Shown: piece by piece, positions 1 through 34,094 of the stretch
Layout of the letters: each line of letters begins with the position of its first letter
How positions within the stretch are numbered: position 1 is the first letter of the stretch
From: Candidatus Levybacteria bacterium RIFCSPHIGHO2_01_FULL_40_16
GTDB taxonomy: Bacteria > Patescibacteriota > Microgenomatia > Levybacterales > UBA12049
Length of the DNA: 34,094 nucleotides
Direction: 5' to 3'
Assembly (NCBI GenBank): GCA_001783805.1
Contig: MFNS01000006.1
Coordinates: 1 to 34,094 of the forward strand
Translations under genes and position numbers: made by a program
Notes under the pieces: generated by a model
Seen by the model: only the letters and a program-made list of their open reading frames with translations
What the model was told of the DNA's origin: nothing
The model's database searches: none

Positions 1-9
1 CAAATGAGG

Positions 10-15
10 TATAAT
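10..15 (+). promoter_or_regulatory. -10 box of the rpsL promoter
   Basis: A perfect TATAAT lies 10 nt before the rpsL ATG at 26. Transcription would begin about 4 nt before the start codon, leaving no room for a Shine-Dalgarno site. The -35 box would lie outside the window. Confidence 0.6.
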
Positions 16-25
16 ACGCTAACTT

Positions 26-505
26 ATGCCAACTTTATCGCAACTTTCTAAAAGAGGAAGAAAAAGAAAAATAAAAAAAAGCCGGTCAGGCGCTTTAAGA
101 AGGATTTTTAATGCCAAAGACCGGATCTACAAAACCACAATTTCACCTCAAAAAAGAGGAGTGGTTACACTGGTCAAAACAATGACTCCCAAAAAGCCAA
201 ACTCGGCTTTGCGAAAAGTTGCCCGTGTCAAATTGTCCAACAAAATGGAAGTGACCGCCTATATTATGGGAATCGGACATTCACTTTCCGAACACGGAAT
301 AGTTTTAGTCCGAGGCGGCAGGGTCAAGGATTTGCCGGGTGTAAAATATCATATTGTCAGAGGCAAATTTGATCTGCTGGGAGTTGAGGGAAGAAAAAGA
401 TCCAGAAGTAAATACGGAACCAAGAAAAATGTAATAGGAGGAGTAGCGCCAAAAGTTGTTGCGGGAACCGCTGAAGTAAAGCCTGCCGCGCCGGCAACGG
501 CTTAA
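26..505 (+). CDS. rpsL: 30S ribosomal protein S12
   Basis: This is the decoding-centre protein uS12 of the small subunit. The signature PQKRG is at residues 41-45, [11 protein letters not shown] at about 54-64 and [10 protein letters not shown] further on, including the lysines where streptomycin-resistance changes arise in other bacteria. The N-terminal part is about 13 residues longer than in E. coli, as in Gram-positive S12. The last 20 or so residues form an Ala/Pro/Val-rich tail beyond the usual end, so the protein is 159 aa rather than about 124-138. rpsG follows 6 nt later and the two are clearly co-transcribed. The identity is certain; the role of the tail is unknown. Confidence 0.98.
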
Positions 506-511
506 TAAATT

Positions 512-985
512 ATGAGACACAAACAAGCACCAAGAAGGGAAATTGACGGAGACGCAATTTACAACAACAAACAAGTTGCTAAGTTTATTAATTATCTCAT
601 GAGGGATGGTAAGAAAACTGTGGCGCAGAATGTGCTGTATGCGGCTTTTAATTTAATTACCAAAAAAGAACTGGATCCGATCGCGACTTTTGAAAAAGCT
701 CTAGACAGTGTTGGGCCAAAACAAGAAGTTAAAGCCAAAAGGGTCGGAGGAGCATCTTATCAAATTCCTATGGAAGTCAGACCCGAAAGAAGAGCCTCTT
801 TGGCAATGAAATGGATTGTTGAGTCGGCCAGAAAAAGATCCAACAAGGATTATAAAATTTTTGAGGAGAAATTAGCAGCTGAATTGATGGATGCTGCGAG
901 CGAGCAGGGAGAAGCAATCAAGAAAAGAGATTCGGTGCTGCGCATGGCCCAAGCAAATAGAGCTTTTTCACATTTTAAGTGGTAA
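512..985 (+). CDS. rpsG: 30S ribosomal protein S7
   Basis: Primary 16S rRNA-binding protein uS7, which nucleates assembly of the 30S head. The 157 aa length is typical. The family core GGASYQIPMEV and the following RR..AMKWI segment are present, as is the C-terminal A.ANRAFSHFKW end. It is the second gene of the str-type operon, starting 6 nt after the rpsL stop. A 62-codon reading frame of unknown function begins 1 nt after its stop codon. Confidence 0.98.
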   Translation: MRHKQAPRREIDGDAIYNNKQVAKFINYLMRDGKKTVAQNVLYAAFNLITKKELDPIATFEKALDSVGPKQEVKAKRVGGASYQIPMEVRPERRASLAMKWIVESARKRSNKDYKIFEEKLAAELMDAASEQGEAIKKRDSVLRMAQANRAFSHFKW

Positions 986-986
986 C

Positions 987-1175
987 ATGAGAAAAGAAGA
1001 TCCCAATTCATTGTGGGAAGATTTTGGAAAACAGACTAAAATAAAAGAAAAAGCGAATGAAGATCAACCTGCGGTTCCCCAAAATTTAGAAGTAGGAGTA
1101 TCTGAAATAGGAAAAGATCTTGTTGAGAGAAGTAGGCATCATGGTCCACGGTTTGGCAGGCGGCATGTAATATAG
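987..1175 (+). CDS. Small hypothetical protein downstream of rpsG
   Basis: A 62-aa reading frame begins with ATG one base after the rpsG stop, so it is probably translationally coupled to S7. I chose this ATG because the longer in-frame opening at 891 lies inside rpsG. The protein is hydrophilic. It has an acidic/lysine-rich first half with a Trp (SLWEDFGKQ) and ends in a strongly basic tail rich in Arg and His (RSRHHGPRFGRR). I see no signal peptide, membrane segment or recognised domain. The basic tail and its place in a ribosomal operon would fit an RNA- or ribosome-associated protein, but that is only a guess. Confidence 0.55.
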   Translation: MRKEDPNSLWEDFGKQTKIKEKANEDQPAVPQNLEVGVSEIGKDLVERSRHHGPRFGRRHVI

Positions 1176-1194
1176 CAATTGATACCTAGTAGGT

Positions 1195-1806
1195 TTATTC
1201 CGTAGTTATTCCGAGGATTGCATCGCCGATTTCCATTTTCTGAACTACATCCATTCCCTTAGTCACAATTCCGAAATTGGTATATTTGCCGTTGAGGAAT
1301 TGAGAATCTGTTTTAACGATAAAAAACTGCGAGTCATTTTGAACTTTGCCGTCACCTTTGCTGGCAATTCCCACCGCACCAACCACAAATGGTTTGGAAT
1401 TAAATTCAACCGTCATATTTCCTCCGCCCGCGCCATTGCCCAACGGATCTCCGCCTTGGACTACCCAATTCTCAACCCGATGGAAAGTTAAATTATTGTA
1501 AAATCCGCTTTTGGCTTTACTTACGAAATTTGCAACCGTATTCGGCGCATCTTTTGTATAAAATTCTATTTCGATATTTCCTTTGGCGGTTTTAATCGTT
1601 GCCATTGTCACTTCTGTTTGAGAAGAAGGAGTGGAAGTATTGGATGGGCTAGTACTTAAAGTTTGAATTGGGGATGGAATTGGACTGGCTGAAGAAAGAC
1701 TAAGTACCGCATTTTGCGCCGTAGGTTTTACAGCATTATTGTTAATTACCAGAACCGTAAATAATCCGAGAAGAATCAAAGCAACAATCATCATAATTTT
1801 TCCCAC
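1195..1806 (-). CDS. Membrane-anchored cyclophilin-type peptidyl-prolyl isomerase
   Basis: Predicted to isomerise peptidyl-proline bonds outside the membrane. The 203-aa protein has an N-terminal hydrophobic anchor at residues 4-21, a Ser/Thr/Pro-rich linker to about residue 65, and then a compact cyclophilin domain. That domain shows FHRV...QGGDP, the NDSQFFI strand and LNGKYTNFG. These keep the catalytic Arg of FHR and the Gln of SQFF, while the Trp of human CypA is absent, as in many bacterial forms. The start is GTG at 1806, preceded at 7 nt by an extended -10 box (TGG-TATAAT, 1814-1819 on this strand), so the transcript should be leaderless. It is divergent from the hydrolase gene at 1875 and could help fold secreted proteins. 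Confidence 0.9.
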   Translation of the reverse strand: MGKIMMIVALILLGLFTVLVINNNAVKPTAQNAVLSLSSASPIPSPIQTLSTSPSNTSTPSSQTEVTMATIKTAKGNIEIEFYTKDAPNTVANFVSKAKSGFYNNLTFHRVENWVVQGGDPLGNGAGGGNMTVEFNSKPFVVGAVGIASKGDGKVQNDSQFFIVKTDSQFLNGKYTNFGIVTKGMDVVQKMEIGDAILGITTE

Positions 1807-1813
1807 AAAAAAG

Positions 1814-1822
1814 ATTATACCA
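1814..1822 (-). promoter_or_regulatory. Extended -10 promoter of the cyclophilin gene
   Basis: On the minus strand TGG-TATAAT ends 7 nt before the GTG at 1806. No good -35 box is seen 17 nt upstream, and the TGn extension may compensate. The start codon would be at or next to the transcription start. Confidence 0.55.
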
Positions 1823-1838
1823 CATGCATGATTACCTA

Positions 1839-1867
1839 TTGCACGGACTAATAGTTTCGACTACATT
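1839..1867 (+). promoter_or_regulatory. Promoter of the LCAT-like hydrolase gene
   Basis: TTGCAC (1839-1844), a 17-nt spacer and TACATT (1862-1867) end 7 nt before the GTG at 1875. The spacing predicts a leaderless transcript and supports the GTG over the ATG at 1871, which runs into a stop after seven codons. Confidence 0.5.
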
Positions 1868-1874
1868 TTAATGA

Positions 1875-4457
1875 GTGAGATTATTTGCCCGTAGTCTTGT
1901 TTTATTTTTCTCCACAGTTTTTTATTTAATATTTTTTGTTCCTTCCGCTTTTGCATTAACAACTCCGTTCCGAAGCGCAAATATAGTTACAACTAATGGC
2001 GTTCCGGCTTATACAAGTCTTAGTAATTGTTCTGTTACCGATGGCTTAACATGCGATAGGGCATTAGCAAATTCTTATGCGAATTTATATTTTCGGGATT
2101 TTGGTACCTATGAAGATTTTGGAATGTTGCCGGGATCAGTAATTACGAAAATTAGAATACGTGTAACCGGAAAAGCAAGTTCCTCATTATATGTTGGTTT
2201 GTCATCCGGAACAATTTTTCAAGCAAATTGCCAATGGCCCTCCTATCTTTGGACATTGTGGCAGTTGAATGGCTCAATAATCAATTCTCAAACATTCATT
2301 ACGAGTCTTGAGCAACAAAGTTATGTAAACGGAACTGTTTTGGCGTATTGTCTTCGTCCTTATAATTTTGAAAATAAAAATTTCATATTCATAATTAATT
2401 ATGCTTCTCCTCAAAATTGGTCAGCCAATATTGATAATTTTGAAATAGCCTTTGACTATGTATCTGCGCCAATCCCGATACCAACACCTGCACCAACTTC
2501 TACCCCTACGCCCACGCCCAAAACGCCTTTAATCTTAATTCCCGGCATCGGCGGATCAGAATTAAAAGTCGCGGAGGATACATATTGGTTGGATAAAGAT
2601 GACGGACATGATGGGAAGTTTAATTACATTTATCCCAAAGACGAAGTAGTTTGGGTAAATGAATCAAAGATGGGAGAGCTTGGTGAGGACGATTATTATG
2701 ATGTTTTAAGAATGAAGACTGACGGAATAATCTCTGAGGCAAATATAGGAGCGAGCGGTAATCTAGTAGCCCGAGCTTATCAAGGGACAATAGATTTCTT
2801 TAAAGCAAATGGCTATACGCTAAATAAGGATTTCTTTGTTTTCCCATATGATTGGCGAAAAGATATCTCATTAACAGCTCCACTTCTTGATCAAAAAATT
2901 AATGAGATAAAAACGCAAACAGGAAATGCAAAAGTGGATATAATTGCGCATTCAATGGGAGGATTAGTCGCGAGAAATTATATTTCCGATGCAACAAGAG
3001 CTTCAACTGTTAGAAAATTATTTACTTTAGGAACACCACATTTAGGATCAGTAGATTCTTTAAGAAATTTAAGATACGGCGCTTGCTTAACTCCCCTACC
3101 TATATCGTTAGGGCCATTATGCTTAGGATTAATAGATACGGAAACAAATGATGTTGTTCAAAACATGATTAGCGTGTTTCAATTGGCTCCGAGCCAAGCT
3201 TACTTTAACTTTTATTCAGGTCAGGATAATTACCGCCCCTATCCGTACAAAACAGAATCAGGGGCTTTAAACTATAATCAAATTAAAAATTTATTAACCG
3301 ACCTTGGCCATAACACAACATTATTTAATCCGAGTGAAATTTTTCATTCGCTTGACGATAGCATTTCCAATACAAATAGTGTTGATGTAATAGTAATTGC
3401 CGGATCCGGACGGTCTACCTTGGGGCAAATTATTGAGGAAAAAAGAATTTCTTTGTTGGGAATTCCATATATTCATAAAGATATGCTTAATATCAATGGT
3501 GACCAAACAGTTCCTCTTTTTAGTGCTTCACTTATCGATCACGACAGAGACAAGTCATTGCTTGGAGGTGCTAAAATTTTTTATACTAATCAAAAGCATG
3601 GAGAATTGGTTGCTTCCGGATCCGCATTAAACTTAGTTAAAAACATTTTAGATGGAAATAGTCAATTGCCCGATGGGGTTTCCACTCAAGCAGCTTCTTT
3701 ACCTTCAATATGGTGGATATTTTCAGTCCATTCGCCTGTAAATATGAATATTTATGATTCATCGGGCAATCATACTGGCCCAACAGATAATGGAGATTTT
3801 GAGGAAAACATTCCGGGAAGTTCATATTCTACTTTAGACGATGCTAAGTTTATTTTTATTCCTAATAATGGAAATTATAATATAAAGTTTGAAGCCACTG
3901 ATCAAGGGAGTTTCGATTTTAAAATTAGGAAATATAATAATGATGAAAATACGGAAACTATACTCTATAAAGAAATTCCATTAACTGAAACTACAAAAGC
4001 AGAAACACAATTTGATACTCAATCTTCAGAAATTCCCATTATTAGAGTTGACCAGAATGGAGACGGTAACTTTGATTTTAACGCTGAACGCTTCAGTATT
4101 CTGGAGGGTAATGAAAATTATGATTTTACTCCCCCAGCAATTTCGTTTAGCGTTGATCCAAAATTTATCTGGCCGGCAAATAATGAAATGGTGGATGTAA
4201 GAATTACAGTTAAGATAATTGATGAAAATCCATATTTAATAACAATTTTGGTAGATGATGAATATGACTTAATTGAACCTTCAATAGCTATTCAAAACGA
4301 AACAAATATCAATCAGATGGTCAGATTAGAGGCTTCGAGGATAGGAGATGACAAGGATGGCAGAACCTATAAAATAAAAATACTGGCTACGGATCTGGCC
4401 GGAAATACTTCTCTATCTGCAACAGAAGTTATTGTTCCGCATGACCAGAGGGAATAA
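1875..4457 (+). CDS. Secreted LCAT-like alpha/beta hydrolase (lipase/acyltransferase family)
   Basis: An 860-aa protein with a signal peptide (residues 1 to about 28, ending in SAFA). An N-terminal beta-rich region runs to about 200, followed by a Pro/Thr linker and an alpha/beta hydrolase domain at about 217-600. The domain opens with LILIPGIGGSEL and has YDWRKDI, a hallmark of lecithin:cholesterol acyltransferase-like enzymes. The nucleophile elbow is HSMGG with Ser360. Likely triad partners are Asp543 in NGDQTVP and His575 in NQKHGE. The last 220 residues look like beta-sandwich domains, possibly for substrate or surface binding. The likely substrate is an ester lipid or another surface ester, but specificity cannot be read from sequence. 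It overlaps no other gene and has its own promoter. Confidence 0.85.
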   Translation: MRLFARSLVLFFSTVFYLIFFVPSAFALTTPFRSANIVTTNGVPAYTSLSNCSVTDGLTCDRALANSYANLYFRDFGTYEDFGMLPGSVITKIRIRVTGKASSSLYVGLSSGTIFQANCQWPSYLWTLWQLNGSIINSQTFITSLEQQSYVNGTVLAYCLRPYNFENKNFIFIINYASPQNWSANIDNFEIAFDYVSAPIPIPTPAPTSTPTPTPKTPLILIPGIGGSELKVAEDTYWLDKDDGHDGKFNYIYPKDEVVWVNESKMGELGEDDYYDVLRMKTDGIISEANIGASGNLVARAYQGTIDFFKANGYTLNKDFFVFPYDWRKDISLTAPLLDQKINEIKTQTGNAKVDIIAHSMGGLVARNYISDATRASTVRKLFTLGTPHLGSVDSLRNLRYGACLTPLPISLGPLCLGLIDTETNDVVQNMISVFQLAPSQAYFNFYSGQDNYRPYPYKTESGALNYNQIKNLLTDLGHNTTLFNPSEIFHSLDDSISNTNSVDVIVIAGSGRSTLGQIIEEKRISLLGIPYIHKDMLNINGDQTVPLFSASLIDHDRDKSLLGGAKIFYTNQKHGELVASGSALNLVKNILDGNSQLPDGVSTQAASLPSIWWIFSVHSPVNMNIYDSSGNHTGPTDNGDFEENIPGSSYSTLDDAKFIFIPNNGNYNIKFEATDQGSFDFKIRKYNNDENTETILYKEIPLTETTKAETQFDTQSSEIPIIRVDQNGDGNFDFNAERFSILEGNENYDFTPPAISFSVDPKFIWPANNEMVDVRITVKIIDENPYLITILVDDEYDLIEPSIAIQNETNINQMVRLEASRIGDDKDGRTYKIKILATDLAGNTSLSATEVIVPHDQRE

Positions 4458-4462
4458 AGTAG

Positions 4463-4699
4463 TTATCTTTTTTTCAGCAGTAGCTTCCAAACTCCCCAAA
4501 TAACCAAGAACCAGAAAGCTACGTCCAGAGCTAGAGTTGAATAGTTTGTGCTTGCCGTACCAAATAAAGCATAGGAACCAAATTTGAATGGAAGTCCTGC
4601 TTGATTTGCGGAAGGATTGGCTAAAGCGTCTATAATGCCAAGTCCATAAGTCGCGACTGTGCTTAATATTAAAATAATTACTAGTGATTTTTTGGTCAC
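4463..4699 (-). CDS. Small two-TM membrane protein of unknown function
   Basis: A 78-aa protein starting with GTG at 4699. It has hydrophobic segments at about residues 5-25 and 57-75 and ends in a short positively charged tail (LLLKKR). The loop between them has an Asn/Ala/Gly-rich stretch. I do not recognise the family. A weak extended -10 (TGT-GATAGT on the minus strand) lies 8 nt before the start. It converges on the hydrolase gene, whose stop is 5 nt from its own stop. Confidence 0.65.
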   Translation of the reverse strand: MTKKSLVIILILSTVATYGLGIIDALANPSANQAGLPFKFGSYALFGTASTNYSTLALDVAFWFLVIWGVWKLLLKKR

Positions 4700-4748
4700 A
4701 TACTCACACTATCACAAAATTTCCACATCAACAACTATGTCGGAAAAT

Positions 4749-4794
4749 TAGCTTCACGAGGTCTAGCTTCGCAAGGTCTCTCCTTGCGAAGCTA
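4749..4794. repeat. Tandem 15-mer leading into a perfect 13-bp palindrome
   Basis: Two 15-nt units (4749-4763 and 4764-4778) match at 13 of 15 positions. The second is also the left arm of a perfect inverted repeat: TAGCTTCGCAAGG (4764-4776), a 5-nt loop and its complement (4782-4794). The hairpin is followed by A7 on the plus strand and has no T-tract after it on either strand, so it does not look like an intrinsic terminator. Confidence 0.75.
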
Positions 4795-4833
4795 AAAAAA
4801 GGCTGGGACATTGTGGATTGGGTTTTTGTTTTT

Positions 4834-4842
4834 TGGTAGAAT
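4834..4842 (+). promoter_or_regulatory. Extended -10 promoter of the DUF5678-like gene
   Basis: TGG-TAGAAT ends 6 nt before the ATG at 4849. No convincing -35 box is seen at 17 nt. The spacing predicts a leaderless mRNA. Confidence 0.45.
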
Positions 4843-4848
4843 CAAACC

Positions 4849-5277
4849 ATGCAAAACGAAAGATTGGGGAAAGAAATAGAGGGAATTTTTACAAAAAGCA
4901 AATCGGGAAGTGAATTTCTTGAAAAGAGTGAGTTTATAAAAAAAATGGGGGAGGCAGAGCTTGACAATCCCAGTGATGACCCAAGTCTTAATAAACATTG
5001 GCATGAAATTATGACAGACGAAAAAAGAATGGGAGATTTTTGGGAATATCGCAAGAACAAGGAATGGTTTGAAGAGAATTTCGAGATGATTGAAAAAAAA
5101 CACCGGGGGCAAGTTGTTTTTGTCTGTAATCAGGCTATTATATTCTCCAGCGGAAAAAGCGAGAAGATAAAAAATGAAATCCGCTCCTTAGCTTTAGGGG
5201 TAGAATATCATCGATATTTCTATTACTATGTTCCAAAACTGGGAGAAAGTACGCCTAAGCCTAAAAGCATTCATTAA
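4849..5277 (+). CDS. Hypothetical protein with a DUF5678-like C-terminal part
   Basis: A 142-aa soluble protein. The first 60 residues are acidic/lysine-rich and probably helical. From about residue 68 the pattern WFEENFEMIEKKHRGQVVFVCN..., followed by a Ser/Gly turn, a lysine-rich helix and a short YFYYYVPK strand, resembles the DUF5678 fold. In those small proteins a helix is followed by GkwVaiv-type strands. The function is unknown. It sits alone between a palindrome and the SLOG-like gene and has its own extended -10 promoter. The match is from memory of the family pattern and is tentative. Confidence 0.65.
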   Translation: MQNERLGKEIEGIFTKSKSGSEFLEKSEFIKKMGEAELDNPSDDPSLNKHWHEIMTDEKRMGDFWEYRKNKEWFEENFEMIEKKHRGQVVFVCNQAIIFSSGKSEKIKNEIRSLALGVEYHRYFYYYVPKLGESTPKPKSIH

Positions 5278-5312
5278 CGTTGTAGCTAGATAGTTTTTGT
5301 GATGATTGAACT

Positions 5313-5822
5313 ATGAAATGGGTTTCTATCGGCGGAAGCTGGAGAAAAACTAACAAGCAATTAGAAAAAGACGTGAGAAAAACCGTAAGAAAATTTATCG
5401 GCAATAAAAATGGCATGATTTCAGGCGGTGCTTTAGGAGTTGATTATATTGCGACTGACGAAGCGCTAAAATTAGACCCAGCCGCCAAAAGAATAAAAAT
5501 TTTTCTCCCCACAACTTTAGAAATCTACTCAAAGCATTATCAAGAAAAAGCCAGAGAAGGGATTATTACAGAAAAACAAGCTAAGGATTTAGCAACTCAA
5601 TTAAAAAGAATTAGAACAAATAACTCCTCATCTATTATCGAAAATAATAAAAATAAAATTGTGAATGAAAACACCTATGCCCAAAGAGACTCAGCGATTA
5701 TAAATTTGGCAGATGAGGCAATATCGTTTCATGTCAATCAAAGTCCGGCAACAAAAGGAAATATTCAAAAGATCCGTGAGAAAGGAATCCCATTAAAAGT
5801 TTTTACCTACACCATTAAATAA
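5313..5822 (+). CDS. SLOG/DprA-like Rossmann-fold protein
   Basis: A 169-aa single-domain protein. It opens with a strand and glycine turn (VSIGGSWR). The hallmark SGGALGVDYIATDEAL lies at about residues 37-52, matching the GGA.GVD loop that binds nucleotides or single-stranded DNA in SLOG/DprA/LOG families. Residues 117-165 contain QRDSAIINLADEAISF, a threonine-containing loop and REKGIPLKVF, which fit the second half of the fold. It is shorter than DprA and lacks its extra domains, so DNA uptake is only one option; sensing or processing of a nucleotide-derived molecule is another. A weak extended -10-like TGT-GATGAT (5298-5306) lies 6 nt before the ATG. Confidence 0.75.
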   Translation: MKWVSIGGSWRKTNKQLEKDVRKTVRKFIGNKNGMISGGALGVDYIATDEALKLDPAAKRIKIFLPTTLEIYSKHYQEKAREGIITEKQAKDLATQLKRIRTNNSSSIIENNKNKIVNENTYAQRDSAIINLADEAISFHVNQSPATKGNIQKIREKGIPLKVFTYTIK

Positions 5823-5855
5823 AAACTGAATCCTCTAGAATGGAAATGCAAAATA

Positions 5856-5864
5856 TGATATACT
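5856..5864 (+). promoter_or_regulatory. Extended -10 promoter of fusA
   Basis: TGA-TATACT places the transcription start near 5871, giving a leader of about 92 nt before the fusA ATG. No clear -35 box is present. Confidence 0.55.
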
Positions 5865-5870
5865 TATTTA

Positions 5871-5959
5871 ATCTCAAATCTTAGATCTTCCTCCTTCGCT
5901 AAAGCTTCGGAGGACAAGGCAAATCTCAAGTAGAATAAGATCTTGTTTTGAGCTTTTTT
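5871..5959 (+). promoter_or_regulatory. fusA leader: long hairpin followed by T6, candidate attenuator
   Basis: The predicted leader can fold end to end. CTCAAA (5873-5878) pairs with TTTGAG (5947-5952), AGATCTT (5883-5889) with AAGATCT (5937-5943), and TCCTCC (5889-5894) with GGAGGA (5909-5914), T5889 being shared by the last two. The hairpin is followed by T6 (5954-5959), 3 nt before the ATG. A second CTCAA (5925-5929) can compete for the TTGAG arm. This has the form of a regulatable terminator, but its outer helix is AT-rich and weak. Confidence 0.45.
5887..5923. repeat. Palindromic repeat, copy in the fusA leader
   Basis: The core CTTCGCTAAAGCTTCGG (5894-5910) is identical to the core at 25588-25604 inside rplD, and the flanks are similar. 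The unit can form a CCTCC/GGAGG stem with an inner GCT/AGC helix, so it behaves as a REP-like dispersed palindrome. Confidence 0.7.
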
Positions 5960-5962
5960 ATT

Positions 5963-8074
5963 ATGGCTGAAGATAAGCGCTACGTCGAGTTAGACCACAT
6001 CCGAAATATTGGCATTATTGCCCATATTGACGCGGGAAAAACTACTACCACCGAGCGTATTTTATATTACACCGGGAAAACTTACAAAATCGGAGATATT
6101 GATGAGGGTACGACAGTCATGGACTGGATGGCCGAAGAAAGAGCGCGCGGAATCACAATTGTGTCCGCCGCAACCACCGCATATTGGAAAGGCTATAGAA
6201 TCAACATTATTGATACTCCCGGACACGTTGATTTTACCGCAGAAGTAGAGCGTTCACTGCGGGTTTTGGACGGCGGAATTACGGTTTTGGATGCGGAAGA
6301 AGGAGTGCAGTCGCAATCCGAAACAGTCTGGAGACAGGCAGATAAATACAAAGTCCCGAGACTCTGTTTTGTCAACAAAATGGACAAACTTGGAGCGGAT
6401 TTCTTAGCCACTGTCAAAAGCATTGAAGACAGGCTTGGGGCAAATCCCGCAATTATGGTTCTGCCAATCGGAGCCGAAGCTACTTTTAAAGGTGTTTATG
6501 ATTTATTACACAAAAAATCCATTATCTGGACAGGGGAAGAATTAGGCGCCAAATTTACCATTACGGATGAAATTCCGCAAGGAATGGGTCCGGAAATCGA
6601 AAAATATCGGGCCAAACTGGTTGAGAAAATTTCCGAAACAGATGATATTCTCATGGATAAATATCTTAAGAATGAGGAGATTAAGCCTGAAGAGTTAAAA
6701 GCAGCTTTAAGACGCGCAGTGATTGCTTATAAATTGGTGCCGATTTTTGCCGGAAGCTCTTTGCGCAATAAAGGTGTCCAGCCGCTTTTGGATGGAGTAA
6801 TTGATTATCTGCCATCCCCGGTGGACTTGGGACAAGTTAAAGGCACCAATTCCCAAACAGGTACGGAAGAAATCAGAAAGTTAGTTCCGGAAGAGTCATT
6901 GTCAGGCCTGGCTTTCAAAATTCAAAATGATCCGCATGTCGGAAAGTTAACTTACTTCAGAGTTTATTCGGGCAAAGTCATGGCCGGGACCTATATCTAC
7001 AACAGCACCAAAAACAGTCAGGAAAGAGTCGGCCGTTTATTATTAATGCATTCCAATGAAAGAACGGAAATCAAGGAAGCTTTTGCCGGAGAAATTGTGG
7101 CAATTGTCGGACTCAAAGATACTACAACCGGAGACACTTTGTGCGATCCCCAAAAACCGATTATTCTGGAAAAAATTGTTTTTCCGGAGCCGGTTATCTC
7201 TTTGGCAATTGAGCCCAAAACCAAGTCCGATCAGGAGAAATTGGGCTATGCTTTGAAGCGGCTAATGGATGAGGATCCGACCTTTCAGGTAAAAACCAAT
7301 CATGAAACCGGACAGACAATTATCTCCGGAGTCGGAGAATTACAACTGGAAGTGAAAGTCAATACCATGAAAGCGGATTTTGGGGTTGAAGCCAACGTCG
7401 GAGCGCCGCAAGTAGCTTACAAAGAAACCATTGCCAGAATTGCGGAGGGGGAAGGAAAATATATTAAACAATCCGGAGGAAAAGGACAATACGGACACTG
7501 TCTGTTGCGGGTTGAGCCTGCGCCCCGCGGGGAAGGTTTTGAATTTATTAACGAAATTAAGGGAGGAACAATTCCGGCTGTCTTTATCTCTTCAATTGAA
7601 AAAGGAGTTAAGGAAACTATGGAAAACGGAATTTTATTAGGTTACCCGATGGTCGATATGAATGTCGCGGTTTATGACGGAAGCTTCCATGAAGTTGACT
7701 CTTCAGATATTGCTTTTAAGATTGCCGCATCCCAAGCTTTACAGGCTGCAACCAAAAAAGCCGGGTTAACCTTGTTAGAACCAATTATGAAAGTTGAAGT
7801 TACCACTCCGAGTGAATTTATGGGAGACGTGATCGGCGATTTGTCTTCCAAAAGAGCGCAGATTTCCGGAACCGAAGAAAGATCAAGAGCAACAATTATT
7901 CTGTCTTTGGTGCCTTTGTCGGAGTTGTCCGGATACGCAACTACGCTTCGGAGCATGACCAAAGGAAGAGCCTCTTATTACATGGAGCCGTCTCATTACG
8001 AAGAAGTACCCAAAAATATCCAGGAAGAAATGTTGTCTAAATCCACCTTCACCGGAAGAGTTAACGCCCAATAA
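5963..8074 (+). CDS. fusA: Elongation factor G
   Basis: Ribosomal translocase GTPase that moves tRNAs and mRNA after each peptide bond and also helps recycle ribosomes. The 703-aa protein has G1 AHIDAGKTTTTE, switch I RGITI, G3 DTPGHVDF and G4 NKMD, followed by domains II-V, with GKGQYGH in domain IV and the conserved C-terminal MTKGRASY region. I start it at the ATG at 5963: the TTG at 5948 would add five residues encoded by the T-tract of the leader. It has its own promoter and structured leader rather than following rpsG directly. Its last codons are echoed at 8296-8307 and 8587-8619. Confidence 0.98.
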   Translation: MAEDKRYVELDHIRNIGIIAHIDAGKTTTTERILYYTGKTYKIGDIDEGTTVMDWMAEERARGITIVSAATTAYWKGYRINIIDTPGHVDFTAEVERSLRVLDGGITVLDAEEGVQSQSETVWRQADKYKVPRLCFVNKMDKLGADFLATVKSIEDRLGANPAIMVLPIGAEATFKGVYDLLHKKSIIWTGEELGAKFTITDEIPQGMGPEIEKYRAKLVEKISETDDILMDKYLKNEEIKPEELKAALRRAVIAYKLVPIFAGSSLRNKGVQPLLDGVIDYLPSPVDLGQVKGTNSQTGTEEIRKLVPEESLSGLAFKIQNDPHVGKLTYFRVYSGKVMAGTYIYNSTKNSQERVGRLLLMHSNERTEIKEAFAGEIVAIVGLKDTTTGDTLCDPQKPIILEKIVFPEPVISLAIEPKTKSDQEKLGYALKRLMDEDPTFQVKTNHETGQTIISGVGELQLEVKVNTMKADFGVEANVGAPQVAYKETIARIAEGEGKYIKQSGGKGQYGHCLLRVEPAPRGEGFEFINEIKGGTIPAVFISSIEKGVKETMENGILLGYPMVDMNVAVYDGSFHEVDSSDIAFKIAASQALQAATKKAGLTLLEPIMKVEVTTPSEFMGDVIGDLSSKRAQISGTEERSRATIILSLVPLSELSGYATTLRSMTKGRASYYMEPSHYEEVPKNIQEEMLSKSTFTGRVNAQ

Positions 8075-8081
8075 TTTTCCC

Positions 8082-8294
8082 TTGTACTTTTGTAACCAAA
8101 AGTACCAAAAGTTTCTTGCAAGTGAAAGTCGACCTATTTTGCTCGCTCACTCCTCGGGTGATTTGCACCCCCTCCTCAATCCCGATTCGATCGGGGTGAG
8201 GAATCCCCCTGAGTCATTCGCTCACAAAAATTTAACGGTCTTTGTTTCAGTTGCAAGACTTGAAGAAGCAACGCGCTTTGTTTAATGCTCGCAA
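8082..8294 (+). repeat. Dispersed structured element, copy 1 (after fusA)
   Basis: Starts 7 nt after the fusA stop. The layout is a 9-bp hairpin (8084-8092 with 8097-8105) and a long-range helix TCTTGCAA (8114-8121) with TTGCAAGA (8251-8258). CTC-GGG (8153-8158) pairs with CCC-T-GAG (8207-8213), competing with the GGGTG/CACCC hairpin (8156-8160, 8166-8170). A long hairpin pairs TCCTCA (8173-8178) with TGAGGA (8197-8202) and CCCGAT with ATCGGG inside it. Its first 45 nt are identical to copy 2. The tail TTTGTTTAATGCTCGCAA (8277-8294) is identical to that of copy 3. It could be a structured RNA or a MITE-like element. Confidence 0.8.
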
Positions 8295-8307
8295 TAATGC
8301 CCAATAA
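8293..8307 (+). other. Short echo of the fusA 3' end
   Basis: The stretch reads Asn-Asn-Ala-Gln-stop and contains GCCCAATAA, the same nine bases that end fusA at 8066-8074. It directly abuts the right end of structured element copy 1, so the element is flanked by 9-bp direct repeats. Confidence 0.45.
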
Positions 8308-8320
8308 ATCTTATTTAAGC

Positions 8321-8349
8321 TTGACAGCGATAATTTCTCGTGTTTTAAT
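8321..8349 (+). promoter_or_regulatory. Strong promoter of the 76-aa gene
   Basis: Consensus TTGACA (8321-8326), a 17-nt spacer and TTTAAT (8344-8349) end 6 nt before the GTG at 8356. This predicts a leaderless transcript. Confidence 0.65.
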
Positions 8350-8355
8350 AAGGCC

Positions 8356-8586
8356 GTGAAGAAATGGTTTGTAACGTGGAACAAACTAGAATATAAAGAA
8401 TGGGCAACTCCTGTTCAAGAAGGATATCTGCTTGTTATTATCCGAAAAGAAAAAGTTAAATATATTTGTGTTAAAGCGAAATTAATAATGGGAGAAAAAG
8501 GTTTACCCGCTTTTGAAATTTCGGAAGAGAAGCATTTTCCGACTTCTCAACAGGCCGCAAAACAAATTAGCCAATGGAAAAAATAA
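8356..8586 (+). CDS. Small hypothetical protein in a possible cassette after fusA
   Basis: A 76-aa soluble basic protein starting with GTG, the codon placed 6 nt after a near-consensus promoter. It is rich in Lys and aromatic residues (WFVTWNKLEYKEWATP), has a beta-like middle (YLLVIIRKEKVKYICVKAKLI) and a C-terminal helix (SQQAAKQISQWKK). I do not recognise a family. It lies between a short fusA-tail echo on its left and a longer synonymous fusA tail that starts right after its stop codon, so it may be cargo of a small inserted unit. Confidence 0.6.
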   Translation: MKKWFVTWNKLEYKEWATPVQEGYLLVIIRKEKVKYICVKAKLIMGEKGLPAFEISEEKHFPTSQQAAKQISQWKK

Positions 8587-8619
8587 TCTACCTTCACAGG
8601 CCGCGTCACCGCCCAATAA
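8587..8619 (+). pseudogene. Second copy of the EF-G C-terminus (remnant)
   Basis: Eleven codons read STFTGRVTAQ-stop, against STFTGRVNAQ-stop at the true fusA end (8042-8074). The DNA matches at 26 of 33 positions. Most differences are synonymous, so this tail came from a functional fusA allele rather than from a recent local duplication. There is no start codon or other EF-G sequence in front of it. Confidence 0.75.
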
Positions 8620-8627
8620 ATATATCA

Positions 8628-8656
8628 TTGCAGTTTTAGAAAATATGTTATATAAT
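8628..8656 (+). promoter_or_regulatory. Promoter of the first methyltransferase gene
   Basis: TTGCAG (8628-8633), 17 nt and perfect TATAAT (8651-8656). The start codon is 29 nt further on, so this mRNA has a short leader of about 20 nt. I see no clear Shine-Dalgarno site in it. Confidence 0.6.
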
Positions 8657-8685
8657 AAGTCCCATAGTATTAACAAATTTCAAAT

Positions 8686-9669
8686 ATGTCTAATGTGGAA
8701 ACCGCAAACGTAAATCCACCCTTTTTTCCGGAGATTAAGCCGTCCGATACTATTTCTGAGCGCAAAGCTAAGGTTTTGAAACAATTTGCTCCCAGAATTG
8801 GAGAAAAGACTCCATATGATTCTTCCGAATTTGAATGTACTAGTCCAATTGGTGAAGATGCAAGAATTGCCTTGGTTAAAGGAATGGTTTCTTTGCCTGG
8901 AACGGAAGGACTTGAGCTTTTTAGAGCAAGCGAAAATTTAGAGTATATTAGTGATAATGAAGCTACCCATAAAGCGCTTGATAGGATGTATACAGGACCA
9001 GTGTCGGAAGATCCCAATAGCCTTATCTGGTCGCGGTTATTTATAGAAAATACTCATAACTCAATGGCTGTAAGAAATCGGTTACGGGTTGTCAAGGAAG
9101 AATTTGTCAATCATATGGAAAAAGCGCTTGCCGGACGAGAAAGATCATTTCATATCTTAAGCGTTGCGGCCGGTTCAAGCAGAGCGATTATGGAATCTCT
9201 CAAGTCTCTCAATGGAGCAGTAAGCGATCGGATAGATCTTCAGATGGTTGATAGTAGCAATGAGGCGTTAACCGATGGACAGCAATTGGCTGAAAAACTC
9301 GGAATCAAAGAATCGGTTCAGTTTACTAAATCAAACATTTTGCATATAACAAGATACATGAAGCCCGACTATCATCCTGAGTTTGTTGAGGCGGTTGGAT
9401 TATTTGATTATTTACCGGACCATCTCATCGCATATCTTTTAGAAAAACTTAGATTGCAGATGGCTGATGGTGGAGCAGTGCTTTATTCAAATATAAACCC
9501 CAACGATGAACAGTCTTTCACGCATAACGTCGTAGGATGGAGACGGATGGAATATAGGACTCCGGCAGATCTTGCCCGATTAGCAACGAATGCCGGTTTC
9601 GAACCATCCAACATAAAAGTTATTCAAGAACCGTTAGGCGTTTATAATCTTGCAGTAGCTACAAAATAG
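8686..9669 (+). CDS. Class I SAM-dependent methyltransferase-like protein
   Basis: A 327-aa soluble protein. An N-terminal helical region of about 150 residues precedes a Rossmann-type methyltransferase domain. Motif I is ILSVAAGSSRA at about residues 156-166, the acidic end of strand 2 is DLQMVDSS, and the post-motif region has VGLFDYLPDHL with a later GGAVLYSNI strand. The AAGSS loop is a common variant of the GxGxG SAM loop. The substrate is unknown; the FDYLPD segment occurs in methyltransferases acting on small molecules or lipids, which is a weak hint. It has its own promoter and is followed by the histidine kinase gene. Confidence 0.75.
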   Translation: MSNVETANVNPPFFPEIKPSDTISERKAKVLKQFAPRIGEKTPYDSSEFECTSPIGEDARIALVKGMVSLPGTEGLELFRASENLEYISDNEATHKALDRMYTGPVSEDPNSLIWSRLFIENTHNSMAVRNRLRVVKEEFVNHMEKALAGRERSFHILSVAAGSSRAIMESLKSLNGAVSDRIDLQMVDSSNEALTDGQQLAEKLGIKESVQFTKSNILHITRYMKPDYHPEFVEAVGLFDYLPDHLIAYLLEKLRLQMADGGAVLYSNINPNDEQSFTHNVVGWRRMEYRTPADLARLATNAGFEPSNIKVIQEPLGVYNLAVATK

Positions 9670-9695
9670 ACGATCTCAAAGACATTTCTTTTAGC

Positions 9696-9724
9696 TTGTA
9701 CTGGGCCCTCTGTTATTTTATACT
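9696..9724 (+). promoter_or_regulatory. Promoter of the histidine kinase gene
   Basis: TTGTAC (9696-9701), 17 nt and TATACT (9719-9724). The ATG at 9730 is 5 nt after the -10 box and a second in-frame ATG at 9733 is 8 nt after it, so the mRNA should be leaderless. Confidence 0.6.
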
Positions 9725-9729
9725 AAAAG

Positions 9730-11880
9730 ATGATGGGCTACTATCCTTTATCCGCACTCATAAATTTTATTACAAGCATAATTCTGGGTATAGTTGTTTT
9801 TATAAGAAATCCTAAAAATAAGATCAACTATAGTTTTTCATTGTTCGCGTTTGCTGTAGCGCTTTGGAGTTCCTCATATTTTTTTTGGCAGATAGCTACG
9901 AACTATAACAATGCTATCTTTTGGTCCCGCATGCTTATGGCTTTTGCTATCTTTATTCCGGCCTTTTATATACATTTTGTTTTAGCTTTACTGAAAATCG
10001 TAAAAGAGAAAAAGACATTTTTACTGCTTACGTATGGAATATTTTCATTTTTTTTTGCAATAAATGCTACCTCGCCATATTTTGTTTCCAATGTCATTCC
10101 AATTTCTGATTTCCGTTTTTGGCCAACTCCAGGTTTGTTTTTCCATCCATTTCTCATCGTATGGTTTGTCTACGTGATTTATGCCACATATCTTCTTTAT
10201 GCCGCACAGAATAAGGAAACTGGGCTTAAAAAGATACAGACAAGGTATATTCTTTTGGGGATGATCATCGGATTTATTGGGGGATCAACCAACTATCTTC
10301 TTTGGTATGGAATTCCCATAGCTCCTTTTGGTAACATTCTTGTTTCGGTTTACGTCGCTTTAACTGCTTATGCAATTGTTAAACATAGACTATTCGATAT
10401 TAGATTTATTATTGCGCGTGCAATTGCCTATATAATTCTTGTTTTTATTCTTGGGGCATTCTATTCGGCTGGAATTTTTATTTTAGGAGCTGTTTTTATA
10501 GGTAATAGCGGCAACTATAATAGTCAACTCATAACCTCAATGATTCTTGCCCTTGTTATGGCATTTTCTTTCCAGCCAATTCGAGCTTACTTAGAGAGAG
10601 CAACCGACAAAATTTTCTTTAAAAATAACTATAACTCAAACGAGCTCTTGTCTAAGCTGACTAGAATTTTAGCTTCTACCCTAAGACTCGATGATTTAAG
10701 CAGGAAAACGTTAAATCAACTATTTAATACTATGCATATTTCATGGGGAACATTTTATATTTTTCAGGAGAATCATCCTTCAATGTCCATATCGGGAGGA
10801 GTTGTAGATAAAAATAAATATGATGAAAAGAAAATGCATCAAATTTGCGAAAACAAAAAAATCATGATTTTTGAAGAGGAAGAAAATGAAAAAAACAAAG
10901 AAATGATGCGAAATTTGAAGACGTCTATTATTCTACCCCTGCACGTTGGAGAAAAAATGCATGGCCTTTTATTCTTAGGAGATAAAAAATCCGGAGATAT
11001 TTATTTCAGCAAAGATATAGAAGTGCTGAAAATATTCGGTCCGGAAGTTTCGGTGGCATTGGAAAACGCCAAGGCGTATGAAGAAATCCGCAGATTTAAC
11101 ATTACCCTAAAAGAAGAAGTTAATCGCGCAACAGAAGACCTGAAAAATGCAAATGTAAAACTTCAGGAAATGGATAAATTGAAGGATGAGTTTGTGTCTT
11201 TGGCATCGCATGAATTGCGCACTCCGATGACAGTAATTAAATCTTATCTTTGGCTAATGCTGGATAAAAACAATGTTAAATCGCTTTCCGAAAAACAAAG
11301 AATGTATGTTGATCGAGCCTACAGCTCAACGCAAAGACTGATCAACTTGGTAAATGACATGCTGAATGTTTCCAGAATCGAATCCGGAAGACTTACTCTT
11401 GTCATGAAATCTGTTGATTTGGGAGAGTTAATCAGTTCCGTGTATGCGGAAATGCTGCCCAAAGCCCAAGAGCAAAAAATTAATTTGCAATTCGCCATAC
11501 CCCTCCAGAGCTTGCCCAAAGTGTCAGCCGATCCGGAGAGAGTGGAGCAGGTTCTGATAAATTTGATCGGTAATTCTTTGAAATTTACACCGGAAGAAGG
11601 CACGATAAAAATTGAAATAAATCATAATCCGAAAGAGGCAACGGAAATTGTTTCAATTAGCGACAATGGAAAAGGAATAAATCAAGAGGATATGTCAAAA
11701 CTTTTTCAAAAGTTTTCTATGGTTGGAACTAATTATTTAATAAAACAAAATTCCCAAGGGACGGGATTGGGATTATATCTGTCAAAGTCCATAATTGAAT
11801 TAATGAATGGAAAGATTTGGGCAGAATCCGAGGGAATTGGTGCAGGATCTAAATTCAGCTTTACTTTAAAAACCGCCTAA
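9730..11880 (+). CDS. Membrane sensor histidine kinase (7TM-GAF-HisKA-HATPase)
   Basis: A 716-aa sensor kinase. The first 260 or so residues hold about seven hydrophobic segments, as in His_kinase-7TM N-termini. Residues 305-455 look like a GAF domain, and a short coiled coil leads into the dimerisation domain. The H box is ASHELRTP with phospho-acceptor His494. The N box is in the INLIGNSLKFTP segment and the G boxes are SDNGKGI and GTGLGLYLSK. There is no fused receiver. It converges on a stand-alone receiver gene ending 2 nt away, and an HPt gene and a second receiver lie about 1.6 kb downstream, so it may head a relay to the pilus operon. The ligand is unknown. Confidence 0.93.
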   Translation: MMGYYPLSALINFITSIILGIVVFIRNPKNKINYSFSLFAFAVALWSSSYFFWQIATNYNNAIFWSRMLMAFAIFIPAFYIHFVLALLKIVKEKKTFLLLTYGIFSFFFAINATSPYFVSNVIPISDFRFWPTPGLFFHPFLIVWFVYVIYATYLLYAAQNKETGLKKIQTRYILLGMIIGFIGGSTNYLLWYGIPIAPFGNILVSVYVALTAYAIVKHRLFDIRFIIARAIAYIILVFILGAFYSAGIFILGAVFIGNSGNYNSQLITSMILALVMAFSFQPIRAYLERATDKIFFKNNYNSNELLSKLTRILASTLRLDDLSRKTLNQLFNTMHISWGTFYIFQENHPSMSISGGVVDKNKYDEKKMHQICENKKIMIFEEEENEKNKEMMRNLKTSIILPLHVGEKMHGLLFLGDKKSGDIYFSKDIEVLKIFGPEVSVALENAKAYEEIRRFNITLKEEVNRATEDLKNANVKLQEMDKLKDEFVSLASHELRTPMTVIKSYLWLMLDKNNVKSLSEKQRMYVDRAYSSTQRLINLVNDMLNVSRIESGRLTLVMKSVDLGELISSVYAEMLPKAQEQKINLQFAIPLQSLPKVSADPERVEQVLINLIGNSLKFTPEEGTIKIEINHNPKEATEIVSISDNGKGINQEDMSKLFQKFSMVGTNYLIKQNSQGTGLGLYLSKSIIELMNGKIWAESEGIGAGSKFSFTLKTA

Positions 11881-11882
11881 CA

Positions 11883-12263
11883 CTATTTGATCTTATCAAG
11901 ATATGTTTTTACTTCTTCAACCAAGCTTCCCGGGGTAATTTGGCTTTTAATTAAATAACCATCTCCCAACTGTAAGGCTGTTCTTATTTCTTCATTTTTA
12001 TCCAGATTGGTTAAAAAAACAACACACTTATTAGGAGCAAGTGCCGGAGTATTTTGCAATTGTTTCATTACGGTTAGGCCGTCCATTTTTGGCATAATAA
12101 TGTCCATAAGGACCAAATCGTAACCGCCGATTTTCATTTTCTTCAAGGCATCCTCTCCATCTACTGCTCCCTCGACTTTATATCCTTCTGCGCCTAAAAC
12201 ATCCGAATATAATTCTCTTAAAAATAAGTCATCCTCAACCACCAAAACCCTTTTCTGATCCAT
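11883..12263 (-). CDS. Stand-alone response regulator receiver (CheY-like)
   Basis: A 126-aa receiver domain with no output domain. The acidic pocket is Asp11/Asp12, the phospho-acceptor is Asp54 in VLMDIIMPKMDG, and the switch residues are Thr85 and Lys106 (LIKS). It should pass phosphate or act through protein contacts rather than bind DNA. The gene is convergent with the histidine kinase, its stop 2 nt from the kinase stop. Its own near-consensus promoter places the ATG at the transcription start. Confidence 0.93.
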   Translation of the reverse strand: MDQKRVLVVEDDLFLRELYSDVLGAEGYKVEGAVDGEDALKKMKIGGYDLVLMDIIMPKMDGLTVMKQLQNTPALAPNKCVVFLTNLDKNEEIRTALQLGDGYLIKSQITPGSLVEEVKTYLDKIK

Positions 12264-12269
12264 AAAGGC

Positions 12270-12298
12270 ATAGTATCAATAGTGTTTTGAAAAGTCAA
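12270..12298 (-). promoter_or_regulatory. Promoter of the receiver gene
   Basis: On the minus strand TTGACT (12298-12293), 17 nt and TACTAT (12275-12270) end 6 nt before the ATG at 12263. A leaderless transcript is predicted. Confidence 0.6.
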
Positions 12299-12329
12299 AC
12301 AAAATTTGAATTTATAATTTATTTTTTTA

Positions 12330-12543
12330 CTTCTCTTGTGCCGACAAGAGAAGCAGAAGCTCTTGCCAAGTCTCACTTCATGCTTTTCAGCTTTCGTTCG
12401 TTCATCGGGTGATTTTCACCCCCTCCTCGATCTCGCCTTTGGCGTGCCGAGGAATCCCCCTGATTCGCTCACTCAAGCTTTCATGCATTCAGCTGCGAAT
12501 TGGCAAAACCACCTTGTTATACGCATTTGTTTAATGCTCGCAA
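12330..12543 (+). repeat. Dispersed structured element, copy 3 (before the second methyltransferase)
   Basis: Fills most of the 330-bp gene-free stretch 12264-12593. Same layout as copies 1 and 2 but different bases in the stems. There is a 10-bp hairpin CTTCTCTTGT (12330-12339) with its complement (12344-12353), and a long-range helix TTGCCAA (12363-12369) with TTGGCAA (12500-12506). ATC-GGG (12404-12409) pairs with CCC-T-GAT (12458-12464), and a GGGTGA/TCACCC hairpin lies at 12407-12421. TCCTCG (12424-12429) pairs with CGAGGA (12448-12453), enclosing CGCC/GGCG. The tail 12526-12543 is identical to copy 1 over 18 nt. A GCATT/AATGC hairpin lies near the right end. Confidence 0.8.
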
Positions 12544-12558
12544 AATTGAAAAATTAAT

Positions 12559-12587
12559 TTGTGAATGTTTTCCCACTGTGATATTCT
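12559..12587 (+). promoter_or_regulatory. Promoter of the second methyltransferase gene
   Basis: TTGTGA (12559-12564), 17 nt and TATTCT (12582-12587) with a TGA extension just before it. The ATG at 12594 follows after exactly 6 nt, so the mRNA should be leaderless. Confidence 0.55.
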
Positions 12588-12593
12588 GTTTGC

Positions 12594-13382
12594 ATGACAG
12601 ATCAATCTCCGTCAGAATATTCACCGCTTGGAATACTAAATAAAGCAAGGAATGAATTTGATAAAGAAGTTGCCCATCCAGCCTCTTTCATAACATACAG
12701 GGGATTAAGGAAGCGCGAGATTCCAATATTGAATGGAAAAATTGAAAAAGTCGAAGGCTATCTTGATGTACTACCTACACTTGAAGGAAAAGATTTTTTA
12801 CAACTTGTGAACGATAAGATAAAGGAGAGGGAATTAGCTAGACAATCTCAGGAAAAAGTAAAAGTAGTAGATATTGGTTATGGAACTGGGGAATTTTTGT
12901 TTGACTGCCGAAAAGAATGGCAAGATAAAGTTCAGATTATTGGGTATGGCACAGACGTATATACGAAAACCATAAAATTAAACAGCGAGGTAATTATTCC
13001 ATGGAGGGACAAGCGCTTAGAAAAAGCAGATGTTGAGTTAATTCAGGGGAACGTTGTCGATATAAGAAAGAAGTTGGGTGATAATTTTGCAGACATTATT
13101 GTTTCAAGTATGGCCTTGATGTATGTACACTATCCAGAGTGGGAATTAGTGAAGAAAATTTACAGAGTTCTAAGGCCAGGTGGGATTGCTCTTTTGGACT
13201 ACACTCCCACCTCATTGGAAATGTTTCATTCGATTTTAGAATACTTAGAAGATAAAGGATACTCATTTGAAGTAAACAAAGGTTTGGCTTTTCAGAAAAC
13301 AAAACAGGATATTAATGTTCCAATTAGAACAATTAATCTTAACTCGCTACATAGTAGACTTAAAATCTCTTCTACTAGATAA
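12594..13382 (+). CDS. SAM-dependent methyltransferase
   Basis: A 262-aa soluble class I methyltransferase. A roughly 90-residue N-terminal region precedes motif I, VVDIGYGTGEF. Later come DIIVSSMALMYVHYPEWE (motif IV region) and LRPGGIALLDYTP, the usual strand of small-molecule and lipid methyltransferases. The substrate is unknown. The gene is noticeably AT-rich and has its own promoter directly downstream of structured element copy 3. It is unrelated in sequence to the methyltransferase at 8686 apart from the fold. Confidence 0.82.
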   Translation: MTDQSPSEYSPLGILNKARNEFDKEVAHPASFITYRGLRKREIPILNGKIEKVEGYLDVLPTLEGKDFLQLVNDKIKERELARQSQEKVKVVDIGYGTGEFLFDCRKEWQDKVQIIGYGTDVYTKTIKLNSEVIIPWRDKRLEKADVELIQGNVVDIRKKLGDNFADIIVSSMALMYVHYPEWELVKKIYRVLRPGGIALLDYTPTSLEMFHSILEYLEDKGYSFEVNKGLAFQKTKQDINVPIRTINLNSLHSRLKISSTR

Positions 13383-13390
13383 ATTCTTGC

Positions 13391-13419
13391 TTGAATGGGG
13401 AGGGCAAGTATAGTATGAT
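13391..13419 (+). promoter_or_regulatory. Promoter of the HPt-receiver-pil operon
   Basis: TTGAAT (13391-13396), 17 nt and TATGAT (13414-13419). The leader of about 23 nt carries a GGGGTG ribosome-binding sequence (13435-13440) ahead of the ATG at 13449. Confidence 0.6.
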
Positions 13420-13448
13420 TTCTATATACCTCTCGGGGTGCATGTTTT

Positions 13449-13763
13449 ATGGCACAAATTAACTTGTCAAATTATAAAAATCTATACTTACAGACTGCAA
13501 AAAAATATCTTAGTAAAATGACGTTGAGTTTGAGTCAACTATCTAATGATGTTTCAAATAAAAATGCTTTAAATGATTTACATATTGCTTCCCATTCTTT
13601 AAAAAGTCAAAGTCAAGTAATGGGTTTTACGGACGTGGTGAACATTTGTTTAAATATTGAAAAAGGTTCAGACGATACATTGAAGGGCAATGCCCAATTG
13701 AGCAGTCAGATTATTTCAGATTTCAAAGAATCAGTTAAAAAATTGGAACAGATCCTAAAATGA
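13449..13763 (+). CDS. HPt domain phosphotransfer protein
   Basis: A 104-aa all-helical protein with the histidine phosphotransfer signature ASHSLKSQSQVMGF, where His49 is the likely phospho-acceptor and Lys52 the usual helper. It would shuttle phosphate between receiver domains. It is followed 27 nt later by a single receiver gene and then by the pilus assembly ATPase, and all share one direction and the promoter at 13391. I see no enzymatic domain. Confidence 0.85.
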   Translation: MAQINLSNYKNLYLQTAKKYLSKMTLSLSQLSNDVSNKNALNDLHIASHSLKSQSQVMGFTDVVNICLNIEKGSDDTLKGNAQLSSQIISDFKESVKKLEQILK

Positions 13764-13790
13764 ATTCAGGATGGCACGGGAAATAAAGTA

Positions 13791-14165
13791 ATGAAAATAC
13801 TTATAATAGAAGACGATAAATTTTTCCAAAAATTTTATTCAACAAAATTGCAGGAAAATAAAATAGAAGTTGAAGTTGCTTCTGACGGAGAAGAAGGCCT
13901 TGCGAAAATGAAAGCCACAAATCCCGATCTAGTATTGCTTGACTTAATTATGCCCAAGCTTGATGGATTTGCGGTACTGACTGCGCGTTCACAGAACAAG
14001 AATTTAAAGAAAATTCCGGTGATTGTTTTTTCAACGCTCGGTCAAGAAAAAGATGTAGCTCAGGCGCAAAAACTGGGAGCCAATGGCTATGTCAATAAAG
14101 GTTTTTTTGATTTCAGTAGTATGGTTGCGACGATTAGTCAGGTTATGAAATCTAAGACAAATTAA
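13791..14165 (+). CDS. Response regulator receiver protein in the pilus operon
   Basis: A 124-aa receiver-only protein. The acidic pair is Asp8/Asp9, the phospho-acceptor is Asp51 in LLDLIMPKLDG, the Ser81/Thr82 switch follows the fourth strand (VIVFST), and Lys103 is in YVNKG. It lacks an output domain, so it probably acts by docking, like PilG/PilH or CheY proteins of twitching systems. Its place between the HPt gene and pilB makes the pilus motor a likely target. This is an inference from context. Confidence 0.92.
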   Translation: MKILIIEDDKFFQKFYSTKLQENKIEVEVASDGEEGLAKMKATNPDLVLLDLIMPKLDGFAVLTARSQNKNLKKIPVIVFSTLGQEKDVAQAQKLGANGYVNKGFFDFSSMVATISQVMKSKTN

Positions 14166-14201
14166 AAATTAAAAATTAAAAATTAATTCTGCATTGCAGA
14201 A
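14161..14201 (+). repeat. ATTAAAA heptamer repeats and a TTCTGC hairpin before pilB
   Basis: Three tandem ATTAAAA units (14161-14181) plus a partial unit overlap the stop of the receiver gene. A perfect hairpin TTCTGC-ATT-GCAGAA (14187-14201) follows, 7 nt before the pilB ATG. There is no T-tract, so it is not a terminator. The same hairpin arms recur before rpsH. Confidence 0.7.
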
Positions 14202-14208
14202 CTGCCCT

Positions 14209-15864
14209 ATGCTTATCACAAACGAACAGCTAAAACACTTGATCCTCAAAAACGGTCTGATAGACGAAGAAGGATATTCTGAAATCGAGCAGGAAACTAA
14301 AAATTCGGACTACACGATTGCAGAAACTTTAGTTGAGAAAGATATTATCTCGGATGAAAACTTGGGACTAATGATTTCCGATTTTCTGAAGTACCCTTTT
14401 ATAATTTTGGCGAAAACCACAATTCCTCCTGATGTTTTTAACATAATTCCGGAAAAACTGGCCAGGAGAAGGAAAGTAATTCCTTTTGCAAAAGATGCAA
14501 AAGGAATTAAGCTGGCGATGGTAGATCCGTCAAATAAAGAGCTAACCCAAATGGTCTCTAAGAAAATTGGTTTGCCTGTAACAGCCTATCTGGCAACAGA
14601 GCAGGATATTTCCAATGCTCTAAGGATTTATAGGAAAGATCTACAAAAGACTTTTGATCAACTTATTGCAAGTAGTGAAATACCGATGTCCAGAATAGTC
14701 GATCTTTTAATTAACTATGCTTCTCAAGATAAGGCATCGGACATTCATATCGAACCGCAGGAAAAAGATTCGTTGGTCCGTTTCAGGATAGATGGAATTT
14801 TGCACGATGTACTTTCTTTGCCAAAGGGCCTGCATGACCAGATAATTACCAGAATTAAGATTTTGTCTCGCTTGAGAACTGATGAACACTTAAGTCCCCA
14901 AGATGGGAAAATGAGAATAGCTTTAGAAGAGGAGGAAATTGATATCCGTGTTTCCATCCTGCCGGTAACAGAAGGAGAAAAGGCAGTACTAAGACTTTTG
15001 TCATCGAAGTTTAGAAAGTTTTCTCTGATAGATTTAGGAATGAATGAAAAAGATTTGAAAAAAGTAACGACTGCATATGGCAAACCATATGGTATGATTT
15101 TATCGACAGGCCCAACAGGATCGGGAAAAACTACAAGTATCTACGCAATTTTAAAAATACTCAATACCCGCGAAAAAAATATTACAACCATTGAGGATCC
15201 GGCAGAATATAGAATAAAAGGAGTTAATCAAATCAATGTTAATGCAAAAACAAACCTTACTTTTGCAAATGGACTAAGGTCTATTTTAAGACAGGACCCT
15301 AATATTATTTTTGTCGGAGAAATCCGTGATTCTGAGACTGCCGGAATTGCCGTTAACGCATCTTTAACAGGACATTTAGTTTTATCGACTCTCCATACGA
15401 ATGATGCGGCAACCGCGCTTCCAAGACTCATCGATATGAACGTCGAGCCTTTTCTGGTTGCTTCAACTGTAAATGTAATAATTGCTCAGAGGCTGGTCAG
15501 GAAAATCTGCGAAATCTGCAAGGGTACAAGAACCATCACGAAAGAAGAGCTTTTGAAAAATCTTCCTGAAGAGTCAATCAATGAGTACATCGGAAACAAA
15601 AACAGTGTGATTATTTATCAGGGGGCAGGATGCAAGATCTGTCATATGACGGGGTATTCGGGAAGAATCGGAGTATTTGAGGTATTGGAAGTTACTAAAG
15701 ATATCCGTGATTTAATTACCAAAAGGAATGACGCTGATGTAATTTTGCAAAAAGCAATTAAAGAAGGAATGACGACAATGTTGGATGACGGATTGGAAAA
15801 AGTTATAAAAGGCTTAACGACAATTGAAGAAGTATTAAGGGTTACAAAAATTCAAGGCAAATGA
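14209..15864 (+). CDS. pilB: Type IV pilus assembly ATPase PilB
   Basis: Hexameric motor ATPase driving pilus extension at the cytoplasmic face of the membrane. An N-terminal MshEN/T2SSE_N domain (to about 150) is followed by the secretion ATPase core. Walker A is GPTGSGKT (301-308, Lys307), Walker B is in NIIFVGEIRDSETA, and the His box is LSTLHTNDAATALPR. A zinc-binding tetracysteine is formed by Cys434, Cys437, Cys475 and Cys478. I start at the ATG at 14209, giving 551 aa; the TTG at 14194 lies in the hairpin. pilC overlaps its stop by 4 nt. No PilT retraction ATPase gene is seen in the window. Confidence 0.96.
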   Translation: MLITNEQLKHLILKNGLIDEEGYSEIEQETKNSDYTIAETLVEKDIISDENLGLMISDFLKYPFIILAKTTIPPDVFNIIPEKLARRRKVIPFAKDAKGIKLAMVDPSNKELTQMVSKKIGLPVTAYLATEQDISNALRIYRKDLQKTFDQLIASSEIPMSRIVDLLINYASQDKASDIHIEPQEKDSLVRFRIDGILHDVLSLPKGLHDQIITRIKILSRLRTDEHLSPQDGKMRIALEEEEIDIRVSILPVTEGEKAVLRLLSSKFRKFSLIDLGMNEKDLKKVTTAYGKPYGMILSTGPTGSGKTTSIYAILKILNTREKNITTIEDPAEYRIKGVNQINVNAKTNLTFANGLRSILRQDPNIIFVGEIRDSETAGIAVNASLTGHLVLSTLHTNDAATALPRLIDMNVEPFLVASTVNVIIAQRLVRKICEICKGTRTITKEELLKNLPEESINEYIGNKNSVIIYQGAGCKICHMTGYSGRIGVFEVLEVTKDIRDLITKRNDADVILQKAIKEGMTTMLDDGLEKVIKGLTTIEEVLRVTKIQGK

Positions 15865-16916
15865 TTAAAACGGAAAATATTACCTTATCCAACAGTGACA
15901 AGTTAAGTACACTAAGTGATTTGGGAACCATGCTCGCAGCCGGTATTCCTCTTTTGGAAGCAGTAGAGGCATTATTGGAAGATGCCAAAAAAAATCAAAA
16001 AAAGTTTTTAGAAGTATTAAGAGATGATTTGAATCAAGGTAAACATGTATATTTCACGTTTTCCAAATTTCCAAATGTTTTTTCGAGAGTTGTTACTAGC
16101 ATTGTTAAAGCTTCCGAAGAAGCGGGAACGCTGGATGTCACCCTTAAAGATCTTAAAGACAGTCTAAAAAAAGATATGGAGTTTTCTGACAAAGTAAGGT
16201 CTGCCTTAATTTATCCGATGTTTATAGTTGTAATATTTCTTGCGGTATTTTTGATGATTCTTATTGTCGTTATCCCGAAAATTTCCAGTGTTTTTTCCAA
16301 AATGCGTGTCACCTTGCCGCTTCCGACAAAAATAATGATTTTTATGTCCAACCTGCTGATTAATCAAACCATTCCTCTTGTTATAGGTTTAGTAGTATTA
16401 ACTTCTCTGACAATCTTTCTTTATAAAAAACAAAAAAAATATTTGTTGAATTTACTGGTTAAACTTCCGGTTGTATCAGGATTGGCAAAAGATATTGATC
16501 TGACTAAATTTTCCAGAAATTTTTATTTACTTTTAAATGCGGGAATACCTATAACTAGCGCTTTGGAACTGACAGAAAATGTTGTTGTTAGCCGTGATAT
16601 TGAGGCTGGATTGAAACAGGCAAAAGAAGCAGTAGCAGCCGGCCGTAAACTTTCAGAGGGATTTAAGAACAATAGGAAGATTTTTCCCTCAATCATGATC
16701 AGAATTACAGAAGCCGGAGAACGCAGCGGCTCACTGGATAAATCCATGTCGGAAATCTCTGATTTTTTGGATTATCAAGTATCAACTAAATTAAAAACAG
16801 CCACTGCACTTCTTGAGCCAATTATGCTGGTCGTGATTGGAATACTGGTCGGAGGAATGATGCTGTCGATTATTGCTCCTATTTACGGACTGATTGGGCA
16901 AGTGGGCGTAAAATAA
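15861..16916 (+). CDS. pilC: Type IV pilus inner-membrane platform protein PilC
   Basis: Platform protein of the GspF/PilC family that links the motor ATPase to pilin insertion. The 351-aa protein has two GspF-type helical domains separated by membrane segments at about residues 113-140 and 160-190, and ends in a third long hydrophobic segment. The repeat hallmark LAAGIPLLEAVE in the first half is echoed by LLNAGIPITSALE in the second, with EAGERSGSLDKSM near the end. It is somewhat shorter than the usual 400 or so residues, missing mostly the N-terminal extension. The ATG overlaps the pilB stop (ATGA). Confidence 0.95.
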   Translation: MIKTENITLSNSDKLSTLSDLGTMLAAGIPLLEAVEALLEDAKKNQKKFLEVLRDDLNQGKHVYFTFSKFPNVFSRVVTSIVKASEEAGTLDVTLKDLKDSLKKDMEFSDKVRSALIYPMFIVVIFLAVFLMILIVVIPKISSVFSKMRVTLPLPTKIMIFMSNLLINQTIPLVIGLVVLTSLTIFLYKKQKKYLLNLLVKLPVVSGLAKDIDLTKFSRNFYLLLNAGIPITSALELTENVVVSRDIEAGLKQAKEAVAAGRKLSEGFKNNRKIFPSIMIRITEAGERSGSLDKSMSEISDFLDYQVSTKLKTATALLEPIMLVVIGILVGGMMLSIIAPIYGLIGQVGVK

Positions 16917-17380
16917 TGAAGACACAACGCGGGTTCACGGTGGTTGAATTACTAATCGTAATGTCGATAACATTAATTTTGTTGGGGCTGGCTACCATAA
17001 ATCTTGTACATTCGCAACAAACAGCTTCTTTGACTTCTATGGAAGAGATTGTGATTGCCGACTTAAGTCAACAGCAATTGAAGTCAATGATTGGGGACAC
17101 GGAAGGACGATTAACTCAAGATTCATACGGAATTCATTTTGACTCCAATCGATATGTTCTTTTTCATGGAACATATTCAGCCGGAGATACTTCTAATTTT
17201 GTAGTTAATTTGGATAGCAATATGCAATTTAACAATCCTGGTTTTGATGTTATTTTTTCAAGACTAAGCGGAGAAATTACAGCGCCAACAGCAATAGAAT
17301 TACAAGACAACACTAATTCTAAATTGGAAAGAATTCACTTAAATACGCTTGGTACAGTCACGCAGGTTGAATCCTTATGA
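16916..17380 (+). CDS. Minor pilin, GspH/FimT-like
   Basis: A 154-aa prepilin. The leader is MKTQRG with cleavage expected before the Phe, followed by FTVVELLIVMSITLILLGLATI with Glu at +5. The globular part is short and beta-rich. The start overlaps the pilC stop (TAATG). Its size and position as the first pilin-like gene after pilC fit a GspH/FimT-type minor pilin that initiates pilus assembly; the exact role is inferred from family order. Confidence 0.88.
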   Translation: MKTQRGFTVVELLIVMSITLILLGLATINLVHSQQTASLTSMEEIVIADLSQQQLKSMIGDTEGRLTQDSYGIHFDSNRYVLFHGTYSAGDTSNFVVNLDSNMQFNNPGFDVIFSRLSGEITAPTAIELQDNTNSKLERIHLNTLGTVTQVESL

Positions 17381-19386
17381 AAAAACAAATAGGGCAGTCG
17401 CTGGTAGAAATAATTTTGGTAATTGGCCTGTCTGCAATTATTTTTCCTGCGTTATTAACAGGTCTTGTTTCTTCGCGTCAGGGAAAAGTTCAGCAAGCCC
17501 AAAGAACACAGGCAGTTTATTTGTTAAACAAAACCGTAGATGCCCTCAGAAGTGTCAGGGAAAAAGGCTGGTCATATATCCGCTCTGTTCCGCTCGACAC
17601 GCCATATCATCCGGAAATCTCTAACCCGACCTGGTCACTTGTTGCCGGAGAATATACGGATCCGGTAACCGGTTTTAAAACAAAAGTTGAATTTAGTAGC
17701 GTAAATAGAGGCGATTGTCCTGGGTCAGATTGCGGTAAAATTGTTACAACCGGCGGAACTGTCGATCCTTCCAGCAAGAAAGTAACTCTAACAATTTCCT
17801 GGAATCTTCCGTATGTTTCTTCAATCGTAGAAACTCTTTATCTGACGAGATACTTGGATAATGATGCACATATAGATACGACAACTCAGGATTTTACAGC
17901 TGGAGCAACCCATACCAGTACGGCGACTCGAGCTCCGCCTGAAGCAGACGGTGAAGTTATCTTGGGCGCGGGCGGAGGAGGAGGCAACTGGTGTGATGCA
18001 AGCCCGTCAATTGTGGAACAGGATCTGCCAAAAAGTGGAGTTGCCAATGCAGTTACAGCTATTGAGGGATCGGATGGAAATGTAATTGTTTTTGCCGGCA
18101 CAGGAGATAATTCTTCCGGGGTCTCATTTGCAAAAGTTGATATCGCAGGAGATACCCCAGCCATTTCTACCTCAATTCCTGCAACCTTCAACGGTTACAA
18201 GACGAATGCTGTTTTTGGAGAGGACAATTTTGCTTATCTTGGGACTGATAATAACTCAAAGGAAATAGTTATTATGAGCCTGAATCAATATAGCGATCCG
18301 CCAACGAATTCCAAATATCTGGAAGCAGGCGTAATTAATTTACCAAACAATGTGAATGCAAATAGTATTTTTGTAACCAATAACAAAGCCTATGTTCTTT
18401 CTTCAGATAATAAATTTTATATTTATAGCCTATCAGCCGATCGGACATCTGTTGTTTTGCAAAATTCAGGAGGATTAACTATTTCCGGAACCGGCAAAAA
18501 AGTTTTGGTAGCCGGAGATTATGCATATGTGGCAACCGGCGCAACCTCAAATCAATTCCAAATAATTAATGTGACAAATGCTTCAAATCCTGCTGTTGCA
18601 GGACAACTTACTCTTGGTTCTTCACAGGCCGGAGTTGATGTCTATGTTAATATCGCCATTGGCAATCCTGATCGGGCTTATTTTGTAACCGATTCGTCAA
18701 GCGGTCCGGAATTTTTCCTTATCGATATTAGTTCAAAATCAAATCCTACTAATGTCGGGTCAGGCTATGATACAAATGGCATGTCTCCAAAGGGCGTTAC
18801 GGTTGTGACAGGAAACCGCGCAATAGCGGTGGGTACAGGAGGGACTAATCAATACCAAGTAATTAATATGTCAGATGAATTAAATCCAACCTCGTGTGCA
18901 GGATTATCTTATAGCGCGGGAATAAACGGAGTAGCATCTGTTTTAAAAAGCACCGGTTACGCATATTCGTACATCATTACTGGTGATGCAAATGCGGAGC
19001 TTAAAATAATTCATGGAGGCGCGGGCGGAGGATCATTTGCTTCAGCGGGGAATTTCATATCAGATTATGTAGATGCAGGTGCGAACACTGTTTTCAATCG
19101 ATTTGACACCACGTTTATTCAACCCTCCGGTACTACAATAGGAATTCAAGTAGCGGTTGCAAATGCAGTAGGGGGAAGCTGTTCGGGTGCAGCGTACAAA
19201 TTTATAGGTCCTGGCCATACGGAAAGCATCACTGACGTATTTACCGCAGGAGCTCCGATACCAATATTAAGCGATGGAGATTATCAAAATCCGGGTCAGT
19301 GTTTCAAATATAAAGTCTATTTTACATCCAACGATACGAATAAGACGCCGGAGTTGCGTGATTTTACAGTTAATTATTCCCCGTAG
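17377..19386 (+). CDS. Very large minor pilin with beta-propeller-like repeats
   Basis: A 669-aa prepilin-like protein. Its N-terminus, MKKQIG then QSLVEIILVIGLSAII, is a class III-type leader with Glu at +5. After a pilin-like region (to about 180) and a Gly-rich hinge there are repeated blades of the type YAYVATG...IINV..ASNPAVAG (about residues 205-540), resembling LVIVD propeller repeats. A final beta-sandwich-like domain carries two cysteines. Pilin-sized proteins are about 150 aa, so this one probably sits at the pilus tip as an adhesin or receptor-binding subunit, comparable in role to PilY1, although that is inference. It overlaps the previous gene by 4 nt. Confidence 0.82.
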   Translation: MKKQIGQSLVEIILVIGLSAIIFPALLTGLVSSRQGKVQQAQRTQAVYLLNKTVDALRSVREKGWSYIRSVPLDTPYHPEISNPTWSLVAGEYTDPVTGFKTKVEFSSVNRGDCPGSDCGKIVTTGGTVDPSSKKVTLTISWNLPYVSSIVETLYLTRYLDNDAHIDTTTQDFTAGATHTSTATRAPPEADGEVILGAGGGGGNWCDASPSIVEQDLPKSGVANAVTAIEGSDGNVIVFAGTGDNSSGVSFAKVDIAGDTPAISTSIPATFNGYKTNAVFGEDNFAYLGTDNNSKEIVIMSLNQYSDPPTNSKYLEAGVINLPNNVNANSIFVTNNKAYVLSSDNKFYIYSLSADRTSVVLQNSGGLTISGTGKKVLVAGDYAYVATGATSNQFQIINVTNASNPAVAGQLTLGSSQAGVDVYVNIAIGNPDRAYFVTDSSSGPEFFLIDISSKSNPTNVGSGYDTNGMSPKGVTVVTGNRAIAVGTGGTNQYQVINMSDELNPTSCAGLSYSAGINGVASVLKSTGYAYSYIITGDANAELKIIHGGAGGGSFASAGNFISDYVDAGANTVFNRFDTTFIQPSGTTIGIQVAVANAVGGSCSGAAYKFIGPGHTESITDVFTAGAPIPILSDGDYQNPGQCFKYKVYFTSNDTNKTPELRDFTVNYSP

Positions 19387-19401
19387 GACGGGGCAAGCGC
19401 C

Positions 19402-19908
19402 ATGAAGAATTTTGTTTCCCAAAAGGGGACGACTATTGTTGAGCTGCTTTTGTATATGGGGATATTGTCAATTTTACTTGGCGTATTGACTTCTATTTTT
19501 GTTTCCGCACTGGATGTTCAAGCAGAATCTCAGGCGACATCCAGCGTAGAGCGGGATGGAAATTATATTTTGGCCCGCTTAAATTATGATATTCATAGAG
19601 CCCAAAGCATAAACATTCCTGTGGTCAATGGGGTAACCGCCAGCAATTTTCAAATCGTTATTAATGGTGTAAATTATACATATAGTGTAGATGGAAACAA
19701 TAATTTAATTCTTGCCAATAATCTGGGAGTTAATAATTTAAATAATTATGGAACGAACATTTCTGCTTTTTCCGTAGAGCGTCTGGGGAACGCGGGAAAA
19801 GTTGAAGATACTTTAAAGATTAATTTCACAGTTACGTCTAGAACGCAAAGAGTTTCAGGTCCCGAAACTAGAAATTTCCAAACCAATCTTTCTTTAAGAA
19901 GACAATGA
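19402..19908 (+). CDS. Minor pilin, PilW/GspJ-like
   Basis: A 168-aa prepilin with leader MKNFVSQKG followed by TTIVELLLYMGILSILLGVLTSI, again with Glu at +5. The remainder is a beta-rich globular domain, including NFQIVINGVNYTYSVDGNNNLIL and a final strand NFQTNLSLRRQ. The order and features resemble GspJ/PilW-type minor pilins, which form the tip complex with the neighbouring pilin-like proteins. Confidence 0.82.
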   Translation: MKNFVSQKGTTIVELLLYMGILSILLGVLTSIFVSALDVQAESQATSSVERDGNYILARLNYDIHRAQSINIPVVNGVTASNFQIVINGVNYTYSVDGNNNLILANNLGVNNLNNYGTNISAFSVERLGNAGKVEDTLKINFTVTSRTQRVSGPETRNFQTNLSLRRQ

Positions 19909-19949
19909 AATGAGAAATGTCAAATGTCAAATGTCAAATGTCAAATGTC
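19908..19949 (+). repeat. AAATGTC heptamer array across the start of a pilin-like gene
   Basis: Five perfect AAATGTC units (19915-19949), preceded by a degenerate unit AAATGAG (19908-19914). Each unit contains an ATG, and because 7 is not a multiple of 3 successive ATGs lie in different frames. The array lies in the first 13 codons of the following gene. Confidence 0.9.
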
Positions 19950-20311
19950 AAAGCGGGCAGGCTTTAATAACTTTATTGTTTTTTGTGCTTATTTCATTGA
20001 CAATTACCTCAGCAGCAATAATAATTATAATTACCAACTCTACTTCCGTGAGTAAGTTTCAGGAAGGGACTCTGGCATATTATGTAGCAGAAAGCGGAGT
20101 AGAAAACGCATTATTGCGGTTATTGCGGAACCCGAGTTACACAGGCGAAACTTTAGCGATTGGTACGTCAACAGCAGTAATAACCGTAACAGGCGCTAAT
20201 CCGAAAATTGTTGAATCAATTGGACAAAATGGAAATTTTAAAAGAAAAGTTTCAGCACAAATGACTTACAACAGCGGTTATTACACTTTTTCTGATTGGA
20301 AGGAATTTTAA
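19910..20311 (+). CDS. Minor pilin-like protein, PilX/GspK-like, with repeat-encoded N-terminus
   Basis: A 133-aa protein with a hydrophobic segment SGQALITLLFFVLISLTITSAAIIII near its N-terminus, preceded by a Gly that could be the prepilin peptidase site. The usual Glu at +5 is missing, as in GspK/PilX-like tip pilins. The AYYVAESGVENALLRLL segment is the hallmark of PilX-type proteins. The first 13 or so residues are coded by the AAATGTC array. I use the ATG at 19910, one base after the previous stop, but an internal ATG in the array could also serve. Confidence 0.82.
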   Translation: MRNVKCQMSNVKCQSGQALITLLFFVLISLTITSAAIIIIITNSTSVSKFQEGTLAYYVAESGVENALLRLLRNPSYTGETLAIGTSTAVITVTGANPKIVESIGQNGNFKRKVSAQMTYNSGYYTFSDWKEF

Positions 20312-20314
20312 AAT

Positions 20315-21451
20315 ATGCTTTCTAAAAATCATCCGATCATCTTATTTATAGATAGAAATGGCTTTGGTGTTTATCAGGATGTTTTAACCAATATTCCTAG
20401 ATTTAATTTTACTCCGGATCTCGTTACGAATTTGGACGTGATTAACAAAGAGCAATTCTCAGGGCTCATTGCCACATTCATCCAGATAAACAAAATAGTG
20501 CCCAGCAGCTTGGGAGTAATTTTGTCAGACGATGTAATTTGCGTCAAAGACTTAACGATCCCTGCACAGAAACCTGTTCCGAACCAAAATCCGAAGGCGG
20601 ATTCAACTGATGATAAAGAACATAGGGACGAGGTGCAAAGCTTTCTGGAAAATGTTCCCTTCGAGGAAATTCTCGCTAAAGTTATCAAAACAGGGACTGT
20701 AAATCGGATTGTTGCTGTGAATAAAAACCTCGTTATGGCAATAATTGATGCATTTACAAGTAAGGGATCTGTTGTGGAAGCAATAACCCCCAGTTTTATG
20801 TACGGACAGGCTATAAATTTTACGGCAGGGCTGACTTCGGATAACGTTCGGGCGATTTTAGGAAATCTGGAACCATTAAGAATAGGGAATTTGCTGACTG
20901 ATCAAGAAAAAATGATCTCCCCCCCAAATTTAGGAGGTGAGTTGATAATTCCGTCAGCCAATGAGACGAAAAAACCGCGAAACCTCAGGCAATATATCTT
21001 AATCGGTATATTCGTAGTTTCAGTAATCATTCTGGTAGTTGTTTATCTAACTTTGGGAGTTTCTCAAGCACCACCTCAAAGTCCCCAGGCGGAAAATACA
21101 TCTGCAAAGCCGGTAAGTACTCAGATTGTTTCACCAACCGCTCCAATTACGACCATGTCGGCCGATCTTGAAAGTATACAGATAAAAATTACGCAAAGTT
21201 CGCAAGTGAATGATAAAGCAAAAGCAGCTAATCTAAAAAGTGAACTATTGAAGATGGGATTTCAAAATATTACTGATGAGGTTTCAGGAGTCTTAACCCC
21301 TGAAAAATCATCGGTTATATTTTCTCAGGATATTCCTGCGGACTTGCGTAATAATATAATTGCAGAAGTCAAAAAAATATTACCTGGCACCTCTATTTTA
21401 GAGGACCAAGAACTCAATTCTATGATTAATATTATAATAGGAAAATCCTAG
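20315..21451 (+). CDS. Single-pass membrane protein of the pilus operon, possibly PilM/PilN-like
   Basis: A 378-aa protein with three parts. The first 215 residues are cytoplasmic, beginning IILFIDRNGFGVYQ, which loosely recalls the strand opening of PilM-type actin folds but lacks clear ATP motifs. One membrane helix lies at about 225-248. A Pro/Ser linker leads to an outer domain (about 290-378) whose pattern (KAKAANLKSELLKMGFQNITDE...SSVIFSQDIP) resembles the LytR_C fold. No separate pilM, pilN or pilO genes are seen, so this may be the alignment component. The assignment is tentative. Confidence 0.6.
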   Translation: MLSKNHPIILFIDRNGFGVYQDVLTNIPRFNFTPDLVTNLDVINKEQFSGLIATFIQINKIVPSSLGVILSDDVICVKDLTIPAQKPVPNQNPKADSTDDKEHRDEVQSFLENVPFEEILAKVIKTGTVNRIVAVNKNLVMAIIDAFTSKGSVVEAITPSFMYGQAINFTAGLTSDNVRAILGNLEPLRIGNLLTDQEKMISPPNLGGELIIPSANETKKPRNLRQYILIGIFVVSVIILVVVYLTLGVSQAPPQSPQAENTSAKPVSTQIVSPTAPITTMSADLESIQIKITQSSQVNDKAKAANLKSELLKMGFQNITDEVSGVLTPEKSSVIFSQDIPADLRNNIIAEVKKILPGTSILEDQELNSMINIIIGKS

Positions 21452-21465
21452 AGTAAAATTGCCCC

Positions 21466-21495
21466 TTGACAGGATTTTTTGGGTATGGTTATACT
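21466..21495 (+). promoter_or_regulatory. Strong promoter of the major pilin gene
   Basis: Perfect TTGACA (21466-21471), an 18-nt spacer and TATACT (21490-21495). A roughly 20-nt leader precedes the ATG at 21521. This separate promoter would allow pilin to be made in excess over the assembly proteins. Confidence 0.7.
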
Positions 21496-21520
21496 GATCA
21501 TGTAATAGAAATTACTGCCC

Positions 21521-22000
21521 ATGAAATTATTTAAAGCTAAATTACAAAAAGGTTTTACCTTAATTGAACTTCTCGTTGTCATCGGAATCCTCGCAGTCTT
21601 ACTCGCAATTACTCTTATCGCCATTAATCCTGCTAAACAATTCGCTCAAGCCAACAACACCCAAAGATCCAGCGATGTTAACGCAATATTAAATGCCATC
21701 AACCAATATATGGCTGACAACAAAGGCGTTTTGCCTGCAGGTATTCCGACCGGAGACTATGGAACGAATGATATTGAGATCTCGGAAGCTGGAGCAGATC
21801 TCTGTTTGACACTGGTCACGGAATATTTAGCTGCTATGCCGGTAGATCCTCAAACGGGATCGGCTTTAACTCCAGCTGATTGTGTAGCCGGAAGTCTGTA
21901 TGTAACAGGCTACAATATAGTTCAAAGCGCAACCAACAATAGAATAACTGTAGGCGCACCTGATGCTGAACTAGTCCAGACAATAACAGTCACCAGATAA
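21521..22000 (+). CDS. Major type IV pilin
   Basis: A 159-aa prepilin with leader MKLFKAKLQKG and cleavage before FTLIELLVVIGILAVLLAITLIAINP, the classic type IVa/pseudopilin helix with Glu at +5. Two cysteines (in GADLCLTL and PADCVAG) may form the D-region disulfide. Its own consensus promoter in front and strong terminator behind mark it as the main structural subunit, unlike the promoterless minor pilins. It closes the pilus block before tuf. Confidence 0.9.
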   Translation: MKLFKAKLQKGFTLIELLVVIGILAVLLAITLIAINPAKQFAQANNTQRSSDVNAILNAINQYMADNKGVLPAGIPTGDYGTNDIEISEAGADLCLTLVTEYLAAMPVDPQTGSALTPADCVAGSLYVTGYNIVQSATNNRITVGAPDAELVQTITVTR

Positions 22001-22021
22001 TTTAACCTCTTTAATTAAACT

Positions 22022-22045
22022 ACTCAGCGAAAGCTGAGTTTTTTT
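22022..22045 (+). terminator. Intrinsic terminator after the major pilin gene
   Basis: A perfect 7-bp stem ACTCAGC-GAAA-GCTGAGT closed by a GAAA tetraloop, with a run of seven Ts beginning at its last base (22039-22045). It lies 21 nt after the pilin stop. Confidence 0.9.
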
Positions 22046-22115
22046 ATGGCAAATTTAGGCCAAAATAAACATTCTCCTTTTTGGTCTTTTGAGAAAAAAG
22101 GCGAATGATTGCCTA

Positions 22116-22144
22116 TTGACGGGGGAGAAAAAATATTGTATACT
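22116..22144 (+). promoter_or_regulatory. Promoter of tuf
   Basis: TTGACG (22116-22121), 17 nt and TATACT (22139-22144). The leader to the ATG at 22202 is about 50 nt. I see no terminator-like hairpin in it, in contrast to fusA and rplC. Confidence 0.7.
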
Positions 22145-22201
22145 AAGCTTTATCCTTGAAGTTAGTTTAAGGCTGAATTTATTGTAAAATTTTAAGAAAT
22201 T

Positions 22202-23389
22202 ATGGCAGATTCAAAGAAATACCAAAGAACAAAACCACACGTTAATATTGGCACTATCGGCCATGTTGACCATGGAAAGACCACGTTAACCGCAGCAATC
22301 GCAACAGTTTTGTCAAAGCAGGGATTGGCAACAGCCAAAAAATACGAAGATATTGATAATGCTCCGGAAGAAAAAGCACGCGGAGTCACCATTAACATTT
22401 CTCACATTGAATACGAGACAAAGGCCAGACATTATGCCCATATCGATGCTCCGGGTCATGCAGATTACATCAAAAACATGATTACCGGCGCAGCCCAAAT
22501 GGACGGAGCAATTTTAGTTGTTTCCGCACCTGATGGGCCAATGCCTCAAACCAGAGAGCATATTCTTTTGGCCTATCAAGTCGGAGTTCCATCAATCGTT
22601 GTTTTTCTTAATAAATGCGACATGGTTCAGGATGCGGAACTTTTGGATTTGGTCGAAATGGAAGTCAGAGAGCTCTTAACGAAATACAAATATCCGGGAA
22701 AAGATGTCAAAATTATCCGCGGATCAGCTTTGAAAGCTCTCAATGGCGACGCTGAAGCTGAAAAGCAGATTATGGCTCTCATGGACGCAGTGGATACGGA
22801 GATCCCAACCCCAAAAAGAGACACTGAAAAGCCGTTCTTGATGCCGGTTGAAGATGTTTTCTCAATTAAAGGCCGCGGAACAGTCGTAACAGGAAGAATT
22901 GAAAGAGGAAAGGTCAAGATTAATGAGGCAGTCGAAATTGTCGGAATCAAAGCTACAAAAGGAACTGTGGTAACCGGAGTGGAAATGTTTCATAAGCAAT
23001 TGGACGAAGGGCAAGCCGGAGACAATGTCGGACTGCTGGTTAGGGGAATTGAAAAAGACGATGTTGAGCGAGGTCAAGTTTTGGCCAAGCCGGGCAGTAT
23101 TACTCCTCATACGGAATTTGAGGCGGAAGGCTATATCTTAACCAAGGAAGAAGGCGGACGCCACACGCCATTTTTTACAGGCTACAGACCGCAATTTTAT
23201 ATTAGAACCACTGACGTGACTGCAGAAGTCACACTTCCCAAAGGTGTTGAGATGGTCATGCCCGGAGACAGCACCAAAATGACGGTTAAATTGATTGTTC
23301 CGGTTGCCATGGAAGAAGGACTTCGGTTTGCTATCCGCGAAGGCGGAAAAACCGTTGGAGCAGGAGTCATTTCAAAAATTATTGCTTAA
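22202..23389 (+). CDS. tuf: Elongation factor Tu
   Basis: GTPase that delivers aminoacyl-tRNA to the ribosome. The 395-aa length is standard. G1 is GHVDHGKTT near residues 19-27, G3 is DAPGHADY, G4 is NKCD and G5 GSALKAL, followed by the domain II-III landmarks [13 protein letters not shown] and [14 protein letters not shown]. It has its own promoter upstream and a strong terminator downstream, so it forms a one-gene unit between the pilus operon and rpsJ. Confidence 0.99.
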
Positions 23390-23409
23390 GAACCGACTTT
23401 GACTATTGA

Positions 23410-23431
23410 CCCCGCCTTGGCGGGGTTTTTT
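23410..23431 (+). terminator. Intrinsic terminator after tuf
   Basis: A GC-only stem, CCCCGC (23410-23415) with GCGGGG (23420-23425), loop CTTG, then T6 (23426-23431). It lies 20 nt after the tuf stop and only 19 nt before the rpsJ start. rpsJ therefore depends on readthrough or on a promoter I cannot identify. Confidence 0.9.
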
Positions 23432-23450
23432 GATCTTTAAAATATAAAAT

Positions 23451-23759
23451 ATGGCAAAAGGGAGAATAAGAGTACGTTTAAAAAGTTATGATGCCAGAGT
23501 AATCGATTCGTGCTGCCAGCAAATTCTGGATACAGCAATACGAACCGGTGCCAAAGTCGTAGGTCCGATCCCCCTTCCCAGCAAAAGATCAGTTTACGCT
23601 ATCAACAAATCTCCTTTTATCGACAAAGACGCTAAAGATCACTTTGAGATCAAAGTTCACAAAAGATTAATCGATATTATTTCCCCAACCGACAAAACCA
23701 TTGATAGTCTTACGCATTTAGAGTTACCTGCCGGTGTTAACATCGAAATTAGAATGTAA
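23451..23759 (+). CDS. rpsJ: 30S ribosomal protein S10
   Basis: Small-subunit head protein uS10, also a partner of NusB in antitermination in other bacteria. The 102-aa length is normal, with RVRLKSYD near the start, GPIPLPSKR in the middle and the LTHLELPAGVNIEI end. It follows tuf as in the classic order. It is cut off from rplC by structured element copy 2 and a gene on the opposite strand, so it is not the first gene of the S10 operon here. No obvious promoter or Shine-Dalgarno site precedes it. Confidence 0.98.
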   Translation: MAKGRIRVRLKSYDARVIDSCCQQILDTAIRTGAKVVGPIPLPSKRSVYAINKSPFIDKDAKDHFEIKVHKRLIDIISPTDKTIDSLTHLELPAGVNIEIRM

Positions 23760-23769
23760 TCTTCTTTTA

Positions 23770-23938
23770 TTGTACTTTTGTAACCAAAAGTACCAAAAGT
23801 TTCTTGCAAGTGAATCCTGAACTATTTTTGCTCATTCACTTATCGGGTGATTTCACCCCCTCCTCAACAAGTTTGTGAGGAATCCCCCCGATGCGTTCAT
23901 TCGCAAAAATTTGACGTTCATGCTTCAGCTACAAGAAA
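23770..23938 (+). repeat. Dispersed structured element, copy 2 (after rpsJ)
   Basis: The first 45 nt (23770-23814) are identical to copy 1 and include the 9-bp hairpin GTACTTTTG-TAAC-CAAAAGTAC (23772-23793). Other helices are TTTCTTG (23800-23806) with CAAGAAA (23932-23938), and ATTTTTGC (23824-23831) with GCAAAAAT (23903-23910), perfect over 8 bp. ATCGGG (23842-23847) pairs with CCCGAT (23887-23892), competing with a GGGTG/CACCC hairpin, and TCCTCA (23861-23866) with TGAGGA (23876-23881). One base fewer in the GGGTG-CACCC loop breaks the reading frame kept in the other copies. The 3' tail is more diverged. Confidence 0.8.
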
Positions 23939-23993
23939 ATAAGCCTAATGGATTTATTTCAATTGCGAACAAGTAGATTAGAATTAAATGGAG

Positions 23994-24599
23994 TTAGGGG
24001 GATTTGAGTTTCCAGGGAAGAATGGGTTTTTTATTCTGATCTTTATTTATCACAAGTCCAACAAATCCGGTTTGTCTGAAAGTTGCGATGCCGTCTTCTG
24101 TAATTTCTTCTTTCCATGATCCATCTTCTATGTCACCATCAATTTTGAATGTATATTTTTTATCTCCATCCTCATGTTTCTCAGGACCTCTAAATGGAAG
24201 TTTCGAAGTGACCTTCATCAGTGCGGATCTCAAAAAAATAAATGTTTGCTTAGCTTGATCTTCATAACCATCTGTCTGTCCATGTCCCCCATAAGACATT
24301 ATCCATGCAGGAACCCCTTTATAGTATATAGTTGTTGTGCCGGGTGCCCTGAAATATCCCGAATACTCATCTTCTAAACGCCAATCTTCCCAGCCTTTAT
24401 AATCTCTTCGGTCTTGATCTGTCATTTTTTCATCTGGATAAGGCCATTGCAGCCTTTTGTATCCCGGTCTTCGAGGAGCAACTTCTGCGCCATCTGCTGC
24501 CCAAGTCTTTCCATTTGCTATCACAATAAAGTTAGAAAGCTTTTTCAGCCATTCATTTTTTGCTTCAAGCTCAACTTGATTTCCATTCTCTAAAGCCAT
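23994..24599 (-). CDS. DUF5680-like protein
   Basis: A 201-aa soluble protein of unknown biochemical function. The core, KLSNFIVIANGKTWAA, a rich Pro/Arg segment, WRLEDEYSGYFRAPGTTTIYY and GVPAWIMSYGGHG, follows the DUF5680 pattern, in which an aromatic DxYfG..f.G.EvVyy stretch leads to PvW.MnY.G. The C-terminal part adds about 70 residues. I chose the ATG at 24599 over one 12 codons upstream because a TATAAT box ends exactly 6 nt before it and would overlap the longer version. It lies on the strand opposite the ribosomal genes, between rpsJ and rplC. Confidence 0.72.
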   Translation of the reverse strand: MALENGNQVELEAKNEWLKKLSNFIVIANGKTWAADGAEVAPRRPGYKRLQWPYPDEKMTDQDRRDYKGWEDWRLEDEYSGYFRAPGTTTIYYKGVPAWIMSYGGHGQTDGYEDQAKQTFIFLRSALMKVTSKLPFRGPEKHEDGDKKYTFKIDGDIEDGSWKEEITEDGIATFRQTGFVGLVINKDQNKKPILPWKLKSP

Positions 24600-24605
24600 G
24601 CGGTA

Positions 24606-24635
24606 ATTATATATTAGATATCTATTGCATTTCAA
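24606..24635 (-). promoter_or_regulatory. Promoter of the DUF5680-like gene
   Basis: On the minus strand TTGAAA (24635-24630), 18 nt and TATAAT (24611-24606) end 6 nt before the ATG at 24599. A leaderless mRNA is predicted. It overlaps the oppositely directed rplC promoter. Confidence 0.65.
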
Positions 24636-24653
24636 GCTCTACCAGTATATAAT
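24625..24653 (+). promoter_or_regulatory. Promoter of the rplC ribosomal protein operon
   Basis: TTGCAT (24625-24630), 17 nt and perfect TATAAT (24648-24653). Transcription should start near 24660, giving a leader of about 104 nt before the rplC ATG. Confidence 0.6.
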
Positions 24654-24693
24654 TACCCTTGAAAGTCATGTTTAACCGATTGGAGGTAAATAA

Positions 24694-24756
24694 GGCTGCA
24701 TAAATAGGAAGTTTTTGGGATTTTTTCCTGAAGCGACTGTGTGCAGTCGCTTTTTT
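24694..24756 (+). promoter_or_regulatory. Candidate attenuator in the rplC operon leader
   Basis: A textbook terminator, GCGACTG (24733-24739), loop TGTG, CAGTCGC (24744-24750) and T6 (24751-24756), ends 7 nt before the rplC ATG. The upstream sequence GGCTGCA (24694-24700) can pair with TGCAGTC (24742-24748), with one G-T pair, which would break the terminator. This is the usual form of a transcription attenuator. It could instead simply terminate upstream readthrough. Confidence 0.6.
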
Positions 24757-24763
24757 GGTTTTT

Positions 24764-25564
24764 ATGAACTCAATACTGGCAAAAAAAATAGAACAAGGAC
24801 AAAAATTCTTAGAAGATGGCACACGCATTCCGGTTACGAAATTAGCCGTAGAAGGAAATATTGTGGTTGCAATCAAAACGCAAGCTCGGGATAAATATTC
24901 CGCAGTTCAGCTCGGATTTGACAAAAGAATAAAAGCCAGACCTCAAAAAAGCAACAAGTCAATTTATTCATTTTTAAGAGAAGTAAGGATGGCAGACACA
25001 GACACAATGCCTGCTGTTGGAGACGTAATTAAGGCAAGCGAAATTTTCAAACCCGGCGATGTTATCAATGTTACCGGAATATCCAAGGGGAAAGGCTATG
25101 CCGGCGGAGTCAAAAGACATCATTTTAAAGGCGGACCCAGGACACACGGACAATCAGACAGAGAAAGAGCGCCGGGAGCTATCGGATCAACTACTACTCC
25201 GGGAAGAGTTTACCGAGGAAAAAGAATGGCAGGACACATGGGTCAGGATCAGGTTACGGTTAAAAACTTACAAGTTGTATATGTTGATGATAAGAATATT
25301 TTAGCTCAAGGATTAGTCCCGGGCGGAAGAAATACCCTGTTAATGGTTAAGAAAACAGGCGTTAATGAAAAATTTGTTCCACTCTTCAGTGCTTCAGAAA
25401 AACTCAGTGATTCAGAGGTTGCAAGAGAAGCACCAGCTAAAAAGACTGCAACCACAGAAACGCAGAATGCGAATGAAGCACTGAAAGCAGAAGCTCCCAC
25501 GTCAAACGTGGCTAGCGCGAAAGTTGAAGAAAAGAAAGTTGAGGTAAAAGCAAGTGCCAGCTAA
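24764..25564 (+). CDS. rplC: 50S ribosomal protein L3
   Basis: uL3, an early assembly protein near the peptidyl transferase centre. The conserved loop GVKRHHFKGGPRTHGQSDRERAPGAIG and GKRMAGHMG are present, including the Gln that is methylated in other bacteria. The core ends near residue 210. A roughly 50-residue tail rich in Ala, Glu, Lys and Thr follows, making 266 aa. I start at the ATG at 24764; the TTG at 24755 lies inside the terminator T-tract. It is the first gene of the long ribosomal operon and overlaps rplD by 11 nt. Confidence 0.97.
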   Translation: MNSILAKKIEQGQKFLEDGTRIPVTKLAVEGNIVVAIKTQARDKYSAVQLGFDKRIKARPQKSNKSIYSFLREVRMADTDTMPAVGDVIKASEIFKPGDVINVTGISKGKGYAGGVKRHHFKGGPRTHGQSDRERAPGAIGSTTTPGRVYRGKRMAGHMGQDQVTVKNLQVVYVDDKNILAQGLVPGGRNTLLMVKKTGVNEKFVPLFSASEKLSDSEVAREAPAKKTATTETQNANEALKAEAPTSNVASAKVEEKKVEVKASAS

Positions 25565-26411
25565 AAAATCAAAACCAAAACTTCCCACTTCGCTAAAGCT
25601 TCGGCGGGCAAGCAAAACAAAAAAATTAGTAAAAAAAGTTGTGGCTAAGAAAGTTGCTGTGAAAAAAGCTGTTAAAGCGGCTAAGATTAAGGCTGTAGCG
25701 AAATCAAAAACCACGGGCAAAGGTCGAGTTGCAGCTAAGATTCCTGTTTCAAAACCAACCAAAACTGTTAGTTTAAATGCTGCAGTTTTGGATACAGAAG
25801 GAAAAATAGCCGGACGTGTTGAGCTTCCTGCGGAAATATTCGGCGCGAAAATAAATGATACACTCGTGTCCCAAGCAGCTCGCGTTTATCTGGCAAATCA
25901 AAGACAAGGAACATCAAAAACACAAGACAGAGGGGAAGTTGACAGGACAACCAAGAAAGTCTGGCAGCAAAAGGGAACAGGTAGGGCACGCCATGGTTCA
26001 AGAAGAGCACCTATCTTTGTCGGCGGAGGACGCGTTTTCGGTCCGACTCCCCGCGATCTGTCTCTAAGCATTTCAAAGAAAATGAAAACCCTCGCACTTT
26101 TTTCAGCCCTTTCCTCAAAACTCAAAGACAGTGAAATAAAAATCATCAAAGGATTAGAAACAATTTCGCCTAAAACAAAATTAATGGCGCAAGTTTTGAA
26201 AAATCTGGAAATTCAGGACAAGAAAATTTTATTAATAATGCCAAAGGTGGGAAAAGAAACAGAAAGTGTTTATAGAGCGGCAAGAAATATTGCGGGCGTA
26301 GAAATTATGAGCGCCAATTCCCTGAACGCTTACAAGGTTTTAGATAATGCAATGATTTTATTAATGAGAGCATCAATAGACACTCTTAAGGATACGTTTA
26401 TTAAAAAATAA
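25554..26411 (+). CDS. rplD: 50S ribosomal protein L4 with long basic N-terminal extension
   Basis: uL4 lines the exit tunnel and in E. coli represses its own operon. The L4 core starts at about residue 70 and contains QRQGTSKTQDRGEV, WQQKGTGRARHGSRRAPIFVGGG and the C-terminal Rossmann-like half. The first 70 residues are a Lys/Ala-rich extension, so the protein is 285 aa rather than about 205. The GTG at 25554 is supported by GAGGT (25541-25545) 8 nt upstream; a later in-frame GTG at 25641 lacks such a site. A palindromic repeat lies inside the extension (residues 10-21). Confidence 0.95.
   Translation: MPAKKSKPKLPTSLKLRRASKTKKLVKKVVAKKVAVKKAVKAAKIKAVAKSKTTGKGRVAAKIPVSKPTKTVSLNAAVLDTEGKIAGRVELPAEIFGAKINDTLVSQAARVYLANQRQGTSKTQDRGEVDRTTKKVWQQKGTGRARHGSRRAPIFVGGGRVFGPTPRDLSLSISKKMKTLALFSALSSKLKDSEIKIIKGLETISPKTKLMAQVLKNLEIQDKKILLIMPKVGKETESVYRAARNIAGVEIMSANSLNAYKVLDNAMILLMRASIDTLKDTFIKK
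25581..25617. repeat. Palindromic repeat inside the rplD coding region
   Basis: Shares the 17-nt core CTTCGCTAAAGCTTCGG (25588-25604) with the fusA leader copy, plus similar flanks. It is read in frame as part of the L4 extension. Confidence 0.75.
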
Positions 26412-26416
26412 AAATT

Positions 26417-26725
26417 ATGAATATTAGAGATGTGATTATTGCGCCGGTTATCACAGAAAAATCCATGAGCGACGCTGCTCACGGAAGATATACTTTTAAA
26501 GTTGAAAAAGCAGCGAACAAACCTTTGATTAAACAGGCAATTGAGCAAAATTTTAAAGTGAAAGTTATAAAAATAATGACGAGTTTGATTAAAGGAAGAA
26601 CTGACAGACGCGGAGTAAAAAGAGAAGAATTTGTCAAAACTCCTTTCAAAAAAGCAACGGTTCAATTGGCAAAAGATCAGAAAATTGGGCTTTTTGATGT
26701 CGGAGGACAAGAAGAGAAAAAATAA
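26417..26725 (+). CDS. rplW: 50S ribosomal protein L23
   Basis: uL23 sits at the tunnel exit and is the docking site for trigger factor and SRP. The 102-aa length is standard. It has PVITEKSM near the start, [19 protein letters not shown] and the basic loop [11 protein letters not shown]. It begins 5 nt after rplD and is followed 1 nt later by rplB. Confidence 0.97.
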
Positions 26726-26726
26726 T

Positions 26727-27467
26727 ATGAGTAGATTAAAATTTATCAGAAAGAAAAATTCAGGACGAGATACATCAGGACAGGTTACGGTTAGACATCA
26801 GGGTGGAGAAAGTAAGCGCTTTATGCGCCTGATTGATTTTAAGCGCAACAAATTTGGAATTGCAGGCAGAGTTGATGCTATAGAATACGATCCAAACAGA
26901 ACTACGCAAATTGCCCTCATCCATTATGTTGATGGAGACAAAATGTATATCCTAAGTCCGCTTGGCTTAAAAGTGGGTGATATGGTAAAATCAGGTCCGC
27001 AGGCAGAAATTAAGACAGGGAATGCTCTTCCATTAAAAATGCTTCCGCTTGGAACCGTTGTTCACAATGTTGAATTTATGCCTGGCCGCGGCGGACAAAT
27101 TGGTAGAAGTGCCGGAACAGGAATTATTGTTCAGGCCAAAGAAGGAAACAATATTGACCTAAGGCTTCCTTCGGGAGAAATTAGAAGAGTTGATGGGGAT
27201 TGTCTGGGAACAGTCGGAACATTGGGAAACATTGATTGGAAAAATGAAGTTATCGGTAAAGCAGGCAGAACCAGGCACATGGGAATTAGGCCGACAGTCA
27301 GAGGAGTTGCGCAGAATCCCAGGTCCCATCCTCATGGGGGAGGAGAAGGCAGGTCCGGAATTGGAAGGAAAACACCCATGACTTACGCAGGACGCCCTGC
27401 GGTTGGAAAAACCAGAAAGAAGAAAAAATATTCGGATAAATATATCTTGCAAAGGAGAAAAAGCTAA
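26727..27467 (+). CDS. rplB: 50S ribosomal protein L2, short N-terminus
   Basis: uL2, needed for subunit joining and peptidyl transfer. The HPHGGGEG motif with its key His is intact, as are DFKRNK, YDPNRT and [13 protein letters not shown] use the ATG at 26727, giving 246 aa; an in-frame upstream ATG lies within rplW. Compared with E. coli L2 (273 aa) about 25-30 N-terminal residues are missing. The stop overlaps the rpsS start (TAATG). Confidence 0.97.
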
Positions 27468-27751
27468 TGGGAAGAAGTATAAAAAAGGGTCCATATATTG
27501 ACCCAAAACTTTTAAAAAAAGTAATGGCGCAGAAACAAATGGGCGATAAGAGCCCTATCAAAACGTGGGCAAGAGCCAGTCAGATTTCACCTGAGTTTGT
27601 CGGTCATACGATGGCAATTCATAACGGAAAAAACTTTATTCCAATATTTATTCTTGAAGGGATGGTTGGGCATAGGCTTGGAGAATTTGCTCCGACTAGA
27701 ACATTTAGAAGTCACGGAAGAGTTGTAGCCAGAGAAATTAGCAAAACCTAA
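27467..27751 (+). CDS. rpsS: 30S ribosomal protein S19
   Basis: uS19 in the head of the small subunit. The 94-aa length is normal. It has [11 protein letters not shown] at the start, [10 protein letters not shown], the [10 protein letters not shown] segment and [17 protein letters not shown] near the end. Coupled to rplB by a 1-nt overlap. Confidence 0.98.
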
Positions 27752-27755
27752 AAAT

Positions 27756-28091
27756 ATGGATATTGTAGCAAGAGTAAAATCAATCAGAATATCGCCTCGC
27801 AAAGTAAGATTAGTTGCCGATAGCATCAGAAATCTTCCTTTGAATAAAGCGCTTAGCGCACTTAGCATGACTCAAAAAAGAGGAGCAACCGTTTTAGAAA
27901 ATGTTTTTAAAAGCGCAATTGGAAACGCTGTGAATAATTCCAAGAAAAGCGTTGACTCCTTAAGAATTAAAGGCATTGAGGTATGGGATGGGCCAGCTAT
28001 CAAAAGATTTCATGCTTCAACCAGGGGACGGGTGCATCCTTATAAAAAAAGAAGTAGTCATATAAAAATAATCTTGGAGGCAAAAGAATAA
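27756..28091 (+). CDS. rplV: 50S ribosomal protein L22
   Basis: uL22, whose beta-hairpin lines the exit tunnel. The 111-aa length is standard, with ISPRKVRLVADSIR near the N-terminus and RFHASTRGRVHPYKKRSSHIKI at the end. A GGAGG site within its last codons (28076-28080) serves the following rpsC gene. Confidence 0.97.
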   Translation: MDIVARVKSIRISPRKVRLVADSIRNLPLNKALSALSMTQKRGATVLENVFKSAIGNAVNNSKKSVDSLRIKGIEVWDGPAIKRFHASTRGRVHPYKKRSSHIKIILEAKE

Positions 28092-28092
28092 T

Positions 28093-28740
28093 ATGGGACA
28101 AAAAGTTAATCCGCAAATTTTAAGACTTGGAACAATTTATAACTGGAGTAGCCGTTGGTTTAACGATAAAAGATATAAAGACATGCTTTTAGAGGATTTT
28201 AATCTAAGAAAAGCTCTTACGGCTAAGTTGGCAGGCGCCGGGGTATCCGAAATTGAGATAGAAAGATCCATCAACAGTCTGAAGCTAATAGTTAACGTTT
28301 CAAGACCGGGTATGGTAATTGGCAGGGCCGGAAGCGGTCTGGAAGAAATAAAAGATTACTTATACAAATTCTTAAAAATTAAAAAGAATTCCAAATCGGC
28401 TCCTAAAATAGATATCAGAATAGAGCCTATTAAGGAGCCAAATTTAGATGCATTTTTGGTTGCTAAGAATATTTCAGATCAATTGGTAAAACGACTTCCC
28501 CACAGAAGGGTTTTGGCTCAAACGGTTGAGAGAGTGATGGGGGGAGGAGCAAAAGGAATAAGAATTATTGTTTCAGGACGGGTTGGCGGAGCTGAAATAG
28601 GCAGAAGAGAAAAAATGCAAAAAGGAACAGTTCCCCTGTCAACCATTAGAGAAAGAATAAATTTTGCAAGCGTTCCTGCACTAACTAAAAAAGGCTACAT
28701 CGGCGTAAAAGTCTGGATAAATAAGGGAGAGGGGAAATAA
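28093..28740 (+). CDS. rpsC: 30S ribosomal protein S3
   Basis: uS3 at the mRNA entry channel. It opens [13 protein letters not shown] and carries a KH domain with the [12 protein letters not shown] loop at about residues 74-85. The C-terminal half has [29 protein letters not shown]. At 215 aa it is of usual length. It starts 1 nt after rplV, with an upstream GGAGG ribosome-binding site. Confidence 0.98.
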
Positions 28741-28741
28741 T

Positions 28742-29161
28742 ATGTTAGTTCCAAAAAGAGCAAAATATAGAAAGCAGCAAAAAGGCCGGGTAAGAGGAAA
28801 AGCTCACGGCGGAGTTAAGATTTCCTTTGGCGAGTATGGTCTCTTAGCGGAAGATAGAGGAATAGTTACCAGCAGACAGATAGAAGCGGCCAGACGTGCG
28901 ATCACTCATTATACTCAAAGAGGAGGAAGACTTTGGATAAGAATTTTTCCCCACAAGCCAATTACCAAAAAGCCTGCAGAAACACGTATGGGCGGAGGCA
29001 AGGGAGATGTCTTTGAGTTCGTTGCTCCAGTTAAGCCGGGAAGAATGCTTTTTGAGATGGGCGGAATTACAAAGGATGTTGCATTTGCAGCCCTTAGGCT
29101 GGCCTCGTATAAACTGAATGTAAAAACAAGAATTGTTATCAAATCCGAATATAATATTTAA
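28742..29161 (+). CDS. rplP: 50S ribosomal protein L16
   Basis: uL16, which contacts A-site tRNA. The 139-aa protein has the expected [16 protein letters not shown] start, the [23 protein letters not shown] core, [12 protein letters not shown] and the [12 protein letters not shown] end. The start lies 1 nt after the rpsC stop. Confidence 0.98.
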
Positions 29162-29164
29162 CTG

Positions 29165-29386
29165 ATGAAATCAAAAGACAGAAAAGAATTACATCTTAAA
29201 AGCATAAAAGACTTGAGAAATCTGGTTGCGGAAGCAAAAGACGCGCTGGTGGGATTAAGACTGGATAAAACACAAAATAAGCTTAAAAATACCAGTCTCT
29301 TGGTCGTTAAAAGAAAAGAAATAGCACAAATGTTAACAATTATAAGATTGAAAGAATTATCGGAAATTCAAGCAAAGAAAAAATAA
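29165..29386 (+). CDS. rpmC: 50S ribosomal protein L29
   Basis: uL29, a two-helix protein by the tunnel exit next to L23. The 73-aa sequence has the lysine-rich first helix, LRLDKTQNKLKNTSLL, and a VKRKEIAQMLTIIRLKE second helix matching the family. It is more diverged than its neighbours, as usual for L29. It lies between rplP and rpsQ in the canonical position. Confidence 0.93.
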   Translation: MKSKDRKELHLKSIKDLRNLVAEAKDALVGLRLDKTQNKLKNTSLLVVKRKEIAQMLTIIRLKELSEIQAKKK

Positions 29387-29387
29387 T

Positions 29388-29633
29388 ATGAAAAAAACAC
29401 TTGACGGGATTATTGTCTCAGTTAAAATGCGCAAAACCGCAATCGTTAAAATTACGAGAAAATTCCCGCATCCGTTGTACAGAAAACTCATAAAAAAAGA
29501 CAATAAACTCAGTGTAGATACCGGCACTTTTATTGCTAAGGTTGGAGACAAGGTAAAAATAGTAGAAGTAAAACCGATATCAAAAACTAAACATTTTAAA
29601 ATATTGGAGGTAGCCAAAGATGGTTCAGCATAG
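29388..29633 (+). CDS. rpsQ: 30S ribosomal protein S17
   Basis: uS17, a 16S-binding OB-fold protein. The 81-aa sequence has LDGIIVSVKMRKTAIVKI, the HPLYRKLIKKDNK segment and GDKVKIVEVKPISKTKHFKILEV. It begins 1 nt after rpmC and overlaps the rplN start by 14 nt. Confidence 0.96.
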   Translation: MKKTLDGIIVSVKMRKTAIVKITRKFPHPLYRKLIKKDNKLSVDTGTFIAKVGDKVKIVEVKPISKTKHFKILEVAKDGSA

Positions 29634-29994
29634 AACAATACTGACAGTTGCGGACAATTCCGGGGCAAAATCCCTTGAGGTTATCCATATTTTTGGAGGA
29701 TCCCAGAAAAAGTATGGATATATCGGTGACGTATTGAATTGCGTAGTTAAGGGGGCAAGCTCTATCGGAACAGTTAAAGACAGCCAGATTGTAAAAGTTG
29801 TTCTGGTCAGAACCAGAAAAGAAAACAGAAGGAAGGATGGATCTTTTATAAGATTTTCCGATAATGCCGGAGTAATAATCGATAACGCTAAGGACAAAAA
29901 TCCGATAGGAACCAGAGTCTTTGGTCCGATTGCCCGAGAAGTAAAAGACAAGGGCTTTTCAAAAATTGCAAGTATGGCAATTGAGGTTATCTAA
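29620..29994 (+). CDS. rplN: 50S ribosomal protein L14
   Basis: uL14 forms part of the subunit interface. The 124-aa sequence has TVADNSGAKSLEVI, VVLVRTRKENRRKDGSFIRFSDNAGVII and GTRVFGPIAREVKDKGFSKIASMA. The ATG inside the end of rpsQ is supported by a GGAGGT site about 8 nt upstream, so the overlap is real. Confidence 0.97.
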   Translation: MVQHRTILTVADNSGAKSLEVIHIFGGSQKKYGYIGDVLNCVVKGASSIGTVKDSQIVKVVLVRTRKENRRKDGSFIRFSDNAGVIIDNAKDKNPIGTRVFGPIAREVKDKGFSKIASMAIEVI

Positions 29995-29995
29995 T

Positions 29996-30328
29996 ATGAA
30001 ATTAAAAAAAGGTGATTTGGTTAAAATAGTTTTGGGAAAAGATAGGGGTAAATCGGGTAAAATAGAAAAAGTTTTACCTAAGCTCAAAAAGGTTCTGGTT
30101 CAGGGCGTCAATCTGTACAAGAGACATCTTAAGGCGAAAGCTGCCGGACAGAGTTCGGAAATTGTGACAATTACAAAGCCAATGTCTAGTCAAAGCGTTG
30201 CCCTTATCTGTCCGCATTGTAAATTGCAAACGCGTATTGGATATAGAATAGAGAAAAATGATAAATCCAGCACCGAATCGGTGCGGGATAAAATCAGAGT
30301 TTGTAGAAAGTGCGATAAAAAAATATAG
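29996..30328 (+). CDS. rplX: 50S ribosomal protein L24, zinc-ribbon form
   Basis: uL24, an early 23S-binding protein. A KOW domain at the N-terminus (KKGDLVKIVLGKDRGKSGKIEKVLPKLKKVLVQGVNLYKRH) is followed by a C-terminal extension with two Cys pairs, CPHC and CRKC, that probably bind zinc. I use the ATG at 29996, giving 110 aa, because the longer reading frame starts inside rplN. Confidence 0.96.
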   Translation: MKLKKGDLVKIVLGKDRGKSGKIEKVLPKLKKVLVQGVNLYKRHLKAKAAGQSSEIVTITKPMSSQSVALICPHCKLQTRIGYRIEKNDKSSTESVRDKIRVCRKCDKKI

Positions 30329-30344
30329 TTCGGCAAAGCTCACT

Positions 30345-30884
30345 ATGAATAACTTACAAGTTAGATTTAAAAAAGAAATTGCAGGGACATTACAGAAGGA
30401 ATTAGGTCTTAAGAATGTTATGGCTGTGCCGGCACTGTCGAAAATAGTGGTTAATATGGGTGTGAAAGATGCTATAGCGGATAAAAAGAATTTAGAAAAA
30501 GCATCTGTAATTATGGCTCAAATAACAGGACAAAAACCCAAATGGGCCAGTGCCAAAAAATCAATATCTGCCTTCAAATTAAGAGAAGGAGATAAAATTG
30601 GTCTGGTTGTAACCCTGAGAGGCCGTAAAATGTATGACTTTTTTGAAAGATTAATTAGTATTGTCATGCCTAGATTCAGGGACTTCCATGGCGCTCGAAA
30701 AGTAAGTTTTGACGGGAATGGCAACTACACACTTGGTTTTACCGAAAGCACGGTTTTTCCTGAAATAGATCCGGGGGAGATTGATAAAATACAAGGGTTT
30801 GAGGTAACGATTGTCACAACCGCGCCTGATGATAAGAATGGTTTTGCGTTGCTGAAAGCATTGGGAATGCCGTTTGTTAAATAA
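30345..30884 (+). CDS. rplE: 50S ribosomal protein L5
   Basis: uL5, a 5S rRNA-binding protein of the central protuberance. From the ATG at 30345 the protein is 179 aa, the usual length. The upstream extension in the same frame overlaps rplX and is not needed. It has [47 protein letters not shown] and the [10 protein letters not shown] segment. Confidence 0.97.
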
Positions 30885-30888
30885 AAAT

Positions 30889-31074
30889 ATGGCAAAAAAA
30901 TCTAACATAATCAAAGCACATAGTAAGCCGAAATTTAAAGTGAGACAAAAAAACACCTGCAATATCTGCGGAAGGTCAAGGGCATATATCAGACGCTTTG
31001 GTTTGTGCAGATTATGCTTTAGAGAGCTTGCTTTGAAAGGACAATTGCCGGGGGTAGTTAAGTCAAGTTGGTAA
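30889..31074 (+). CDS. rpsZ: 30S ribosomal protein S14, zinc type
   Basis: A 61-aa type Z uS14. The zinc site is formed by CNIC and CRLC, followed by the conserved [18 protein letters not shown] end. The ATG at 30889 gives the usual MAKKS start. The short zinc-type form replaces the 100-residue zinc-free S14 of E. coli. Confidence 0.97.
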
Positions 31075-31090
31075 TTCTGCAAAGCAGAAT
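31074..31090 (+). repeat. ATTCTGC hairpin before rpsH
   Basis: A perfect 7-bp hairpin ATTCTGC-AAA-GCAGAAT begins at the last base of the rpsZ stop, 6 nt before the rpsH ATG. No T-tract follows. The same arms occur before pilB. Confidence 0.6.
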
Positions 31091-31096
31091 AATATT

Positions 31097-31489
31097 ATGA
31101 ATCACAGAGTTTCGGATTTAATCATAAGAATTAAAAATGCAGTCAAAGCTCAAAGAAGAGAAGTTGTCTTTGACAATTTTAAAATTAACAAAGCGATTTG
31201 CAAAGTTTTGGTGACTGAGGGATTTTTAGAAGGCTTTGAGGCCGGCATTAGGGAAGGCAAGAAAGTTTTGATTGCTAAAATCAAGTATGAAAAAAGAATT
31301 CCTAATTTTACGGATGTATTGGTGGTTTCCAAGCCGTCTTTGCGGAAATATGCTGCTGCAAAAGAAATTCTCGGAATTCAAAGAAAAGGCAGGCATACGA
31401 TAATACTTTCTACAAATAAAGGAATAATGACAGGTCGTGAGGCTTTGAAAAAAAATATGGGAGGGGAAGTCCTTTTTAGGATTTGGTAA
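31097..31489 (+). CDS. rpsH: 30S ribosomal protein S8
   Basis: uS8, a 16S-binding protein that also controls the spc operon in E. coli. The 130-aa sequence opens VSDLIIRIKNAVKAQRREV and has RKGRHTIILSTNKGIMTGREALKKNMGGEVLFRIW at the end. Its start lies 6 nt after the ATTCTGC hairpin, which could affect ribosome access to it. Confidence 0.97.
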   Translation: MNHRVSDLIIRIKNAVKAQRREVVFDNFKINKAICKVLVTEGFLEGFEAGIREGKKVLIAKIKYEKRIPNFTDVLVVSKPSLRKYAAAKEILGIQRKGRHTIILSTNKGIMTGREALKKNMGGEVLFRIW

Positions 31490-31492
31490 TTT

Positions 31493-32044
31493 ATGTCAAA
31501 ACTTGCAAAAAAACCGGTTAGCATTCCAGAAGGTGTTAACGTTATTTTCGAAAATAATATTGTTAAAGTAAATGGTCCCAAAGGAAATCTTTCATTCAGA
31601 ATTCCCGGTGGCGTTGATGTAAAATCAGTAGAGGGACAGCTGCAGGTTTCCTTAAAAGATAGAAGTAACCAAGAACTAAAGCCATCTTTGGGCTTGACAA
31701 GGGCAATGATTTCCAACATGGTTACAGGCGTCACTAAGGGGTTTGAGAAAAGACTTGAGCTGTCCGGGGTTGGATATCGAGCTCAAGTTACAGGTCAGGA
31801 TCTGACTATTTCCGTTGGCTTTTCTCATCCTGTAAAAATTATGGCAGCGCCGGGACTGAACTTTTCCGTCGCAGAAAATACTATCACAGTTTCCGGAGTA
31901 GATAAAGATCTGGTCGGAAATATGGCAGCTAAAATAAGATCTATCAGACCGCCTGAGCCATACAAGGGAAAAGGAATAAAGTATGTTCAGGAAAAAATAA
32001 GAAGAAAAGTTGGAAAAGCAGCAAAGGCATTAGGAACCAAGTAG
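31493..32044 (+). CDS. rplF: 50S ribosomal protein L6
   Basis: uL6, near the factor-binding site. The 183-aa protein has the two L6 beta domains, with VNGPKGNLSF, the GVTKGFEKRLELSGVGYRAQ linker and RPPEPYKGKGIKYVQEKIRRKVGKA at the C-terminus. It begins 3 nt after rpsH. Its stop codon runs into an AGAATT-type heptamer array. Confidence 0.97.
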   Translation: MSKLAKKPVSIPEGVNVIFENNIVKVNGPKGNLSFRIPGGVDVKSVEGQLQVSLKDRSNQELKPSLGLTRAMISNMVTGVTKGFEKRLELSGVGYRAQVTGQDLTISVGFSHPVKIMAAPGLNFSVAENTITVSGVDKDLVGNMAAKIRSIRPPEPYKGKGIKYVQEKIRRKVGKAAKALGTK

Positions 32045-32077
32045 AATTCAGAATTTAGAATTTAGAATTAAGAATTA
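32043..32077 (+). repeat. AGAATTN heptamer array before rplR
   Basis: Five tandem 7-nt units (AGAATTC, AGAATTT twice, AGAATTA twice) fill the gap from the rplF stop to the first base of the rplR ATG. The whole intergenic region is this repeat. Confidence 0.85.
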
Positions 32078-32421
32078 TGAATAAGATACAAGGAAAAATA
32101 AAGAGACAAACTAGGACAAGATCCAAGATTAAGGGAACAGGGATCAGGCCAAGATTGTCCGTATTTAAGTCCAACCGTTTTATTTACGCACAGTTGATAA
32201 ATGATACAGCTGGAAAGACAATCATTGGAGTTTCCGAGAAACATCTTAAGGAAGCAGTTAACGGGAAAATCGCCAGAGCGAAAGCTCTCGGGATTCTATT
32301 GGCAAAAAAGGCAATTGACAAGAAAATTAAAAAAGTGGTATTTGATAAAGGAAGTTATGCGTATCATGGAAGAGTGAGTGGAGTTGCTGCTGGCGCGCGA
32401 GAAGGAGGACTGGAATTCTAA
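32077..32421 (+). CDS. rplR: 50S ribosomal protein L18
   Basis: uL18, a 5S rRNA-binding protein. The 114-aa protein has RPRLSVFKSNRFIYAQLIND, AKALGILLAKKAIDKKIKKVVFDKGSYAYHGRV and the AAGAREGGLEF end. There is no Shine-Dalgarno site; the heptamer array directly abuts the ATG. Confidence 0.97.
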   Translation: MNKIQGKIKRQTRTRSKIKGTGIRPRLSVFKSNRFIYAQLINDTAGKTIIGVSEKHLKEAVNGKIARAKALGILLAKKAIDKKIKKVVFDKGSYAYHGRVSGVAAGAREGGLEF

Positions 32422-32918
32422 TGAGTGATTCAAGATTTTACAAAGATAGGTCCACAGATGGTTTTGAGGAAAAAATAGTTCAGGTTAACAGGGTTTCCAA
32501 GAAAACAAAGGGCGGGAACAAGATCGGATTCTCAGTCCTAACAGTTGTAGGAAATAAAAAAGGAAAAGTTGGAGTGGGGCTGGGTAAAGGTCCTGAAATC
32601 TCCTCAGCTATAAAAAAAGGAGTTTTACTTGGCAAAAAACATGCTATAGAGATTCCGATTATTAACGGTACTATTCCTTTTGAATTTACAATAAAGTTAG
32701 GCGCAGCCAAAGTAATGTTAAAGCCGGCGCCCCGCGGATCCGGAGTTATAGCCGGGGGGGCAGTCAGAAGTGTTGTTGCCCTAGCGGGAATAGAAAATAT
32801 TTCATCAAAGGTTTTGGGGACAAAGAATCAAGCAAGCAATGTTTACGCAACGATCGAAGCGTTAAAAAGAATGACAGAAAGATATCATAAATATAATAGA
32901 ATAAAACCTAATAAATAA
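32421..32918 (+). CDS. rpsE: 30S ribosomal protein S5
   Basis: uS5, involved in decoding accuracy. The 165-aa protein has FEEKIVQVNRVSKKTKGG near the N-terminus, VGNKKGKVGVGLGKGPEIS and the APRGSGVIAGGAVRSVVALAGI loop. It overlaps the rplR stop by 1 nt. The usual next gene, rpmD, is absent: rplO starts 13 nt after this stop. Confidence 0.98.
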   Translation: MSDSRFYKDRSTDGFEEKIVQVNRVSKKTKGGNKIGFSVLTVVGNKKGKVGVGLGKGPEISSAIKKGVLLGKKHAIEIPIINGTIPFEFTIKLGAAKVMLKPAPRGSGVIAGGAVRSVVALAGIENISSKVLGTKNQASNVYATIEALKRMTERYHKYNRIKPNK

Positions 32919-32931
32919 TTAGAAGGAATTT

Positions 32932-33369
32932 ATGAAACTATCATCTTTAACAAAAATTACCAAAACCGGACAAAAAAGACTAGGTCAGGGTCACGGATCA
33001 GGGCGCGGAAAAACAGGCGGGCGCGGAACCAAAGGGCAAAATGCTAAAGGCTCAAGATCTCTTTCTTTTGAGGGCGGGGCATTAACTCTTATCAAAAGAC
33101 TTCCCTTTTTGAGAGGAAAGGGCAAAAATAAATCTTTTCAAAGCCAACCCGTAACGGTAAATGTTGAGTCTCTAAATGAGCTGAAAAAAGGCACAATTGT
33201 TGATGTAAAATCACTGATTGAGCAGAAGATTGTTAATCCGAATGCCAAAAAATATGGAGTCAAAATTTTGGGAGACGGCAAACTTGCCGTTTCTTTGACC
33301 GTAAAGCTAAAGGTATCAAAAGGAGCCTTGAAAAAGATTGAAAAAGCGGGTGGAAAAGCAGAGATCTAA
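32932..33369 (+). CDS. rplO: 50S ribosomal protein L15
   Basis: uL15, a late assembly protein. The 145-aa sequence has the Gly/Arg-rich N-terminal arm (RLGQGHGSGRGKTGGRGTKG), FEGGALTLIKRLPFLRG, and a C-terminal domain with VKILGDGKLAVSLTVK. An AGAAGGAA stretch precedes the ATG. secY follows 9 nt later. Confidence 0.97.
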   Translation: MKLSSLTKITKTGQKRLGQGHGSGRGKTGGRGTKGQNAKGSRSLSFEGGALTLIKRLPFLRGKGKNKSFQSQPVTVNVESLNELKKGTIVDVKSLIEQKIVNPNAKKYGVKILGDGKLAVSLTVKLKVSKGALKKIEKAGGKAEI

Positions 33370-33378
33370 TTTCCCTAT

Positions 33379-34094
33379 ATGAACAATATTTTTGGAATTT
33401 TTAGCAAAAGCATAAAGACTCCAGACGTAAGGAGAAAACTATTATTTACAGCTGCTATCTTCATAGTCTTTAGAATTTTTGCTCATATCCCGGTTGCAGG
33501 CGTAAACCTGGACGCATTAAAAACTCTTTTTTCACAAAATCAATTCTTGGGACTTTTGGATATTTTTTCAGGAGGAACGCTGGCTAATTTTTCCGTAATG
33601 GCGTTGGGGCTTAATCCCTATATCAATGCCTCGATTATCTTACAGCTTTTGACAATGGTTTTCCCAAAATTGGAAGAATTATCTAAAGAGGGAGAGTCCG
33701 GCAGGCAAAAGATAAATCAATATACGAGGCTATTAACTGTTCCCCTGGCAATTCTTCAGTCAATCGGTATGTATGCATTACTCCGCAGTCAGGGGATTAT
33801 TTCCACATTAAGTTCTATTGACATTTTGTCTTTTGTGGCAACCATGACTGCCGGAACAATGCTTTTAGTCTGGCTGGGAGAATTAATCTCCGAAAAAGGA
33901 ATCGGAAATGGGATATCGCTTCTCATCTTTGCCGGAATAGTTGGAAGAATTCCGGTTATTTTCGGACAGACAATTTCAACTGTAAATGCCAACAACTTTT
34001 TTAATTTAATAGCTTTTCTGGTGATGGGCGTGTTGGTAATAGCCTCAATAATTTTCATCAATGAAGGCACCCGAAAAATAACCGTTTATTATGC
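33379..34094 (+). CDS. secY: Preprotein translocase subunit SecY (partial, runs off the edge)
   Basis: The protein-conducting channel of the general secretion pathway in the plasma membrane. The first 238 codons are present, starting [21 protein letters not shown]. Visible landmarks are [15 protein letters not shown], the plug-region [27 protein letters not shown], and [23 protein letters not shown], with about five membrane helices. The frame is open to the right edge. It is part of the ribosomal operon, 9 nt after rplO. Confidence 0.97.

Follow-up and report, generated by a model that had tools for sequence, protein, structure and literature searches.

A candidate ribosome-mediated transcription attenuator in front of the ribosomal protein L3 operon of Candidatus Levybacteria

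We consider it likely that the rplC operon (rplC and the genes after it) is controlled by a trp-like, ribosome-mediated transcription attenuator that senses translation. The window, the whole stretch of 34,094 nucleotides that was analyzed, comes from a 0.9-Mb genome, of which it forms contig 6; the named close relatives belong to Candidatus Levybacteria (Microgenomates, Patescibacteria). Between a DUF5680 gene and rplC lie a promoter and a leader, the latter carrying a short open reading frame (ORF), two mutually exclusive folds and an intrinsic terminator; these elements and their conservation are read from the sequence. An attenuator at this position is very likely real: the promoter, the terminator and the strand complementary to the terminator are all conserved in relatives. 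The features are listed below by window position.

23994-24599, minus strand: DUF5680-domain gene, inserted between rpsJ and rplC
24625-24653, plus strand: promoter TTGCAT-N17-TATAAT (TTGCAT 24625-24630, 17-nt spacer, TATAAT 24648-24653)
24664-24697, plus strand: predicted hairpin 1:2 (protector), AGUC/GGCU, UGUUUA/UAAAUA, CC/GG, which would sequester the 5' part of strand A
24668-24703, plus strand: leader ORF, MFNRLEVNKAA*, starting 14 nt after the -10 box and ending on strand A
24682-24687, plus strand: GGAGGT, inside the leader ORF and just 5' of strand A
24694-24702, plus strand: antiterminator strand A, GGCTGCATA, overlapping the final codons of the leader ORF and its stop
24730-24756, plus strand: intrinsic terminator (GCGACTG 24733-24739, loop TGTG 24740-24743, CAGTCGC 24744-24750, T6 24751-24756)
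24740-24748, plus strand: strand A', TGTGCAGTC, the loop and 3' arm of the terminator, which pairs with A
24764-25564, plus strand: rplC (ribosomal protein L3; Pfam PF00297), first gene of the operon presumed to be controlled

Conserved elements between rpsJ and rplC

The genes are arranged in the order tuf, rpsJ, the minus-strand DUF5680 gene, rplC, rplD and rplW. The leader is therefore located between rpsJ and rplC, unlike the leader of the E. coli S10 type, which precedes rpsJ. The first-pass annotation had suggested that control moved to this position because rpsJ had become separated. This explanation is not supported, since in three relatives (L009, L011, L112) rpsJ is adjacent to rplC, ending 178-204 nt before it with the leader between; in the window, the DUF5680 insert lies upstream of the leader promoter, and the leader is common to the family. 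With several relatives having the leader between adjacent rpsJ and rplC, the leader is not a by-product of their separation. Extra DNA or genes between rpsJ and rplC, upstream of the leader promoter, occur in relatives too. Between tuf and rpsJ there is also a strong terminator (window 23408-23427), which ends 23 nt before the rpsJ start and leaves little space for an rpsJ promoter. Both L4 (285 aa; window 25554-26411), in which about 88 residues precede the Pfam L4 domain, and L3, which has a long C-terminal tail beyond its conserved domain, look lineage-specific in these parts.

The promoter described in the first-pass annotation was read directly at 24625-24653 and is conserved before rplC in relatives. 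Of the 48 relatives that have a -10 box, 36 carry TTGCA 17 nt 5' of TATAAT, and 37 carry it somewhere within the 26 nt upstream, where 1.5 would be expected. An automated scan listed the terminator and passed over the promoter, because TTGCAT matches the -35 consensus, which is that of E. coli, at only 3 of 6 positions.

The terminator, likewise present as described earlier, comprises a perfect, GC-rich stem of 7 bp and a T6 run, followed by 7 nt and the rplC ATG (24764), in front of which there is no Shine-Dalgarno (SD) sequence. Regions upstream of rplC were gathered from the family, the order and the class, and a terminator-like hairpin was present in 82 of these 83. Across 30 sequences of the main subtype, all 150 cells of the terminator core were paired (100%), and compensatory changes were seen among them. 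The complementarity of GGCTGCA (24694-24700) to the right side of the terminator had also been noticed; the pairing proved longer than stated, with nine pairs between A and A'. In 33 leaders, the A:A' duplex had a mean energy of -10.6 kcal/mol, compared with -3.8 for shuffled strands, and none of 200 shuffles was as low. In the main subtype A:A' was paired in 91% of cells versus 26-52% when one side was slid, part of this agreement among relatives being shared descent; pairs that changed together include UGCA/UGCA in the window and UACA/UGUA in L004. Outside the main subtype, A:A' pairing was weaker. The 97-nt leader as a whole folded with a z of -2.9. Comparison of the rplC leaders of relatives, in which both stems are conserved, thus supports the earlier proposal of two exclusive folds that attenuate transcription of the rplC operon.

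A leader reading frame and its anti-SD-complementary motif

The leader also holds an ORF of 11 amino acids that the first-pass annotation lacked: ATG TTT AAC CGA TTG GAG GTA AAT AAG GCT GCA TAA. With the -10 box and the A-strand stop as independent anchors, the first ATG downstream of the box opens a frame that runs to that stop without interruption in 34 of 35 leaders, where one third would be expected (p about 1e-15, relatedness ignored). When the GGAGG motif served as the anchor and the 5' segment was shuffled, such an ORF was present in 43 of 46 leaders versus 9.8 expected. ORF lengths differ by whole codons, and two ORFs, of 22-23 codons, carry long in-frame insertions (L122, L123); the stop is TAA or TAG, or TGA in L022 and L027. 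The ATG is mostly 12-16 nt past the -10 box, which probably gives a 5' UTR of no more than 5-10 nt, too short for a standard SD sequence; the ORF has no normal SD sequence, and in the window it is probably nearly leaderless. The peptide sequence is not conserved, and the ORFs share no run of a single residue. As neither a run nor a shared codon that could mark regulatory codons of one amino acid was found in the leader ORFs, an attenuator of the amino-acid type is not indicated, while the general mechanism may still apply.

GGAGGT, inside the ORF, is complementary to the 16S 3' end of the family, ...GGATCACCTCCTTT (the anti-SD). This anti-SD was found in 40 of 61 family genomes, with its context checked in six; the 16S gene of the window's own genome was searched for and is missing from the assembly. 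The match to the anti-SD extends to 10 nt in L139, L147 and L148, which carry GGAGGTGATC. In most leaders the motif is read as xGG AGG T (Glu-Val), and in L007, L028, L138 and L141 as GGA GGT; since it is kept in more than one phase, selection acts on the nucleotides and not on the peptide. The motif cannot act as an SD sequence for the leader ATG, which is upstream of it, and no conserved start codon follows it in relatives. GGAGGT probably holds a ribosome or a 30S subunit over strand A through the anti-SD. In distant Microgenomates families, ATGGAGGT stands right at the ORF start (L157, L158, L212, L219, L224).

Two other candidates for this region were rejected. A UUG-started mini-ORF after GGAGGT (TTG GCT ACA TAG) was discarded because its first codon varies among TTG, GTA, TTA, GAA and AAG in relatives. 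A conserved arrest peptide was given up as the main idea because both the phase of GGAGGT and the peptides differ.

A proposed switch and its alternatives

The effect of a ribosome on the folds was examined by moving a ribosome footprint along the ORF in silico, by ViennaRNA masking. In this calculation, an equilibrium approximation and not co-transcriptional kinetics, the window terminator formed with a probability of 0.63 in the free leader; the footprint lowered this to 0.01 at codons 1-3 and 0.00 at codon 4, and raised it to 0.98-1.00 at all later positions. Most of the 33 leaders followed the same course, with values near 0 for a ribosome anywhere on codons 1-4 and near 1 once it stood between codon 5 and the stop; no switching was seen in L154, L113, L117 and L111. 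Strand A, at the end of the ORF, lies under the footprint of a ribosome there, and antiterminator and terminator are mutually exclusive in folding. As for hairpin 1:2, which in the window folds between the ORF start and strand A, its start:end duplex was matched by none of 200 shuffles in the main subtype, and it was not significant outside that subtype (17 of 200). RNAalifold found no common hairpin in the ORF region, because the register differs between groups.

From these folds we infer how the leader would work: that the ORF is translated, in which direction the switch turns, what GGAGGT does and which signal is sensed. Transcription would begin some 7 nt upstream of the leader ORF. In case a ribosome is on codons 1-4, hairpin 1:2 would be opened and A left free to pair with A', whereupon the terminator would be blocked and the operon read. 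In case the ribosome has reached codon 5 or any position up to the stop, A would be covered, the terminator would form and transcription would end before rplC. In a leader free of ribosomes, hairpin 1:2 would compete with A:A' and the outcome would be mixed, in keeping with the terminator probability of about 0.6 in the window. Slow initiation or early elongation, which would reflect too little ribosome capacity, would thus leave A free and the operon read, and quick translation would close it. The signal is likely to be translation itself, by way of the speed of initiation and early elongation or the supply of ribosomes, and not one amino acid, since the ORFs share no amino-acid run and their peptide is not conserved. 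A broader reading, which we put forward tentatively and hold to be somewhat less than evenly probable, is a thermostat of translation capacity: the leader ORF and its anti-SD-binding motif would gauge ribosome availability, set transcription of the L3-L4 operon and replace ribosomal protein autoregulation in Microgenomates.

The first-pass annotation had named L4 or L3 as the possible ligand. An autogenous leader, on which L4 (or L3) binds and favors the terminator, would agree with both proteins being encoded in the operon, with termination caused by L4 in the E. coli S10 leader (PMC10931766) and with the assignment of L4 to archaeal rplC leaders (PMC7247131). We nevertheless find it unlikely. 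An Rfam search of the leader returned nothing at the gathering score and no credible ribosomal protein leader below it (the best, at a relaxed threshold, reached 16.5 bits, where the cut-off is 47.4), and protein binding would not explain why a reading frame is conserved. Moreover, the short ORF, the anti-SD-complementary motif and the pairing strands already account for the conserved nucleotides, which turns attention from a protein ligand to the ribosome as the effector. The ribosome could also act without translating, if a free 30S subunit on GGAGGT masked A and excess subunits shut the operon, the ORF being secondary. The complementarity of up to 10 nt, the retention of the same nucleotides in two ORF phases and the position just 5' of A, well suited to masking, fit such a direct sensor. 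It is rather improbable all the same, given that the position at SD distance holds no conserved start codon, that the upstream in-frame ATG is conserved and that three relatives from the order (L022, L023, L027) have the leader ORF without GGAGGT.

Rare codons are overrepresented at the early positions of the leader ORFs (CGA 6.7% versus 0.3% in window genes, ATA 9.6% versus 2.0%), as are arginine codons (14% versus 5%), and the window ORF has CGA as its codon 4, inside the antitermination zone. These values would suit an attenuator specific for one amino acid, e.g. arginine, in which scarce charged tRNA stalls the ribosome on early codons. However, the codon counts are inflated by related sequences, no regulatory codon is repeated and many relatives have no arginine there (e.g. 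MAKQTEV, MVIQTEV, MVKTAEV), which makes this account very unlikely. The terminator could, lastly, be an ordinary one that only limits readthrough from tuf-rpsJ, the rest being coincidental, as terminators before rplC are widespread in the class, including in other leaders. Since a conserved promoter lies upstream on the same strand, such a terminator would stop the operon's own transcript, and the complementary strand occurs far above chance; we regard this explanation as highly improbable. Translation-sensing attenuation by a ribosome on the leader ORF is the reading that we prefer.

Relation to known systems and distribution

The usual explanation for feedback on bacterial ribosome synthesis is that ribosomal proteins bind their own mRNA. 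If the translation-sensing mechanism is true, the product's activity would feed back directly on a ribosomal protein operon: ribosomes would report their own activity through a leader peptide, and the cell may set ribosome number by how well the existing ribosomes work. The setting is a large uncultured radiation in which ribosome control is largely unstudied. No precedent for leader-peptide control of a ribosomal protein operon was found in the open-licence literature. The attenuation mechanism itself is known; what would be new is its application to a ribosomal protein operon without an amino-acid signal.

The rplC leader shares with trp/his-type attenuation a short promoter-proximal ORF, the mutual exclusion of 1:2, 2:3 and terminator, a strand 2 covered by the ribosome at the stop and an intrinsic terminator before the first structural gene. 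It differs in having no codon run for one amino acid, a ribosomal protein operon as the target, GGAGGT inside the ORF, a nearly leaderless start and a strand A that pairs with the terminator loop and 3' arm. The E. coli S10 leader, which acts through L4 (PMC10931766), also attenuates transcription of an operon carrying rplC and rplD, while the rplC leader comes after rpsJ and before rplC, is about 100 nt long and contains a conserved ORF. In a survey of new ribosomal protein leaders, an rplC leader is listed in Archaeoglobi only (PMC7247131). The L10(L12)4 attenuator of B. subtilis rplJL is likewise an anti-antiterminator/antiterminator/terminator switch before ribosomal protein genes; its effector is a ribosomal protein complex (PMC10931766), whereas a ribosome on the ORF is proposed here. 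In ermC and the E. coli topAI upstream ORF, too, ribosome position on a short ORF reports translation (PMC2965389, PMC12121999), but there the trigger is a ribosome-targeting drug or a global slowdown, and the genes under control are those for resistance or toxins, not a ribosomal protein operon. Control in ermC is at the level of translation, in contrast to the transcription attenuation proposed for rplC.

A covariance model of the leader had one match in its own genome and no further copies. In 374 genomes of the class, all 23 strong matches (E below 1e-5) were directly before rplC, and they fell in the window genome's family and one neighboring family of its order. The family also includes a second subtype, which combines GGAGGT with a GCCTA strand and has GGTAGCC/GGCTACC as its terminator. 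A third, from the same family (L019, L033, L133, L134, L142), has GATTGATTAAAAA(A)GCCT..., a GGCCACCCC..TTTAGAGGGG hairpin and a terminator of the GGTAGCC/GGCTATC type, with no GGAGGT or clear leader ORF. Leaders of rplC elsewhere in the phylum look different: in a phylum-wide survey, the terminator was absent at most of the non-Microgenomates rplC loci examined and the ATGGAGG motif at all of them.

Three further observations were made on the way. The spacing of promoter, ATG and GGAGGT has one other match in the window's own genome (G000:C1:345901-345935, minus strand; locus L232). In the Patescibacteria family f57 (L256, L261), about 170 nt upstream of rplC, there is a long conserved and apparently structured leader with no terminator, TTTATTTAAGCCCGTCAA...GATTGGCGGAAACAAATAAATTCATA..., possibly a separate ribosomal protein leader. 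Family f9 (L211, L249, L251) has a conserved GGTGGGACACCTGAA...AAGGAGTCCTGCNTTTTTG element before rplC, in which a GGACxxx/GTCC stem is followed by a T-run, a different attenuator-like leader.
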